Assembly: GCA_027532775.1 (NCBI GenBank)
Contig: JAPZTO010000001.1
Coordinates: forward strand, 806,001 to 870,000
Source of the DNA: Beijerinckiaceae bacterium
Lineage (GTDB): Bacteria > Pseudomonadota > Alphaproteobacteria > Rhizobiales > Beijerinckiaceae
Direction: 5' to 3'
Length of the DNA: 64,000 nucleotides
Part shown: piece by piece, positions 1-64,000 of the stretch
Position numbering within the stretch: position 1 is the stretch's first letter
Layout of the letters: each line of letters opens with the position of its first letter
Translations under genes and position numbers: made by a program
Notes under the pieces: model-generated
Database searches by the model: none
The model's input: the letters and a program-made list of their open reading frames with translations, nothing else
Told to the model about the DNA's origin: nothing

Positions 1-761
1 CAGAGCCCTACCGGATCCGGGCCTTAACGGTACCGTTGCGCCGGACGCCTGATCCAACAGGGCCTTTTGACACCGAGTTGCTGCATGGCGAGGCCTTCGA
101 CCTCTATTGGCGGGCGGGCGAATGGGGCTGGGGCCAGGCGCGGCGCGACGGCTATGTCGGCTACCTGCCGATCACAGCGCTTGGCCCGGACGGGCCGGAA
201 CCCACGCATCGGGTCCGGGATCTCCGGGCCTTCCTCTATCCCGGGCCGAGCATCAAGGCCACGCCGCTGGGGCATCTGCCTTTCGGCGCGGAATGCACCG
301 TGCTGGACATGGACGGACGCTTCGCCCGGATCGAGGCTGGCCATGTCTTCGCGGACCATCTCGGCCCGCTCGATGCCTTCGACGCTGATCCGGTTGCCGT
401 CGCCGAGCGGCTGATCGGCATCCCCTATCTCTGGGGCGGCAAGTCGACCCTGGGGCTCGACTGCTCCGCCCTTGTCCAGACGGCCTGCCATGCCTGCGAC
501 ATTCCGGCGCTGCGTGACAGCGACATGCAGGAACAGAGCCTCGGCCGGGCGATCAACATCCCGGACGAGCCGGGCCTCTACGAACGCGGCGACCTGCTGT
601 TCTGGCCCGGTCATGTCGCCTTCGCGCAAGGTGAAGGACGCCTTTTGCATGCGACCGGCGCGTTCATGAAAGTCGTCAGCGAGCCGCTCGACACCGCCCT
701 CGCGCGCATTGCCGGGCAGGGCCACCCGCTCCGGACGGTTCGCCGACTCTCCAAACCGTGA
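1..761 (+). CDS. NlpC/P60 family cysteine peptidase (5' partial)
   Basis: Cell-wall endopeptidase of the C40 (NlpC/P60) family, expected to cut peptidoglycan stem peptides. The reading frame is open to base 3 with no stop, so the true start lies outside the window; a TTG at 36 is an in-frame internal codon rather than a convincing start. The first half resembles the SH3-like domains that precede NlpC in alphaproteobacteria (GYVGYLP). The catalytic half begins around LIGIPYLWGG; the nucleophile is Cys (codon 462-464, in LDCSALVQ) and the general base is His (codon 612-614, in PGHVAF), with a later His in LLHATG. I see no signal peptide because the N-terminus is missing. The next gene follows 75 bases downstream on the same strand. 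Confidence 0.88.
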   Translation, partial: EPYRIRALTVPLRRTPDPTGPFDTELLHGEAFDLYWRAGEWGWGQARRDGYVGYLPITALGPDGPEPTHRVRDLRAFLYPGPSIKATPLGHLPFGAECTVLDMDGRFARIEAGHVFADHLGPLDAFDADPVAVAERLIGIPYLWGGKSTLGLDCSALVQTACHACDIPALRDSDMQEQSLGRAINIPDEPGLYERGDLLFWPGHVAFAQGEGRLLHATGAFMKVVSEPLDTALARIAGQGHPLRTVRRLSKP

Positions 762-836
762 TCGGACAACACCAACGCGCCCTTTACCCCGGCCGGATTC
801 GTGCCCACACTGCGATTCCACAGGATGGAGGTGCGC

Positions 837-1688
837 ATGCGGGCTGGTTTCGCGTCGTGGGTCCCGGCACTTGGCTGGCCGGGCAAACTCCTTCCGGTGC
901 TGCTTTTCCTTGGCTGGACCGGCCTCGCCATTGCCCAGAGCCAGGACCGGATCGAATGGCCGGTCACCGGGACCGAGGTGGATGTCGCCCTCGTCCTCGC
1001 GGTTGATATCTCCTATTCGATGGATCTCGAGGAACTGGCGCTGCAGCGTGAAGGCTATATTGCCGCGCTGACCTCGCCCGTTGTCCTCGAGGCGATCCGG
1101 AAGGGGATGATCGGGCGGATCGGCGTGACCTATATCGAATGGGCCGGCCTTGCGACGCGCAATGTCATCGTGGACTGGAAGATCATCGATTCCGAAGCCA
1201 GCGCGCGGGCCGTTGCGGCAGAGATCGCCGCTGCACCGGTCCGGCGGGCGCGGCGCACCTCGATCACCGGGGCGATCGATTTCTCGATGGACCGGCTGCA
1301 GGAAGCCCCGCTGCGCCCGCTGCGCCGGGTCATCGATATTTCAGGCGACGGCCCGAACAACGAGGGCGGCCTTGTTTCCCGCTCGCGGGACAGGGCCGTA
1401 GCGAATGGTGTGGTCATCAACGGGCTGCCGATCCAGATCAAACGGAACACCAGCTCGAACTTCGACATCGAGGGGCTGGACGACTATTACGCGGATTGCG
1501 TGATCGGCGGCCCGGGCTCCTTCCTCGTGACCATCGAGGACAAGGACCAGTTCCGCGATGCGATCCGGACCAAGATCCTGCGCGAGGTTGCGCAGAGTTC
1601 GATGTCCGATGCCGGCCCCGCCCGGCCGGGCCGCGCGGATTGCACCGTGGGCGAGCGGCAATGGCGCCAGTACTGGGAGCGGAACTGA
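837..1688 (+). CDS. DUF1194 secreted von Willebrand-like protein
   Basis: Protein of 283 residues resembling DUF1194, a von Willebrand A-like family of unknown function. A signal peptide is evident (RAGFASW start, hydrophobic LLPVLLFLGWTGLAIA, cleavage near AIAQ-SQ), so it should be exported. A MIDAS-like metal motif DISYS follows the first beta strand (VLAVDISYSMD) and a second conserved patch is IDISGDGPNNEGG. I chose ATG 837 because GGAGGT lies at 827-832; ATG 825 and GTG 801 are in-frame alternatives. Stop is 4 bases from the end of convergent hrpB. Function is not known. Confidence 0.85.
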   Translation: MRAGFASWVPALGWPGKLLPVLLFLGWTGLAIAQSQDRIEWPVTGTEVDVALVLAVDISYSMDLEELALQREGYIAALTSPVVLEAIRKGMIGRIGVTYIEWAGLATRNVIVDWKIIDSEASARAVAAEIAAAPVRRARRTSITGAIDFSMDRLQEAPLRPLRRVIDISGDGPNNEGGLVSRSRDRAVANGVVINGLPIQIKRNTSSNFDIEGLDDYYADCVIGGPGSFLVTIEDKDQFRDAIRTKILREVAQSSMSDAGPARPGRADCTVGERQWRQYWERN

Positions 1689-1692
1689 GCCG

Positions 1693-4185
1693 TCAGGTTC
1701 CGCGCGGTTTGGCGCGGGTGGTCGGCGTGGCATGGGCCGGATCCTCCGGCCAGACATGGCGCGGATAACGCCCGCGCATCTCGGTGCGGACCTCGGCCCA
1801 TGAGCCTTTCCAGAAGCCCGGCAGGTCACGCGTGATCTGGATGGGCCGATGGGCCGGGGAGAGCAGTTCCAGCGTCAGAGGCAGCTTGCCATTGGCGATG
1901 GCAGGATGCACGGCAAGGCCGAACAGTTCCTGCACCCGGATCGACAGGCTCGGGGCAAGATCGCCGTCATACCGTATCGGATGAGCCTGTCCGGTCGGCG
2001 CGACGAAATGCGTGGGCGCCGCCGAATCCAGCGCCTGCCGGCGGCCATAGGGCAGCAGGGCGTCGAGCGCCTCGCCCAGCAGCGCGGCATCGATATCGCC
2101 AAGGCTGCGGGCGCGGCCGAGGAACGGCTCGAGCCATTCCGCAACCGTCGCGGCAAGACCGGCATCGGAGAGATCGGGCCAGAGATCCGGTTCGGCCTGC
2201 CGGAGAAAGCCGACCCGGTCGCGCAGCTGGTCCTGCGCCTTGCTCCAGCCCAGCCGGTCGATGCCCCGCCGGATGGCCGCTACCGCCAGAGCCGCTGCCG
2301 CTTCCGGGCCGGGCTCGACCGGGAGTACGCGCGATTCAAGCACAAGGCCAAAAAGACGCGTCACCGCCCGGCGGCGCAGCGCCCCGCTTGCCTCGTCCAG
2401 CGTCACCTGATCGACAGTCTCGATCTTTCCGGCGAACAGGGCTCCGATCTCCGCCCGCGTGATTGCGGCGGCCGCGGTGATCCGCGCCTGTGCTGCGCGG
2501 CCGGTGAGATCGGCCACCACAAGATACTCGGAACGGGCCAGCGGATCCGCCGGATCAACGCCCGCCTGCCGGCCATTGGCGAGCCCGAACAGGCCGTTGC
2601 CGCGCGCCTTCGCGATCCGGTCCGGAAAGGCAAGGGCCAGAAGCACGCCCGCGTTCAGGGGCGACTCGTCTCCATCGGCCTCCGTCGCACGGCCGGGCAG
2701 GTGGCGGAGCCAGCGCTCTGCCATGTCCATCACGGCACGGGCACGGGGCGAGCGATCCGATGGCAGGCGCCGCAGGCGCTCGGCAAGGTCAATGCCGGCA
2801 CCGCCGACGCCGCGCTCGCCGAGCAGGGCCGCCAGTCGGGCGGCGTCCTGCCCAGCGCCGCGGGCGGCACCCTCGATCACGAGGCTGGCCAGCCGCGGCG
2901 ATAGGGGCAGCCGCCGCAGCAGACGCCCCTGCGGCGTGATCGCACCCGCCGCATCCAGCGCGCCGAGGGCCTGCAATTGCTGCTCGGCTTCGGTTCGCGC
3001 GCCGCGCGGTGGCGGATCGAGCCAGCGCAGGGATTCCGGCTCCGCGCCCCAATCGGCCACGGCCAGCCGCAGGCCGGACAGATCGGCATCGAGAATTTCC
3101 GGCCGGTCGAAAGGCAGCAGGCCCTGGTCCTGCGCTGCATCCCAGAGCCGGATGGCGATGCCGGGTTCGGTTCGCCCGGCACGACCACGGCGCTGGTCGG
3201 CCGAGGCGCGGCTGACGCGGATCGTCTCGAGCCGCGCGATGCCAAGATCGGGCTCGTAGCGCGGGGCCCGGCGGAGCCCGCTATCGACCACCACGCGCAC
3301 GCCCTCGATCGTGATCGAGGTTTCGGCAATGGAGGTAGCGAGCACCACCTTGCGGCGCCCGGCGGGAGCCGGCTTGATGGCGGCATCCTGCTGCGCCGGC
3401 TCCAGCGTGCCATGCAGCGGGCAGAGATCGACATCTGCCGGAAGGGCCCCCTCGGCGAGGCGCTGGCGGACGCCCTCGATCTCGCCCTGCCCCGGCAGGA
3501 AGGCGAGAATCGAGCCCGGCTCGGTCGCCAGCGCCGCACGGATGGCCGCGGCCATCTGGTCCTCGATGCGCCGGTCCGCCTCCCGCCCGCGATAGATCGT
3601 CTCGACCGGAAAGGCACGGCCCTCCGAGCGGATGACAGGCGCATCGTCGAGAAAGGCCCGGATGCGCTGGTCGTCCAGGGTGGCGGACATGACGAGCAGG
3701 CGCAGATCCGGGCGCAAGGCGGCCTGGGCATCGAGCGCGAGCGCAAGGCCGAGGTCGGAATCGAGCGAGCGCTCGTGGAACTCGTCGAAGAGAACGGCCG
3801 CGATGCCCTCAAGGGCAGGGTCATCGAGAATCATCCGCGTGAAAACGCCCTCGGTCACCACGAGGATGCGCGTCTCGCGTGAGGAACGGCTTTCCAGCCT
3901 TGTGCGCAGGCCGACCCGCTTGCCCAGCGGCTCGCCGAGTTGCTGCGCCATGCGGGTGGCGGCGCCGCGAGCGGCGATCCGGCGCGGTTCCAGCACGAGG
4001 ATGATGCCGCTGTTGGTCCAAGCTTCACCCATCAGGGCGAGCGGGACGCGCGTGGTCTTGCCGGCCCCGGGCGGAGCAACGAGGATCGCGCAGGAGGCCC
4101 CGGAAAGGGCAGCCCGGATTTCCGGCAACACTCCGTCAATCGGAAGTGCCTGGTCAATCGGCAGGGCCGATCCGGGCAGGCTCAC
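1693..4185 (-). CDS. hrpB: ATP-dependent helicase HrpB
   Basis: DExH-box helicase of the HrpB family, 830 residues, close to the usual size. Walker A is APPGAGKTT near residue 35, the DEFH box is LFDEFHERS, and the helicase C domain shows SIAETSITIEGVRVVVDSG and QRRGRAGR. The C-terminal HrpB-specific domain ends in a basic TTRAKPRGT tail. The start is GTG 4185, whose last two bases begin the TGA stop of ugd (GTGA overlap), implying translational coupling; the frame remains open for another 46 codons inside ugd, but that stretch has no family similarity. HrpB's physiological role in alphaproteobacteria is unclear; an RNA helicase role is inferred from the family. Confidence 0.93.
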   Translation of the reverse strand: MSLPGSALPIDQALPIDGVLPEIRAALSGASCAILVAPPGAGKTTRVPLALMGEAWTNSGIILVLEPRRIAARGAATRMAQQLGEPLGKRVGLRTRLESRSSRETRILVVTEGVFTRMILDDPALEGIAAVLFDEFHERSLDSDLGLALALDAQAALRPDLRLLVMSATLDDQRIRAFLDDAPVIRSEGRAFPVETIYRGREADRRIEDQMAAAIRAALATEPGSILAFLPGQGEIEGVRQRLAEGALPADVDLCPLHGTLEPAQQDAAIKPAPAGRRKVVLATSIAETSITIEGVRVVVDSGLRRAPRYEPDLGIARLETIRVSRASADQRRGRAGRTEPGIAIRLWDAAQDQGLLPFDRPEILDADLSGLRLAVADWGAEPESLRWLDPPPRGARTEAEQQLQALGALDAAGAITPQGRLLRRLPLSPRLASLVIEGAARGAGQDAARLAALLGERGVGGAGIDLAERLRRLPSDRSPRARAVMDMAERWLRHLPGRATEADGDESPLNAGVLLALAFPDRIAKARGNGLFGLANGRQAGVDPADPLARSEYLVVADLTGRAAQARITAAAAITRAEIGALFAGKIETVDQVTLDEASGALRRRAVTRLFGLVLESRVLPVEPGPEAAAALAVAAIRRGIDRLGWSKAQDQLRDRVGFLRQAEPDLWPDLSDAGLAATVAEWLEPFLGRARSLGDIDAALLGEALDALLPYGRRQALDSAAPTHFVAPTGQAHPIRYDGDLAPSLSIRVQELFGLAVHPAIANGKLPLTLELLSPAHRPIQITRDLPGFWKGSWAEVRTEMRGRYPRHVWPEDPAHATPTTRAKPRGT

Positions 4186-5486
4186 CCGCGGCCTACCGAG
4201 ACATAGTCGAAGCCCTTGGCGCGCATCTCGTCCGGCCGATAGATGTTGCGCAGGTCGACGATGAGCGGCGCTTTCATCGCGGCGCGGATCCGGCCGAGAT
4301 CGAGCGCGCGGAACTGGTCCCACTCAGTCACGATCACCAGAATGTCGGCGCTTTCAACGCAGGCATAGGCATTCTCGGCATAGTCGATGCCGGACAGGAC
4401 CTGCCGGGCCTGCTCCATGCTCTCCGGATCATAGGCGCGGATCGCAGCGCCGGCGGCCTGCAGCTTGCCGACAATCTCGATCGAAGGCGCGTCGCGCATG
4501 TCATCGGTGTTGGGCTTGAAGGCGAGGCCCAGCATCGCCACGCGCTTGCCCTTCACATCGCCGCCCGCAGCGGCGATGACCTTGTCGGCCATGGCACGCT
4601 TGCGCTCGTCATTGACGCGGGCGACCGTCTCGACGATCCGCGTCGGTGCGCCGGCTTCCTGCGCGGTGCGGATCAGCGCCAGCGTATCCTTCGGGAAGCA
4701 GGAGCCGCCATAGCCCGGGCCGGCATGCAGGAATTTCGAGCCGATGCGGTTGTCGAGGCCGATGCCGCGCGCGACCTCCTGCACATTCGCCCCGACCTTC
4801 TCGCAGAGATCGGCCATCTCGTTGATGAAGGTGATCTTGGTGGCGAGGAAGGCATTGGCGGCATATTTGATCAACTCGGACGTCCGCCGGCCGGTGAAGA
4901 GGATCGGCGACTGGTTGAGATAGAGCGGGCGATAGACCTCGTTCATCACCGCCTTGGCGCGCTCGTCCTCAAGCCCGATCACGATACGGTCGGGGCGCTT
5001 GAAATCGCCGATCGCCGCGCCTTCGCGCAGGAATTCCGGGTTCGAGACCACCGTGATATCGGCATCGGGCCGGCGTTCCCGGATGATGCGCTCGACCTCG
5101 TCGCCCGTCCCCACCGGCACAGTCGATTTGGTCACAATCACGGTGAAGCCGGCCAGTGCATCCGCGATCTCGCGGGCGGCATCGAAGACATAGCTCAGGT
5201 CGGCATGGCCGTCGCCGCGCCGCGAGGGCGTGCCCACGGCGATGAAGACCGCCTCGGCCTCCTGCACCGCGCGGGTCAGATCCGTCGCGAAGAAGAGATG
5301 CCCGTCACGGACATTCTTCGCCACGAGCTGGTCCAGCCCGGGCTCGTAGATCGGCATGATGCCGTCCTTCAGGGCCGCGATCTTGCCGGCATCCTTGTCG
5401 ATGCAGGTGACGACATGGCCGAAATCCGCGAGGCATGCGCCCGAGACAAGCCCGACATAGCCGGAGCCGATCATGGCAATCTTCAT
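4182..5486 (-). CDS. ugd: UDP-glucose 6-dehydrogenase
   Basis: Oxidises UDP-glucose to UDP-glucuronate with two NAD+, supplying exopolysaccharide and lipid sugars in the cytoplasm. The 434-residue protein has the N-terminal Rossmann motif GSGYVGL, the catalytic-cysteine segment GYGGSCFPKDT, and the C-terminal UDP-binding domain (GLAFKPNTDDMRDAPS). Length matches the family. It is the first gene of a minus-strand pair and overlaps hrpB by four bases at its stop. It is separated by 114 bases from maeB upstream. Among rhizobia the equivalent gene is called rkpK or udg; I use the general symbol. Confidence 0.95.
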   Translation of the reverse strand: MKIAMIGSGYVGLVSGACLADFGHVVTCIDKDAGKIAALKDGIMPIYEPGLDQLVAKNVRDGHLFFATDLTRAVQEAEAVFIAVGTPSRRGDGHADLSYVFDAAREIADALAGFTVIVTKSTVPVGTGDEVERIIRERRPDADITVVSNPEFLREGAAIGDFKRPDRIVIGLEDERAKAVMNEVYRPLYLNQSPILFTGRRTSELIKYAANAFLATKITFINEMADLCEKVGANVQEVARGIGLDNRIGSKFLHAGPGYGGSCFPKDTLALIRTAQEAGAPTRIVETVARVNDERKRAMADKVIAAAGGDVKGKRVAMLGLAFKPNTDDMRDAPSIEIVGKLQAAGAAIRAYDPESMEQARQVLSGIDYAENAYACVESADILVIVTEWDQFRALDLGRIRAAMKAPLIVDLRNIYRPDEMRAKGFDYVSVGRG

Positions 5487-5600
5487 GGGAGAGGTCCCCG
5501 TGCGCCGAAAGAGAGCCTTTCCCTAGAGCATGGCACGCCCGGTTGGAAACCGGTTTTTGGCCGGCCCTGCAAAATCCTGCACGCCCGGGGTGGCCGGAGG

Positions 5601-7886
5601 CTAACCCCCGACGCCGAAGGCCGCGAGCGTTGCCATGTTGACGAGATCGGAATCCTTGGCGTTGATCGGCACGATCTGCACCGCGCGGTCGAACCCGACA
5701 AGGAGCGGGCCGATCACGGTCGAACCGCCCAATTCCTGCAGCATCTTCGTGGCAATTGCGGCGGAGTGGAAGGCTGGCATGACCAGCACATTGGCCGGGC
5801 CGGACAGGCGGCAGAACGGATAGGCCGACATGATCTCGGGATTGAGCGCGACATCCGCGCCCATTTCCCCGTCATATTCGAAATCGACCCGCTGCCTGTC
5901 GAGCAGCTTCACCGCCTCGCGCACCCGCTCGGACCGCTCCGCACCGGGATTGCCGAACGTGGAGAAGGCAAGGAGGGCGACACGCGGCTGGTAGCCGAGA
6001 CGCCGGGCCGCGCCGGCCGCCTCGATGGCGATGCCGGCCAGTTCCTCGGCGGTCGGCATTTCATGGACAGCCGTATCGGCCACGACGACAGTGCGACCAC
6101 GCGCGAGGACCAGGCTCATCCCGATGGCCGTATGGCCGGGCTTCACGTCGATCACCTTGCGGATATCCGCAAGGGCGGCGGAATAGTTCCGCGTCACGCC
6201 GGTGATCATCGCATCGGCATCGCCGAGCGCGACCATCGAGGCCGCGAAATGGTTGCGGTCATTGTTGATCAGGCGCTGGCAGTCACGGAAGAGATAGCCT
6301 TCGCGCTGCAGGCGCTCGTAAAGGAACTGCGCATAGCTCGAATTGCGCGTCGAGACCCGGGCATTGTGGATCTCGATTCCGGGCTTCAGTTCGATGCCGG
6401 CGCTTTCCGCCGCCGCCTTCACGCGCTCCTCGCGCCCGACAAGGACAGCCGTACCCAGCCCCTGCGTGACGAAGCTGACCGCCGCGCGGATAACCGGCTC
6501 CTCCTCGCCCTCGGCGAAGACGACCCGCTTGGGCCGGCGGCGGACCTGCTCGAACACGCGCGAGAGGACACCGGCAACCGGGTCACGCCGGGCGGAGAGG
6601 GACTGCTCATAGGCCTCGAGGCTCTTGAGCGGCTTGCGGGCCACGCCGGTATCCATCGCGGCCTGCGCCACCGAACCGGAAACGCGGGCCATCAGACGGG
6701 GATCGAAGGGGACGGGAATGATGTATTCGCGCCCGAAACGCGGCCTTGAGCCGGCATAGGCAGCGGCCACCTCGTCGGGGACATCCTCGCGCGCGAGCAC
6801 CGCAAGGGCGCGGGCGGCGGCGATCTTCATTTCCATGTTGATCGTGGTGGCCTGCACATCGAGCGCGCCCCGGAAGAGATAGGGGAAGCCGAGCACATTG
6901 TTGACCTGGTTCGGGTAATCCGAACGACCCGTCGCCATGATCGCGTCATCACGGATCTCGGCCACTTCCTCCGGCGTGATTTCCGGATCGGGATTGGCCA
7001 TGGCGAAGATGATGGGGTTCGGGGCCATGGAGGCCACCATGTCCCGGGTCAGCGCGCCCTTCTGCGAGAGGCCGAAGAACGCATCCGCGCCCGCCAGCGC
7101 ATCAGCGAGGCTCCGCCGGTCCGTTTTGACGGCATGGGCGGATTTCCATTGGTTCATGCCTTCCTTGCGGCCCTGGTAGATCACGCCCTTGGTGTCGCAG
7201 AGCATGACATTGTCGGGCCTGAACCCCATGGCCTTCAGCAGCTCGACACAGGCAATGCCGGCCGCGCCGGCGCCATTGACCACGAGGCGTGTGGAATGGA
7301 TGTCGCGTTCCGTCAGTTCGAGCGCGTTGAGCAGACCGGCCGCGGCGATGATCGCGGTACCGTGCTGGTCATCATGGAAGACGGGAATGTCCATCAGTTC
7401 CTTGAGCCGCTGCTCGATGATGAAGCATTCCGGCGCCTTGATATCCTCGAGATTGATGCCGCCGAAGGACGGGCCGAGATAGCGCACGGCGTTGATGAAG
7501 GCGTCCGGATCTTCCGTATCGACCTCGAGATCGATCGAATCGATATCGGCGAATCGCTTGAAGAGGACGGCCTTGCCTTCCATGACCGGCTTGGACGCCA
7601 GCGCGCCGAGATTGCCGAGGCCGAGAATTGCCGTGCCGTTCGAGATCACGGCGACCATGTTGCCACGCGCCGTGTAGTCGAAGGCCGCGGCCGGGTTCTC
7701 TGCAATCGCCTTGACGGGAACCGCCACGCCCGGGGAATAGGCCAGCGAAAGATCACGCTGGGTTGCCATCGGCTTGGTGGGGACAACCTCGAGTTTCCCC
7801 GGCTTGCCACGGGAATGGAAGTCCAAAGCTTCCTGATCGGTAAAGGTGGGACGCGAACGGCTTTTCTTGTCTTTTTGGGTCGGCAT
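5601..7886 (-). CDS. maeB: NADP-dependent malic enzyme, MaeB type with phosphotransacetylase-like tail
   Basis: Decarboxylates malate to pyruvate with NAD(P)+. The 761-residue protein is the large two-part form: malic enzyme domains at about 1-430 ([29 protein letters not shown]) and a phosphate acetyl/butyryl-transferase-like domain at about 445-761 ([13 protein letters not shown], ending [13 protein letters not shown]). In known MaeB proteins the C-terminal domain is regulatory rather than an active transacetylase. I chose ATG 7886 ([12 protein letters not shown] follows), because the 32 codons that could be added upstream show no family similarity. It is divergent from mutS across 191 bases. 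Confidence 0.94.
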
Positions 7887-8077
7887 CGGAACAATCTTAC
7901 AAATTTTGTGGCGCTGTGAGACGAAAATTGCTCCATCGAGCAAGGCGCAGACGACCCTAGGTGTGTTGTCCCCAATGCTCAACCCGCATTCTGACCAAAA
8001 GAGAGGGTCAACCGTCGAAATCTGCGGGACCCCGTGCTAGGTCACAGGGCCCCTCGCTGCGAGTGCCGTGACCCGTC

Positions 8078-10801
8078 ATGCGTGATCCCGCTTTCGACCC
8101 TCCCCAGGAGCCTTTCCGGGGCCCGACGCCCGACGAGCTGGCCCGGGCGACACCCTCCATGGCGCAATATCTCGAGATCAAGGCGCAGCACCCGGATTGC
8201 CTGCTCTTCTACCGGATGGGCGATTTCTACGAGCTGTTTTTCCAGGACGCCGAACAGGCCTCGCGCACGCTCGGCATCGTGCTGACCAAGCGCGGCAAGC
8301 ATGGCGGAATGGATATTCCCATGTGCGGCGTGCCGGTGGTGCGGGCCGACGAATATCTCCAGCGCCTGATCGCGGCCGGGCACCGCGTCGCGGTCTGCGA
8401 GCAGATGGAAGATCCGGCGGAGGCGCGGAAGCGCGGCTCCAAGGCCGTCGTCCATCGCGATGTGGTGCGGATCGTCACGCCGGGCACCATCACCGAGGAC
8501 GGACTGCTCGACGCACGGCGGGCCAATATCCTCGCGGCCCTGTCGCGGCAGAAGCGATCGGCAGGTGGGCACGATTACGCAATCGCCGCCGTCGATATCT
8601 CGACCGGGGAATGCCATATCGCCCCGGTTCCGCTGGCCGACCTTGCGGGGGAGCTGGCGCGGCTCGACCCGTCCGAGCTGCTGGTTCCCGATGCGATCCG
8701 CGATGACGAGGCCTGCGCTCCGCTGTTCCAGTTGATCCGCGCGGCCGTGACGCGGCTTGCGCGGGAGGGGTTCGACCCGGCTTCGGCCGAAAGGCGGATC
8801 GAGAGCCATTTCGGCGTGGCGACTCTCGACGCGTTCGGGGATTTCTCGCCGGCCGAGCTTTCAGCCTTTGCGGCGATCCTCGCCTATCTCGACCGGACGC
8901 AGCGCGGCCAGACCGTGCCGCTGCAGCCGCCGCGCCGGAGCCTTGCCGGGCAGTCGATGCTGATCGATGCCGCGACGCGCGCCAATCTCGAATTGATGCG
9001 CACGCTTGGCGGCCGGCGCGAGGGCAGTCTTCTGGCCACGATCGACCGGACCGTCTCGGCCGGCGGCGGGCGGCTGCTGGCGCAATGGCTGGCCGCGCCA
9101 CTGACCGAACTCGATGCGATCCGCCTGCGCCATGCCGCCGTCGGCGACCTTGTGGAACGCGCGGCCCTGCGGGACACGCTGCGGGACAGGATGCGCGGCC
9201 TGCCGGATATGCCGCGCGCCCTGACGAGGCTGGCGCTTGACCGGGCCGGCCCGCGTGATCTCGCCGCCATGGCACAGGGCATCCGGCTTGCCGGCGAAAT
9301 CGGGACGCTGCTCCTGACCGATCTCGATGGAGCGGGTCTGCTCGGCCAGTGCCGCAACCAGCTTCTCGCAACGCCGGTGGAGGTGGGCGACCATCTCGCT
9401 TTCGCACTCAAGGACGAGCTGCCGCTCCAGAAGCGCGATGGTGGCTTTATCCGCCCCGGCTATGATGCCGTGCTCGACGAATTCCATGCCCTGCGGGACA
9501 ATTCGCGCGAGGTGGTTGCCGGGTTGCAGGGCCGCTACATCGAGGAAACCGGCTGCCGGCAACTCAAGATCAAGCATAACTCGATGCTCGGTTATTTCGT
9601 CGAGGTGCCGCAGGCGGCGGGCGAGCGGATGCTGCAGGCGCCGTTCAACGCCGTCTTCGTGCACAGGCAGACCATGGCCGGCGCGATGCGCTTCGCCACA
9701 GCCGAACTCTCGACGCTGGAACACCGGATCGGCGAGGCTTCCGGCAAGGCCTTGCAGCGCGAACTCGACCATTTCGCGAATTTCGCCGAGGAACTGGGCG
9801 GCGTGGCCGTGCGCATTCTCGCGGCAGCCGAGGCATTGGCCCGGCTCGACGTGCTGGCGGGCCTCGCCGAACTTGCCAGCCGGGAAGGCTGGGCCCGCCC
9901 GCAGATGAGCGAGGATTGCGCTTTCGAGATCATCGGCGGGCGCCATCCCGTGGTCGAGCAGGCTGTCCGGCAGGAGGGCGGCACCTTCATCGCCAATCAT
10001 TGCCGGCTGAGCCCGGATCCGGGCAGCAGCGCCGGGCGCATCCTGCTGGTGACCGGCGCGAACATGGCCGGCAAATCGACCTATCTGCGCCAGAATGCGC
10101 TGATCGCCGTGCTGGCGCAGGCAGGCAGTTTCGTGCCGGCGGACGAGGCCCGGATCGGCATTGTCGACCGGCTTTTCAGCCGTGTAGGCGCGGCGGATGA
10201 CCTCGCGCGCGGGCGCTCGACCTTCATGGTCGAGATGGTCGAGACCGCCGCCATCCTCAACCAGGCCGGGCCGCGCGCGCTGGTCATCCTCGACGAGATC
10301 GGACGGGGCACGGCGACCTATGACGGGCTTTCGATCGCCTGGGCCGCGATCGAGCATCTGCATGACCAGAACCGCTGCCGGGCGCTTTTCGCGACGCATT
10401 TCCACGAATTGACCGGCCTCGGAACCAAGCTGCCGCGCCTCCACCCGGTGACGATGAAGGTGGCCGCCTATCGCGGCGACGTCGTGTTCCTGCACGAGGT
10501 GATCCCCGGCGCCGCCGATCGCTCCTACGGGATCCAGGTGGCCAAGCTGGCGGGGCTGCCGGCACCCGTGGTCCGCCGGGCGGCAGCGCTTCTGGCTGAA
10601 CTGGAGCGCGCCGACCGCGCCAGCCCGATGGCGAAGCTGATCGACGACCTGCCGCTGTTCCAGCGCCCGGCACCGGAGGCTGAACCGCAGGAGGATGCCG
10701 TCCGGACGCTGCTGGCCGAGATCCGTCCGGACGAACTGAGCCCGCGAGAGGCTCTGGACTGGATCTACCGGCTGATCGAGGCCAGCCGCAAACCGGACTG
10801 A
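8078..10801 (+). CDS. mutS: DNA mismatch repair protein MutS
   Basis: Recognises base mismatches and small loops and recruits MutL. The 907-residue protein contains the mismatch-binding Phe-x-Glu motif in MGDFYELF (about residues 47-54), connector and lever/clamp domains, and a C-terminal ABC-type ATPase with Walker A TGANMAGKST, signature-like region STFMVEM, Walker B VILDEIGRGT and the H-loop ATHFHEL. The tail (RPDELSPREALDWIYRL) matches the MutS C-terminal tetramerisation segment. The start is ATG 8078. No mutL is present in the window. Confidence 0.96.
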   Translation: MRDPAFDPPQEPFRGPTPDELARATPSMAQYLEIKAQHPDCLLFYRMGDFYELFFQDAEQASRTLGIVLTKRGKHGGMDIPMCGVPVVRADEYLQRLIAAGHRVAVCEQMEDPAEARKRGSKAVVHRDVVRIVTPGTITEDGLLDARRANILAALSRQKRSAGGHDYAIAAVDISTGECHIAPVPLADLAGELARLDPSELLVPDAIRDDEACAPLFQLIRAAVTRLAREGFDPASAERRIESHFGVATLDAFGDFSPAELSAFAAILAYLDRTQRGQTVPLQPPRRSLAGQSMLIDAATRANLELMRTLGGRREGSLLATIDRTVSAGGGRLLAQWLAAPLTELDAIRLRHAAVGDLVERAALRDTLRDRMRGLPDMPRALTRLALDRAGPRDLAAMAQGIRLAGEIGTLLLTDLDGAGLLGQCRNQLLATPVEVGDHLAFALKDELPLQKRDGGFIRPGYDAVLDEFHALRDNSREVVAGLQGRYIEETGCRQLKIKHNSMLGYFVEVPQAAGERMLQAPFNAVFVHRQTMAGAMRFATAELSTLEHRIGEASGKALQRELDHFANFAEELGGVAVRILAAAEALARLDVLAGLAELASREGWARPQMSEDCAFEIIGGRHPVVEQAVRQEGGTFIANHCRLSPDPGSSAGRILLVTGANMAGKSTYLRQNALIAVLAQAGSFVPADEARIGIVDRLFSRVGAADDLARGRSTFMVEMVETAAILNQAGPRALVILDEIGRGTATYDGLSIAWAAIEHLHDQNRCRALFATHFHELTGLGTKLPRLHPVTMKVAAYRGDVVFLHEVIPGAADRSYGIQVAKLAGLPAPVVRRAAALLAELERADRASPMAKLIDDLPLFQRPAPEAEPQEDAVRTLLAEIRPDELSPREALDWIYRLIEASRKPD

Positions 10802-10815
10802 CAGATGGTTTGCGC

Positions 10816-11592
10816 CTACCGGGCGCGCAGGACCAGCGCGCCATTCCAGGCGAGGCAGGCGGCGAGCCCGATCGCCAGCGCCGGGAAGGAGCCGAGCGGC
10901 GCGACGAGCCATCCCGCGAGGGCAAGCGCGAGGGCAAAACCCATCAGGCCCGGCAGGCCGCTGGCGATGACCGCCACCGTCTGGCTGCCGCCGATGCGCG
11001 GCTGCAGGATGGCGACGAGGCTCGACAGGACAATCGGGAAGACGGTGAGCAGGCCCGACAGCGAGGGGCCGAGCGTCCAGGACAGGCCGGTGACGGCGGC
11101 GACGAGGCTGCCGACGGCCAGAGCCCGCAGCGGAATGGCGAACCAGGGGCGCGGCGGTGCGGCGATCCGGTCATTCGAGAGGAAGGGCCGGACGAGCCGG
11201 ATCAGCCCCGGGTAGACCACGAGGCTGGCAGCGAGCGCGGTCGCGAAGGTCCATGGCACATGCTGGAGGGCCAGTGCGACCAGCGCCCATCCCGCGAGGC
11301 TGAGCAGCAAGCTGGGCAGGGTGGAGAAACGCTGCGCGGCATGGGCGTAGATCAGGCAGTAGATTCCGGTGGCAATATTTGTCACCAGCGCGCCGAGCAA
11401 TGCCTTCTCCATGAAGGCCGGCGGATGGTCGGCAGCGAGGAAGGCCAGAGCCGGGCCAGCCGAGATCGGCAGGGTCGCCAGCATGGCCGCGAGGAACGGG
11501 CGGGAGCGCTCCGCGAGGACCGATGTCGACACGACGATCAGGGCAGCGGTGCCCATCTTGGCCGCCAGCAGGAGGAGGGAAGGGAGAATCAT
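10816..11592 (-). CDS. Polytopic membrane protein with internal repeat, unknown function
   Basis: Inner-membrane protein of 258 residues, almost entirely hydrophobic with about nine predicted helices. The two halves (about 1-115 and 140-258) look like a duplicated unit: each starts with a helix of small residues, continues with a LATLPISAGP / LTVFPIVLSS type helix, and ends with a Gly/Ala/Leu-rich pair of helices. I chose ATG 11592 because hydrophobic sequence begins there; 87 further upstream codons are basic, low in similarity and overlap the mbfA promoter. I do not recognise a named family with certainty; GlpM/DUF3147-like small membrane units are a possibility. It is convergent with mutS and divergent from mbfA. 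Confidence 0.68.
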   Translation of the reverse strand: MILPSLLLLAAKMGTAALIVVSTSVLAERSRPFLAAMLATLPISAGPALAFLAADHPPAFMEKALLGALVTNIATGIYCLIYAHAAQRFSTLPSLLLSLAGWALVALALQHVPWTFATALAASLVVYPGLIRLVRPFLSNDRIAAPPRPWFAIPLRALAVGSLVAAVTGLSWTLGPSLSGLLTVFPIVLSSLVAILQPRIGGSQTVAVIASGLPGLMGFALALALAGWLVAPLGSFPALAIGLAACLAWNGALVLRAR

Positions 11593-11758
11593 CGGAACTG
11601 CCTGGTTGCCCCTTCCTAGGACGGATCCTTCCGGACCGGAAGGCGAGGTGGCTACCCTGCATGCGAAAAGATCGCGCCCTTGCCCGGGCCTGATCCCGGG
11701 CGCTTGATTCCTCTGCGCTTGCATCCTCTTCGCTTGCATCCCTGCTGCGAACCAGTAT

Positions 11759-11775
11759 TTTAGAATCATTCCAAA
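11759..11775 (+). promoter_or_regulatory. ICE box, predicted Irr operator upstream of mbfA
   Basis: The sequence TTTAGAATCATTCCAAA lies 13 bases before the mbfA start. It fits the iron control element of alphaproteobacteria, which is bound by the heme-responsive regulator Irr, and is nearly palindromic (TTTAGAA / TTCCAAA). Irr-bound ICE boxes are established for mbfA in Bradyrhizobium and Agrobacterium; the assignment here is by sequence and context only. Position close to the start suggests repression under low iron. Confidence 0.8.
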
Positions 11776-11788
11776 CAAGGATGCTGCC

Positions 11789-12775
11789 ATGCTCGCCTTC
11801 GGCAAGAAGCCCCTGTCTGACCTGACCGAGCGCGAGGTCCTCGCCCTCGCCATCGCAAACGAGGAGGAAGACAGCCGGATCTACCAGGAATTCGCCGAGG
11901 TTTCCGCCGAGGGCTTTCCCGCCTCGGCCGAGATGTTCCGCGCGATGGCCGAGGAAGAGCGCGAACACCGCGCCAGGCTGTTCGAGCTGTTCCGCTCGCG
12001 CTTCGGGGAGAACCTGCCGCCGATCCGGCGCGAGGATGTGCGCGGCTTCATGAGCCGCCGTCCGGTCTGGCTGACGCGCAATCTCAGCCCCGAGGCGATG
12101 CGCGAGGAAGCAGCCTTGATGGAAATCCAGGCCGCCAATTTCTACGACAAGGCGGCGAGCCAGGCGCTCGATACGCGCGTCCGGGAACTGTTTCTCCACC
12201 TTGCGGAGGTCGAGCGCGGGCATCGGAAAAAGGCCGATGCGCTCGAGGGCGAGCACCTGACGCCGGAGCATCTTGCCGACGAGGCCGCGACGCGCCACCG
12301 GCAATTCGTGCTGACCTATGTGCAGCCGGGCCTGGCGGGGTTGATCGACGGCTCCGTCTCGACGCTGGCGCCGCTCTTCGCGGCCGCCTTCGCCACGCAG
12401 AGCAACTGGGAGACCTTCCTCGTCGGCCTCGCGGCGTCGGTCGGGGCCGGCATCTCGATGGGCATCACCGAGGCCATGTCGGATGACGGGATGATTTCCG
12501 GCCGCGGCTCGCCCGTGGTGCGCGGCATCGTCTGCGGGCTGATGACCTGCCTCGGCGGGCTCGGCCATACCCTGCCCTATCTCGTCCCCTCGAGCTGGCC
12601 GAACGGCTTCTGGATCGCGACCACCCTTGCGGGCATCATCGTGGCAATCGAGCTGATCGCCATCTCGTGGATCCGGACGAAATACATGGACACGCCGTTC
12701 CTCCGCTCGGTGTTCCAGGTCGTCGTAGGCGGCGTCCTGGTGCTGCTCGCCGGCATCGTGATTGGCGGATCATAG
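11789..12775 (+). CDS. mbfA: Membrane-bound ferritin-like / VIT1 iron exporter (MbfA type)
   Basis: Fusion of an N-terminal erythrin/ferritin-like domain to a C-terminal VIT1/CCC1 membrane transporter domain; characterised homologues export iron and protect from peroxide. Residues 1-150 show the paired metal-binding ExxH motifs (EEEREHRARLF, EVERGHRKK) and Glu-rich helices (AIANEEEDSRIYQEF, LMEIQAANFYDKA). Residues 170-328 carry about five transmembrane helices beginning GLAGLIDGSVSTLAP. Start ATG 11789 has AAGG at 11777-11780. An ICE box ends 13 bases upstream of the start, in line with iron control by Irr. Length of 328 matches the family. Confidence 0.92.
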   Translation: MLAFGKKPLSDLTEREVLALAIANEEEDSRIYQEFAEVSAEGFPASAEMFRAMAEEEREHRARLFELFRSRFGENLPPIRREDVRGFMSRRPVWLTRNLSPEAMREEAALMEIQAANFYDKAASQALDTRVRELFLHLAEVERGHRKKADALEGEHLTPEHLADEAATRHRQFVLTYVQPGLAGLIDGSVSTLAPLFAAAFATQSNWETFLVGLAASVGAGISMGITEAMSDDGMISGRGSPVVRGIVCGLMTCLGGLGHTLPYLVPSSWPNGFWIATTLAGIIVAIELIAISWIRTKYMDTPFLRSVFQVVVGGVLVLLAGIVIGGS

Positions 12776-12841
12776 GAATTATTGCCTTTTCACGGACAGA
12801 AATCCGATCTATCCCTACCGTTTTCGGGCAGGGAGAGCAGG

Positions 12842-14371
12842 ATGGTTTCCCGCGTGGCGACCGTGGCCTTCGAGGGAATCGAGGCCCGCCCGGTCGATGT
12901 GCAGGTGCAGGTGGCGTCCGGCACGGTGAAGCTCAACCTTGTCGGCCTGCCCGACAAGGCCGTGGCCGAAAGCCGGGAGCGCATCCGCGCCGCCCTCACC
13001 GCCTCCGGGCTGGCACTGCCGGCGAAGCGCATCATCATCAATCTCGCCCCGGCCGACCTGCCGAAGGAGGGCAGCCATTATGACCTGCCGATCGCGCTCG
13101 GGATCATGGCGGCCATCGGCGCCATCCCCGGCGATGCGCTGGAAGGCTATACCGTGCTCGGTGAACTGGCGCTCGATGGCTCGATCTCGCCGGTGGCCGG
13201 CGTGCTGCCGGCGGCGATCGGCGCGAACCAGCGCGGCCACGGGTTGATCTGCCCGGCCCGGTGCGGGCCCGAAGCGGCCTGGGCCGGCAGCGAGATCGAT
13301 GTGCTGGCACCCCAATCCCTGATCCAGCTGGCGAACCATTTCCGCGGCAGCCAGGTGCTGCGGCGGCCGGAACCGGCGATCCGCGTCGACACAAGCCCCC
13401 TGCCGGACCTGCGCGACATCCGTGGGCAGGAAAGCGCGAAGCGGGCGCTCGAGATTGCGGCAGCCGGCGGCCATCACCTCCTGCTGAACGGGCCGCCCGG
13501 CGCCGGCAAGTCGATGCTGGCAGCGCGGCTGCCCTCGATCCTGCCGCCGCTGAGCCCGGCCGAGTTGCTCGATGTATCGATGATCCATTCGGTGGCAGGG
13601 CTGCTGACCGATGGCGCCCTGACGGACCGCCGTCCCTTCCGGTCGCCGCATCATTCCGCCAGCATGGCCGCGCTGACGGGCGGCGGCATCCATGCCCGGC
13701 CAGGCGAGATCTCGCTGGCGCATGGCGGCGTCCTGTTCCTCGACGAATTGCCTGAATTCTCCTCGCAGGCGCTCGATGCCCTCCGTCAGCCGATCGAGAC
13801 GGGACTGGTCTCGGTTTCGCGCGCCAACCATCGCGCCACCTATCCGGCCCGGTTCCAGCTTGTCGCGGCGATGAACCCCTGCCGGTGCGGGCAGGCTTTC
13901 GATCCCGGCTTCACCTGCCGGCGGGCACCGAACGAGAAATGCGTCGCCGCCTATGCCGGCCGGCTGTCCGGCCCGCTGATCGACCGGTTCGACCTGGTGA
14001 TCGACGTCCCTGCGGTTGCGCTGGGCGATCTCTTCGTGCCGCCGCCGAAGGAGGGGTCGGCCGAGGTGCTCGGACGGGTCGTCGAGGCCCGGGCGCGGCA
14101 GGCCCGGCGCTATGCCGCCCTCGGCCTCGAGGGCATCCGGTTGAATGCACAGGCTCCGGCAGGCGCGCTCGAGACGGTTGCTTCTCTTGACGGGGAAAGC
14201 GAAGCCCTGCTGCGCAAGGCCGCCGAACATCTCCGCCTTACCGCGCGCAGCTTCCACCGCGTGGTCAAGGTCGCCCGCACCCTGGCGGATCTCGACGGCG
14301 CCGAGGCCGTTTCCCGCCCGCATTTCGCCGAGGCGCTCTCGCTCCGCAGCCGCTCGCTGGCCGGGCTCTGA
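12842..14371 (+). CDS. comM: YifB/ComM family Mg-chelatase-like AAA+ ATPase
   Basis: 509 residues. ComM is a hexameric helicase that promotes branch migration during natural transformation in Vibrio and related bacteria; the role in alphaproteobacteria is untested. The N-terminal Lon-protease-like ChlI domain (AFEGIEARPVDVQVQV) is followed by the AAA+ core with Walker A GPPGAGKSML, Walker B LFLDELPEF and a C-terminal Mg_chelatase C domain. A Cys-rich loop (MNPCRCG...CRR) lies in the ATPase. The start is ATG 12842 with a purine-rich GGGAGAGCAGG just upstream; a 20-codon upstream extension is rejected for lack of similarity. Confidence 0.92.
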   Translation: MVSRVATVAFEGIEARPVDVQVQVASGTVKLNLVGLPDKAVAESRERIRAALTASGLALPAKRIIINLAPADLPKEGSHYDLPIALGIMAAIGAIPGDALEGYTVLGELALDGSISPVAGVLPAAIGANQRGHGLICPARCGPEAAWAGSEIDVLAPQSLIQLANHFRGSQVLRRPEPAIRVDTSPLPDLRDIRGQESAKRALEIAAAGGHHLLLNGPPGAGKSMLAARLPSILPPLSPAELLDVSMIHSVAGLLTDGALTDRRPFRSPHHSASMAALTGGGIHARPGEISLAHGGVLFLDELPEFSSQALDALRQPIETGLVSVSRANHRATYPARFQLVAAMNPCRCGQAFDPGFTCRRAPNEKCVAAYAGRLSGPLIDRFDLVIDVPAVALGDLFVPPPKEGSAEVLGRVVEARARQARRYAALGLEGIRLNAQAPAGALETVASLDGESEALLRKAAEHLRLTARSFHRVVKVARTLADLDGAEAVSRPHFAEALSLRSRSLAGL

Positions 14372-14452
14372 GCGCGGCCGGCTTCAAGCATCCTTTAACG
14401 ACATCCGCGAATCGCCTGGTGCCGGGAATGCCTTCGTAAACTTCGCGCCGCC

Positions 14453-16219
14453 ATGATGCCGGAAACAAACAAGACAGGCGTCACGGTGGATATCTCCCTG
14501 CTGGGGTTGCACCCCATCACCTATATGGCCACGGCTGCAGCGCTGGTTTTCGCGTTGGTGGCCATGGCCCTGCTGCGTGACCTGCACCGGCTGCGCGAGC
14601 AGCACGGGCGGGTGCAGGCCGAACGCGCCCGTCTCGACAGCGAACTCGACCGCCTCGGCCGGACCAGCGCCCGCGTCGAGGCGAGCAGCGAGGCGAAGTC
14701 CCGCTTCCTCGCGACGGTCAGCCACGAGATCCGCACCCCGCTCAATGGCGTTCTCGGCATGGCCGACCTGATGATGGATACGCCGCTGACGCCGGAACAG
14801 GCGAGCTATGCCCGGGCGATCAAGACCTCCGGCGAGGCTTTGCTCTCGCTGATCGAGGAGATCCTCGATTTCTCCCGCATCGAGGCCGGGAAGCTTGAGG
14901 TGCAGGACCAGCCGGTCAACCTTGCCAGCCTGGTCGAGGGTGTCGTCGAGTTGCTCGCCCCCCGCGCACAGGGGAAAAACCTCGAGATTGCGGCCATGTT
15001 CGATCCGAGCCTGCCCGAGACCATTCTCACCGATGGCGCGCGGCTGCGCCAGATCCTGACCAATCTCGCCGGCAATGCCGTCAAGTTCACCGAGGCCGGC
15101 GGGGTGGGCGTCCGGGTCGACCGGCTCGACGACATGCTGCGCTTCACCGTGTCGGATACCGGGCCGGGCATTCCGGAAAACCGGCTGGACACGATTTTCG
15201 AGGAGTTCGAACAGGTCGAGATGCAGGCCAGCAAGCATGGTGGTACCGGGCTTGGCCTTGCCATTTCCCGCCGCCTTGCGCGCCTGATGGGGGGCGACAT
15301 CCATGCCCGCTCGATGCTTGGCCACGGCGCGGAATTCGTCCTGCTGCTGCCGCTCCGGCAGGCAGGCACGCCGCGCGAACGCGCGGCAGCCCTCCAGGCA
15401 GGAGGCCTCGAGGTTCTCATCCTCGCTGCCGGGCCATTCGAAGGCGCCTTCCTGGCCGGGCAGATCCGGCAGGCCGGCGGCCGTTGCCGGGTGGTCCGGC
15501 AACCGGAGGATGCGTTCGCTGCCCTTGAGGCGAAGCCGATCGACCTGCTGATGGTCGATGCGGCTTTCGGGGTCGAAGCCGCGCGGCAGGTCGTCCGAGC
15601 CAGCCTTGCGGCGGGCTGCAAGCGGCATATCGTGCTGCTCTCGCCCTATGAACGGCGCAGTTTCGGCCCGCCATCAGCGGCAGGGTTCGACCGCTACCTC
15701 GTCAAGCCGGTCCGCAACCGGTCGCTCGCCGCCCAGCTGGGCGACTGGGACGGGCCGGAAGCGGCGATCGTGGCGGAAGCACAGGAAGCCAGCCTCGGCG
15801 AACCGCTGGCCGGGCGGCGGATCCTGATTGCCGAGGACAATGATATCAACGCCTTGCTAGCCGGAAGGCTGATCGAAAGGTTGGGTGGCCGGCCGGTTCG
15901 CGCCTCGACCGGGCGCGAGGCGCTGACCTGGCTCGAGGCTTCCATCCTGCCGGGCGGACAGCCTTTCGATGCCATGCTCTGCGATGTCCGGATGCCCGAT
16001 CTCGACGGTCTTGCCGTCATCCGGGCCTGGCGAAGCCTCGAGACGAGCCATGCGCTTCGGCCGATGCCGGCGCTGGCCCTGACTGCCAATGCCTTTGCCG
16101 AGGATCGAGAGGCCTGCCTGAATGCGGGTTTCGATGACTTCCTGCCCAAGCCGCTCGATCGCGACCGGTTCGTCTCGATTCTCGCCCGGCTGATGCCGCA
16201 GGCCCGCCAGGTCGCGTGA
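14453..16219 (+). CDS. Hybrid sensor histidine kinase with pseudo-receiver and receiver
   Basis: 588 residues. One N-terminal membrane helix (about 21-42, ITYMATAAALVFALVAMALL) is followed by a short coiled coil (LHRLREQHGRVQAERARL) and no periplasmic sensor domain. HisKA carries phospho-accepting His91 in SHEIRTPLNG; the HATPase has DTGPGIPE and GGTGLGLAISRR. Residues about 310-430 look like a degenerate receiver: Asp369 and Lys418 are kept but the N-terminal acidic pair is lost (VLILAAG). A canonical receiver follows (IAEDND, Asp511 in CDVRMPDLDG, Lys in LPKPLDR). No cognate regulator gene is adjacent; the next gene is olsB, 106 bases downstream. Its signal is unknown. Confidence 0.88.
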   Translation: MMPETNKTGVTVDISLLGLHPITYMATAAALVFALVAMALLRDLHRLREQHGRVQAERARLDSELDRLGRTSARVEASSEAKSRFLATVSHEIRTPLNGVLGMADLMMDTPLTPEQASYARAIKTSGEALLSLIEEILDFSRIEAGKLEVQDQPVNLASLVEGVVELLAPRAQGKNLEIAAMFDPSLPETILTDGARLRQILTNLAGNAVKFTEAGGVGVRVDRLDDMLRFTVSDTGPGIPENRLDTIFEEFEQVEMQASKHGGTGLGLAISRRLARLMGGDIHARSMLGHGAEFVLLLPLRQAGTPRERAAALQAGGLEVLILAAGPFEGAFLAGQIRQAGGRCRVVRQPEDAFAALEAKPIDLLMVDAAFGVEAARQVVRASLAAGCKRHIVLLSPYERRSFGPPSAAGFDRYLVKPVRNRSLAAQLGDWDGPEAAIVAEAQEASLGEPLAGRRILIAEDNDINALLAGRLIERLGGRPVRASTGREALTWLEASILPGGQPFDAMLCDVRMPDLDGLAVIRAWRSLETSHALRPMPALALTANAFAEDREACLNAGFDDFLPKPLDRDRFVSILARLMPQARQVA

Positions 16220-16245
16220 GGCGTGGCCTTTCCAATGCTTTGAAT

Positions 16246-16263
16246 TTGTCATCGAATTGTCAT
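16246..16263 (+). promoter_or_regulatory. Pho box upstream of olsB
   Basis: TTGTCATCGAATTGTCAT is two identical 7-base repeats (TTGTCAT) separated by 4 bases, the layout of a PhoB binding site (consensus CTGTCAT-N4-CTGTCA). It is 62 bases before the olsB start. PhoB-dependent olsB expression is established in Sinorhizobium, where phosphate starvation triggers ornithine-lipid synthesis; here it is inferred from sequence. Confidence 0.82.
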
Positions 16264-16325
16264 AAGCAAGGGGCAGAAGCATCCGGCAATCCGGGTCCAA
16301 CTGGATATGCCAAGGGAGAATGCCC

Positions 16326-17273
16326 ATGCTCCGGCCGAATGTGCCTGGTGCCCCACCGAGCCCCGCCAAGCGGCTCAGATCCCCCTTCCTCGATCCCCGC
16401 GCGTTTGTCGGCAGACTGAACCCCACCAACCGGATCGTCCGGGATGGCGGTGGCCTGCCGGAATCCCTCGGCCGGATCGGCTCGCTCGAAGTCCGGCTGG
16501 CCCGGACCACGAAGGATATCCGCCGCGCCCAGCGGTTGCGCTACAAGGTCTTCTTCGAGGAGATGAGCGCGACGCCGAATGCGCGCAACCTGATTTCCCG
16601 CCGCGATGTCGACCCGTTCGACCGGATCTGCGACCATCTGCTCGTCATCGACCACGAGGGCAAGACGAGCCGGTTCGGCAAGCCCAAGCCGAAGGTGATC
16701 GGAACCTACCGCCTGCTGCGTTCCGAAGTGGCGGCAGCGCAGGGCGCAGATTTCTACACCGCCGGCGAATATGATCTCGGCCCGCTTCTCGCTGCGAATC
16801 GCGGAGCGCGGATGCTCGAACTTGGTCGGTCCTGTGTTCTCAAGCCGTGGCGCACCAAGCGGACGGTCGAGCTGCTCTGGCATGGCATCTGGCGCTATGT
16901 CCTCCACCACAAGATCGAACTGATGTTCGGCTGCGCCAGCCTCGAAGGCACCGATCCGGATGCGCTGGCGCTGCCGCTGGCTTTCCTGCATCATCATGCC
17001 CGGGCGACCGAAGGCCTCTCGGCGCGTGCCTTGCCGTGGCGCTATACGCCGATGGACCGGATGGAGAAGGACGCCGTCGATCTCAAGGCCGCAATGAAGA
17101 CGCTGCCGCCGCTGATCAAGGGCTATCTCCGCCTCGGCGCATTGTTCGGCGAGGGCGCAGTGATCGACCGGCAGTTCGGCACCACCGATGTGTTCGTGGT
17201 GGTCAAGGTCAGCGCGATCGATCCGCGTTACATCGCCTATTACGGCGCGGATGCGGGCCGTCACACGGCCTGA
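16326..17273 (+). CDS. olsB: L-ornithine N-alpha-acyltransferase, GNAT family (OlsB type)
   Basis: Catalyses the first step of ornithine-lipid synthesis: transfer of a 3-hydroxyacyl chain from ACP to ornithine. The 315-residue protein has the long OlsB/hemolysin-like N-acyltransferase fold (RLRYKVFFEEM, DHLLVID, GTYRLLRSE, LELGRSCVLKPWR). It is longer than the Sinorhizobium enzyme through a proline-rich N-terminus. I chose ATG 16326 rather than ATG 16320 because AGGGAG at 16313-16318 gives proper spacing to the second. A Pho box sits in its leader. olsA is not in the window. The 3' end overlaps the convergent epimerase gene by 13 bases. Confidence 0.85.
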   Translation: MLRPNVPGAPPSPAKRLRSPFLDPRAFVGRLNPTNRIVRDGGGLPESLGRIGSLEVRLARTTKDIRRAQRLRYKVFFEEMSATPNARNLISRRDVDPFDRICDHLLVIDHEGKTSRFGKPKPKVIGTYRLLRSEVAAAQGADFYTAGEYDLGPLLAANRGARMLELGRSCVLKPWRTKRTVELLWHGIWRYVLHHKIELMFGCASLEGTDPDALALPLAFLHHHARATEGLSARALPWRYTPMDRMEKDAVDLKAAMKTLPPLIKGYLRLGALFGEGAVIDRQFGTTDVFVVVKVSAIDPRYIAYYGADAGRHTA

Positions 17274-18136
17274 TTGCCGGCTTCGAGGCAGGCGAGCAGC
17301 CCCTCGCGATAGGTTGGGAAGCGGAAGGCATAGCCCAGCCGCGCCTTGATGCGCGCATTCGAGACGCGCTTGTTCTCGCCATAGAAGCTGCGCGCCATGG
17401 GCGAGAGCTCGGCCGTTTCGAAAGGCTGTTCCGGCGGCGGTTCCATCCCGAGCAGGCCGGCCGCATGGGCCACGACATCCTGAGGCGGGCAGGGCTCGTC
17501 ATCGGTCAAGTTGAGGATCCCAAGCGGACCGTCTCCCAGCAAGGCCGCTGTGACAGCACCGGCGATATCGCCGACATGGATCCGGTTGAAGACCTGACCG
17601 GGCTTAACCAGCCGGCGAGCGGTGCCGGCGCGCAGGTTCTCGATGGCCGAGCGCCCGGGGCCATAGATGCCGGAGAGCCGGAAGATCCCGAGCTCCGCCC
17701 CCTGCCGGTCCGCAAAATCCTGCCAGGCCTGCTCGGCGGCGAGGCGCTGCACGGAACGCGGCGAAACCGGCTGCGGGACCGTGTCCTCGTCCACCCAACC
17801 GCCCTGATGATCGCCATAGACCCCGACCGTGGAGAGATAGGCGATTCTCGTCAGGGCCGGCATCATGACGGCGGAAAGCCCGGCCGCCAGCAGCGGATCT
17901 CCGTCCTCGTCCGGCGGGGCGGAGACAAGGAGATGCGTGGCCCGGCCGAGCATGGCGACGAGTTCAGTCGAGAGCGTAGTCCCGCCAAAGACATGCGCGT
18001 CCCAGCCGGCCGCGCGCAAGGCCGTCGCCTTGGCCTCGCTCCTGACCGTGACCGTAATCGCCCCGGCATCCGGCCGGATCTCGCGCGCAATCGCGGCAGC
18101 GGAATAGCCGAACCCGATGATCACCAGTCGCATCAT
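17261..18136 (-). CDS. NAD-dependent epimerase/dehydratase family protein
   Basis: SDR-type protein of 291 residues with an N-terminal dinucleotide-binding motif (LVIIGFGYSA), a catalytic-like region STVGVYGDHQGG with Tyr, and the IYGPGRSA and NRIHVGDIA segments typical of extended SDRs. The substrate is unknown. Start ATG 18136 overlaps the TGA of queG (ATGA), so the two are probably co-translated; ATG 18133 is an adjacent alternative. The gene ends inside the convergent olsB reading frame. A nucleotide-sugar or sulfolipid substrate is possible but nothing in the sequence decides it. Confidence 0.85.
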   Translation of the reverse strand: MMRLVIIGFGYSAAAIAREIRPDAGAITVTVRSEAKATALRAAGWDAHVFGGTTLSTELVAMLGRATHLLVSAPPDEDGDPLLAAGLSAVMMPALTRIAYLSTVGVYGDHQGGWVDEDTVPQPVSPRSVQRLAAEQAWQDFADRQGAELGIFRLSGIYGPGRSAIENLRAGTARRLVKPGQVFNRIHVGDIAGAVTAALLGDGPLGILNLTDDEPCPPQDVVAHAAGLLGMEPPPEQPFETAELSPMARSFYGENKRVSNARIKARLGYAFRFPTYREGLLACLEAGNQAV

Positions 18137-19260
18137 GCCTGCTCTCCGATTGCCAGGGCGGCTTCCCATTCGTCCCGGACCTCGGGATCCGGCTCGCGCG
18201 GCAGAAGGCGCTGCGCCGCTTGCCTTACCTGCTCCGCCGGAGCCAGACGGGCCAGCGCCCAGACAGCCATGCCGCGGACAAGGGGGGATTCATCCTCCAG
18301 CCGGGCCCCGACCAGCGGCAGGAAACGCGGCAGGCCGGAATTGCCGATCGCGATCAGGACGTTGCGGATAAAACGGTCGCGCCCCGTACGCTTGATCGGC
18401 GTGCCGGCATAGAGCGCCCGGAACGCGGCGTCATCGAGTTGTACCAGATCGGCGAGATCAGCACCGGCGAGGTCACCCCGCAGGGCGAGCTTCTGGTCGC
18501 GGCTGGCGGCGGCGAACTTGTTCCAAGGGCAGACGGCGAGGCAATCGTCGCAGCCGAAGACCCGGTTCCCGAAAGCGGGGCGCAGATCACGCGGGATGAC
18601 GCCTTTGTGCTCGATGGTGAGATAGGCGATGCAACGGCGCGAATCGAGCTTGTAGGGGCCGGGAAAGGCATCGGTCGGGCAAGAATCGAGGCAGCGGCGG
18701 CAGCGGCCGCAATGATCCTCGCCCGGCGGTTCCGGCGCGATATCCAGCGTGGTGTAGACCGCGCCTAGAAAGAGCCAGTTGCCGAAATCGCGGCTGACCA
18801 GCACCGTGTGCTTGCCCTGCCAGCCGAGGCCCGCCTGCATGGCCAGCGGCTTTTCCATCACCGGCGCGGTATCGACGAAAACCTTCACTTCGCCGCCGTG
18901 ATGCTCGACCAGTTCGCGCGCGAAGGCCTTGAGCCTTGCCTTGATCACATCGTGGTAGTCGCGCCGGAGCGCATAGAGCGCGAGCGAGGCCTTGTCCGGA
19001 TGGGCGAGGCCGGCGAGGACATCGCCCTCGATCCCGTAATTCGTGCCGAGTACGAGGACGGAGCGAACCTCCGGCCAGAGCTGTTTCGGCGAGGCCCGAC
19101 GCTCGGGTTCGCGGGCCATCCACCCCATCTCGCCCTCGAAGCCGTTGGCCAGCCAGTCGGTCAGCCCGGCCGCGCGCGCGGCATCATTCTCCGGCGCCGC
19201 GACGCCGAGCGCGTCGAAACCATGCTTTTCCGCAAGCGGGCGAAGAGCGGCGGCGGTCAG
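18133..19260 (-). CDS. queG: Epoxyqueuosine reductase QueG
   Basis: Cobalamin- and iron-sulfur-dependent reductase in the last step of tRNA queuosine synthesis. It has two ferredoxin-type clusters (CGRCRRCLDSCP and CDDCLAVCP) and a C-terminal PBS/HEAT-like region (RFLPLVGARLEDESPLVRG). The N-terminal match to the family begins at FLTAAALRPL; no ATG, GTG or TTG lies near there. CTG 19260 is the best candidate because it forms a CTGA overlap with the GST stop, giving 375 residues; the alternative is TTG 19386, with 42 extra residues lying inside the GST gene. Start is therefore uncertain. It is followed by the epimerase gene in an ATGA overlap. Confidence 0.88.
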   Translation of the reverse strand: MTAAALRPLAEKHGFDALGVAAPENDAARAAGLTDWLANGFEGEMGWMAREPERRASPKQLWPEVRSVLVLGTNYGIEGDVLAGLAHPDKASLALYALRRDYHDVIKARLKAFARELVEHHGGEVKVFVDTAPVMEKPLAMQAGLGWQGKHTVLVSRDFGNWLFLGAVYTTLDIAPEPPGEDHCGRCRRCLDSCPTDAFPGPYKLDSRRCIAYLTIEHKGVIPRDLRPAFGNRVFGCDDCLAVCPWNKFAAASRDQKLALRGDLAGADLADLVQLDDAAFRALYAGTPIKRTGRDRFIRNVLIAIGNSGLPRFLPLVGARLEDESPLVRGMAVWALARLAPAEQVRQAAQRLLPREPDPEVRDEWEAALAIGEQA

Positions 19261-19946
19261 AAATCCAGATCGGTGTAATGGCCCGCCGGCAGCAGGCCAC
19301 GGATCCGGTCGCCCAGAAGGGTCCGGAAGGCCGGGCGCGATTTCAGCTTCGCGTACCAGAGCTTCGCGGTCTCGTCGGCTGACCAATCCACTTCCCCCAG
19401 ATAATCGATGGCCGAAAGCTGCGCGGCCGCCGCGAGATCGGCATAGGTCAGCCGGTCTCCCGCAATCCAGTTATGCTGATGCAGGATATGGCCGAGATAG
19501 TGAAGGTGATAGCGCAAATTGCTGCGAGCCGCCCGGAGGATGCCGGGGTCCGGCGCCGTGGCGGCACCATTGGTCGCGTGGCGCTTGAAAAGCTTCTCGT
19601 TGAGCAGCGGCTCGCCGACCTCCATGTAGAACTTGACATGGAACCAGTTGAGCATCCGGCGGACCTCGACGCGGCCGGACGGATCCTCCGGCAGGAGGCG
19701 CCTGTCCGCGAGGGCAAGGCCGCGGGTCTCGTCCAGATATTCGGCAATGACATTGGCCCCGGGCACGACCTGCCCGTCCGGCTCGACAAGGACCGGGATG
19801 GTGCCGGCCGGGTTGAGCGCCAGGAATTCGCGGCGGCGCTCGAAGACATTCTCCTCGACGAGTTCGGCTTCCATCTGCAATTCGCCCATGATCAGGCGGA
19901 CGAAACGGGAATGCGGATCGAGCGGGTGATGGTAAAGGACAGCCAT
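19257..19946 (-). CDS. Glutathione S-transferase family protein
   Basis: 229 residues. The N-terminal thioredoxin-like domain (AVLYHHPLDPHSRFVRLIM, NPAGTIPVLVEPDG) and the C-terminal alpha-helical domain (YLGEVDWSADETAKLWYAKLKSRPAF) match the bacterial GST family seen upstream of queG in alphaproteobacteria. Substrate is unknown. The start is ATG 19946. It heads a minus-strand set GST-queG-epimerase linked by overlapping stops and starts, and diverges from uppP over 148 bases. Confidence 0.9.
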   Translation of the reverse strand: MAVLYHHPLDPHSRFVRLIMGELQMEAELVEENVFERRREFLALNPAGTIPVLVEPDGQVVPGANVIAEYLDETRGLALADRRLLPEDPSGRVEVRRMLNWFHVKFYMEVGEPLLNEKLFKRHATNGAATAPDPGILRAARSNLRYHLHYLGHILHQHNWIAGDRLTYADLAAAAQLSAIDYLGEVDWSADETAKLWYAKLKSRPAFRTLLGDRIRGLLPAGHYTDLDF

Positions 19947-20094
19947 AAACTCTTGAGGGTTGTGCCGGAACCGCCGCGTGAAGCGAAGGCGGTAAGGTGG
20001 CTTTCATCAAGTTCCCGCTATAGAGGACAGCCACCGGGGCCTCAACCATGTTGAAGGGATCCGGTGCCACGGCCCCCGACATGGTTATCGAACA

Positions 20095-20898
20095 ATGAAT
20101 ACCGCGCTTGCCCTCAAGGCCGCCCTGCTGGGCTTCATCGAGGGGCTCACCGAGTTCCTGCCGGTCTCTTCGACCGGCCACCTGATCCTGTTCGGGCATT
20201 ACCTGAATTTCCAATCGCCCGGCCACAGTTTCGAGGTGCTGATCCAGCTCGGCGCGATCCTCGCGATCCTCTCGGTCTATTCGATGAAGCTGCTGGCCCT
20301 CGCCAAAGGCGCCTTCACGGACCGCCGGTCGCAGATGTTCATCCTGGCCATCCTCGTCGCGTTCCTTCCGGCGATGGTGATCGGCTATTTTGCGCGTGAT
20401 TTCATCAAGGGCGTGCTGTTCAACCCGTTCGTCGTCTGCATCAGCCTGATTTCCGGCGGCCTCATCCTGCTGGTGGTGGACGAGACCCGGTTCGAGCGCA
20501 AGGTCGAGGATGTGATGGACATCCCGCTGCCGATGGCGCTGAAGATCGGCGCGTTCCAGTGTCTCGCCATGATCCCCGGCGTCTCCCGTTCCGGGGCGAC
20601 CATCGTCGGCGCGATGCTAATGGGCGCGGAGAAGCGCGTAGCGGCGGAATTCTCGTTCTTCCTCGCCATGCCGACCATGGCCGGCGCCTTCGCCTTCGAC
20701 CTGCTCAAGAGCTACAAGTCGCTGGCCTTCGATGACGTGATGGCGGTGCTGATCGGATTCGTCTTCGCCTTCCTGACCGGGCTGATCGTGGTGCGCGGGT
20801 TCCTCGGCTTCGTCTCGAAGCACGGTTTCACGCCCTTCGCCTGGTGGCGGATCATCGTCGGCTGCTTCGGCCTCGCGGCCTGGTTCGTCTATCGCTGA
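20095..20898 (+). CDS. uppP: Undecaprenyl-diphosphate phosphatase
   Basis: Inner-membrane enzyme that dephosphorylates undecaprenyl diphosphate so the lipid carrier can be reused for peptidoglycan synthesis; overproduction gives bacitracin resistance. The 267-residue polytopic protein has both family motifs, [15 protein letters not shown] near the N-terminus and [16 protein letters not shown] in the centre. Start ATG 20095. It converges with nth, the two stops being three bases apart, so no intergenic terminator is present. Confidence 0.96.
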
Positions 20899-20901
20899 AC
20901 G

Positions 20902-21639
20902 TCAGGCAACCTTGCTGCCGGGCGCAGGCGTTTTGGGCGGCAATGTCTTGGGTTCATGCCGGCAGAGATCGGCCAGCGTGCAGCGCCAGCATTCGGGCTT
21001 GCGCGCCTTGCACAGGTAGCGCCCGTGCAGGATCAGCCAGTGATGGGCGTGCAGGCGGTAGGGCTCCGGGATGAGGCGGTCCAGCCCGGCTTCCACGGCT
21101 TCCGGCGTCTTGCCCGGGGCGATGGGCAGCAGGTTCGAGACGCGGAAGACATGGGTATCCACTGCGAAGGTCGCCTCGCCGAACGCCATGTTCAGCACGA
21201 CATTGGCCGTCTTGCGGCCGACGCCGGGCAGCGTGACCAGCGCGTCGCGGTCGGCCGGCACCTCGCCGCCATAGCGGTCGATCAGCGCCTGGCTCAGGAG
21301 GATGACGTTTTTCGCCTTGTTCCGGAACAGGCCGATCGTCTTGATCAGTTCGCGCACGCGATCCTCGCCGAGCGCGAGCATTTTCTGCGGGCTGTCCGCT
21401 TCCGCAAAGAGTTTGCGCGTCGCCTTGTTGACGCCGGCATCGGTTGCCTGCGCGGAAAGCACCACCGCGACCAGCAGGGTGAAGGCATTGGAATGCTCGA
21501 GCTCGCCCTTCGGCTCCGGCTCGATGGCGTGGAGCCGGCGGAACATCTCGGCGATTTCGGCGACGGGCCGGTCCTTCAGGCGGGCCTGCTTGCGCTTCCC
21601 GGGGGCTGCGGATGCGGGCTTTTGTCTCACGGCGGTCAT
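20902..21639 (-). CDS. nth: Endonuclease III
   Basis: Bifunctional DNA glycosylase/AP lyase that removes oxidised pyrimidines. Over 245 residues it shows the core ALSAQ-type segment (VVLSAQATDAGVNKA), the helix-hairpin-helix with the catalytic Lys (LPGVGRKTANVVL) followed by the catalytic Asp in VDTHVFRVSN, and the C-terminal [4Fe-4S] ligands as C-x6-C-x2-C-x5-C (CKARKPECWRCTLADLC). A basic N-terminal extension (QKPASAAPGKRKQARLKD) is longer than in E. coli. Start ATG 21639. Confidence 0.96.
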   Translation of the reverse strand: MTAVRQKPASAAPGKRKQARLKDRPVAEIAEMFRRLHAIEPEPKGELEHSNAFTLLVAVVLSAQATDAGVNKATRKLFAEADSPQKMLALGEDRVRELIKTIGLFRNKAKNVILLSQALIDRYGGEVPADRDALVTLPGVGRKTANVVLNMAFGEATFAVDTHVFRVSNLLPIAPGKTPEAVEAGLDRLIPEPYRLHAHHWLILHGRYLCKARKPECWRCTLADLCRHEPKTLPPKTPAPGSKVA

Positions 21640-21702
21640 GACGGGTTGATTTTCCTCGCGAATGGCCTGCTTTTCTAGAGCAGGCCCGGGAGGAAACCTA
21701 GC

Positions 21703-22209
21703 GTGTCCACATCCCCGAACGACCCGATTTCACCGCTGGAAGCCCCGCTCTTCGAGGCGACGCTTCATCCGCATCGCTCGCTGTCGCGGAACGGGCTTGC
21801 CTGGGTGATGGGCTTTGTCGGGGTGGTCGGCCTTGCGGTGTCGATCCCCTTCCTCATTCTGGGTGCCTGGCCGATCGCCGGCTTCATGGGTCTCGATGTC
21901 GCGCTGATCTATGCGGCCTTCCGCTACCACAATGCCACGGCCCGGGCCTACGAGCAGATCGTGCTGTCGCAGATCGAATTGCTGTTCCGCTCGGTGAGCT
22001 GGCGTGGCGTGGTCCGCGAGGTGCGGTTCAACCCGCTCTGGACGCGGCTCGAGAAGAAGGAACATCCGGAATTCGGGATCGAGCGGCTGGCTTTGGTGCA
22101 AGGCCGCTCGAGAGTGGAGATCGCCAGCATGCTCGGACCGGACGAGCGGGCGGAATTCGCGGCCGATTTCCAGGAAGCCCTCGCCCGGTCGCGCCGCTGG
22201 TCGGCATGA
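21703..22209 (+). CDS. DUF2244 membrane protein
   Basis: 168 residues with two adjacent transmembrane helices (about 32-52 and 55-75) and a cytoplasmic C-terminal part, matching DUF2244, a family of unknown function common in alphaproteobacteria, often near nth or cytochrome oxidase genes. The start is GTG 21703 just after the nth promoter region. Conserved features include SLSRNGLAWVM, AARFRYHN-like AFRYHNATARAYE and ARGRSRVEIA-like VQGRSRVEIAS. No function can be assigned. Confidence 0.85.
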   Translation: MSTSPNDPISPLEAPLFEATLHPHRSLSRNGLAWVMGFVGVVGLAVSIPFLILGAWPIAGFMGLDVALIYAAFRYHNATARAYEQIVLSQIELLFRSVSWRGVVREVRFNPLWTRLEKKEHPEFGIERLALVQGRSRVEIASMLGPDERAEFAADFQEALARSRRWSA

Positions 22210-22265
22210 AATCGGGTGGTGGCCGGGCTGTTCCGCGTCTAGATTGACTGGCATGGAGGTTCGCC

Positions 22266-23147
22266 ATGCTCGATCGTCTTGCCGGAATGCCCGGTTCCCA
22301 GGCCACCACGGATTACGCGCTCGTGCAGCGGGCGCTGCGTTTCATCACCGAGGCCAGCCGGCAGCAGCCTGGAATCGAGGAGATCGCCGCATCCATCGGC
22401 CTTTCCTCGGGTGACCTGACCGCCCTGTTCAGGCGCTGGTGCGGGCTCACGCCCAAGGCCTTCCTGCAGGCGGTGACGCTCGACAATGCCAAGCGCCTGC
22501 TCGACGAGGGGATGCCGCTGCTCGACTGTGCCTTCGAAGTCGGCATGTCCGGTCCGTCGCGGCTGCATGATCTTTTCGTCACGCATGAAGCCATGTCTCC
22601 GGGCGAATACAAGAATGGCGGGGCCGGGTTGCGGATCACCTATGATTTCGTGCCCTCGCCGTTCGGGATCGCGCTGCCGATGATCAATGACCGCGGCCTG
22701 TGCGGCCTCGCCTTCTGCGACGAGGGCGGCGAAGCGGAGGCTTTCGAGGATATGCGCCGGCGCTGGCCGAATGCCGCTTACGAGAGAGACGCGGCGCGGA
22801 TCGCGCCTGTCGCCCGCAGGATCTTCGCCGAGGAGGCCTGGCAGCCGGATCAGCCCCTGAACGTGTTCCTGATCGGCACGGATTTCGAGATCCGGGTCTG
22901 GCAGACGCTTTTGCGCATTCCGATGGGCCGGGCGACCACCTATTCGTCGATCGCGGCGGAACTGGACAATCCGAAAGCGGCGCGGGCCGTCGGGGCAGCG
23001 GTAGGCCGGAACCCTATCTCCTTCGTCGTGCCGTGCCACCGCGTTGTCGGCAAGTCCGGTGCGCTGACCGGCTATCACTGGGGGCTGACGCGCAAGCGGG
23101 CCATGCTGGGCTGGGAAGCGGCGCAGGCGATCCGGCAGGACAACTGA
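22266..23147 (+). CDS. AraC-type HTH fused to O6-methylguanine-DNA methyltransferase
   Basis: 293 residues combining an AraC-type helix-turn-helix (about 20-110, IEEIAASIGLSSGDLTALFRR) with a suicide methyltransferase (about 125-293). The acceptor is Cys257 in VPCHRVVG, followed by GYHWGLTRKRAML. It resembles E. coli Ada without the N-terminal zinc-cysteine domain that repairs methylphosphotriesters and triggers the adaptive response, so autoinduction of the Ada type is not expected from this architecture. It follows the DUF2244 gene by 56 bases on the same strand. Confidence 0.92.
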   Translation: MLDRLAGMPGSQATTDYALVQRALRFITEASRQQPGIEEIAASIGLSSGDLTALFRRWCGLTPKAFLQAVTLDNAKRLLDEGMPLLDCAFEVGMSGPSRLHDLFVTHEAMSPGEYKNGGAGLRITYDFVPSPFGIALPMINDRGLCGLAFCDEGGEAEAFEDMRRRWPNAAYERDAARIAPVARRIFAEEAWQPDQPLNVFLIGTDFEIRVWQTLLRIPMGRATTYSSIAAELDNPKAARAVGAAVGRNPISFVVPCHRVVGKSGALTGYHWGLTRKRAMLGWEAAQAIRQDN

Positions 23148-23180
23148 ACCCCGCGGGGCATTTGTCAGACCCGCCTCGGC

Positions 23181-23831
23181 ATGCCACAACGCGGCATGAT
23201 CCTGGATATCGTGACCCTTATCGGCTGGATCGGCGTTGTCGTCTTTGCGATTTCGGGCGCGCTTGTCGCCTCGCGCAAGGAGATGGACATCGTCGCCTTC
23301 ATCTTTTTCGGCACCGTGACCGGGATCGGCGGCGGGACGTTCCGCGATCTCGTTCTCGGTGCGGTGCCGGTTTTCTGGGTGAAGGAACCGGCCTATCTGC
23401 TGGTCTGCGCGGTCGCCTCGGCGGCAACGTTTTTCCTCGCGCATCTTCCGGATTCACGGCTGCGGCTGCTGCTCTGGCTCGATGCCGCCGGCATGGCGGT
23501 GTTCTGCGTGCTCGGCGCCGAGGCGGCGCTCGGGCATGGCTTTCTGGTCGCTGTGACCTGCGGCGTGATGACGGCCGTGGTCGGCGGATTCATCCGCGAC
23601 ATGATGGGCGCGGAAAGCCCGGTGATCATGCGCGGGGAGATCTATGCGACGGCGGCTTTCCTCGGCGCAGCGGGCTATCTGGCCGGGCTGGAATTCCTGC
23701 CGCGGGACTATGCCATCCTCTTCGGCGTGGCTTTGGCCTTCGTGCTGCGCGCCCTCGCCATCCGGTTCCGCTGGCGGCTTCCCGTGTACCGGCGACGGCC
23801 GGGACGGAGCCCGGAGGAAATCGGATTGTGA
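23181..23831 (+). CDS. Trimeric intracellular cation channel-like protein (UPF0126)
   Basis: 216-residue inner-membrane protein with a repeated pair of three-helix units (FAISGALVASRKEMD, later VTCGVMTAVVGGFIRD), the pattern of UPF0126/YadS proteins. Bacterial members fold as TRIC-like trimeric channels; an ion or a small solute such as glycine has been proposed for YadS/YicG. ATG 23181 and ATG 23196 are both possible starts; the second begins directly at the first helix. It ends 20 bases before a predicted heat-shock promoter for dnaK. Confidence 0.9.
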   Translation: MPQRGMILDIVTLIGWIGVVVFAISGALVASRKEMDIVAFIFFGTVTGIGGGTFRDLVLGAVPVFWVKEPAYLLVCAVASAATFFLAHLPDSRLRLLLWLDAAGMAVFCVLGAEAALGHGFLVAVTCGVMTAVVGGFIRDMMGAESPVIMRGEIYATAAFLGAAGYLAGLEFLPRDYAILFGVALAFVLRALAIRFRWRLPVYRRRPGRSPEEIGL

Positions 23832-23850
23832 CATTTTGGCGTCACCCACC

Positions 23851-23879
23851 CTTGTGGGGGCAAAAGGCGGTTCCTATAT
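23851..23879 (+). promoter_or_regulatory. Predicted RpoH (sigma-32) promoter of dnaK
   Basis: CTTG at 23851-23854 and CCTATAT at 23873-23879, separated by 18 bases, match the alphaproteobacterial heat-shock promoter form (CTTG then C-Y-TAT). The start codon of dnaK is about 130 bases downstream, so the leader is long. No CIRCE repeat is seen here. Inference from sequence only. Confidence 0.6.
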
Positions 23880-24006
23880 CGCTGCATGAGGCCGCGAGCG
23901 GGCAGGGAAAACCGCTCCCAGTCACGAAACGTTAACCGCAATTGGCAAGGTTCGCGCATCGCTCCGGGATGCGATGAACCGAATGCTCGCTCGAGAGGGG
24001 CTCGTC

Positions 24007-25917
<1,911 letters not shown>

Positions 25918-25933
25918 TCGGAGCGCGGGGGTG

Positions 25934-26458
25934 ATGTTCGACCTGGCTCAAAGGTGGCTCGGCAAGTCTGCCGGGCTACTTCTTGCTGGAGCCTTGTTGG
26001 CGGCAACTCCCGCAGGTGCGCAAACTCGGTTGAGTGAAAGGGATCAGGTGGCCTATTTGAAGGCTTTGGAACTCGAAAATTCCATCGCCGAGTTCTTGGC
26101 AAACCCCGATGTAGATTGGTTCGATTCGAAGTCGCAACGAATTGATCAGATTGTTGATGAGTTGGCAGATCGCATGAAGGTCATCGCCAAGACTCCGGAT
26201 GCCCTACTCAAGCTTTCACCCTGTGACTTTGCGAGGAATGCCATCGAAATTGTTGTTATCATGGCCCGGAGCGAATTTTGGACCTCCCGCGATCCTGTGC
26301 GCGCGAGAAATGCTCTCGCCGGCAATGGTCTGACCATGTATGCGGAATCAATGCGGCAGTGCGAATTGCTGGCAGGTATTCACAAGCGAGCACATGAATC
26401 TCCCGTTATTGGCAAACATTTGCGGTGCCTCGAAACGGGCGTGGATTGCGACAAATGA
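25934..26458 (+). CDS. Unknown exported protein between dnaK and dnaJ
   Basis: 174 residues, not recognised. A signal peptide is clear (FDLAQRWLGKSAG, then LLLAGALLAATPAGA, cleavage near AGA-QT), so it should be periplasmic. The mature part is acidic and helical, with four cysteines (SPCDF, RQCEL, LRCLE, VDCDK) that could form disulfides. Base composition drops to roughly 52% GC by hand count over 420 bases, against mid-60s in the flanking genes, with codons such as TTG, GAA and ATT that neighbours avoid. It lies 16 bases after dnaK and 28 before dnaJ, on the same strand. ATG 25934 is preceded by GGGGGTG. No function is proposed. Confidence 0.75.
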   Translation: MFDLAQRWLGKSAGLLLAGALLAATPAGAQTRLSERDQVAYLKALELENSIAEFLANPDVDWFDSKSQRIDQIVDELADRMKVIAKTPDALLKLSPCDFARNAIEIVVIMARSEFWTSRDPVRARNALAGNGLTMYAESMRQCELLAGIHKRAHESPVIGKHLRCLETGVDCDK

Positions 26459-26486
26459 ACACTCACCCGCTTGAAGGCGTGAATTG

Positions 26487-27629
26487 ATGGCCAAGCGTGA
26501 CTATTACGAGGTTCTGGGCGTTCCGAAAAATGCGGATGACGCCGCGCTGAAAAGCGCCTTCCGCAAGCTGGCGATGCAGTTTCACCCGGACAAGAACCCG
26601 GGGGATGCCGAGGCCGAACGCAAGTTCAAGGAACTGAACGAGGCCTATCAGGTCTTGTCGGATCCGCAGAAGCGCGGCGCCTATGACCGGTTCGGCCATC
26701 AGGCCTTCGAGGGCGGCGGCGGCCCGGGCGGGCCCGGCGGCTTCGGGCCGGATTTCGCGTCATCGATGAGCGATATCTTCGAGGACATCTTCGGCGATGT
26801 GTTCGGCGGCGGTGGCCGGCGGAGCGGCGGGCGCGGCCGCGAGCGCGGCGCCGACCTGCGCTACAATCTCGAGATCACGCTGGAAGAGGCCTACAAGGGC
26901 AAGAACGCGAATGTGAAGGTGCCGACAGCGATCAGCTGCGAGGCCTGCTCCGGTACCGGCGCGAAGCCGGGCTCCAAGCCCAAGGCCTGCGGCACTTGCG
27001 GCGGCGCGGGCCGTGTCCGGGCCACGCAGGGCTTCTTCTCGATCGAGCGCACCTGCCCGACCTGCGGCGGGCGCGGCGAGGTGATCGAGGATCCCTGCCG
27101 CAATTGCGGCGGTGCGGGCCGCGTGACACGGGAGCGGACGCTGTCGGTCAATGTCCCGGCCGGCGTGGAAGACGGCACGCGGATCCGCCTTGCCGGCGAG
27201 GGCGAGGCCGGAATGCGGGGCGCGCCATCGGGCGATCTTTATATTTTCCTGTCGGTGAAACCACATGGTTTCTACAGCCGCGACGGTGCCGATCTCTTCT
27301 GCCGGGTGCCGATCTCCATGGTGGCGGCAGCCTTGGGGACCGAAGTCGCGGTGCCGACACTGGATGGCAGCGAGGCGCGGATCCGCATCCCCGAGGGCAC
27401 GCAGTCCGGCAAGCAATTCCGCCTTCGGAACAAGGGGATGCCGATCCTGCGTTCGAAGGAGATGGGCGATCTCTATGTGCAGGCTGTCGTGGAAACCCCG
27501 CAGAACCTGACGAAGCGGCAGCGTGAATTGCTGGCCGAATTCGAGAACGCCTCCTCGAAGGAAACCAGCCCCGAATCCGCCGGGTTTTTCGCCCGCGTGA
27601 AGGATTTCTTCGGCGGCACGCCGAACTGA
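26487..27629 (+). CDS. dnaJ: Molecular chaperone DnaJ
   Basis: Type I Hsp40 of 380 residues that stimulates DnaK. The J-domain shows the HPD tripeptide in FHPDKN; a Gly-rich linker ([14 protein letters not shown]) is followed by four CxxCxGxG zinc motifs ([32 protein letters not shown]) and C-terminal beta domains. Start ATG 26487 gives [10 protein letters not shown]; the preceding TTG at 26484 is not needed. It is the third gene after dnaK, being separated from it by an unrelated-looking gene. Confidence 0.97.
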
Positions 27630-27733
27630 CAGCACCCGCCTGGCCCGATACTGAGCCGGATGGCCTTGAAACCGACACCGTCTTTCGTCATATACGGCCG
27701 GTTCCTTGGTCGCGTCAGTAACAGGAAAACACC

Positions 27734-28387
27734 TTGTCGGGACAGAACAGCCCCTTGGCACCGTTCGGCGGTTTCCGCCGGTCCGGGCAGAAAATGGCCA
27801 AGCGCCTTGCACTCGACGTGCAGTTGCAGGACGAGGCCCGATTCCTGAAATCGTGGTTTGACCGCCCCCTGATGACCGGCGCCGTCTCGCCTTCGGGCAA
27901 GCAACTGGCCCGGACGATGGCACGCTATGTCGACGTGACGGTGCCCGGGCCAGTGATCGAGCTTGGCCCCGGAACCGGCCCTGTCACCGAAGCGCTGATC
28001 CGCCACGGCGTCGACGAGGAACGGCTCATCCTTGTGGAATTCAACCCGGATTTCTGCCGGCTGCTGCACAAGCGCTTCCCGAAGGCCACGATCATCGAGG
28101 GCGATGCCTATCGCCTGCAGGCCACGCTCGGCCCGATGATCGAACGTGCTGCAGCAGTCGTGTCGTCGTTGCCGCTGTTCACGCGGCCGGAAATCCAGCG
28201 GACGAACCTGCTGCAGACCAGTTTCAAGATGATGCAGCCCGGCTCGCCCTTTATCCAGTTCACTTATGCCACGGTTTCGCCGATCCCGCTTCGCAACCGG
28301 GATTTCGATGTCGAGGTCAGCCCGCGCGTCTGGCTGAACCTGCCGCCAGCGCGGGTCTGGGTTTACCGAAAGGGCGACGAGGCCTGA
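27734..28387 (+). CDS. pmtA: PmtA-like phospholipid N-methyltransferase / rRNA methyltransferase-fold protein
   Basis: SAM-dependent methyltransferase of 217 residues with the motif VIELGPGTGPVTEALI and LVEFNPDFCRLL. The small size and the region IVSSLPLFTRPE-like (AVVSSLPLFTRPEIQ) match the Sinorhizobium/Rhizobium PmtA group, which methylates phosphatidylethanolamine to phosphatidylcholine; an unrelated small-molecule substrate cannot be excluded. Start TTG 27734 is supported by AGGA at 27723-27726 at good spacing; ATG 27794 would remove 20 residues. It converges with the cysteine synthase gene. Confidence 0.68.
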   Translation: MSGQNSPLAPFGGFRRSGQKMAKRLALDVQLQDEARFLKSWFDRPLMTGAVSPSGKQLARTMARYVDVTVPGPVIELGPGTGPVTEALIRHGVDEERLILVEFNPDFCRLLHKRFPKATIIEGDAYRLQATLGPMIERAAAVVSSLPLFTRPEIQRTNLLQTSFKMMQPGSPFIQFTYATVSPIPLRNRDFDVEVSPRVWLNLPPARVWVYRKGDEA

Positions 28388-28391
28388 TCGG

Positions 28392-29426
28392 TCACGGCGT
28401 TTCCAGCGGCGCAGTGATGGTGGCGCTGCGTTCCAGCCAGGCCGGCACCGGAAGGTTCTTCCCGCGCAGGAATTCCGGGTTGAAAAGCCGCGACGCATAG
28501 CGCGTGCCGTAATCGCAGAGAATCGTCACGATCGTGTGGCCGGGACCCATTTCCCGCGCCATGCGGATCGCGCCGGCGACATTGACGCCGGAGGACGAGC
28601 CCAGCACGAGGCCCTCCTCCTCGATCAGCTGGTAGACGATGCGGAGCGCTTCCTCATCCGGCACGCGGCAAGCGAAATCCGGCGTGAACCCCTCGAGGTT
28701 TTTCGTGATTCGCCCCTGCCCGATCCCTTCCGAAATCGAGGACCCTTCGGCCTTCAGCACGCCTTCGGTATAGTAGCTGTAAAGCGCAGCGCCATGGGGA
28801 TCGACGAGGCCGATCCGGACATCCGGCCGGGCGGCCTTCAGCGCCATCGCGGTGCCAACCAGCGTGCCACCGGAGCCGACAGCGCAGATGAAGCCATCGA
28901 CCTTGCCGTCGAGGTCGCGCAGGATTTCAGGCCCGGTGGTCTCGATATGGGCCTGGCGGTTGGCGACATTGTCGAACTGGTTGGCCCAGACCGCACCGTT
29001 CGGTTCGGTCTTTGCCAGTTGCTCAGCCAGGCGGCCCGAAACGCGGACGAAGTTGTTCGGGTTGGAATAGGGCGCGGGCGGCACTTCGATCAAGGTGGCG
29101 CCGCCGGCCTTGAGGGCGAGCTTCTTCTCCTCGCTCTGGCTGTCGGGGATGACGATCACCGTGCGCAGGCCGAGCGTGTTGCCGACCAGGGTCAGCCCGA
29201 TCCCGGTATTGCCGGCCGTACCCTCCACCACCACGCCGCCGCGGCGGACAAGGCCTTTGGCCATCGCATCCTTCAGGATGAAGAGCGCGGCACGGTCCTT
29301 CACCGACTGGCCGGGATTGAGGAATTCCGCCTTCCCGAGAATCGTGCAGCCGGTCTCCTCCGAGGCGCGCTTCAGCCGGATCAGCGGTGTGTTGCCGATC
29401 GCAGGGACCAATCCATCAAAAATCAT
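28392..29426 (-). CDS. cysK: Cysteine synthase (PLP-dependent, CysK family)
   Basis: 344 residues. Forms cysteine from O-acetylserine and sulfide. The PLP lysine is Lys43 in NPGQSVKDRAA; the Asn loop is VEGTAGNTGIGL and the phosphate-binding Gly loop AVGSGGTLVGTA. It is the longer form seen in rhizobia, and the substrate loop (YSNPNNFVRVS) matches that group; a cystathionine-type or siderophore-related synthase is less likely. Start ATG 29426 is divergent from the FMN reductase gene, 81 bases away. Confidence 0.9.
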   Translation of the reverse strand: MIFDGLVPAIGNTPLIRLKRASEETGCTILGKAEFLNPGQSVKDRAALFILKDAMAKGLVRRGGVVVEGTAGNTGIGLTLVGNTLGLRTVIVIPDSQSEEKKLALKAGGATLIEVPPAPYSNPNNFVRVSGRLAEQLAKTEPNGAVWANQFDNVANRQAHIETTGPEILRDLDGKVDGFICAVGSGGTLVGTAMALKAARPDVRIGLVDPHGAALYSYYTEGVLKAEGSSISEGIGQGRITKNLEGFTPDFACRVPDEEALRIVYQLIEEEGLVLGSSSGVNVAGAIRMAREMGPGHTIVTILCDYGTRYASRLFNPEFLRGKNLPVPAWLERSATITAPLETP

Positions 29427-29507
29427 TCGGCGTCTCCGGGCGGGGCTTGCAAGTCCTGCCCCTTCCTCTAAAGCCAGCAGCGTGCGGCAACAAGGCTGAG
29501 GTCAGGC

Positions 29508-30089
29508 ATGACATCCATTCTCGTCTTTTCCGGCTCCACGCGCCCGGCCTCGCTGAACCAGCGGCTGGCCGATGTGGCCGCAGAAAGGCTGGCGGGGTTC
29601 GGTGTCACCGTCACGGCCCTCTCGCTTGCGGATTATGCGCTCCCCTTCGCCGATGACGATGGCCGGGCCGATCCGCCCTTCGCAGCCCGGGCGCTGGCCG
29701 CGCAGGTGAAAGAACATGACGGGCTCTTTATCGCCTGTCCCGAATACAATTCCGGCTATCCGGCCCTGCTCAAGAATGCGCTCGACTGGGTGAGCATGGT
29801 CCGCAAGGACGGACCCGGCCTTGCCGGCAAGGTGGTGGCGCTCGGTGCGGCCTCGCCCGGCGCGCGCGGCGGCTATCGTGCGCTGACGCAGTTCCGGACG
29901 ATGCTGGAACTCGGTTTCGGCGCGCTGGTCATTCCCGACATGGCCTCGGTGCCTTTCGCAAGCAAGGTGTTGCCGGCCGAGGGTGGATTGACCGACGAGA
30001 GCGCCGGCAAGTTCCTCGATGCCACACTCGCACGCCTTGTTCTGGAATGCCGGCGCAGTGCGGCCATGCCCCGGCTGGAGGCGCTGTGA
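29508..30089 (+). CDS. NADPH-dependent FMN reductase family protein
   Basis: 193-residue flavodoxin-like protein with the phosphate loop [10 protein letters not shown] and the conserved [19 protein letters not shown] segment, the pattern of NAD(P)H:FMN/quinone reductases (ChrR/SsuE class). Substrate is uncertain; quinone, chromate or azo reduction are known in the family. Its TGA overlaps the ATG of pyrF by one base (TGATG), so the two are probably co-translated. Confidence 0.9.
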
Positions 30090-30781
30090 TGGAGCTGCGC
30101 GAACGCGTGATCGTCGCCCTCGACCTGCCCGATATCGCGGCGGCCTCGGCGATGGTCGAAAGGCTGGGCGATGCCGGCCGTTTCTACAAGATCGGCTACG
30201 AACTGGCCTTTGTCGGCGGGATCGAGCTGGCGAAAACCCTGATCGCAGCGGGCAAGCATGTCTTCCTCGATCTGAAACTGCATGACATTCCCAACACGAT
30301 CGAGAAGGGCGTCAGTCAGATTGCAGGCCTCGGCGCCCGCTTCCTCACCGTGCATGCCTATCCGCAGACGATGCGGGCGGCCGCCAAGGGCGCGGCTGGC
30401 AGCACGCTGACCGTGCTGGGCGTCTCGGTGCTGACCTCGATGGACGATGCCGACCTTGCCGAAGCCGGCTATGCCCGGCCGGTGGCCGAGATGGTGCCGC
30501 TCCGGGCACGGCAGGTCATGGCGGCGGGAATTGGCGGGCTGGTCTGCTCGGCCACGGATATCGATGTCGTCCGGGCGGCGGTCGGACCGGACCTGCTGCT
30601 GGTCACGCCGGGCATTCGCCCGGCCGGCGATGCGGTGGGCGACCAGAAGCGCATCATGACCCCTCAGGATGCGATCCGCGCCGGCGCCGACCATCTGGTC
30701 ATCGGGCGGCCGATTACCGCCGCCGCCGATCCGGCCGGTGCGCTGGCCCGCATCCTCGACGATCTCGCCAAGACAGCGTGA
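30089..30781 (+). CDS. pyrF: Orotidine 5'-phosphate decarboxylase
   Basis: Converts OMP to UMP, the last step of de novo pyrimidine synthesis. The 230-residue TIM barrel shows the active-site motif [12 protein letters not shown] (Lys and Asp) and the phosphate-binding end [14 protein letters not shown] with VIGRPIT. The start is ATG 30089, whose A is the last base of the upstream stop; 14 additional upstream codons are not family-like. DUF1330 genes follow 24 bases downstream. Confidence 0.96.
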
Positions 30782-30805
30782 CAATCCAGCCTGAAAGGAA
30801 ACGCC

Positions 30806-31093
30806 ATGCCCAAAGCCTATATTGTCGGCCGTGTCTCCGTGCATGATCCCGAGGCCTACAAGGCCTATGCCGCCAAGGCGAGCGAGGCGATCAAGAAGTA
30901 TGGCGGCACATTCCTGGCGCGCGGCGGCCGGTTCGAGATCGTCGAGGGCGAGGGACGCACGCGGAATGTCGTGATCGAGTTCGAAAGCTTCGACGCGGCC
31001 AAGGCCTATTTCTTCTCGCCCGAATACACCGAGGCGCGCCGGCTCCGCTGGCCGGTCAGCGTCGGCGATTTCGTGATCGTCGAAGGCGTGTGA
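30806..31093 (+). CDS. DUF1330 protein, copy 1
   Basis: 95 residues of the DUF1330 family, small ferredoxin-like dimeric alpha/beta barrels of unknown function. The core motifs are AYIVGRVSVHDPEAYKAYAAKA, KYGGTFLARGG and RNVVIEFESFD. Start ATG 30806 follows GAAAGGAAACGCC. A second copy follows 11 bases later, sharing the DPEAY-x-Y, KYGG-F and NVV-EF pattern, so the pair is a tandem duplication. Confidence 0.9.
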   Translation: MPKAYIVGRVSVHDPEAYKAYAAKASEAIKKYGGTFLARGGRFEIVEGEGRTRNVVIEFESFDAAKAYFFSPEYTEARRLRWPVSVGDFVIVEGV

Positions 31094-31104
31094 GGGAGGC
31101 CGCG

Positions 31105-31407
31105 ATGAGCAGCACAGCAAAGGGGTACTGGGTCGCGCGGGTCGATGTCAGCAATCCGGAGGCCTACCAGACATACCGGTCGCTCAACATCATCGCCTTC
31201 GAAAAATATGGCGGCCGGTTCATCGTCCGCGGCCCGGCGGGTCATGTGGCGAAGGGCCAGCCGCGCCAGCACAATGTCGTGGTCGAGTTTCCCGACTATG
31301 AGACGGCCCTGGCCTGCTACCACTCGCCGGAATACCAGGCGGCGAAGGTCCATCTCGACAAGGTCGGCGAGGTCGATCTCGTGATCTGCCCGGGCTATGC
31401 GGGCTGA
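31105..31407 (+). CDS. DUF1330 protein, copy 2
   Basis: 100-residue paralogue of the preceding gene ([43 protein letters not shown]). I chose ATG 31105 because GGGAGG lies at 31094-31099; GTG 31090 also fits but would overlap the end of copy 1. Function unknown. The next gene, dapB, starts five bases after its stop. Confidence 0.88.
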
Positions 31408-31411
31408 AACG

Positions 31412-32227
31412 ATGGCGGATCCGATGCGCCTTGTGGTGGTGGGGGCCGGCGGCCGGATGGGCCGGGCCCTAGTGCGGGCCGTGACCGAGAACCCCGAGAC
31501 GGTGCTGCATGCGGCCGTCGAGCATGCAACCTCCCCGCTGCTGGGCCAGGATTCCGGCGTGCTGGCCGGGCTGACGCCGAACGGCATTCCGGTCACGAGC
31601 GATGCGCTCGGCGCCTTCGTGCATGCGCATGGCGTACTCGACTTTACCGCGCCGGCCGCAACATTCGGCTTTGCTGAATTGAGCGCCCAGGCGCGGCTGG
31701 TACATGTGGTGGGCACGACAGGCCTCGGCGATGCCGATCTCGACCGGCTCGATGCCGCCGCGCGGCATGCCGTGATCATCCGGTCGGGCAATTTCAGCCT
31801 TGGCGTCAACATGCTGGCTGCGCTCGTCCGCCGTGCTGCGGCCTCGCTGGCAAAGGACTGGGATATCGAGATCGTCGAGATGCATCACCGGATGAAGGTG
31901 GATGCGCCCTCCGGCACGGCCCTGCTGCTCGGCGAGGCGGCGGCGGCGGGGCGGCAGGTCGACCTGAAGAGCCATTCCGTCCGGGCACGCGATGGCCATA
32001 CCGGCGCGCGCGAGCCGGGCACGATCGGCTTCCAGGCGCTGCGCGGTGGCAGCGTGGTCGGCGATCATACGGTCATCTTCGCCGGAAATGGCGAGCGGCT
32101 CGAACTCCGCCATATCGCCGAGGATCGTGGCCTGTTCGCGCAGGGCGCCGTCAAGGCTGCCCTGTGGGGGAGGGGCCACAAGCCCGGGCATTTTTCGATG
32201 GATGACGTGCTCGGCCTGACCGGCTGA
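31412..32227 (+). CDS. dapB: 4-hydroxy-tetrahydrodipicolinate reductase
   Basis: Reduces the DapA product in the lysine/diaminopimelate pathway, using NAD(P)H. The 271-residue protein has the Rossmann motif [12 protein letters not shown] and the substrate-binding catalytic segment [19 protein letters not shown] 31412 is preferred; an in-frame ATG at 31397 lies inside the upstream gene. Its 3' end is followed by a GC-rich imperfect hairpin without a T-tract. Confidence 0.97.
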
Positions 32228-32323
32228 GCGGCGCACGGGCCGGAAGCGGGTTGAAAGCCCGCCGGTTTCGGGCCAAGAACCCGGCGTCCGCCGCCAGGCG
32301 GCCCTTTGTCTGAGGAAGAACCG

Positions 32324-32944
32324 ATGTCTGATCGTCTGCTCGTGCTCTGCCGTCATGGCCAGAGCGAATGGAACCTGAAGAACCTCTTCACCGGCTGGAA
32401 GGACCCTGCCCTGACGGCGCAGGGCATCGAGGAAGCCAAGGCGGCAGCTGTACGGCTGAAGGCAGAGGGAATCGGGTTCGACATCGCCTTCACTTCCGAT
32501 CTCAGCCGAGCACAGCATACCTGCCGGCTGATCCTGGAAGGGCTGGGCCAGCCCAGGCTGGAGACGATCCGCGATGTGGCGTTGAACGAGCGCGATTATG
32601 GCGAATTGTCGGGCCTCAACAAGGATGATGCCCGTGCGAAATGGGGCGAGGAGCAGGTGCATATCTGGCGACGCTCCTACGATATCCCCCCGCCCGGCGG
32701 CGAGAGCCTGAAGGATACGGCGGCCCGTGTGCTGCCCTATTACATCCACCGCATCCTGCCGCAGGTGCTCGGCGGCAAGCGCGTGCTGGTTGCGGCGCAT
32801 GGCAATTCGCTGCGCGCACTGATCATGGCGATGGAAGGCCTGTCGGGCGAGGCGATCATCGCCCGCGAACTCGCGACCGGCGTGCCGATCGTCTACCGGC
32901 TCAATGCCGATTCGACGATCGCCTCGCGCCAGGAACTGGCCTGA
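32324..32944 (+). CDS. gpmA: 2,3-bisphosphoglycerate-dependent phosphoglycerate mutase
   Basis: Glycolytic interconversion of 3- and 2-phosphoglycerate through a phosphohistidine. Over 206 residues it carries the [10 protein letters not shown] catalytic His motif, [12 protein letters not shown] and [10 protein letters not shown], and a second conserved His in [10 protein letters not shown]. The length is that of the short alphaproteobacterial form. The start ATG 32324 has GAGGAAG just upstream. The stop region carries a 15-base tandem duplication, and a bidirectional terminator separates it from grpE. Confidence 0.95.
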
Positions 32945-32963
32945 ATGTAACTGGCCTGAATGC
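32934..32963 (+). repeat. 15-base tandem duplication at the gpmA stop codon
   Basis: AACTGGCCTGAATGT is followed directly by AACTGGCCTGAATGC (14 of 15 identical). The first copy holds the last two codons and stop of gpmA; the second lies beyond it, so the duplication leaves the protein unchanged. It looks like a recent slippage or repair product. Confidence 0.85.
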
Positions 32964-32965
32964 AA

Positions 32966-32991
32966 AAGGCCCGCCGGACAGGGCGGACCTT
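32966..32991. terminator. Bidirectional hairpin between gpmA and grpE
   Basis: AAGGCCCGCC and GGCGGACCTT pair across a 6-base loop with one mismatch, flanked by an A-run on the left (AAAA at 32964-32967). The location between two convergent stops fits a shared rho-independent terminator, although the T-tract on the gpmA side is weak. Confidence 0.6.
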
Positions 32992-33019
32992 GTCAATTCT
33001 ATCGTTCTACACCGGCCAT

Positions 33020-33682
33020 TCAGGCCCGCTTGTCGAAACGCGGCTTGGCCGGGTCACCCTGCGGGCGCGGCACCTCGGCGGCGGGGGAAGCCGCCGGTTC
33101 GGCCGAGGCTTCGGCTTCCGCCGGCGGACGGGCGGGACCACCCTTCGACACGCCGACCATGGCCGGGCGCAAGGTGCGCTCGCCGATCGTGTAGCCGGGC
33201 TGGACGACCTGCATCACCGTGCCGTTCGGCTGGGTCTCGTCCGGGATTTCGAACATGGCCTGGTCGCGATGCGGGTCGAAGCGCTCGCCCACCGGCACAC
33301 GCTTCTTCACGCCATGGCGCTCGAGCGCCTTGATCAACTCGCGTTCGGTGAGTTCGACGCCGTCGATCAGCGCCTGGACCGCCGGCTCGCGCTCGACCGT
33401 CTCGCCTTCTTCGGGTGCGGGCAGCGCGTCAAGCGCCCGGCGGAGATTGTCCGCCGTGCCGATCATGTCGCCGGCGAATTTGGTGATCGCGTAGGCGCGC
33501 TGGTCCTGCAGTTCACGCTCGGTCCGGCGACGGAGATTCTCCATCTCGGCCAGGGCGCGCAAAAGCCTGTCCTTCAGGTCGGCATTTTCCCGCTCCAGCG
33601 TCACCAGACGTTCGGCATCCGGCACTGTCGACGGGGCATCGGCCGCGTTGGCCGCGGGCTTGTTGTCCTGATCGCTGCTCAT
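33020..33682 (-). CDS. grpE: Nucleotide exchange factor GrpE
   Basis: Releases ADP from DnaK. The 220-residue protein has an N-terminal disordered segment, a long coiled coil ([30 protein letters not shown]) and the C-terminal beta domain ([32 protein letters not shown]), then an Ala/Pro-rich tail. Start ATG 33682 has GGAAGGA upstream; an eight-codon extension is possible. A heat-shock-type promoter overlaps the end of glnD, 69 bases upstream. It is separated from dnaK by about 7 kb, unlike the grpE-dnaK-dnaJ order of many bacteria. Confidence 0.96.
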
Positions 33683-33727
33683 CGATCGTCCTTCCACATC
33701 TTGCAAGGGATTGAGAATCTGACCTCG

Positions 33728-33756
33728 ATATCAGGATTCCCGGCCGCAAAATCAAG
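33728..33756 (-). promoter_or_regulatory. Possible RpoH promoter of grpE
   Basis: On the minus strand, CTTG (33756-33753) is followed after 17 bases by CCTGATAT (33735-33728), similar to the dnaK promoter (CTTG-N18-CCTATAT). The -35 element overlaps the glnD stop codon. The -10 lies about 46 bases before the grpE start. Confidence 0.45.
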
Positions 33757-36514
33757 CGGCGTTCGGGGAATTCGCCGGCTGGGCGGGATCGGGCTGGGAG
33801 AGGACATCCAGCAGGGCCTTGCGCAGCCGCTGCTGGCGCGAGGCTTGTGAAATCTTGCCGCCGGTCAGATCGGTGACATAGAAGACGTCCACGGCCTTCT
33901 CGCCATAGGTGACGATGCGGGCGGAATTAATGTTGAGGTTCTGCTTGCCGAACTCGGTCGTCAGTTCATAGAGCAGCCCGGGCCGATCCAGCCCGGTCAC
34001 CTCGACCACGGTCGATTTCGAGGACAATTCGTTGTCGATCGTTACATCCGGCGCGACACGGAAAGCCTGAGAAACCGTGGTCTGGGCCCGGCGCGAGGCG
34101 ACGATTTCCGGCAGGCGGACCTCGCCCTTCAGCGTCGCAACGATGTGCCTCGCCACGCGCTCGGCACGGCGCATCTCGTCGGCATCCTGGTTGAAGGCCC
34201 GCGAAATGGTGATCGTGTCGAGGGCGAACCCGTCCTGCGTGGTGGAGATCTGGGCCTCCACGATATTCGCCCCGGCGGCGGCGCAGGCGCCGGTGAGGAT
34301 CGAGAGCAGCCGGGGATGGTCGATCGCGAGCACGGCGAGTTCCGTGACGCCGCGGAAGGCATCCGTGGCGGTCTCGACCTGGAACCGGTCCCCGAGTTTC
34401 TCGGCCTTCTCGACCAGCCGGGCATGCTGGATCTGGTGGGCGAGATCGACCTTCATCCAGTAGGCCAGGTTATGGCGCTGGGCAAAAGCGCGGAAGCGCT
34501 CGTCGCTCCAGTCCGGCAGCTTCTCGCGCAGGGCGCGCTGCGCGAGCTGGATGCGTTCGCCCCGTTCGGCACCGCCGTAATCGCCGGAGAGCATCATCTC
34601 GGTCTCGCGATAGAGCGAGCGCAAAAGCTGGCCCTTCCAGCCGTTCCAGACCCCCGGCCCGACGCCGCGGATATCGCAGACCGTCAGCACCAGCAGCAGT
34701 CGCAGCCGCTCCATCGTGTGGATATTCTCGGTAAACGTCGCGATGGTACGCGGATCGGAAATGTCGCGGCTCTGCGCGGTCTGCGACATGATCAGGTGGT
34801 TCTCCACCAGCCAGACCACGGTGTCGGTTTCCTGCGGCGTGAGGCCGAGACGGGGGCAGAGCTGGCGGGCAATGCGCGCGCCGACCGCCTCGTGCGATTC
34901 CGTGCGGCCCTTGCCGATATCGTGCAGGAACAGCGCGACATGCAGCAGCCGCCGGTTCTGGATCAGCGGGAGGATATGGTTCGAGAGCGGCAGTTCCTCG
35001 CGCAATTCGCCGCGTTCGAGCTGGGCAAGCACACCGAGGCACCGCAGGGTATGCTCATCGACCGTGTAGTGATGATACATCGAGAATTGCATCATCGCGG
35101 AGATGCGGGCGAAATCCGGGATGAAGCGGCCGAGCACGCCAGCTTCGTGCATCAGGCGCAGCACGGTATCCGGCTGGCGGCGCGAGGTCAGGATCTCGAG
35201 GAAGAGGCGGTTGGCCTCCGGATCCTGCCGCAGTGCTTCATCGATCAGCCGCAGAGACAGCGTGACCAGCCGCGTGGCATGCGGGTGGATGGGCAGCTGG
35301 TCGCGATCGGCATACCAGTAGAGGCGGATCAGGTTGACCGGATCCTCGCGGAACACATCCGGCCCCGATGTCGAGATCCGGTTGTTCTCGAGCACGAAGC
35401 TGCGCGTGCCGGAGAGCGGCCTTGCGCGGCCGCGCAGGCGACCGACGACGCGGGAGAGCAGCGCCTTGGGTTTCACGTCACGCGCTTCGAGCGCAGCCGA
35501 GACGATGGCCGAGAGGTCGCCCACTTCCTTGGCGATCAGGAAGTAGTGCTTCATGAACCGCTCGACCGCGCTGGTCGGCCCCCGGTCACGGTAACCCATG
35601 CGTTCGGCAATGAGGCGCTGCACGTCGAAGGTCAGCCGCTCCTCGGCCCGACCGGTCGCGAAATGCATATGGCAACGGACGCGCCACAGGAATTCCTCGC
35701 AGCGACGGAACAGGCCGAGTTCGCGCGCGGTGAAGACACCGACGCGGACAAGCTCGCGCGGGTCCTTGATGCGATAGGCATATTTCACGATCCAGTAGAG
35801 GGTCTGCAGGTCGCGAAAACCGCCCTTCCCTTCCTTGACATTCGGCTCGACAAGATAGCGGGACTGACCCGCCCGCAGGATGCGCTCATCGCGCTCGGCG
35901 AGTTTCGCCTGGACGAATTCCGTGGTGCGACCCTGCACGACCTGCCGGTCGAAACGCTGCTGGAAATCCTCGAAGACCGTGCTGTCCCCGACAACCAGCC
36001 GCGATTCGAGCAGGGCGGTGCGGACCGTGAGGTCCTCGCGGCCGACGCGGATGCATTCCTCGATGGTGCGGGTCGCATGGCCGACCTTCAGCCCGATATC
36101 CCAGAGGGCATAGAGCATGGCCTCGGCGATGCTCTCGCCCCACGGGGTAGAGACCGGGAGTAGGAAGAGGATATCGGTATCCGAGCCGGGCGCCAGCGTT
36201 CCGCGCCCGTAGCCGCCGACCGCGACCACGGCGATTTTCTCGCCCGAAGTCGGATTATGCGCGCGGTAGAGCCGCTCGCGGGCCAGGTCGAACAGCGCCT
36301 CGATCACCATGTCCTGCGCGGTAGAGAGGATGCGTGCGCAGGCAAAACCGCCCTCGCGGCCCAGAACGGCCTCGGCCTCGATGCGGGCCTTGGCGAGGAA
36401 GCTCTTGGCCCGCTGGACGAAGACACCGCGCGCCTGTTCTCCGGGCAGGTCGACCGGCATCGGCTCGGTCAGGCCTCCCGCCGCGTGGAGGAGGAATTCC
36501 TCGCCCGCCCTCAC
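33752..36514 (-). CDS. glnD: [Protein-PII] uridylyltransferase / uridylyl-removing enzyme
   Basis: Glutamine sensor that modifies PII and thereby sets nitrogen metabolism. The 920-residue protein has the nucleotidyltransferase core ([15 protein letters not shown]) near residue 100, the central GlnE-like domain, an HD uridylyl-removing domain ([14 protein letters not shown]) near 520, and two ACT domains (from about 735 and 845: [23 protein letters not shown]). The start is GTG 36514, which overlaps the TGA of gshB (GTGA), so the pair is probably co-translated. Length is normal for the family. Confidence 0.95.
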
Positions 36515-37452
36515 CCGAGCCGCCTTTCGATCGCATCCCAGACCGGCACGGCGAGATCGGGGCCGCCAAGCCGCTTGATGGCGCGGATACCCGTCGGCGA
36601 GGTGACGTTGATTTCGGTCAGGTTGCCGTCGATCACGTCGATCCCGACAAAGATCAGGCCGCGCTCGCGCAGAAGCGGGCCGATCCGCGCGCAGATCTCG
36701 CGTTCCCTCGGCGTGAAGTCGGTCGCCTCCGCCGCGCCGCCGCGGACAAGGTTCGAGCGGATATCCCCCGCCGCCGGGACGCGGTTGACGCCGCCCATGG
36801 CCACGCCATCGACGAGGATGATGCGCTTGTCGCCGGCATGGACGGCCGGGAGGAAGCGCTGGATCATCCAGGGTTCGCGGGCGATACCCGCGAAATGATC
36901 CATGAAGCCGTTGAAATTGAGGTCGTCGCGGCCAACCTTGAACACGCCGGCACCGCCATTGCCGTAGAGCGGCTTCATGACGAGATCGCCATGTTCGGCG
37001 CGGAAGGCCTCGATCTCGGCGCGATCGCGCGAGATGAGCGTCGGCGGCATCAGATCCGGGAATTCGGTGACGAGGATCTTTTCCGGCGCATTGCGGACAT
37101 GGGCCGGGTCATTCACCACCAGCGTCCGGGGATGCACGCGCTCCAGCAGGTGGCTGGCCGTGATATAGGCGAGGTCGAAGGGCGGGTCCTGCCGCATCAG
37201 CACGACATCGAAGGCCGAAACGTCGAAGCGTTCGGGCTCGCCGAGGGTGACATGTTCGCCGACGACATCGCGGACCACGGCCGAGCGCATGCGCGCCGTC
37301 AGGTGGTTGTCCCGCAGGGTCAGGTCTTCCGCGCCATAGACATGGAGCGAATGGCCGCGCGCCTGCGCTTCCAGCATTAGCGCGAAAGTGGAATCCCCGG
37401 CGATCTTGATCTTTTCGATCGGGTCCATCTGGACGGCGACTTTGAGCGCCAT
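36511..37452 (-). CDS. gshB: Glutathione synthase
   Basis: ATP-grasp ligase that adds glycine to gamma-glutamylcysteine. The 313-residue protein has the N-terminal domain ([19 protein letters not shown]), the ATP-grasp loop [13 protein letters not shown] and metal-binding region [12 protein letters not shown]. Start ATG 37452 has GGAGG ending six bases upstream. Gene order lipoprotein/rsmI/yraN/gshB is conserved in alphaproteobacteria; here yraN lies 117 bases upstream on the same strand. Confidence 0.96.
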
Positions 37453-37569
37453 GTTGCCTCCGGCTGTAAGCGCCATTCCGATGGAATCCTCTCCATCCGT
37501 CAGGCACGGTAATCCTGATTCCCCGCTTTTCCCAAAGGCGAACCGAGCCGGATGCGCGGGAAAACACGG

Positions 37570-37938
37570 CTAGTCGAGCGGCAGGTCGCCGACCGCCTCG
37601 ATATGGCGCGGCCAGCGGCCGGGCGCAACAAGGATCGCATCGCAGCGGATCACCTTCGGTTGTATCTGTCGGCCGGCGAGAAAGGCGCGTGCCGGCCGGG
37701 CCATGCGGGCAAGCTTGGCCTCGGAAATCGCCGCGAGCGCGTCCTCGAGGCTCGGCCGGGCCTTCACCTCGACAAAGGCCAGCGTGCCGAAGCGCTGGGC
37801 AATCAGGTCGATCTCGCCGCCGGCCCGGAGATAACGGCGGGCCAGGATGCGGTAGCCCTTGGCGCGCAGCAACAGGCCGGCCCAGAACTCGGCATCATGG
37901 CCGAGCAGGAAGGCACGCCGGCGGTCATGCCTCGCCAT
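37570..37938 (-). CDS. yraN: YraN family (UPF0102) nuclease-fold protein
   Basis: 122 residues resembling the UPF0102 family, restriction-endonuclease-like fold proteins of unknown role. The PD-(D/E)xK-like signature is GGEIDLIAQ followed by LAFVEVKAR. Start ATG 37938 lies within the last codons of rsmI, giving a 14-base overlap, which implies co-translation. I do not claim nuclease activity for this protein. Confidence 0.9.
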   Translation of the reverse strand: MARHDRRRAFLLGHDAEFWAGLLLRAKGYRILARRYLRAGGEIDLIAQRFGTLAFVEVKARPSLEDALAAISEAKLARMARPARAFLAGRQIQPKVIRCDAILVAPGRWPRHIEAVGDLPLD

Positions 37939-38821
37939 CCGGCACTCCCTCGCCGAGGCGGAGCGCACGCGCATAGACGCGCTTGCGCGGCAGGCCGAGT
38001 TCGGCAGCCACGAGATGCACGGCATCCCGCTGCGTATGGCCTTCAAGCGCCGCGCGCAGGGCGGCATCGATGGCTTCGTCGGTGAGACCGGCGCCGGCCC
38101 CCGGCGGTCCGACCATCAGCACGACCTCGCCCCGCGGCGGACCTTCCGCCGCGAAGGCCGCGGCGAGATCCGGCAGAAGCCCGCGACGGACCGTCTCGAA
38201 TTTCTTGGTCAGTTCGCGGGCGAGGGCCGCCGGCCTTTCGCCAAGGATATCGGCCATGTCCGCGAGTGATTCGGGCGTGCGGTGCGGCGCCTCGAAGAAG
38301 ACCAGCGTTGCGGGGATCGCCGCCAGTTCGCCGAGGCGACGGCGCCGTTCGGTGGTGCGCGAGGGCAGGAAGCCCTCGAAGAAGAAGCGGTCGCTCGGCA
38401 GGCCGGACAGGACGAGGCCCGTCAGCACGGCCGAGGCCCCCGGCAGAGCCGTCACGGGATGGCCGGCGGCAACAGCCGCCTCGACCAGCTTGTAGCCGGG
38501 ATCGGAGACAAGGGGCGTGCCGGCATCGGAGACCAGCGCGAGGGCCTGCCCGGCGGCGAGCCGCTCCAGCACGACAGGGCGCATTTCGCCCGCATTGTGC
38601 TCGTGATAGGCCAGGATCGGGGTCGTGATGCCGTAATGGGCCAGCAGGACCTTCGTCACCCGCTTGTCCTCGGCGAGAATCGCATCGGCGGCGGCCAGCG
38701 TGGACAGGGCACGCAGGGTGATGTCACCGAGATTGCCGATCGGGGTGGCCACGATATGCAGGCCCGGCTGCAGCCGATCGGCCTCGGCCGCCAGCCCCAG
38801 AACCGTGAATTGTGACGCCAT
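37925..38821 (-). CDS. rsmI: 16S rRNA (cytidine-1402-2'-O)-methyltransferase RsmI
   Basis: Methylates the ribose of C1402 in the 30S decoding centre. The 298-residue protein has the SAM-binding tetrapyrrole-methylase fold (IVATPIGNLGDITLRA; AEDKRVT; LVSDAGTPLVSDPG; GLPSDRFFFEGFLP). ATG 38821 is chosen; an upstream in-frame ATG (38845) would add eight residues. It overlaps yraN by 14 bases. The divergent lipoprotein gene begins 259 bases away in a gap holding no other gene that I can see. Confidence 0.94.
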   Translation of the reverse strand: MASQFTVLGLAAEADRLQPGLHIVATPIGNLGDITLRALSTLAAADAILAEDKRVTKVLLAHYGITTPILAYHEHNAGEMRPVVLERLAAGQALALVSDAGTPLVSDPGYKLVEAAVAAGHPVTALPGASAVLTGLVLSGLPSDRFFFEGFLPSRTTERRRRLGELAAIPATLVFFEAPHRTPESLADMADILGERPAALARELTKKFETVRRGLLPDLAAAFAAEGPPRGEVVLMVGPPGAGAGLTDEAIDAALRAALEGHTQRDAVHLVAAELGLPRKRVYARALRLGEGVPDGEA

Positions 38822-39080
38822 GATGCGATCCAGCCCGTGCGACATTCCCGCCACGGCACGATTCGAGGCAGGCTTCAGGCCTTGCTGCCACAGCGGAAGG
38901 CGGTTTGCAAAACAGCGATCCCGCATGAAGTGCCGTGGCACGAACAACATGGTTTGCAAATATCGTTAACGCTCTTTTCAAGTGATCCTTGAACTTGCCC
39001 CAATTTCTGGCTTTCGTGACTCTGGAAATGTGCCGGATTCCGCCTTGGCGAACCGGCGCATGCGAGGGTGGAGTATCGCG

Positions 39081-40325
39081 ATGACGGGTCGCAAGACTGT
39101 GGGCAACACATGGGAGCCGGCTCACCCGATGCCGATCGGGGTGTTCGCCCCGTCGCGGCGGCGGCTGCTGGCGACGATCGGTCTGGCCAGCCTCGTCGCG
39201 GGTTGCGCCGGCGGCCTCGATGGGCTTGTCGGGCCAGGCAGCGATGCGCCGCCGCCCAACACCGCAGCGGGCGACGTGATCGGCAACGGATCGGTCAAGG
39301 TCGGGCTCATCCTGCCGCTCTCATCGACCAACGGCCAGGCCGCGGCGCTCAGCCTGCGGAATGCCGCGCAGATGGCGATCAGCGACTTTTCCGGCGGGCA
39401 ATCGAACATCCAGCTGCTGGTCCGGGACGACAAGGGCACGCCCGACGGCGCGCGCCAGGCAGCGCAGGAACTGCTCGGCGAGGGCGTCGAGCTGATCATC
39501 GGCCCGCTTTTCGCGCCCTCCGTGCAAGCCGTCGCCAGCGTGGCGCGGCCGGCCGGCAAGCCGGTCATCGCCTTCTCGTCGGATGCAGCGGCGGCGCAGC
39601 GCGGGGTCTATCTGCTCAGCTTCCTGCCGCAATCGGATGTCCAGCGCGTCGTCGCCTTTGCCGGCAGCCGCGGCAAGCGGTCCTTCTCGGCGCTGATCCC
39701 CCAGACACCCTATGGCAATGTCGTCGAGGCCGAGTTCCAGCAGGTGGCCAACCAGGGTGGCCGCCGCGTTGCGACCGTGGCCCGCTACCAGCCGGGCAAC
39801 AAGGCCTCGATCGACGCGGCTGTCGCACAGGTCAAGCAGGCGCAATCCTCGGCCGATACCCTGTTCATCGGCGAGGGCGCGGATGGAATCGGCGCCCTGA
39901 CCCAGAGCATGGCCGCTGCCGGGCTGACAGGCCGCGACCTGCAGATCATCTCGACCGGGATCTGGAACGATCCGCGCGTGCATGGCATCGGCGCACTGGA
40001 CGGTGCGTGGTTCGCGGCGCCGGACAATGGCCGGTTCAATGCGCTGGCCGGCCGCTACCAGAGCCAGTTCGGCTCGGCGCCGACCCGGATCGCCACGCTT
40101 GGCTATGACGCGGTGACCCTCGCCAGCGCTTTGACACAGAATTTTGGCACCCAGCGCTTCAGCGAGGCCACACTGACCAATGGCAACGGCTTTTCCGGGC
40201 AGGACGGTGTCTTCCGCTTCCGGCAGAACGGCCTGAACGATCGTGGACTGGTGATCTACGAGATCCGCTCGGGTTCGGCCCGGGCCATCGCGCAGGCGCC
40301 GGGCAGCTTTGTCGGCGTGAACTGA
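39081..40325 (+). CDS. LpoA-like penicillin-binding protein activator lipoprotein
   Basis: 414 residues with a lipoprotein signal (RRRLLATIGLASLVAGC; the lipobox Cys is in VAGC) and a type-1 periplasmic-binding fold (VGLILPLSSTNGQ, IGPLFAPSVQAVAS, GYDAVTLASAL). It matches the LppC/LpoA domain, which in enterobacteria activates PBP1a from the outer membrane; whether the alphaproteobacterial protein does so is not established. I chose ATG 39081 because GGTGGAG lies about eight bases upstream; further in-frame starts exist on both sides. Confidence 0.85.
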   Translation: MTGRKTVGNTWEPAHPMPIGVFAPSRRRLLATIGLASLVAGCAGGLDGLVGPGSDAPPPNTAAGDVIGNGSVKVGLILPLSSTNGQAAALSLRNAAQMAISDFSGGQSNIQLLVRDDKGTPDGARQAAQELLGEGVELIIGPLFAPSVQAVASVARPAGKPVIAFSSDAAAAQRGVYLLSFLPQSDVQRVVAFAGSRGKRSFSALIPQTPYGNVVEAEFQQVANQGGRRVATVARYQPGNKASIDAAVAQVKQAQSSADTLFIGEGADGIGALTQSMAAAGLTGRDLQIISTGIWNDPRVHGIGALDGAWFAAPDNGRFNALAGRYQSQFGSAPTRIATLGYDAVTLASALTQNFGTQRFSEATLTNGNGFSGQDGVFRFRQNGLNDRGLVIYEIRSGSARAIAQAPGSFVGVN

Positions 40326-40328
40326 AGC

Positions 40329-41495
40329 TCAGGCCGCAAGGTCGGCCACGATCGCATCGAGAACGGGAAACCCTTCGCGCGAGACACGAAGCCTGCCGTC
40401 ATGGCAGGGCTCGATCAACCCGTCCTGCGAGAGGGCGGCGATGCGCCTTGCGTCGAACGCCTTGCCCTTGAGCAGGGCGAAGCGCTTCGGATCGATGCCC
40501 TCGCGCAGGCGGAGGCCCATCAGCAGGAACTCATCGGCCTCGTTTTCGTTGGTCAGGGTCTCGTCGCCCACAATGCCGTGGCCGTCACGCTCGACATAAT
40601 CGAGCCAGGCTTCGGGCGAGCGCTCGGTGACCAGCGCCCGGCGGCCGCGCTCGGTGAAGAGGCGGCCATGGGCGCCCGGGCCGATGCCAGCATATTCACC
40701 ATAGCGCCAGTAGAGCAGGTTGTGGCGGCATTCGTCGCCAGGCTTTGCATGGTTCGAGACCTCGTAGGCCGGCATGCCGTATTTGTCGCAGATCTCCTGC
40801 GTGGCTTCATAAAGGTCGCGGGCGAGATCATGATCGGGGATGACCAGCTTCCCGGCCTCGTGCAGGGCCTTGAACGGCGTGTCGGGCTCGATGGTCAGCT
40901 GGTAGAGCGAGAGATGCGTCGGCGCATGGGCCAGCGCTTCCACCAGTTCCTCGCGCCACGCCTGGACGCCCTGGCCCGGACGGGCATAGATCAGGTCGAA
41001 CGAGAAGCGCTCGAAATGCTTGGCGGCAATGGAAACCGCGACCAGGGCCTCGCCGACGCTGTGCAGGCGGCCGAGGGCCTTCAGGTCCGGCTCGACCAGC
41101 GATTGCACGCCGAGGGAAACGCGGTTGATCCCGGCGGCGCGATATCCGGCGAAGCGGCCGGCCTCGACACTGGTCGGGTTGGCTTCCAGCGTGATCTCGC
41201 AATCGGGCGTCACGCTCCAGCGCGCAGCAATGGCCTCGAGAATGGCACCGACGGTTTCCGGCTTCATCAGCGAGGGCGTGCCGCCGCCAAAGAAGATCGA
41301 GCTGACTTGCCGCGCCGGCGCGAGGCTGGCCATATGGTCGATCTCGCGGGCAAAGGCGGCGACGAAGCGGGCCTCGTCGATACCGCCGCGCCGGACATGC
41401 GAGTTGAAATCACAATAGGGGCATTTGGCCTGGCAGAAGGGCCAATGCACATAGACGCCGAATCCGGCGTCAAAAGGCGGCTGTGCGGGTTTCAT
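40329..41495 (-). CDS. hemW: Radical SAM heme chaperone HemW
   Basis: 388 residues; the radical SAM cluster is Cys-x3-Cys-x2-Cys (CQAKCPYC) near the N-terminus, followed by GGGTPSLM and a HemN C-terminal domain. HemW carries heme and delivers it to acceptors; the older name is oxygen-independent coproporphyrinogen oxidase-like. Start ATG 41495 overlaps the rdgB stop by one base (TGATG). Ends three bases from the convergent lipoprotein gene. Confidence 0.95.
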   Translation of the reverse strand: MKPAQPPFDAGFGVYVHWPFCQAKCPYCDFNSHVRRGGIDEARFVAAFAREIDHMASLAPARQVSSIFFGGGTPSLMKPETVGAILEAIAARWSVTPDCEITLEANPTSVEAGRFAGYRAAGINRVSLGVQSLVEPDLKALGRLHSVGEALVAVSIAAKHFERFSFDLIYARPGQGVQAWREELVEALAHAPTHLSLYQLTIEPDTPFKALHEAGKLVIPDHDLARDLYEATQEICDKYGMPAYEVSNHAKPGDECRHNLLYWRYGEYAGIGPGAHGRLFTERGRRALVTERSPEAWLDYVERDGHGIVGDETLTNENEADEFLLMGLRLREGIDPKRFALLKGKAFDARRIAALSQDGLIEPCHDGRLRVSREGFPVLDAIVADLAA

Positions 41496-42142
41496 CAGCG
41501 CTGTTCCGTCAATCCGGCCTTCGCCACCAGGCGAATGAAGGCCCGCGCGCGATGCGACAATCCCTCGAGGTGGCCATCGATCCTGCGGATACCATGTTTT
41601 TCCTCGGCGGGCATCTCGCCAAACGTCCGGTCATGGCCATCAGGCCGGAAGATCGGATCATAGCCGAACCCGGCCGTGCCGCGGGGCGGGAAGGTGAGCG
41701 TGCCGAAAACGCGCCCTTCGGCGAGGAGTGTCTCGCCATCGGGCCAGGCCACCACCAGCGCGGAAACGAAATGCGCGCGGGCGCCTTCCGGCTCGACATC
41801 GCGCAGGCGGAGTTCCTCGGCGACGCGGGCCATGGCGCGGCCGAAATCGCGCGGCTTGCCGGCCCAGTCGGCCGTAAACAGGCCGGGCGCGCCATCGAGC
41901 GCATCGACGGCAAGCCCGGAATCATCGGCGAGGGCTGGCAGGTTCGTGGCGCGCGCGGCGGCGAGTGCCTTGATGGCGGCGTTCTCGGCATACATCATGC
42001 CGTCTTCCTCGGGCTCGGGAAGGCCGAGCGCGCCGGCCGAAACGGTGTCGATGCCGTAGGGGGCGAGAAGCTCGGTCATCTCGGCGAGCTTGCCGGCATT
42101 ATGCGTGGCGATGACAAGTCGCCCGGTGATCGGACGGACCAT
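41495..42142 (-). CDS. rdgB: XTP/dITP diphosphatase (RdgB/HAM1 family)
   Basis: Removes noncanonical purine nucleotides such as dITP and XTP. 215 residues; N-terminal LVIATHNAGKLAEM, the ENAAIKALAAA segment, ALADDSGLAVDAL, and a family-typical HRARAF near the C-terminus. Overlaps hemW by one base and follows rph by two, so rph-rdgB-hemW is very likely one transcript. Start ATG 42142. Confidence 0.95.
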   Translation of the reverse strand: MVRPITGRLVIATHNAGKLAEMTELLAPYGIDTVSAGALGLPEPEEDGMMYAENAAIKALAAARATNLPALADDSGLAVDALDGAPGLFTADWAGKPRDFGRAMARVAEELRLRDVEPEGARAHFVSALVVAWPDGETLLAEGRVFGTLTFPPRGTAGFGYDPIFRPDGHDRTFGEMPAEEKHGIRRIDGHLEGLSHRARAFIRLVAKAGLTEQR

Positions 42143-42144
42143 GA

Positions 42145-42861
42145 TTACCCCGCAATCGCGGATTTCTGGAGCACCACGAGTTCCTGGATGCCCTTGCGTG
42201 CCAGACCCAGCAGGGCGAGAAGGTTTTCCTCCGAGAAGGGCGCACCCTCGGCCGTGCCCTGCACCTCGACGATGCCGCCACGGCCGGTCATGACAAAATT
42301 CGCGTCCGTCTCGGCATTGGAATCCTCGACGTAATCAAGGTCCAGCACCGGGTTGTTGCGGTAGATCCCGCAGGAAATCGCCGCGACATGATCCCGCAAT
42401 GGCATGGTGGCAACCATATTGCGGGACTGCATCCACGCGAAGCAATCATGCAGCGCCACCCAGGCGCCGGTAATCGCCGCCGTGCGCGTCCCGCCATCGG
42501 CCTGCAGGACATCGCAATCGATGGTGATCTGCTTCTCGCCGAGGGCCGGCAGGTCAACCACGGCGCGGAGGGCGCGGCCGATCAGGCGCTGGATCTCCTG
42601 CGTGCGGCCGGAGGGCTTGCCCGCGGTGACCTCGCGGCGGGTGCGTTCCAAAGTGGCGCGGGGCAGCATCGAATATTCCGCTGTAACCCACCCCTTGCCG
42701 GTGCCGCGCAGCCAGGACGGGCCGCGCTCTTCCAGCGAAGCGGTGCACAGCACATGCGTCTCGCCGAATTTCACCAGGCAGGAGCCTTCCGCATAGCGCG
42801 CAACATTCCGCGTGAGCGAGACCGCCCGCATTTCGTCGAGCGCGCGTTTCGAGGGACGCAT
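42145..42861 (-). CDS. rph: Ribonuclease PH
   Basis: Phosphorolytic 3' exoribonuclease for tRNA maturation, 238 residues, with the RNase PH signature (MRPSKR start; [30 protein letters not shown]). I chose ATG 42861 since GGAGAAC sits upstream; the frame can be extended upstream 22 codons without similarity. It diverges from hrcA across 162 bases, an arrangement that is conserved in alphaproteobacteria. Confidence 0.96.
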
Positions 42862-43023
42862 GATGGGTTCTCCTGCAGCCCGGGGAGCGGGACCGGCCGC
42901 GGCTTCTACGCGTGATTGCGCTGGCATTCAAGCCATACGAATGACAAGAGTGGTATTCCCCTTGCGAATGCCCTTGCGCATAGTGACGGGGTGGATCGAC
43001 TTTCGGAGTGACCGGGACTGGCC

Positions 43024-44103
43024 ATGAAAAAAGACGGTGACATGACGCCACCGCCCGCGCTGGCCGAACTTGACCAGCGTTCGCGGGACATTTTCCGCCG
43101 GGTGGTGGAAGGCTATCTCGAAGCCGGCGAGCCGATGGGCTCGCGCAATATCTCGAAATCGCTGCCGGTTTCCCTGTCAGCCGCCACCGTGCGCAACGTG
43201 ATGCAGGATCTCGAGGATCTCGGCCTCATTTATGCACCGCATATCTCGGCGGGGCGGCTGCCGACGGAGAAGGGCCTGCGGCTCTTCGTCGATTCCATTC
43301 TCGAGATCGGCGATGTCTCGGCCGAAGACCGCGCCCGGATCGAGGCGCAGATCCGCGCCGGCGGCGCCGGGCGCAGCTTTGACGACGCCCTGGCCGAGGC
43401 GACGAGCCTGCTTTCGGGCGTGAGCCGCGGCGCGGGCGTCGTCGTCACCTCGAAATCGAACAAGCGGCTCAAGCATCTCGAATTCGTCCGGCTTGACCCG
43501 GAACAGGCGCTGGTCGTGCTCGTTTCCGATGACGGGTCGATCGAGAACCGCCTCGTGAACCTGCCTGCCGGCCTGCCGGCCTCGGCGCTGGTCGAGGCCT
43601 CGAACTATCTCAACCACCGCCTGCGCGGGCGGACGCTCGGCGAGGTCAAGGCCGATGTCGCCCGCAACCGCTCGGCCATGGAGGCGGAGATCAGCGAGAT
43701 CAGCGCCCGTCTCGTGGAAAGCGGCCTTGCCAGCGCCACCAGCGATGCCGGCGACATGCGCCTCATCGTGCGCGGGCAGGCCAACCTGCTGGAGGACCTG
43801 ACGGCCATGACCGATCTCGAGCGGATGCGGCGGCTTTTCGCCGATCTCGAGCGCGAGAAGGACGTGATCGACCTGCTCAACCGGGCCGAGGAAGGCGATG
43901 GCGTGCGCATCTTCATCGGGTCGGAGAACAAGCTGTTCTCGCTCTCCGGCTCCTCGATGATCGCCGCGCCGTTCCGCGACAGCGAGCAGAAGATCGTCGG
44001 CATTGTCGGGGTGATCGGCCCGACGCGGCTCAATTATGCGCGCATCGTACCGATGGTCGATTACACCGCGCGGGTCATGGGGAAACTGCTGGAGCGGGGG
44101 TGA
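43024..44103 (+). CDS. hrcA: Heat-inducible transcription repressor HrcA
   Basis: Represses chaperone operons by binding CIRCE (TTAGCACTC-N9-GAGTGCTAA). The 359-residue protein has an N-terminal winged helix (LDQRSRDIFRRVVEGYLEAG; SAATVRNVMQDLEDLGLI; PHISAGRLPTEKG) and the C-terminal dimerisation/GAF-like domain ending RIVPMVDYTARVM. Start ATG 43024; ATG 43042 is an alternative. I found no CIRCE upstream of dnaK, grpE or hrcA, so its likely target is groESL elsewhere. It ends at a strong bidirectional terminator. Confidence 0.95.
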   Translation: MKKDGDMTPPPALAELDQRSRDIFRRVVEGYLEAGEPMGSRNISKSLPVSLSAATVRNVMQDLEDLGLIYAPHISAGRLPTEKGLRLFVDSILEIGDVSAEDRARIEAQIRAGGAGRSFDDALAEATSLLSGVSRGAGVVVTSKSNKRLKHLEFVRLDPEQALVVLVSDDGSIENRLVNLPAGLPASALVEASNYLNHRLRGRTLGEVKADVARNRSAMEAEISEISARLVESGLASATSDAGDMRLIVRGQANLLEDLTAMTDLERMRRLFADLEREKDVIDLLNRAEEGDGVRIFIGSENKLFSLSGSSMIAAPFRDSEQKIVGIVGVIGPTRLNYARIVPMVDYTARVMGKLLERG

Positions 44104-44139
44104 GGGTAGCTATCCACCCGACATGCTGATCCAAAGAAC

Positions 44140-44167
44140 AAAAAGCCCCCGTTCCCGGGGGCTTTTT
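44140..44167. terminator. Bidirectional rho-independent terminator between hrcA and pckA
   Basis: AAAAAGCCCCC pairs perfectly with GGGGGCTTTTT over an 11-base stem with a six-base loop (GTTCCC). The A/T ends provide a T-run in both directions, so it can serve both convergent genes. Confidence 0.92.
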
Positions 44168-44220
44168 GGTCCAAAATCGTGGATCTCCCGGCTGCGCGCG
44201 GCCCTGGCGGCAGGCGAAAG

Positions 44221-45831
44221 TTACGCCGCCATCTGGTTCTTCGGGGCGGCGCTCTTCACATCCTGGTCGACATGCGCCTCGAAGCGCTTGAAGTTCTCCT
44301 GGAACATGGCGACGAGCTTCTTCGCGGTCTCGGCGAAGGCCGCCTTGTCCTGCCAGGTCTTGACCGGATAGAGGATATGCGGCTCTACGCCCGGCACCGA
44401 AGCCGGAACGGCAAAGCCGAAATACGGGTCGCGGCGGAAATCAGCCTTGGCAAGGCTGCCATCGAGCGCGGCCGAGAGCAGTCGGCGCGTCACGCGGATC
44501 GGCATGCGGCGGCCGACGCCGTGCTTGCCGCCGGTCCAGCCGGTATTGACCAGCCAGCAATCGACATGGTGCTTGGCAATCAGGTCACGGAGCAGATTGC
44601 CGTAGACCGCCGGGTGGCGCGGCATGAACGGCGCGCCGAAGCAGGTGGAGAACACGGCTTCCGGCTCGGTCACGCCCTTCTCGGTCCCGGCCACCTTGGC
44701 GGTGTAGCCCGAAAGGAAGTGATACATGGCTTCCGCCGGGGTGAGCTTGGCGATAGGCGGCAGCACGCCGAAGGCATCGCAGGTGAGCATCACGATGTTC
44801 TTCGGGTGGCCGGCACGGCCGGTTTCCGAGGCGTTCGGGATGAAATGCAGCGGATAGGCGCAGCGGGTATTCTCGGTCTTCGAACCGTCATCGAAATCCG
44901 GAATGCGGGTCTCCGGGTCGATCACCACATTCTCGAGCACGGTGCCGAAGCGCTGGGTGGTGGCGAAGATTTCCGGTTCGGCTTCAGCCGAGAGGCGGAT
45001 CGTCTTGGCGTAGCAGCCGCCCTCGAAATTGAAGATGCCGCTTTTCGACCAGCCATGCTCGTCATCGCCGATCAGCGTGCGCGACGGATCGGCCGAAAGG
45101 GTGGTCTTGCCGGTGCCCGACAGGCCGAAGAAGACGGCGGAATCACCCGCCGGGCCGACATTGGCCGAGCAATGCATCGGCATCACGCCGGCTTCCGGCA
45201 GGGCGTAGTTGAGATAGGTGAAGACGCTCTTCTTCATCTCGCCGGCATAGGAAGTGCCGCCGATCAGCACGGTCTTCGAGGCGAAATCGACCGCAATCAC
45301 CGTGCCGGTGCGGCAGCCATGGCGCGCAGGGTCGGCCTTGAAGGAGGGCAGGTCGACAATCGTCATTTCCGGCGCGAACGAGGCGAGTTCGTGCAGTTCC
45401 GGCCGGATCAGCAGGTTGCGGATGAAGAGGGAGTGCCAGGCATATTCGGTGAAGACGCGGACCTTGACGCGGTTGGCGCCATCGGCACCGCCATAGAGAT
45501 CCTGCGCGAACAGCTCCTTGCCCTTCGCATGGGCGCGGAAATCGGCGAGCAGCGTAGCGAAATGCGCCGGGCTCATCGCATTGTTGTTGTCCCACCAGAC
45601 CGCGTTCTCGGTGCTGGCATCGCGGACGACGAACTTGTCCTTCGGCGAACGGCCGGTATGGATGCCGGTTTCCGCGAGCAGCGCCCCGCCGGCGGTAATC
45701 CTCGCCTCATTGCGGCGGATGGACTCCTCGTAGAGCGCAGGCGCCTCGAGGTTGAGAAGGAACCGGGCCGGAGCCTCGAAGCCGAACGTGTTCGGTCCCA
45801 AGGCCTTGTTGAAGACGCCTCTGGTTTCCAT
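44221..45831 (-). CDS. pckA: Phosphoenolpyruvate carboxykinase (ATP)
   Basis: First gluconeogenic step, oxaloacetate to PEP with ATP. The 536-residue protein has the kinase-1a and kinase-2 motifs ([23 protein letters not shown]), [10 protein letters not shown] and [10 protein letters not shown] near the N-terminus. ATG 45831 gives the usual METRG-type start; 23 codons more are open upstream. In rhizobia and Agrobacterium pckA and chvI are neighbours and functionally linked; here a HugZ-like gene sits between them. Confidence 0.97.
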
Positions 45832-46068
45832 ATGCGCGGTCCTTCCCTGGTGAAGCCCGAACGGGGGCAAAGGTGATGGCGGGCCCGAAGGCACCGCCAT
45901 CGGCTGCCGCTTCGGGTCTCCCCTCCCGCGCGACAGCGATTGGCGGAGGCGAATAGCAGGAATCTGCCCTCAGGCAATGGGCTATTCGGCTAAATGTTCC
46001 AAAGATTTCCGGAAAAGGTTTACGGCGATTGCTACCATACCAGTGTCGGCCAGAATTGGCCGGGATGG

Positions 46069-46872
46069 TCAGCCGGATTGCCCCGCCGTGCGCGCCTTTT
46101 CCGCCAGTTCCTGCAGCACCCTGCGCAAGGACGCGCCATCCATGACGGGACTGTCGAAAGGCAGCCGGGCAAGGCGATCGCCCGCCATCATGTCGAGCCC
46201 GTCCGGGTCGAGGCCGACGGCCTGCCAGGGGCCTTCCGCCATTCCGCAGAGCCGGGTGGCATAGAGCCGGACGGCATCGGCATGATCCTCATTCATATGG
46301 GCGACGGCCGAGCGCTCCAACGCCTCGAAATCCGCCCAGTCGCCCGATTGCGCCAGGATCGGGGCGGCATCGCCGGAATAGGCCCGGGCGAAACCGCCGT
46401 TCAGATGCATTGCCTGAGGCACGAGCCGGAAGAACAGGAAATCCGGAAAATCGACATAGACCCGCGCCTTGGGGTTGCGGGCCAGGAACCGGCTGCGAAC
46501 GCGCGGCTCAACGGCCGGTTCGGCGATCACCCTCAGGCTGAGCCTCGGATGCGCCAGCGGATCACCCTTCCCAGGCCGGGACAGCAGCAGCGAGCCACGC
46601 GGATCGGCGAGCAGGTTTTGCGTGTGGTGCGACAGTCGGGAGGTCAGGATCAGCGGGCAGCCGTCGTAATCCGTCGCCATGCTGGTCAGCGTCACCATCG
46701 GAAAGCCGCTCGCCGCCTCGACCGTGCCGAGCGAGCCGGTCCTCGCCGCGCGCAGCAGATCGCGCGCGAGCGCCAGCGGCTCGAAATCCGCAGGCTGACG
46801 CGGATCGCGTTCCGGCTTGCCGGGCGTTTCCGGATTTGTGGGCGTTTCCGGGCTTATGGGCGTTCCCGACAT
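46069..46872 (-). CDS. HugZ-like heme utilisation / pyridoxamine-phosphate-oxidase fold protein with DUF2470
   Basis: 267 residues. The central flavin-reductase-like split barrel (ARTGSLGTVEAASGFPMVTL, SHHTQNLLADPRGSLL) is followed by a DUF2470 domain (VAHMNEDHADAVRLYA). Members such as HugZ bind heme and may degrade it; the His in AHMNEDH is the typical heme-ligand region. The Pro/Thr/Glu-rich N-terminus (SPETPTNPETPGKPE) is encoded by a short tandem repeat. Start ATG 46872 has AGGAGG upstream. It is divergent from chvI over 204 bases. Confidence 0.85.
   Translation of the reverse strand: MSGTPISPETPTNPETPGKPERDPRQPADFEPLALARDLLRAARTGSLGTVEAASGFPMVTLTSMATDYDGCPLILTSRLSHHTQNLLADPRGSLLLSRPGKGDPLAHPRLSLRVIAEPAVEPRVRSRFLARNPKARVYVDFPDFLFFRLVPQAMHLNGGFARAYSGDAAPILAQSGDWADFEALERSAVAHMNEDHADAVRLYATRLCGMAEGPWQAVGLDPDGLDMMAGDRLARLPFDSPVMDGASLRRVLQELAEKARTAGQSG
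46822..46869 (-). repeat. 18-base imperfect tandem repeat in the HugZ-like gene
   Basis: GGGCGTTTCCGGATTTGT, GGGCGTTTCCGGGCTTAT and a third partial unit beginning GGGCGTTCCCGA occur head to tail on the plus strand. On the coding strand they give Pro/Glu/Thr-rich repeats near the N-terminus. Length variation here would alter only a flexible tail. Confidence 0.75.
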
Positions 46873-47076
46873 GGCGACCTCCTGATCCGACCTTCCTCGC
46901 GTTGCGCGAGATTTCTCCTCCCCGGGGCCGGAATTCAAGCATCACGGCGCAATCCCGGTCGGGCAATTTGCATCCTCCCGGCTTCGATGCCACAATTCGG
47001 CCTGTCTTTGTTCTAGAGATGCGGCCGACGATGAAGGGAAACGGGGCCTAAAACCCCGCGATGACAAGGAATGCCC

Positions 47077-47775
47077 ATGCCCACGATCGCGCTGGTCGAT
47101 GATGACCGCAACATTCTGACCTCCGTCTCGATCGCGCTCGAGAATGAGGGCTTCCGCATCCAGAGCTACACGGATGGCGCTTCAGCGCTGGACGGGCTGC
47201 GGCAGAATCCGCCGGATCTCGCGATCTTCGATATCAAGATGCCGCGCATGGACGGCATGGAATTGCTGCGTCGTTTGCGCCAGAAATCCGACATGCCGGT
47301 CATTTTCCTCACCTCGAAGGACGAGGAGATCGACGAATTGTTCGGGCTGAAAATGGGCGCCGACGATTTCATCCGGAAGCCCTTCTCGCAGCGCCTGCTG
47401 GTCGAGCGGGTGAAGGCCATCCTGCGCCGGGCCGGCGCGAAGGACCTGCCGGCCAGCAAGGAGGCTGATGCCAAGGTGCTGGAACGCGGCAACCTCAAGA
47501 TGGATCCGGAGCGCCATACCTGCACCTGGAAGGGCGAGCAGGTCGTGCTGACGGTGACAGAATTCCTCATCCTGCAGTCGCTGGCACAAAGGCCGGGCGT
47601 GGTCCGCAGCCGGAATGCGCTGATGGATGCCGCCTATGATGACCAGGTCTATGTCGATGACCGCACGATCGACAGCCACATCAAGCGCCTGCGCAAGAAG
47701 TTCAAGCAGGTCGACGATGATTTCGAAATGATCGAAACACTGTATGGTGTGGGCTATCGCTTCAAGGAAGGCTGA
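47077..47775 (+). CDS. chvI: Response regulator ChvI
   Basis: OmpR-family regulator of 232 residues. The receiver contains the acidic pocket VDDD and phospho-acceptor Asp52 in [10 protein letters not shown], Thr in FLTSKDEE and Lys in IRKPFSQ; the C-terminal winged helix ends [12 protein letters not shown] and YGVGYRF. ChvI/ChvG (BvrR/BvrS, ExoS/ChvI) governs envelope, acid and exopolysaccharide responses in Hyphomicrobiales. ATG 47077 fits an AAGGA at 47066-47070; ATG 47071 is too close to it. chvG follows after 38 bases. Confidence 0.94.
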
Positions 47776-47813
47776 GGGCGCAAGACGCGTCCAGAAGCCC
47801 CCGGGAGGATTGC

Positions 47814-49601
47814 GTGCTCGACCGAAACCCAGCCAGCCGGATTGCCGGGCCGGCTCCGGCTGAACCGGCGGCGCCGGTGCGCCGCGGACTCCGCTCGACC
47901 CTGCTGCGATTCACGGCCCGGTTCCGCCTCGGGCTGATGCGTCGGCTTTCGTCGAGCCTGACGCGGCGGATCGCCTTTCTCAACATTGCCGGACTTCTGG
48001 CGCTGTTCCTCGGGTTCCTGTGGCTGAACCAGACGCGGGTCGGGGTGATCGACGCCCGCTCGCAATCCCTGTCGCTGCAGGCCGAAATCATCTCGGCGGC
48101 GATTGCGAGCGCGGCCTCCACCAGTGACAACACGATCCAGCTCGATCCGGAAAAGCTGCTGCAGCAGCAATTGAGCGAAACACCCCAGCGCGAGGAGCAG
48201 GCGCTCGACTGGTTCGAATTCTCCATCAACCCCGCTCGTGTCGCGCCGATCCTGAAGCGGCTGGTGACGCCAACCCGGACCCGGGCTCGCATCTTCGACC
48301 AGGACGGCTTGCTGCTTCTGGATACGAAGGCCTTCTATACACCCGGCGCCTTCTCCGATCCGCGGCCACCGATCGATGATGAATCGGACTGGACCCTCTT
48401 CACGCGGAGCTGGAATGCCGTGAAGCAGCGCTTCGGGCGGGTGGAGCTGTCGCAGCAGGATTCACCGACGACGCAGCGCCTGCCGGAAGTGCAGCGAGCC
48501 CTCAAGGGCACTTCGGGCAATGTCGTCCGCGTGGCTGCCGACGGGCAAACCATCGTCTATGCCGCAAGTCCGATCCAGCGGAGCAGCCGGATCAAGGGCG
48601 CCTTGCTGCTTTCGACGCAGGAAGGCGACGTGGACCGGATCATCGCCGAGGAACGCTGGGGCTTCGTGCTGGTCTTCCTGATCGCCTCGGGCGTGATGCT
48701 CATCCTCTCGGTGCTGCTCGCGGGCACGATCGCCGAACCGGTGCGGCGCCTCTCCGAAGCGGCAGATCGTGTCCGGCGTGGCACCCGGGCCCGCGAGGAG
48801 ATCCCCGATTTCTCGGATCGGTCGGACGAGATCGGCCAGCTTTCGGTGTCCCTGCGCGACATGACCGGCTCGCTCTACAGCCGGATCGAGGCGATCGAGC
48901 GCTTTGCCGCCGATGTCGCGCATGAGCTGAAGAACCCGCTGACCTCGCTGCGCAGTGCCGTGGAAACATTGCCGCTGGCGCGCAACCCCGACAGCCGGGA
49001 CCGGCTGCTGGACGTGATCGTGCATGACGTGAAGCGGCTGGACCGGCTGATCACCGATATTTCCGATGCCTCGCGGCTCGATGCCGAATTGCAGCGCGCG
49101 CAAGCCAATGTGTTCGATCTCGGCGCGTTGCTCGGCACGGTGGCCGGCATGAAGAACGATGTGCTGAAGCCCGGCGAGGCGCGTGTCGATGTCATCCTGC
49201 CCGCGGCCGGCCCGAAAATCCGCCCGATGCTCATCCGCGGCCATGACAGCCGGATCGTGCAGGTGTTCAACAACCTGATCGACAATGCTCAATCCTTCTC
49301 GCCCGAAGGCGGGACCGTCCGGGTCACGGCGGCCCCGGCCGGGCCACGTGTCGAGATCCGGATCGAGGATGACGGGCCCGGCATTCCCGACCACGCGCTG
49401 GAGCGGATCTTCGAGCGCTTCTATACAGACCGGCCTGATCATGGCTTCGGGCAGAATTCCGGCCTCGGCCTTGCCATTTCCAAGCAGATCGTCGAGGCGC
49501 ATGGTGGCACGATCCGGGCAGAGAACATTCTTGGCACCGACGGGCAGAGGGCCGGCGCGCGCTTTGTTGTGTCGCTGCCGCTGGCCGGGGCGAGTGGATG
49601 A
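47814..49601 (+). CDS. chvG: Sensor histidine kinase ChvG
   Basis: 595 residues; a basic N-terminal segment, first membrane helix around 51-71 (TRRIAFLNIAGLLALFLGFLWL), a periplasmic domain (about 72-280) and a second helix near 285-305 (WGFVLVFLIASGVMLIL). HAMP follows, then HisKA with His370 in DVAHELKNPLTS and an HATPase with EDDGPGIPD and SGLGLAISKQ. Start is GTG 47814. Its TGA overlaps the ATG of hprK (ATGA), so the kinase and the PTS genes are probably one transcript. Confidence 0.94.
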   Translation: MLDRNPASRIAGPAPAEPAAPVRRGLRSTLLRFTARFRLGLMRRLSSSLTRRIAFLNIAGLLALFLGFLWLNQTRVGVIDARSQSLSLQAEIISAAIASAASTSDNTIQLDPEKLLQQQLSETPQREEQALDWFEFSINPARVAPILKRLVTPTRTRARIFDQDGLLLLDTKAFYTPGAFSDPRPPIDDESDWTLFTRSWNAVKQRFGRVELSQQDSPTTQRLPEVQRALKGTSGNVVRVAADGQTIVYAASPIQRSSRIKGALLLSTQEGDVDRIIAEERWGFVLVFLIASGVMLILSVLLAGTIAEPVRRLSEAADRVRRGTRAREEIPDFSDRSDEIGQLSVSLRDMTGSLYSRIEAIERFAADVAHELKNPLTSLRSAVETLPLARNPDSRDRLLDVIVHDVKRLDRLITDISDASRLDAELQRAQANVFDLGALLGTVAGMKNDVLKPGEARVDVILPAAGPKIRPMLIRGHDSRIVQVFNNLIDNAQSFSPEGGTVRVTAAPAGPRVEIRIEDDGPGIPDHALERIFERFYTDRPDHGFGQNSGLGLAISKQIVEAHGGTIRAENILGTDGQRAGARFVVSLPLAGASG

Positions 49602-50041
49602 CCCCCCTGCGGGAGAACCTGCATGCCAGCCTTGTGATCCTCGGCGAGAAAGGCGTGCTGATCCGCGGCCGTTCCGGCGCAGGCAAATCCGCGCTCGCCC
49701 TTGCCCTGCTGGCCCGGGCCGGGGCAGCGGGTTGGCATGCCCGCCTTGTCGGCGATGACCGGGTGCTGGTCGAGGTGGCCGGCGGGCGGCTGGTCGGACG
49801 CGGCCATCCGGCCGTGCTCGGGATGATCGAGGCGCGCGGCACCGGCATTCTCACGCGGGAGGCCGTCGAGGATGTTGTCATCTCGGCCGTGGTGACGCTG
49901 GAGCCGAGCCCCCAACGGCTGCCAGCCGAGCAAGCGGGCTCCACCGAGATTCTCGGGCTGCCCCTGCGGCAGGTGATCCTGCCCGATGACCGCGATCTCG
50001 CGGCCAAGGCGGATCTTGTTTTTGGCTGGCTGGAGGCCTAA
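49598..50041 (+). CDS. hprK: HPr kinase/phosphorylase, short alphaproteobacterial form
   Basis: 147 residues, only the C-terminal catalytic part of the classical enzyme. Walker A is GRSGAGKSAL, followed by LVGDDRV and ARGTGI segments typical of HprK. The Gram-positive N-terminal half is missing, as in the short forms of rhizobia and Brucella. It is expected to phosphorylate HPr on a serine and so restrict phosphotransfer through PTS(Ntr). ATG 49598 overlaps the chvG stop. Confidence 0.93.
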   Translation: MTPLRENLHASLVILGEKGVLIRGRSGAGKSALALALLARAGAAGWHARLVGDDRVLVEVAGGRLVGRGHPAVLGMIEARGTGILTREAVEDVVISAVVTLEPSPQRLPAEQAGSTEILGLPLRQVILPDDRDLAAKADLVFGWLEA

Positions 50042-50154
50042 TCTCGCATTTGCGAAAAACTCAAGGCAAAATGCTGGTTTCGCTTGCCAAAGGCGCGCGG
50101 CTGGACAAAATGCGCGACCTGCCCTTCCGGGCGGAAAGAGGACCGTATCTCTTC

Positions 50155-50556
50155 ATGATTGGCCTGGTACTCGTCAGCCACGGGCAGCTCGCGACAGAAT
50201 TCCGATCCGCCATGGAGCATGTTGTCGGCCGCCAGCAGCAACTCGCCGTGGTCTGCATCGGACCGGAAGACGACATGGATGCCCGCCGTGGCGAGATTGT
50301 GGCAGCGATCCATGATGTCGACAGCGGCGACGGGGTCGTCGTCCTGACGGACATGTTCGGCGGCACGCCCTCCAACCTCGCCATCTCCGCCATGAACGGC
50401 ACGCATGTCGAGGTCATTGCGGGGATCAACCTGCCGATGCTGGTCAAGCTGGCCAAGGTCCGCGAAAGCAGCCCGCTTGCCGAGGCCGTGGTTCAGGCGC
50501 AGGATGCCGGCCGGAAATACATCAATGTGGCCAGCCATATCCTGGCGGGCCGGTGA
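50155..50556 (+). CDS. PTS IIA component, mannose-family fold (ManX-like)
   Basis: 133 residues; predicted phospho-accepting His9 in GLVLVSHG and the Gly-rich LTDMFGGTPSNLA strand region place it in the EIIA(Man) family. No sugar-transport EIIB/C genes are near, so as in other alphaproteobacteria it is likely a regulatory output of the nitrogen-type PTS. Start ATG 50155 follows GCGGAAAGAGGA; the frame is open 35 codons further upstream without similarity. ptsH starts ten bases after its stop. Confidence 0.9.
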   Translation: MIGLVLVSHGQLATEFRSAMEHVVGRQQQLAVVCIGPEDDMDARRGEIVAAIHDVDSGDGVVVLTDMFGGTPSNLAISAMNGTHVEVIAGINLPMLVKLAKVRESSPLAEAVVQAQDAGRKYINVASHILAGR

Positions 50557-50565
50557 GACACGACG

Positions 50566-50874
50566 ATGGAACAGCCCTGCCCTCCGCCTCCGGTTCTTGA
50601 CGGCGCGCTGGTGCGGGAATTCCCGATCATCAACCGCAAGGGCCTGCATGCCCGCGCCTCGGCCAAGTTCGTGCAATGCTGCGAGGCTTTCGACGCCGAA
50701 GTGCAGGTGACGCGCTGCGGCGAAACGGTCGGCGGCACGTCGATCATGGGCCTGCTGACGCTGGCGGCCGCGCAGGGCACCACAGTGTCGGTCGCGGCGC
50801 GCGGGGCCCAGGCAAACGAGGCGCTGGACGCCCTTCAGGCGCTTCTCGCCAACCGCTTCGGCGAAGACGAGTGA
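50566..50874 (+). CDS. ptsH: HPr phosphocarrier protein
   Basis: 102 residues. His28 in KGLHARASAK is the phosphotransfer residue and Ser59 in GGTSIMGLL is the HprK target position. The N-terminus has an extra Cys/Pro-rich stretch (EQPCPPPPVLDG) compared with the usual 85-90 residue HPr. With hprK and the EIIA gene it forms the PTS(Ntr) module; enzyme I(Ntr) and EIIA(Ntr) are not in the window. ahcY follows after a 228-base leader containing an operator-like palindrome. Confidence 0.94.
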   Translation: MEQPCPPPPVLDGALVREFPIINRKGLHARASAKFVQCCEAFDAEVQVTRCGETVGGTSIMGLLTLAAAQGTTVSVAARGAQANEALDALQALLANRFGEDE

Positions 50875-50967
50875 TCCTGAACCTTCCGGGAAGGCGGCGC
50901 CTGGCAGCTGGTCGGGCTACGCGGGTCCGTGCCTGAAGCAGGGGTTCTGCAAGGCCGGGATCGCGAC

Positions 50968-50991
50968 ATAAAGAAATCTTTATATCTTTAT
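50968..50991 (+). promoter_or_regulatory. Palindromic operator upstream of ahcY (SahR-like candidate)
   Basis: ATAAAGAAATCTTTAT (50968-50983) is a perfect 7-base inverted repeat around AA, and TCTTTAT is repeated directly at 50985-50991. The AT-rich block is conspicuous in this GC-rich leader, about 110 bases before the ahcY start. ArsR-family SahR regulators of methionine-cycle genes in proteobacteria bind similar ATAAAGA-type palindromes; I infer this link from memory of that motif class and have not confirmed it. Confidence 0.62.
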
Positions 50992-51102
50992 TGCGGCTGG
51001 TTGCGGCTTCTGCTATAGCGCCGTCATGCCTGCCGAGCATTGCGCTTCCGGGCCAGACATTGTCCGCGCTGCAGGGACAGCGCGACCATCATCGAGGGTT
51101 CC

Positions 51103-52494
51103 ATGGATTACATCGTGAAGGATATCGGCCTTGCCTCCTGGGGTCGCAAGGAAATCGACATGGCCGAGACCGAAATGCCGGGTCTCATGGCTGTCCGTGC
51201 CGAATACAAGGGCCAGCAGCCCCTGAAGGGCGCCCGCGTTGCCGGCTGCCTCCACATGACGATCCAGACCGCCGTGCTGATCGAAACGCTGAAGCATCTC
51301 GGTGCCGATGTGCGCTGGTCTTCGTGCAACATCTACTCGACGCAGGACCATGCCGCCGCGGCCATCGCGGCCGGCGGCACGCCGGTCTTCGCGATCAAGG
51401 GCGAGACGCTCGAGGAATACTGGGAATATGTCTACCGCACGGCCCAGTGGGGCGATGGCGGCACGCCGAACATGATCCTCGACGATGGCGGCGACCTGAC
51501 CATGCTGATCATCCTCGGCGCCGAGGCGGAAGCCGGCAAGACCGCCTTCCTCGACAAGCCGGGCAACGAGGAAGAGACGATCTTCTTCGCGCTGATCAAG
51601 CGGATCCTGAAGGAAAATCCGGGCTGGTTCACGCGCGTCCGTGATGCGATCAAGGGCGTCTCGGAAGAGACGACCACGGGCGTGCATCGCCTCTACGAAC
51701 TGGCCAAGGCCGGTCGCCTGCCCTTCCCGGCGATCAACGTCAATGACTCGGTGACCAAGTCGAAATTCGACAACCTCTATGGTTGCCGCGAGAGCCTTGT
51801 CGACGCGCTGCGCCGCGGCACCGACGTGATGATGGCCGGCAAGGTGGCCATGGTCGCCGGCTATGGCGACGTGGGCAAGGGCTCGGCCGCCTCGCTGCGC
51901 CAGGCCGGCTGCCGCGTGCTCGTGTCGGAAGTCGATCCGATCTGCGCCCTGCAGGCCGCCATGGAAGGCTATGAAGTGACCACGATGGAAGATGCCGCGC
52001 CGCGCGCCGACATCTTCGTGACCGCGACCGGCAATGTCGACGTCATCACCGTGGACCATATGCGGTCGATGAAGCATCGCGCCATCGTCTGCAATATCGG
52101 CCATTTCGACTCGGAGATCCAGGTTTCCTCCCTGAAGAACTTCAAGTGGGACAATGTGAAGCCGCAGGTGGACGAGATCGAGTTCCCCGATGGCAAGCGC
52201 ATCATCCTGCTCTCGGAAGGCCGTCTCGTGAATCTGGGCAACGCCACAGGCCATCCGAGCTTCGTGATGTCCTGCTCGTTCTCGAACCAGACGCTGGCCC
52301 AGATCGAACTCTGGAACCACCACAAGAAGTACGAGAACAAGGTCTATACCCTGCCGAAGCATCTCGACGAGAAGGTCGCGGCGCTGCATCTCGACAAGGT
52401 CGGCGCCAAGCTGACCAAGCTGTCGGACAAGCAGGCCAGCTATATCGGCGTGCCGGAAGCCGGCCCGTTCAAGCCGGAAACCTACCGCTACTGA
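51103..52494 (+). CDS. ahcY: Adenosylhomocysteinase
   Basis: Hydrolyses S-adenosylhomocysteine to adenosine and homocysteine. 463 residues, NAD+-binding fold motif [13 protein letters not shown], substrate region [15 protein letters not shown] and a C-terminal KPETYRY end, which is family-invariant. Includes the alphaproteobacterial insertion around [17 protein letters not shown]. Start ATG 51103 preceded by GAGGG. A hairpin terminator follows the stop. Confidence 0.98.
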
Positions 52495-52546
52495 GCGCGG
52501 GTCGCGGCGCCCGCGCCGCATTCGCGTTTCGTTCCGAACACCCAAG

Positions 52547-52579
52547 ATGCGCCCGGGAAACCGGGCGCATTAATTGTTT
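52547..52579 (+). terminator. Rho-independent terminator after ahcY
   Basis: ATGCGCCCGG and CCGGGCGCAT form a perfect 10-base stem with a GAAA loop, followed by TAATTGTTT. It closes the ahcY transcript before the divL-like gene; the T-rich tail overlaps the CtrA-like box described separately. Confidence 0.85.
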
Positions 52580-52646
52580 GCTAACCACTTCCTGACGGAG
52601 TCTCCGGCTGGTTAAAGTGCGCGCGATGACGATTCAGAAGTGATTC
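52570..52646 (+). promoter_or_regulatory. CtrA-like box and clustered GANTC sites upstream of the DivL-like gene
   Basis: TTAATTGTTTGCTAA at 52570-52584 has the TTAA-N7-TTAA layout of CtrA sites with one base changed (CTAA). Three GANTC motifs (CcrM methylation sites) follow at 52598, 52631 and 52642, within 50 bases, where chance spacing in a genome of this GC would be several hundred bases. In Caulobacter, GANTC state feeds GcrA and CtrA control. The link is inferred. Confidence 0.5.
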
Positions 52647-52653
52647 GCGGCGC

Positions 52654-55203
52654 GTGGCGGCAACGGCGATCGTGCTTCCTCGGCGGGGAGCGCGCGGAGG
52701 CCAGGGGATGGGGTTCGAGGCATCGGGCGGAAAGACGGAGAGGCGCGGCCCTGCCCGGGCGCGGCGTTGGCTGCGGCTGTCCGCCGGGCTGAGATCCTCG
52801 ACGTTTCTCGGTGCCCTCCTGCCCCTCCAGGCTTTCGCACAGGATAACCCCGAAGCCTTCCAGCTCCGCCTGCCCGGCATGGGCCAGCAGGCCTACGGGC
52901 TGATGCACAGCGCGATTCCGTTCGGCATCGCGCTGCTGGTCGTGACGGTCTATGCCACGGCAATCTCGATCCTTCATGTCCGGGCCCGGCGGCTCTGGAA
53001 CGAGCATTTCGAGGAGCAGAACCGCACGATCCGCGATGCGCAGGCGCGGATGGAGCGCTCCGCCCTGTTTCTCACCACCGACAAGAGGCTTCTCGTGGCC
53101 TGGAACGGCCCGAAGGGCGAGCCGGAATTCGAGGGCGATCCGGGGATCGTGGTCGAGACTACCAATCCTCATCGGGTGCTGGCCTTTTCCGAATGGCTGC
53201 CCGAGGCCGAGGCGCGCCGGCTGGACAACCACCTGATGCAATTGCGCTCCGAGGGGACGTCCTTCAGCATGAATGCCCGGTCGATCCGCGGCGATTTCCT
53301 CGAGATCGAGGGGCGTCCGATTGCCGGCCGGGCCGTGATGGCACTCAAGGTCGCGACAGGGGAGCGGCTGGCCGTCGCCCGGATGATGGACGAGAAATCG
53401 GCGCTGGAGGCGGCCCAGGCCCAGCTCCGCACGGTGCTGGAGGCCATCCCCCAGCCGGTCTGGCTGCGCGACCGGGCCGGAAAGCTGGGCTGGGTAAATT
53501 CGGCCTATGCGCAGGCGGTTGACCTGCCCGGAGCGGATGCCGTGCTTTCGCGGCAGACGGAAATCCTCGACAGCGATGACCGCGCCGCCATCCGCCAGAC
53601 GCAGGTCCGGCAGGGGCGCTACCATGGTTCGGTTACAGCGATCCTCGCCGGCCAGCGGCGGAAGGTCGATGTCGTGGAGGTCAGCGGGCCGGAAGGCGGT
53701 GGCGGCTTCGCGCTCGATATCAGCGAACTCGAGGCGACGAGGCTCGCGCTCGAGCGGCAGATGGAGGCCCATGTCCGGACGCTGGACGAGCTGCCGACCG
53801 CCGTCGCGATCTTCAACCAGCAGCAGGTTCTGACCTATTTCAACCGGGCCTTCGTCGATCTCTTCGCGCTGGACCGGAGCTTCCTCCAGGGTCAGCCCAC
53901 CAATGGCGCCGTGCTCGACCAGCTGCGTGCCCGCGGCCGCCTGCCCGAAGCGAGCGATTTTCGCGAATGGAAGGCCTCGCTGCTGGCGCAATACGCCTCC
54001 GCAGAAACCACCGAGCATGGCTGGCGGCTGCCGAATGGCCGCTCGTTGCGCGTGGTGATCTCGCCCAATCCGCAGGGCGGGCTGACCTATCTCTTCGAGG
54101 ACGAGACCGAGCGCTTCACGCTTGCCACCTCCTATGAGGAACTCAAGAACACCCAGTGGGAAACGCTGATGGCGCTTTCCGAGGGTGTCGGCGTGTTCGG
54201 CTCCGATGGCTGCCTGCAATTGTCGAACCCGGCATTCGCCCAGATCTGGGGCTTGGAACCCGAGGCCCTGCAGGGGCGCCCGCATGTCGAGAGCATCGGC
54301 GCTTCCGTCACGAAGCTGCCGCCCGGGGGCTGGCGGCGCATTTCGGAGATCGTGTGCAGCCTGATGGAGGCGCGGGATGACGAGCAGTTCAATCTCGTCA
54401 CCCTTGACGGCCGGACGCTGACCGTCGCGACCGCCCCGCTGCCGGACCGCGCGACGCTTGTCACCGTGACCGACGTGACAGACACGGTCCAGGCCGAGAA
54501 CCGCCTCCGCGAGCATAACGAGGCCCTTCGCCAGGCTGCGCGCCTGCGGACGGATTTCATCAAGTCGGTCTCGTTCGAGCTGCGCTCGCCGCTGACCAGC
54601 GTGGTCGGGCTGGCCCAGGCCCTGGCGGGCGGCGTTGCGGGCGAGCTGACGCCGAAGCAGCTGGCCTATGCGCAAGACCTTTCGCGCGCGGCCGATGCGG
54701 TTCTCGCCCTGACCTCGGACATTCTCGACCTTGCCGGGGTGGAATCCGGCGGGGTGGAGATCGTGAAGTCCCCCGTCGATCTCGGCACCGCCATCGCCGA
54801 GGCGACGGAAGGGCTGAAGGACCGGCTGGGCGATGCCAAGATCCGGCTGTCGCTCAACCTCCAGGCCGGGTTGCCCCCCGTCATGGCCGATCCGAAACGG
54901 TTCCGGCATATCGTGTTCAACCTCCTCGCCAATGCCGTCGCCTTCGCCCAGCCGGGCGAGACCGTGCGGCTGGCCGTGCGCAAGGCCGAGGGCGGGATCG
55001 TTCTCGAGGTCACCGACAGCGGCAACCATCCGGGCGTCAGCGCGGTGCCCGGCAAATCGGCCATGCTGCCGGGCATCGAGCGCGAGCAGGGGCTGCGCTT
55101 CTCGCTCGCCAAGGCCCTGGTGCTGCTGCATGGCGGGCGCATCGACATCCATGACAATCCCACCGGCGGGCACCAGACCGTCGTCTTCCTTCCCGAGTCC
55201 TGA
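52654..55203 (+). CDS. divL: DivL-like PAS domain pseudo-histidine kinase
   Basis: 849 residues. N-terminal signal-like segment and one membrane helix near 90-110, then PAS-like units beginning around 257, 376 and 504 (LEAIPQPVWLRDRAGKL, LDELPTAVAIFNQQQ, SEGVGVFGSDGCL), a HisKA domain at about 630-700 and an HATPase to the end. In the H-box SVSFELRSPLTS the phospho-accepting His is Phe641 (TTC 54574-54576). The nucleotide-binding glycine loops are degenerate (DSGNHPG; GLRFSLAKALVLLHGG). In Caulobacter DivL the same position is Tyr and the protein regulates CckA-CtrA. Start is GTG 52654 or ATG 52708. tsaE starts on the last base of the stop. Confidence 0.85.
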   Translation: MAATAIVLPRRGARGGQGMGFEASGGKTERRGPARARRWLRLSAGLRSSTFLGALLPLQAFAQDNPEAFQLRLPGMGQQAYGLMHSAIPFGIALLVVTVYATAISILHVRARRLWNEHFEEQNRTIRDAQARMERSALFLTTDKRLLVAWNGPKGEPEFEGDPGIVVETTNPHRVLAFSEWLPEAEARRLDNHLMQLRSEGTSFSMNARSIRGDFLEIEGRPIAGRAVMALKVATGERLAVARMMDEKSALEAAQAQLRTVLEAIPQPVWLRDRAGKLGWVNSAYAQAVDLPGADAVLSRQTEILDSDDRAAIRQTQVRQGRYHGSVTAILAGQRRKVDVVEVSGPEGGGGFALDISELEATRLALERQMEAHVRTLDELPTAVAIFNQQQVLTYFNRAFVDLFALDRSFLQGQPTNGAVLDQLRARGRLPEASDFREWKASLLAQYASAETTEHGWRLPNGRSLRVVISPNPQGGLTYLFEDETERFTLATSYEELKNTQWETLMALSEGVGVFGSDGCLQLSNPAFAQIWGLEPEALQGRPHVESIGASVTKLPPGGWRRISEIVCSLMEARDDEQFNLVTLDGRTLTVATAPLPDRATLVTVTDVTDTVQAENRLREHNEALRQAARLRTDFIKSVSFELRSPLTSVVGLAQALAGGVAGELTPKQLAYAQDLSRAADAVLALTSDILDLAGVESGGVEIVKSPVDLGTAIAEATEGLKDRLGDAKIRLSLNLQAGLPPVMADPKRFRHIVFNLLANAVAFAQPGETVRLAVRKAEGGIVLEVTDSGNHPGVSAVPGKSAMLPGIEREQGLRFSLAKALVLLHGGRIDIHDNPTGGHQTVVFLPES

Positions 55204-56858
55204 TGACAAGCCCCGGCCCGGCCTGGCAATGGCAACAATTCCTGCCCGACGAGGCGGCCACCTTGCGGCTTGCGCAGAAACTCGCGGCGGAATTCCGCCC
55301 CGGCGATCTCGTGACGCTCAGCGGCGATCTCGGCGCCGGCAAGACGACCTTCGCCCGGGCGCTGATCCGCGCGCTGACGCGCCAGCCCGCGCTCGAGGTG
55401 CCGAGCCCGACCTACACCCTGATCCAGACCTATGACGGCGACGGGTTCCGCATCGTCCATGCCGATCTCTACCGTGTCGCCGATATCTCGGAACTGGTCG
55501 AGCTGGGCTGGGAAGATGCGGCGGAAAACGCTGTTGTCCTGTGCGAATGGGCCGAGAAGGCCGGCGAGGTGCTGGCGGCGGACAGGCTCGATGTCGCCTT
55601 TTCCATTCCGCCCGACGGGCATGGCCGGCATGTCACCCTGACTGCGCAGGGCCGGTTTGCCGGCCGGCTGGACCGGTGGCGGGCCATCGAGGCCCTGTTC
55701 GCCAAGGCCGGCTTTGTTGATCCCGCGCGGGATTTCATGCTCGGGGATGCCTCGGTCCGCGCCTATGAACGGATCTCCGACCCCGGCAGCGGGCGCAAGG
55801 CGATCCTGATGATCGCGCCGCGCCGCCCGGACGGGCCGGCGATCCGGCTGGGCAAGAGCTATTCGACGCTGGTGCATCTGGCGGAGAGTGTCCATGCCTT
55901 CGTCGCCATGGCCCGCGGCCTGCGCGACCAGGGCTTTTCGGCCCCGGACATCTTCGCCAGCGATCTGGAGGCGGGGCTGCTGCTGATCGAGGATCTCGGC
56001 CCCGAGGGCGTGACGGGGCCGGACGGGCCGATCCCCGAGCGCTACCAGCTGGCGGTCGATGTGCTGGCGGAACTGCATGCGCGCACCTTGCCGCAGGAAC
56101 TGCCCGTCGAGGGCATCGTCACGCACAAGCTGCATCGCTATGATCTCGAGGCGCTGACGATCGAGACCGAGCTGCTGCTGGACTGGTTCTTCGCCTATCG
56201 CACCATGCGAACGCCGAATGCCGCCATGCGGCTGGCCTATGTCGACCAATGGGTATCCGTCCTCGAGCCGGTGACCTCCGGCGAGAAGACCTGGACCCTG
56301 CGCGACTATCACTCGCCCAACCTCATCTGGATGCCGCAACGCGACGGCCTGAAACGGATGGGGCTGATCGACTTCCAGGATTGCGTGATCGGCCATCCGG
56401 CCTATGACGTCGTCTCGCTGCTGCAGGATGCGCGCGTCACGGTGCCCGAGGAGCTGGAATTGCAGCTCCTCGCCCGTTATGCCCGGATGCGGAGGGCGCG
56501 GGACCCGGATTTCGACATGCAGGCCTTCGCCCAGGCCTATGCCATCCTGGGGGCGCAGCGGGCCTCGAAGGTTCTCGGCATCTTCGTGCGCCTCGACCGC
56601 CGCGACGGCAAGCCGGCCTATCTCAAGCATATCCCGAGGATCGAGGCCTATCTCAAGCGTTGCCTTGCCCATCCGGCCTTGGCAAAGCTGAGGGCGTGGT
56701 ACGCGACTCACCTGCCGGGTTTCGCCGAGCCGCAGGAACTTGGTGTCGATCAAGGAGGCCAGAAGGGTGCAGCGGATCAGCAAAGCGATGGTTCTGGCCG
56801 CGGGGCTGGGAACGCGGATGCGGCCGCTGACGGAAACCCGCCCGAAGCCGCTGATTGA
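55203..56858 (+). CDS. TsaE-AmgK fusion: tRNA t6A ATPase and N-acetylmuramate kinase-like phosphotransferase
   Basis: 551-residue two-domain protein. Residues 1-157 are TsaE (Walker A GDLGAGKTTF; SPTYTLIQTY; HADLYRVAD), which powers t6A37 tRNA modification. Residues about 178-515 are an APH-fold kinase (LGDASVRAYERI; catalytic RDYHSPNLIW; IDFQDCVIGHPAYD), matching AmgK, which phosphorylates the anomeric carbon of N-acetylmuramate in the cell-wall sugar recycling bypass. The fusion is usual in alphaproteobacteria. The final 30 residues (GGQKGAADQQSDGSGRG...) are low-complexity and overlap the murU start region. ATG 55203 overlaps the divL stop. Confidence 0.9.
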   Translation: MTSPGPAWQWQQFLPDEAATLRLAQKLAAEFRPGDLVTLSGDLGAGKTTFARALIRALTRQPALEVPSPTYTLIQTYDGDGFRIVHADLYRVADISELVELGWEDAAENAVVLCEWAEKAGEVLAADRLDVAFSIPPDGHGRHVTLTAQGRFAGRLDRWRAIEALFAKAGFVDPARDFMLGDASVRAYERISDPGSGRKAILMIAPRRPDGPAIRLGKSYSTLVHLAESVHAFVAMARGLRDQGFSAPDIFASDLEAGLLLIEDLGPEGVTGPDGPIPERYQLAVDVLAELHARTLPQELPVEGIVTHKLHRYDLEALTIETELLLDWFFAYRTMRTPNAAMRLAYVDQWVSVLEPVTSGEKTWTLRDYHSPNLIWMPQRDGLKRMGLIDFQDCVIGHPAYDVVSLLQDARVTVPEELELQLLARYARMRRARDPDFDMQAFAQAYAILGAQRASKVLGIFVRLDRRDGKPAYLKHIPRIEAYLKRCLAHPALAKLRAWYATHLPGFAEPQELGVDQGGQKGAADQQSDGSGRGAGNADAAADGNPPEAAD

Positions 56859-57483
56859 GGCTGGCCGGAAGACGCTGCTCGACCACAATCTCGACCAGCT
56901 TGCGGAATCGGGGATCACCGAGGCGGTGATCAATGTGCATTACCTGCCTGACCAGATCATCCGGCACGTGGCCGGCCGCCACTTGCCGGCCGTGACGATC
57001 TCCGACGAACGCGACCGCCTCCTCGATTCGGGCGGCGGCATTCTCAAGGTACTGCCCTTCTTCGGCGATGCGCCGTTCTTCACGCTGAACGCTGATACGA
57101 TCTGGCTCGACGGGCCGCGCCGGAACCTGGTGCGGATGCAGGAAGCCTTCGATCCCGCCACAATGGACGTTCTGTTGCTGGTCGCGCCTGTGGTCACCAC
57201 GATCGGCTGGGGCAGCCGGGGCGATTTCCTGATGGACGGGGCCGGCCGCCTGCGGCGCCCCGACCGGCGAGACGTGGCGCCCTTCGCCTATACGGGCGTG
57301 GGAATCCTCAAGCCGGAAAGCTTCGCGGGCAAGCCGGAGATCTTTTCGCTGAACCGCATTTTCGATGAAGCGGCCGCATCGGGCCGGCTGTTCGGGCTCC
57401 GGCTCGACGGTGTCTTCATGCATGTCGGGACACCGGAAGCACTGGCCGAGGCCGAGCACGCGCTCGACCTCTACGACCGGTAA
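56767..57483 (+). CDS. murU: MurU-like N-acetylmuramate-alpha-1-phosphate uridylyltransferase
   Basis: 238-residue nucleotidyltransferase (AAGLGTRMRPLTETRPKPL; LNADTIW; IDVLDSGGGI-like LLDSGGGILK). With AmgK it re-forms UDP-MurNAc, bypassing MurA and giving fosfomycin tolerance in known cases. Start GTG 56767 is favoured by AGGAGG at 56753-56758 with eight-base spacing; earlier in-frame TTG 56740 and GTG 56743 and a later ATG 56788 also exist. The gene overlaps the amgK end by about 90 bases. Sugar-1-phosphate specificity is inferred from the gene pairing. Confidence 0.88.
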   Translation: MQRISKAMVLAAGLGTRMRPLTETRPKPLIEAGRKTLLDHNLDQLAESGITEAVINVHYLPDQIIRHVAGRHLPAVTISDERDRLLDSGGGILKVLPFFGDAPFFTLNADTIWLDGPRRNLVRMQEAFDPATMDVLLLVAPVVTTIGWGSRGDFLMDGAGRLRRPDRRDVAPFAYTGVGILKPESFAGKPEIFSLNRIFDEAAASGRLFGLRLDGVFMHVGTPEALAEAEHALDLYDR

Positions 57484-57487
57484 CCGG

Positions 57488-60400
57488 ATGGCGCGTGCTG
57501 TCCCTCAGGTCCTTACGATCGGCCCGGGCACGGATTTCGTGACCTGCCTCGTCGATGCCCTGCTTGACGGACGGCTCCTTCCGGTGCGCTACGAATCACA
57601 ACCGGATGCGCTGGCCGACCTGACGATCTTCGTGCCAACCCAGCGCCTCCGAGCAGCCCTGCGTGACCGGCTTCTGGCCGCGACGGCGCCGCGGCCGGTC
57701 CTGCTGCCGCAGATCCGGGCCCTGGGCGAACCATGGGACCCGCTGGAAGAAACGCTCGACAGCATCGCGGAACCCGATGAAGCCGGCCCCCTCCGCCCGC
57801 TGGACACGTTGCGCCGGCGGTTCCTGCTCCTGCCGCTGGTCTCGGCCTGGCATCAGGCGCTGACCCGGCTGGGTGACCGCGAGTTGCCGGCAGCGGAAGG
57901 GCCGCATGCCATGCGCGAGCGGCTGGCCCTCGCCGACGCCTTGGGCAGCCTGATCGACGAGACGATCATCGCCGACCTGCCGCTCGATCTGCTCGCCCGG
58001 GCCGCGCCCCCGGGCTATGACGCCTCGCGGCATGATATCTATTGGGAGCAGACGCGGCGTTTCCTGCAGATCGCCGCCGAGGCATGGCCCGGCCTGCTTG
58101 CCGAGCAGGGTTTCGCGGATGCCAAAGCCCTCCGCCGGTCGGCGCTCGATGCCGAGTCGAGGCGGATCCACGAGGGAGCGGCCGGGGCGTTCCTGCTTGC
58201 CGGATCGACCGGGTCGGTTCCGGTGACCGCGCGCCTGATGCGCGCCATCGCTCGGCATGATGCAGGCGCGGTGGTCCTGCCAGGGCTGGACCTTGACCTC
58301 CAAAAAGAGAACTGGGACCTGATCGGGCATGAACAGGCCTCGCTGGCGACCCGTTTTGCGCATGCCCAGTCGCATCTGAAAGCCACGCTGGCGACAATCG
58401 GTCTCCCCCGCGAGGCCGTGACACCGCTCGACCGGCCCTCGCCGGCCCTCCGGGCGAGGAACCGGTTGATTTCGGAAGCGCTCGGCCCTGCGGAGACGGT
58501 CCATCTCTGGCGCAAGACGCGCGAAACCCGCGATCTTGCAACCGCCACCGAGGGGGTAATCGTGCTGGAAGCGCCCGATCCCAGGCGGGAGGCGCTGGCC
58601 ATTGCCGTCCTCATCCGCGAGACGCTCGACACCCCCGGCCGGAACGTCGCGCTGGTTACCGCAGATCGGGCACTCGCCTTGCGCGTGCAGTCCGAACTGA
58701 AGCGCTGGGGGCTGTCGATCGAGGATTCTGCCGGGCTGAGGCTTCGCGACCTGCAGGCCGGCCAACTCGCCATCCTGCTGCTCCGCGCGGTGGAGGAGCC
58801 GAGCGGCGCCCATCTGCTGGCGCTGTTGCGTCATCCCGATCTCCGGCTCGGCCTGCCAGAAGCCGAGCTTGCCCGGACGGTCACGGCGCTGGAAATGGCG
58901 GTCTTCCGCCAGCGCCGGCCGGGAGAACGAACGACCCTGCAAAAACAGGTCGAGGAGGCCTTCGACCAAGCCGAGGCAGCCGGGCAAATCGCTGGCCTGC
59001 CCGAGCGGGCGGATCTGCTGGCCCTGGCGGAGCAGCTGGAAGGCATCCTTGCCCCGCTGCGGCGGGAGGAGCCCGGGTCCCTGCCCACTCTGCTGGAACG
59101 GTTCGTGGAGGCGCTGGACGCGCTGACGCGCCCCGTCGAAGGCGCGCCGCTCTGGCGGAGCCATCCCAGCGGCATCCAGCTGACAGGCGTGCTGGAATCC
59201 CTGCTTCAGGCCGCTGCCGGGCAGGCTGACACGGGCGCCAAGCTGCGCGAAATCCTCCGGTCGACGCTTGCCGAGGCGGTTCTGCCGGCCGCGGGTGGCC
59301 ATCGCCGGGCAGCGATTCTCGGCCCGCTGGAAGCGCGTCTGGTCTCGACCGACAGGCTGATCCTCGGCGGGATGAACGAAGGCCAGTTCCCGCCGGCTGC
59401 GCGGGAGGACCCGTTCCTCAACCGGACCATGCGTCTGCATCTCGGGCTGACCCCGCCGGAGCGGCGGATCGGCCAGAGCGCGCATGATTTCCAGATGCTC
59501 GCCGGACATCTCGACCTTGTCCTGTCCCGCGCGCGCCATGGAGGCGAGGGCCCGGCCCAGCCCTCGCGCTTCTGGCGCCGGCTCGAAGCCTTGTGCGGTG
59601 CCGAGGCCTGGAAAGGCCTGACGGCGCGGGGCGATGCCGTTCTTGATCTTTCCGGGCGGCTTGATGAATCCGGAGTCGCGCCGCAGCCGGCGAGCCGGCC
59701 CGCCCCGATCCCCGCCGCGCCGCGCGTGCCCGCCCGGCTGGCGATCACCGATATCGAACCGCTCCGGCGCGATCCGTTTGTGCTCTATGCGCGCCTCATC
59801 CTCGGGCTGAAGGTACTCAATCCGGTCGATCCGCCGATCGATGCGCGGGACCGCGGCACGCTGGTGCATCAATGCCTCGAACTCTATGCTGCCGAGGAAC
59901 CCCCGCAGGAACCGGAGGCGGCGCAGGCCCGGCTCCGGGCGATCGGCGAGGCGGTTTTCGGCGGGATCCGTTCGGACCCGGCCCGGCACGCCTTCTGGTG
60001 GCGCCCCTTTGAACGGCTCATCCCGGCTTTTGTCGCGTTCGACCGGGCGCGGCGGGACCAGGGCTTCACGGTGCTGCCGGAGCAGCGGGCCCGGTTTCCG
60101 CTGGTCCTGCCCACGGGTGACAGCGTGCTGATGGTCGGCAAGGCGGATCGCCTCGAATACGCGCCGGCGGGAGACATCGCGGTGTTCGACTACAAGACCG
60201 GCGGATCAATTCCGAGCAAGACCGACCTTGCGAAGGGGCTCGCCCCGCAATTGCCGATGACCGGGGCCCTGGCCCTGCGGGGCGCCTTCCCGAAGCTGCC
60301 GCCGGCCCGGGCTTTGGCCGAGCTGGCCTATTTCGCCCTGGGGGACCGTGCCGAGGGCAAGGCGGAACCGATCCTCGCCGGCGAAGAGACCGAACAGAGC

Positions 60401-60595
60401 GAGGCGATCTGGCAATTCGTGGTCGACGAACTTACGGCCCTTGCAATGGGCGAGAAAGGCTATGCATCGCGGGTCAACCCGGTGCGGCGGCAGGGTCCCG
60501 GCGATTTCGACCATCTCGCGCGGGTGCGGGAATGGGATGCGCTGGGCGGCACGGAGGCTGATGACGAAGGGGATGGCGATGACGAGAACGCCTGA
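57488..60595 (+). CDS. addB: Double-strand break repair protein AddB
   Basis: Subunit of the AddAB helicase-nuclease that resects double-strand ends and generates the 3' tails for RecA, the RecBCD equivalent of alphaproteobacteria. 1035 residues. An inactivated SF1-type N-terminal region is followed by a C-terminal RecB-family nuclease domain with RDRGTLVHQCLE and KADRLE...VFDYKTGG (Asp and Lys of the active site). ATG 57488 starts right after murU; the reading frame is open further upstream but that part overlaps murU. The stop is 17 bases inside addA. Confidence 0.95.
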   Translation: MARAVPQVLTIGPGTDFVTCLVDALLDGRLLPVRYESQPDALADLTIFVPTQRLRAALRDRLLAATAPRPVLLPQIRALGEPWDPLEETLDSIAEPDEAGPLRPLDTLRRRFLLLPLVSAWHQALTRLGDRELPAAEGPHAMRERLALADALGSLIDETIIADLPLDLLARAAPPGYDASRHDIYWEQTRRFLQIAAEAWPGLLAEQGFADAKALRRSALDAESRRIHEGAAGAFLLAGSTGSVPVTARLMRAIARHDAGAVVLPGLDLDLQKENWDLIGHEQASLATRFAHAQSHLKATLATIGLPREAVTPLDRPSPALRARNRLISEALGPAETVHLWRKTRETRDLATATEGVIVLEAPDPRREALAIAVLIRETLDTPGRNVALVTADRALALRVQSELKRWGLSIEDSAGLRLRDLQAGQLAILLLRAVEEPSGAHLLALLRHPDLRLGLPEAELARTVTALEMAVFRQRRPGERTTLQKQVEEAFDQAEAAGQIAGLPERADLLALAEQLEGILAPLRREEPGSLPTLLERFVEALDALTRPVEGAPLWRSHPSGIQLTGVLESLLQAAAGQADTGAKLREILRSTLAEAVLPAAGGHRRAAILGPLEARLVSTDRLILGGMNEGQFPPAAREDPFLNRTMRLHLGLTPPERRIGQSAHDFQMLAGHLDLVLSRARHGGEGPAQPSRFWRRLEALCGAEAWKGLTARGDAVLDLSGRLDESGVAPQPASRPAPIPAAPRVPARLAITDIEPLRRDPFVLYARLILGLKVLNPVDPPIDARDRGTLVHQCLELYAAEEPPQEPEAAQARLRAIGEAVFGGIRSDPARHAFWWRPFERLIPAFVAFDRARRDQGFTVLPEQRARFPLVLPTGDSVLMVGKADRLEYAPAGDIAVFDYKTGGSIPSKTDLAKGLAPQLPMTGALALRGAFPKLPPARALAELAYFALGDRAEGKAEPILAGEETEQSEAIWQFVVDELTALAMGEKGYASRVNPVRRQGPGDFDHLARVREWDALGGTEADDEGDGDDENA

Positions 60596-63500
60596 TCTCC
60601 TGCCATTGGCCGAAAAGCAGCAGCGGCTGCGCGCAACCGACCCGGCCCTGCATGCCTGGGTTGCCGCCAATGCGGGCTCGGGCAAGACAAGCATTCTCCG
60701 GAACCGCGTGATCCGGCTGCTGCTTTCGGGTGCCGCGCCGGACCGAATCCTGTGCCTTACCTACACCAAGGCCGCCGCCGCCGAGATGCAGAACCGCATC
60801 TTCGAGGAACTGGCGCGCTGGGTCGGCCTTGATGATCCGGCGCTGGACGAGGCAATCGGCGCGATGTTGCGGCCGGAGCCCGGCCCGGCCGGCTTCACGC
60901 CGCCGCAGCTTGAACAGGCGCGGACGCTCTTCGCCCGGGCCATCGAAACGCCGGGCGGGCTGAAGATCCAGACCATCCATGCCTTTGCCGAACGCATCTT
61001 GCGGCTTTTCCCGCTTGAATCGGGCGTTCCGCTGAATTTCGAGATCCTCGACGAAGCCAGCGCGCAAGGCCTTCTGGAAGAGGCCCGGCAGGCAATTCTC
61101 GCACGGTCGATCCGCGACGGCAGCAGCGCGCTTGGCCGGGCGTTCCAGGTCCTGCTGGACAGTTCCGGGCTCGGCGCCTTCGAAAAGACGCTCACCACGG
61201 CCACGGGCCTGCTCGCCGGCCTCGCCATCCGGGGGGAAACCCTGCCGCCGCCGGAAGGCCGCGAGGCCAGCCTGCGCCGGCTGCTGGGGCTGCTGCCGGG
61301 TGAAGGGCCGGCCGAGGCCGTGCAGCGCGCCTGGGCCACCCTGCCCTCCGACCAGGTTCTGGCAGAGTGGCAAGCCATGGCGCGGGGCCTCAACGCAACC
61401 AAGGGCCGGGACAGCATCATCGCCGCCATTGACGAAATCCTCGCCGGAGGGGCGCTCCCACCCGAAATCCGTTTCACGCCGCTGATCGAGGTGGTGATGA
61501 CGAAGAAGAAGCAGCTGAGCATGAGGCTGCTGAACGAGGCACAGCAGAAGAAGGCACCCGGCCTTCGAGACCGGTTCGAAGCGCTGATCGCAACATTCCG
61601 GACCGCCCGCCAGGTGAAGGACGCCTTCCCGGCCATCGAGCGCTCGCTGGCGCTCATGACCTTCGCCGAAAGCGTGCATGGCCGCTACGAGGCGCTGAAA
61701 CAGGCGCGGAATACGCTTGATTTCAATGATCTGATCGGATCGCTCCGGCGACTGGTCCGGTCCGGCCATGCCGGCTGGATCATGATGAAGCTCGATGCCT
61801 CGATCGACCACATCCTCGTCGACGAGGCGCAGGATACGACCCCGGACATGTGGGAGATCCTCAAGGCGCTGACCGAGGAATTCTTCGCCGGCGAGGGCGG
61901 CGTCACGCGGCCGAGGAGCCTGTTCGTCGTCGGGGACGAGAAACAGTCGATCTTCTCGTTCCAGGGGGCCAACCCGGCCGAATTCGAAGCCGCTCGGCAG
62001 CATTTCGGCGATCTCGCCCGCCCGGAGGACCCGATCCGGAGCCCCGTGCCGCTGAATTACTCGTTCCGGACAAGCCCGGACCTGCTTGAACTTGTCGACA
62101 GGATCTTCGCCCATCCCGAATTCCGTTCGGGCGTCGCGCTTTCGGGCGAGGCGGTGGCGCATCAGGCTGCCTGGCCTGATTTCCCCGGCGAGGCCGAGCT
62201 CTGGCCCATTATCCGGCCGCCCATTCCCGATCTCGCGCCCCCGGGCCCGCGGCAGCCGCCGGAACAGGTGCTGGCGGAGAAAGTCGCGGCGACGATTCGC
62301 GGCTGGATCGACAGCGGCCAATGCCACCTGCGCGACGGCAAGCCCATCGAGCCGGGCGACGTGCTGATCCTCGTCCGCGAACGCGGCCCCTTCTTCGAGG
62401 CGATGCTGCGTGCCCTGAAACGGCGGGGGCTTCCGGTCGCCGGGGCGGACAGGCTGACGCTTCAGGATCATATCGCCGTGCAGGACCTGCTGGTCGTGGC
62501 CGAGGCGGTGCTGAGCCCGGGTCATGACCTTGCGGTGGCAACGGCGCTGCGCAGCCCGTTTTTCGGGGTCGATGAACCAACGCTGGAAGCCGTCGCCCGG
62601 GGCCGGCCAGGGCCGCTCTGGGATGCCGTGCAGACCCATCCTGCGCTCGGCGAGGTGGCCCGCACGCTCGGGCGCCTTGCCCGGCAAGCGCGGCGCATCG
62701 GGCCCTATGCCTTCCTTGCCGGGCTGCTCGGCGGAACGGTGCCCGACGGATCGGGGCGAACGGGGCGCCAGTCGCTGGAAGCGCGGCTGGGCTCGGACAT
62801 GCATGAACCGGTGGATGCGCTGCTGCAGGAGGCGCAGGCGTTCGAGAGCCGCGAGACCGCCTCGCTGATGCTGTTCCTGCTCGACCAGCGGAAGCGCAGC
62901 ACCCAGATCAAGCGCGACATGGATTCGCGCAGCGGCCTGATCCGCGTGATGACCGTCCATGGCTCCAAGGGTCTCGAAGGGCGGATCGTCTTTCTGTGCG
63001 ACACCATGCGGCCGCCGAAAACCGCGCGGAAAAGTGACCCGATCCTTCTTCGGGACGCGACCGGGCCGCTGCTCGGCTGGCTGGGCTCCGATCTTGAAAG
63101 GCAACCTGGCTTCGATGTCGTGACGGCGGCGATAGACCGGAAACAGCGGGAGGAGGCGCGCCGGCTGTTTTACGTGGCGATGACGCGGGCTTCTGACCGC
63201 CTCATCCTCGGAGGATTCAACAGGAGGCCGCCGCCCGAGAAGGAAATCAAGGCCGGGCAGGAACACCCGATGGACGATGCTGACCGCGCGACATGGTACC
63301 AGATGGCGCGGGACGGGTTCGCCCGGCATCCGCGCGTGGTGATCACGCCCGATCCCGATGCCGAGGCCATGGGCCTTGAGGGGCTGGGCCGCAGCGTGAT
63401 GCGGATCCCCCCCGCGCGCCTTCCCTCCGGAGGGGAGTTGGCGCGCCCGGGGCTGCCGGCACGGGAAAACGCCGCTCCGGCGACGCTGCCCGGCTGGCTG

Positions 63501-64000
63501 CTTGCTGCGCCACCCGTCGAGGAAAAGCCGCGCGGGCGGCTGGTTCCGTCCGGGCTGGCAGGGCCCGAACAAGCCGGGCCGGAACGCGTGGCCGGGCCGC
63601 TTTCGCCGCGGGAACGCGGCATCCTGCTCCATCGCCTGTTCGAGACGTTGGCGCCGGTGCCGGAACCGCAGCGGGCCGAAGCCGGTCGACGCTGGATCGA
63701 GCGGGCGGTGCCGCATCTGGACGCTGCGGTTGCGGACCCGCTTCTCGCCCCGGTCCTCGGCATGCTGGCTCACCCGGATATGGCCCTCTGGTTCGCGCCG
63801 GGCTCCCGGGCAGAAGCGGCGATTGCCGGTTTTGTCCGGTTGGCTGATGGCGAAGCCTACCCGGTCGAGGCGCGGCTCGACCGGTTGAGGGTGACGGAGG
63901 AGCAGGTTGCGTTCCTCGACATCAAGAGCGGCTGGCGTGGCGAGCGGCTCGGCGCCGGCATCCTCCGGCAGATGGCCGTCTATGCCAACCTGCTGGAACA
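60579..64000 (+). CDS. addA: Double-strand break repair helicase AddA (3' partial)
   Basis: UvrD-like SF1 helicase and nuclease, open through the window end (1140 codons present, close to full length). Walker A is AANAGSGKTSIL near residue 31; Walker B is VDEAQDT; further helicase motifs are VMTVHGSKGLE and FYVAMTRASDR. The C-terminal nuclease domain begins near GILLHRLFE and has EARLDRLRVTEEQ followed by FLDIKSG and RQMAVYA. ATG 60579 has GGGG at 60569-60572; in-frame ATG 60573 and 60561 are alternatives. It overlaps the end of addB, so the two subunits are co-translated. Confidence 0.95.
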   Translation, partial: MTRTPDLLPLAEKQQRLRATDPALHAWVAANAGSGKTSILRNRVIRLLLSGAAPDRILCLTYTKAAAAEMQNRIFEELARWVGLDDPALDEAIGAMLRPEPGPAGFTPPQLEQARTLFARAIETPGGLKIQTIHAFAERILRLFPLESGVPLNFEILDEASAQGLLEEARQAILARSIRDGSSALGRAFQVLLDSSGLGAFEKTLTTATGLLAGLAIRGETLPPPEGREASLRRLLGLLPGEGPAEAVQRAWATLPSDQVLAEWQAMARGLNATKGRDSIIAAIDEILAGGALPPEIRFTPLIEVVMTKKKQLSMRLLNEAQQKKAPGLRDRFEALIATFRTARQVKDAFPAIERSLALMTFAESVHGRYEALKQARNTLDFNDLIGSLRRLVRSGHAGWIMMKLDASIDHILVDEAQDTTPDMWEILKALTEEFFAGEGGVTRPRSLFVVGDEKQSIFSFQGANPAEFEAARQHFGDLARPEDPIRSPVPLNYSFRTSPDLLELVDRIFAHPEFRSGVALSGEAVAHQAAWPDFPGEAELWPIIRPPIPDLAPPGPRQPPEQVLAEKVAATIRGWIDSGQCHLRDGKPIEPGDVLILVRERGPFFEAMLRALKRRGLPVAGADRLTLQDHIAVQDLLVVAEAVLSPGHDLAVATALRSPFFGVDEPTLEAVARGRPGPLWDAVQTHPALGEVARTLGRLARQARRIGPYAFLAGLLGGTVPDGSGRTGRQSLEARLGSDMHEPVDALLQEAQAFESRETASLMLFLLDQRKRSTQIKRDMDSRSGLIRVMTVHGSKGLEGRIVFLCDTMRPPKTARKSDPILLRDATGPLLGWLGSDLERQPGFDVVTAAIDRKQREEARRLFYVAMTRASDRLILGGFNRRPPPEKEIKAGQEHPMDDADRATWYQMARDGFARHPRVVITPDPDAEAMGLEGLGRSVMRIPPARLPSGGELARPGLPARENAAPATLPGWLLAAPPVEEKPRGRLVPSGLAGPEQAGPERVAGPLSPRERGILLHRLFETLAPVPEPQRAEAGRRWIERAVPHLDAAVADPLLAPVLGMLAHPDMALWFAPGSRAEAAIAGFVRLADGEAYPVEARLDRLRVTEEQVAFLDIKSGWRGERLGAGILRQMAVYANLLE

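What the first reader, a model, noticed from the sequence alone, without database searches (positions are those of the whole stretch)
25934..26458. A lower-GC unknown secreted gene wedged between dnaK and dnaJ
dnaK and dnaJ are usually adjacent. Here a 174-residue signal-peptide protein with four cysteines sits in the same direction with short spacers (16 and 28 bases). Hand-counted GC over 420 bases is about 52%, well below the neighbours, and codon choice differs. It could be a horizontally acquired gene using the heat-shock transcript, or a lineage-specific periplasmic stress factor. This is the best candidate for something undescribed in the window.
Basis: partly seen in the sequence, partly recalled or inferred. 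Interest (0 to 1): 0.72.

Follow-up and report, generated by a model that had tools for sequence, protein, structure and literature searches.

The report
Immunity-like secreted gene within dnaK-dnaJ
A small, probably exported protein of an undescribed four-cysteine family has been slotted between this bacterium's dnaK and dnaJ heat-shock genes; its relatives on Rhizobium plasmids sit behind bacterial-toxin genes in rows of antitoxin ('immunity') genes, so it may protect the cell against neighbours' toxins, though that function is inferred, not shown.

Summary
The ORF is real: 174 aa, signal peptide (by eye), four cysteines, 52.9% GC, 16- and 28-nt spacers. It matches no Pfam, NCBIfam or PHROG family over a cut-off. 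It is not unique: diverged homologues (25-34% identity, same four cysteines) lie in the same place in 3 of 16 congeners, in gaps of about 63% GC. Twelve congeners, including the four closest, have only 78-146 nt there. Two homologues lie elsewhere in other genera. All 7 Rhizobium plasmid records with a match have it downstream of a CdiA-type gene; annotated immunity genes lie in the same stretch in 5 of 7. No two-partner-secretion domain or T6SS sheath was found in the window genome. Best reading: a horizontally acquired, exported orphan immunity-type protein in a heat-shock operon (0.45). That it belongs to an undescribed, patchy, fast-diverging family is firmer. Other genera carry other cargo in the junction, including nucleotidyltransferase/HepT pairs in 3 of 37 genomes read, one of them chosen for its long gap.

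The parts
25934..26458 (+). ORF, 174-aa probably exported four-cysteine protein (P0001)
   Evidence: family alignments and shuffle tests
25934..26020 (+). signal peptide (residues 1-29, inferred by eye)
   Evidence: sequence; no predictor was run
25918..25933 (+). 16-nt spacer after the dnaK stop, with GGAG as possible ribosome-binding site
25952..25981 (+). stem-loop just downstream of dnaK, inside the signal-peptide codons; local stem-loops lie in the dnaK-dnaJ gap of congeners too
   Evidence: z -3.1 for a 41-nt stretch chosen around it, z -1.7 for 78 nt; z from 0.0 to -6.4 across 17 genomes
26464..26486 (+). 23-nt flank before dnaJ, shared with G005, a non-sister congener that also carries an insert
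24007..25917 (+). dnaK
   Evidence: PF00012 1e-280
26487..27629 (+). dnaJ
   Evidence: PF01556, PF00226, PF00684
23851..23879 (+). RpoH-like site (CTTG-N18-CCTATAT) upstream of dnaK
   Evidence: pattern in 17 of 17 genus genomes; consensus recalled, no background rate computed

Best explanation
The gene encodes an exported, probably all-helical, four-cysteine protein of an undescribed family that works as an orphan immunity (antitoxin) protein. It was acquired horizontally, without a toxin gene, and sits behind dnaK, where it would be read from the conserved heat-shock promoter. In the periplasm it would bind and block a toxin delivered by a neighbouring bacterium (CDI- or T6SS-like). Shown: the gene, the homologous family, its patchy presence, and the place of its plasmid relatives behind CdiA-type genes. 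Inferred: export, co-transcription, toxin binding and protection.
For: Homology: a profile of five relatives gives P0001's mature part 21.8 bits; the best of 20000 shuffles reached 13.0, and the best of a second set of 2000 reached 13.4. Adding two Rhizobium members raises it to 26.2 (best of 10000 shuffles 10.3). Context: tblastn with the G261 relative finds 6 plasmid records, and with P0002 or the G008 relative 7, all Rhizobium. I read all seven: in 7 of 7 the match lies downstream of a 'hemagglutinin' CdiA-type gene, and in 5 of 7 the stretch holds annotated immunity genes (CPCC, MafI, barstar, Imm42 or Imm63); in WSM2304 and CB782 the small neighbours are 'hypothetical', one of CB782's looking MafI-like by eye. 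The two CdiA C-termini scanned carry CdiA_C_tRNase and PT-HINT domains. Five plasmid copies are broken or partial, as expendable array genes may be. Carriers G000, G004, G008 and G014 show no TPS domain (PF05860) and no VipB (PF05943); the three congeners with one of them (G016; G009, G010) lack the gene. Precedent: orphan immunity arrays, and an orphan CdiI in a genome otherwise devoid of cdi genes (PMC9086364, passages). Divergence is fast: dN/dS 0.61 for G004 against G008.
Against: The window copy has no toxin partner. The seven plasmid loci are from related Rhizobium, in two neighbourhoods, so they are few independent events. The G261 and G125 copies show no toxin locus that I recognised by reading the ORFs within about 10 kb (no family scan). 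CDI toxins are described as acting in the target cytosol, whereas this protein looks exported. The hhalign comparison of P0001 with three congeners is only lukewarm (probability 55.9%, E 1.1e-4). No fold match (best PDB E 1.3). PF05860 rang in 0 of 14 control genomes, so that control says little; Rhs and other delivery systems were not searched.
Confidence: 0.45

Rival explanations
1. A periplasmic stress factor (chaperone-like or redox-linked) that works with the heat-shock operon it sits in.
For: RpoH-like site upstream of dnaK in 17 of 17 genomes; exported by eye, helical in the model, four cysteines; four genus genomes carry the family in this slot.
Against: Absent from the junction of 12 of 16 congeners including the four closest, and a further one (G005) has another ORF there; relatives elsewhere are not seen near chaperone genes; in other genera the junction takes unrelated genes.
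Confidence: 0.15
2. An accessory or passenger of CDI loci (secretion helper, effector or uncharacterised cargo) rather than an immunity protein, later moved into the dnaK-dnaJ slot.
For: Same plasmid context; it looks exported, unlike the annotated immunity genes beside it, which show no signal peptide by eye.
Against: Broken or partial in five of seven plasmid records although the CdiA-type gene is annotated there, as expected of an expendable array gene; no TPS domain in the carriers.
Confidence: 0.2
3. An ancestral genus gene at this place, inherited vertically, evolving very fast and lost many times.
For: Same slot and orientation in four genomes at three places of the dnaK-dnaJ tree; fast divergence of G004/G008.
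Against: The window copy is no closer to its congeners' copies (25-34%) than a Rhizobium plasmid copy is to them (27-31%), while the flanking genes are 81-84% identical in DNA to those congeners; plasmid relatives exist.
Confidence: 0.12
4. A decaying or non-functional insertion without any present role.
For: Low GC and GC3; broken plasmid copies; AT-rich, unmatched ORF in the same slot of G005.
Against: Full-length ORF with intact signal peptide, all four cysteines and a plausible ribosome-binding site; dN/dS below 1 for G004/G008.
Confidence: 0.08

Closest known systems
Unnamed hypothetical proteins of Rhizobium leguminosarum plasmids (WP_012555139.1 and AHG49780.1)
   Same: Signal peptide by eye, 173-181 aa, four cysteines in the same pattern; same family by profile.
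   Different: Plasmid-borne, behind CdiA-type genes; the window copy is on a 1-Mb contig, alone between dnaK and dnaJ, and 23% identical to WP_012555139.1.
CdiI-type orphan immunity genes of CDI loci
   Same: Small, fast-diverging, patchy, present without the toxin; plasmid relatives sit in immunity arrays.
   Different: Looks exported; no cognate toxin identified; no match to a known immunity family.
OmdA / YdeI 'bacteriocin-protection' (PF13376) and nucleotidyltransferase/HepT genes found in the same dnaK-dnaJ slot of other genera
   Same: Occupy the same junction in relatives.
   Different: Different Pfam families; nucleotidyltransferase/HepT is a toxin-antitoxin type pair (recalled).

Membership tests
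CDI immunity protein (CdiI) | encoded directly downstream of a cdiA toxin gene | tested here: not met
   The window copy lies between dnaK and dnaJ, and no TPS domain was found in the genome. Plasmid relatives do lie downstream of a CdiA-type gene (7 of 7), but in none as the first annotated gene behind it.
CDI immunity protein (CdiI) | neutralises a cognate CdiA-CT | not testable with these tools
   Needs a binding or protection assay.
Known immunity families (Imm, MafI, barstar, CPCC and others) in Pfam/NCBIfam | profile match over the curated cut-off | tested here: not met
   None of 8 members over a Pfam cut-off; each of six families listed at E<=1 is matched by a single member, best E 0.0084 (P0001 to GHL13, 15.6 bits, cut-off 27). 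NCBIfam: P0001 best E 0.18, P0002 and P0003 none.
DnaK/DnaJ chaperone system component | J domain, GrpE or HSP70 domain | tested here: not met
   Pfam scan of P0001 shows none.
Four-cysteine exported family defined here | signal peptide, C-x2-A and (Y/F)A-x5-CE motifs, C-terminal C-x5-6-C | tested here: met
   Alignments. The G125 member lacks the last two cysteines; the signal peptide is by eye.
PADLOC anti-phage defence families | profile match | tested here: not met
   of 8 members one matches, at E 0.079 only.

The most novel reading that the evidence does not exclude
The dnaK-dnaJ junction of this bacterial family is a recurrent docking slot where small conflict genes (exported immunity-type proteins, nucleotidyltransferase/HepT pairs, bacteriocin-protection-like genes) are captured and put behind the heat-shock promoter and the dnaK gene, so that defence against neighbours is expressed together with proteostasis.
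Probability: 0.25. Interest if true: 0.7.

Novelty: new variant of a known kind. Interest (0 to 1): 0.52.

Why it matters
If right, it names an undescribed family of exported immunity-type proteins and gives a concrete route (plasmid CdiA arrays) to the toxin it blocks. It also shows that a conserved gene pair, dnaK-dnaJ, is repeatedly opened for cargo genes in this bacterial family, which could couple stress response and inter-bacterial defence.

Tried and rejected
Searches with P0001 alone were uninformative: none in plasmids or phages at E<=1; in genome contigs 64 and in viral contigs 2 stretches matched a pattern, none a relative; 1 of 61 relatives at E<=1e-3, the window itself. At E<=1, 81 of 298 family genomes had a match, G000 included; the next best were 3.2e-4 (G109) and 9.8e-4 (G161), short stretches I did not follow. 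With the 4-row profile 9 of 17 genus genomes matched at E<=1; beyond the four dnaK-dnaJ copies the best was G002 at 0.005, dropped as chance. Also dropped: G069 (0.0088, two stops inside) and G058 (7.3e-4, 46 positions). Wider samples with A7 found only the window genome: 1 of 397 in the order, 1 of 270 in the class. Where the first look gave more candidates, only 8 to 13 per genome were scored, so members may be missed. The G261 relative has no phage match; P0002 and the G008 relative have none in viral contigs.

G005's AT-rich 141-aa ORF in the same slot: not detectably homologous to P0001 (399 of the 7380 reported shuffles score as well). A resemblance to a small gene of the Rhizobium arrays, spotted by eye, was not significant (119 of 20000 shuffles reach it). 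No plasmid match. It remains a lead.

Structure: two AlphaFold jobs on two-row alignments (best mean pLDDT 70.8 and 55.3; the other four models of the first job 40-48). The better model is helical with no Foldseek match at E<=0.001 in PDB or BFVD. An A7 profile against PDB sequences gave weak hits, mostly influenza hemagglutinin HA2 chains (E 0.58 and up), taken as chance.

Literature: seven searches on dnaK-dnaJ intergenic regions, HepT with dnaK, orphan immunity and rhizobial CDI listed no title on this gene or slot; I saw listings only, except passages of PMC9086364.

Full report
What is there. The ORF at 25934-26458 (+) is as described: 174 aa, ATG start, an exported-protein N-terminus read by eye (MFDLAQRWLGKSAGLLLAGALLAATPAGA|QT), four cysteines, spacers of 16 and 28 nt to dnaK and dnaJ. 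Its GC is 52.9% and GC3 56.3%, against GC3 of 88.4% and 82.9% in dnaK and dnaJ; among 45 script-picked ORFs of the window it has the lowest GC. P0001 has no Pfam match over a cut-off (best E 0.0084), none in PHROGs, a best NCBIfam E of 0.18 and a best PDB sequence E of 0.87.

It belongs to a family in the same slot. I compared dnaK-dnaJ of the window with the 17 genomes held for its genus and read the 16 other junctions. Twelve of 16 have a 78-146 nt gap, among them the four closest genomes (G002, G012, G013, G015; 90-94% DNA identity in dnaK/dnaJ). Three (G004, G008, G014) carry, in the same orientation and place, a secreted-looking protein of 166-190 aa, depending on the start chosen, with the same four cysteines; the GC of their whole gaps is 63-64%. 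G005 carries a different, AT-rich ORF. One genome is named indirectly: G008's contig has the length of JADCBP010000005.1, titled Methylobacterium sp. MAG. The genus of the window was not established.

Homology is real though distant. P0001 is 25-34% identical to the three congeners' proteins. A profile of five relatives scores its mature part at 21.8 bits, against at most 13.0 in 20000 shuffles and 13.4 in a second set of 2000. With two Rhizobium relatives added it rises to 26.2, against at most 10.3 in 10000. hhalign against the three congeners alone is lukewarm (probability 55.9%, E 1.1e-4). The shared core is C-x2-A..I, (Y/F)A-x5-CE, and a C-terminal C..C pair that the G125 member lacks.

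Elsewhere. A 4-row profile matched 7 of 298 family genomes at E<=0.01: four dnaK-dnaJ copies, G261 at 2e-19, G125 at 4.6e-12, and G069 at 0.0088 with two stops inside, which I dropped. G261's copy follows a gene that reads like a solute-binding protein, beside a run of small hypothetical ORFs; G125's lies among ordinary-looking chromosomal genes (read by eye, no family scan). Order and class samples gave no confident further member. So the family is rare in these samples, or the scan misses diverged members.

The functional lead. tblastn with the G261 protein hits 6 plasmid records; with the plasmid protein P0002, and with the G008 protein, 7; all are Rhizobium. I read all seven. In 7 of 7 the match lies downstream of a gene annotated 'hemagglutinin' or 'hemagglutinin repeat-containing' (CdiA-type). 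Annotated immunity genes (CPCC, MafI, barstar, Imm42, Imm63) are in the stretch in 5 of 7; in WSM2304 and CB782 the small neighbours are 'hypothetical'. The two CdiA-type C-termini scanned carry CdiA_C_tRNase (WSM2304) and PT-HINT (TP16) domains. Full-length copies are in WSM2304 and CB782; the other five match in two pieces or in part. The loci fall into two neighbourhoods (a DUF1349-ABC-RidA operon in four, an acetamidase-ABC operon in three), so they are few independent events. A review describes orphan immunity genes downstream of cdi loci and an orphan CdiI in a genome otherwise devoid of cdi genes (PMC9086364, passages).

The carriers show no weapon of these two kinds. Of 17 genus genomes, the TPS domain is found only in G016 and VipB only in G009 and G010; none of these three has the dnaK-dnaJ gene, and none of the four carriers has either domain. 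The TPS control rang in 0 of 14 genomes, so it gives no positive control; Rhs and other systems were not searched. With such numbers this is suggestive only.

How it got there. On a dnaK+dnaJ tree, some nodes of which are weakly supported, the carriers fall in three places, and G011 inside the G004/G008 group lacks the gene. In each of 20 blocks of about 100 nt on both sides, the window's best match (91-99%) is one of the four closest genomes, so the exchange seems confined to the spacer. A 23-nt stretch before dnaJ is found in loci of the window genome and of G005 only, out of 129 loci held, not all of which hold a junction; G000 and G005 are not sisters. This fits spread of insert alleles between lineages. 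dN/dS for G004 against G008 is 0.61.

Expression. An RpoH-like site lies upstream of dnaK in 17 of 17 genomes (consensus recalled, no background rate). In the window a stem-loop lies inside the signal-peptide codons (25952-25981): z -3.1 for a 41-nt stretch chosen around it, -1.7 for 78 nt. Across the 17 genomes the z of the best local stem-loop after dnaK ranges from 0.0 (G002) to -6.4 (G005), so it is clear in some and not in others. Co-transcription is inferred.

A wider slot. I read 38 junction regions from other genera of the family; 37 gave a dnaK-dnaJ pair, with gaps of 112-1194 nt, 7 of them over 600 nt. The sample is not random: most come from the top of the list, and G213 was included because its gap was already seen to be long. 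Ten inserted ORFs from seven genomes were scanned: nucleotidyltransferase plus HepT pairs in three genomes (G213 one of them), a nucleotidyltransferase alone in one, OmdA 'bacteriocin-protection' in one (two more of the same genus look alike by eye), a carbonic anhydrase in one, and one ORF without a match. The slot takes varied cargo, part of it conflict-related; no enrichment test was done.

Structure. The best model of P0001 is helical (mean pLDDT 70.8, pTM 0.63; the four other models 40-48) and has no significant PDB or viral match. A second job on the G008 relative was poorer (55.3).

Verdict. Firm: a real, exported-looking member of an undescribed, patchy, fast-diverging family at the dnaK-dnaJ junction, most simply gained by horizontal transfer. 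Moderate (0.45): an orphan immunity-type protein. Not shown: export, toxin, protection, heat induction.

Noticed in passing
L085, L094, L119 (dnaK-dnaJ gaps of G213, G033, G035): Nucleotidyltransferase + HepT-like pairs (toxin-antitoxin type) sit between dnaK and dnaJ in three other genera; L114 (G065) has the nucleotidyltransferase alone.
   Followed up: partly
L086, L097, L124 (G177, G227, G158, one genus): Short OmdA/YdeI 'bacteriocin-protection' ORF between dnaK and dnaJ (L124 by Pfam, the other two by eye).
   Followed up: partly
L050 3395-3901 (G005 dnaK-dnaJ gap): AT-rich (42.6% GC) 141-aa ORF without library match; shares the 23-nt stretch before dnaJ with the window; a likeness to a small gene of Rhizobium CdiA arrays is not significant.
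   Followed up: partly
L112, L103, L118, L123: Other ORFs between dnaK and dnaJ: a 259-aa membrane-like protein, a secreted-looking 236-aa protein, a 118-aa unknown, a carbonic anhydrase (the last two scanned).
   Followed up: no
L081-L084, L130-L132: Rhizobium CdiA-type loci with several unannotated small genes in their arrays, for example L084 7339-7680 directly behind the CdiA-type gene, found in 8 Rhizobium plasmid records.
   Followed up: partly
window 23851-23879: RpoH-like site upstream of dnaK in 17 of 17 genus genomes.
   Followed up: yes
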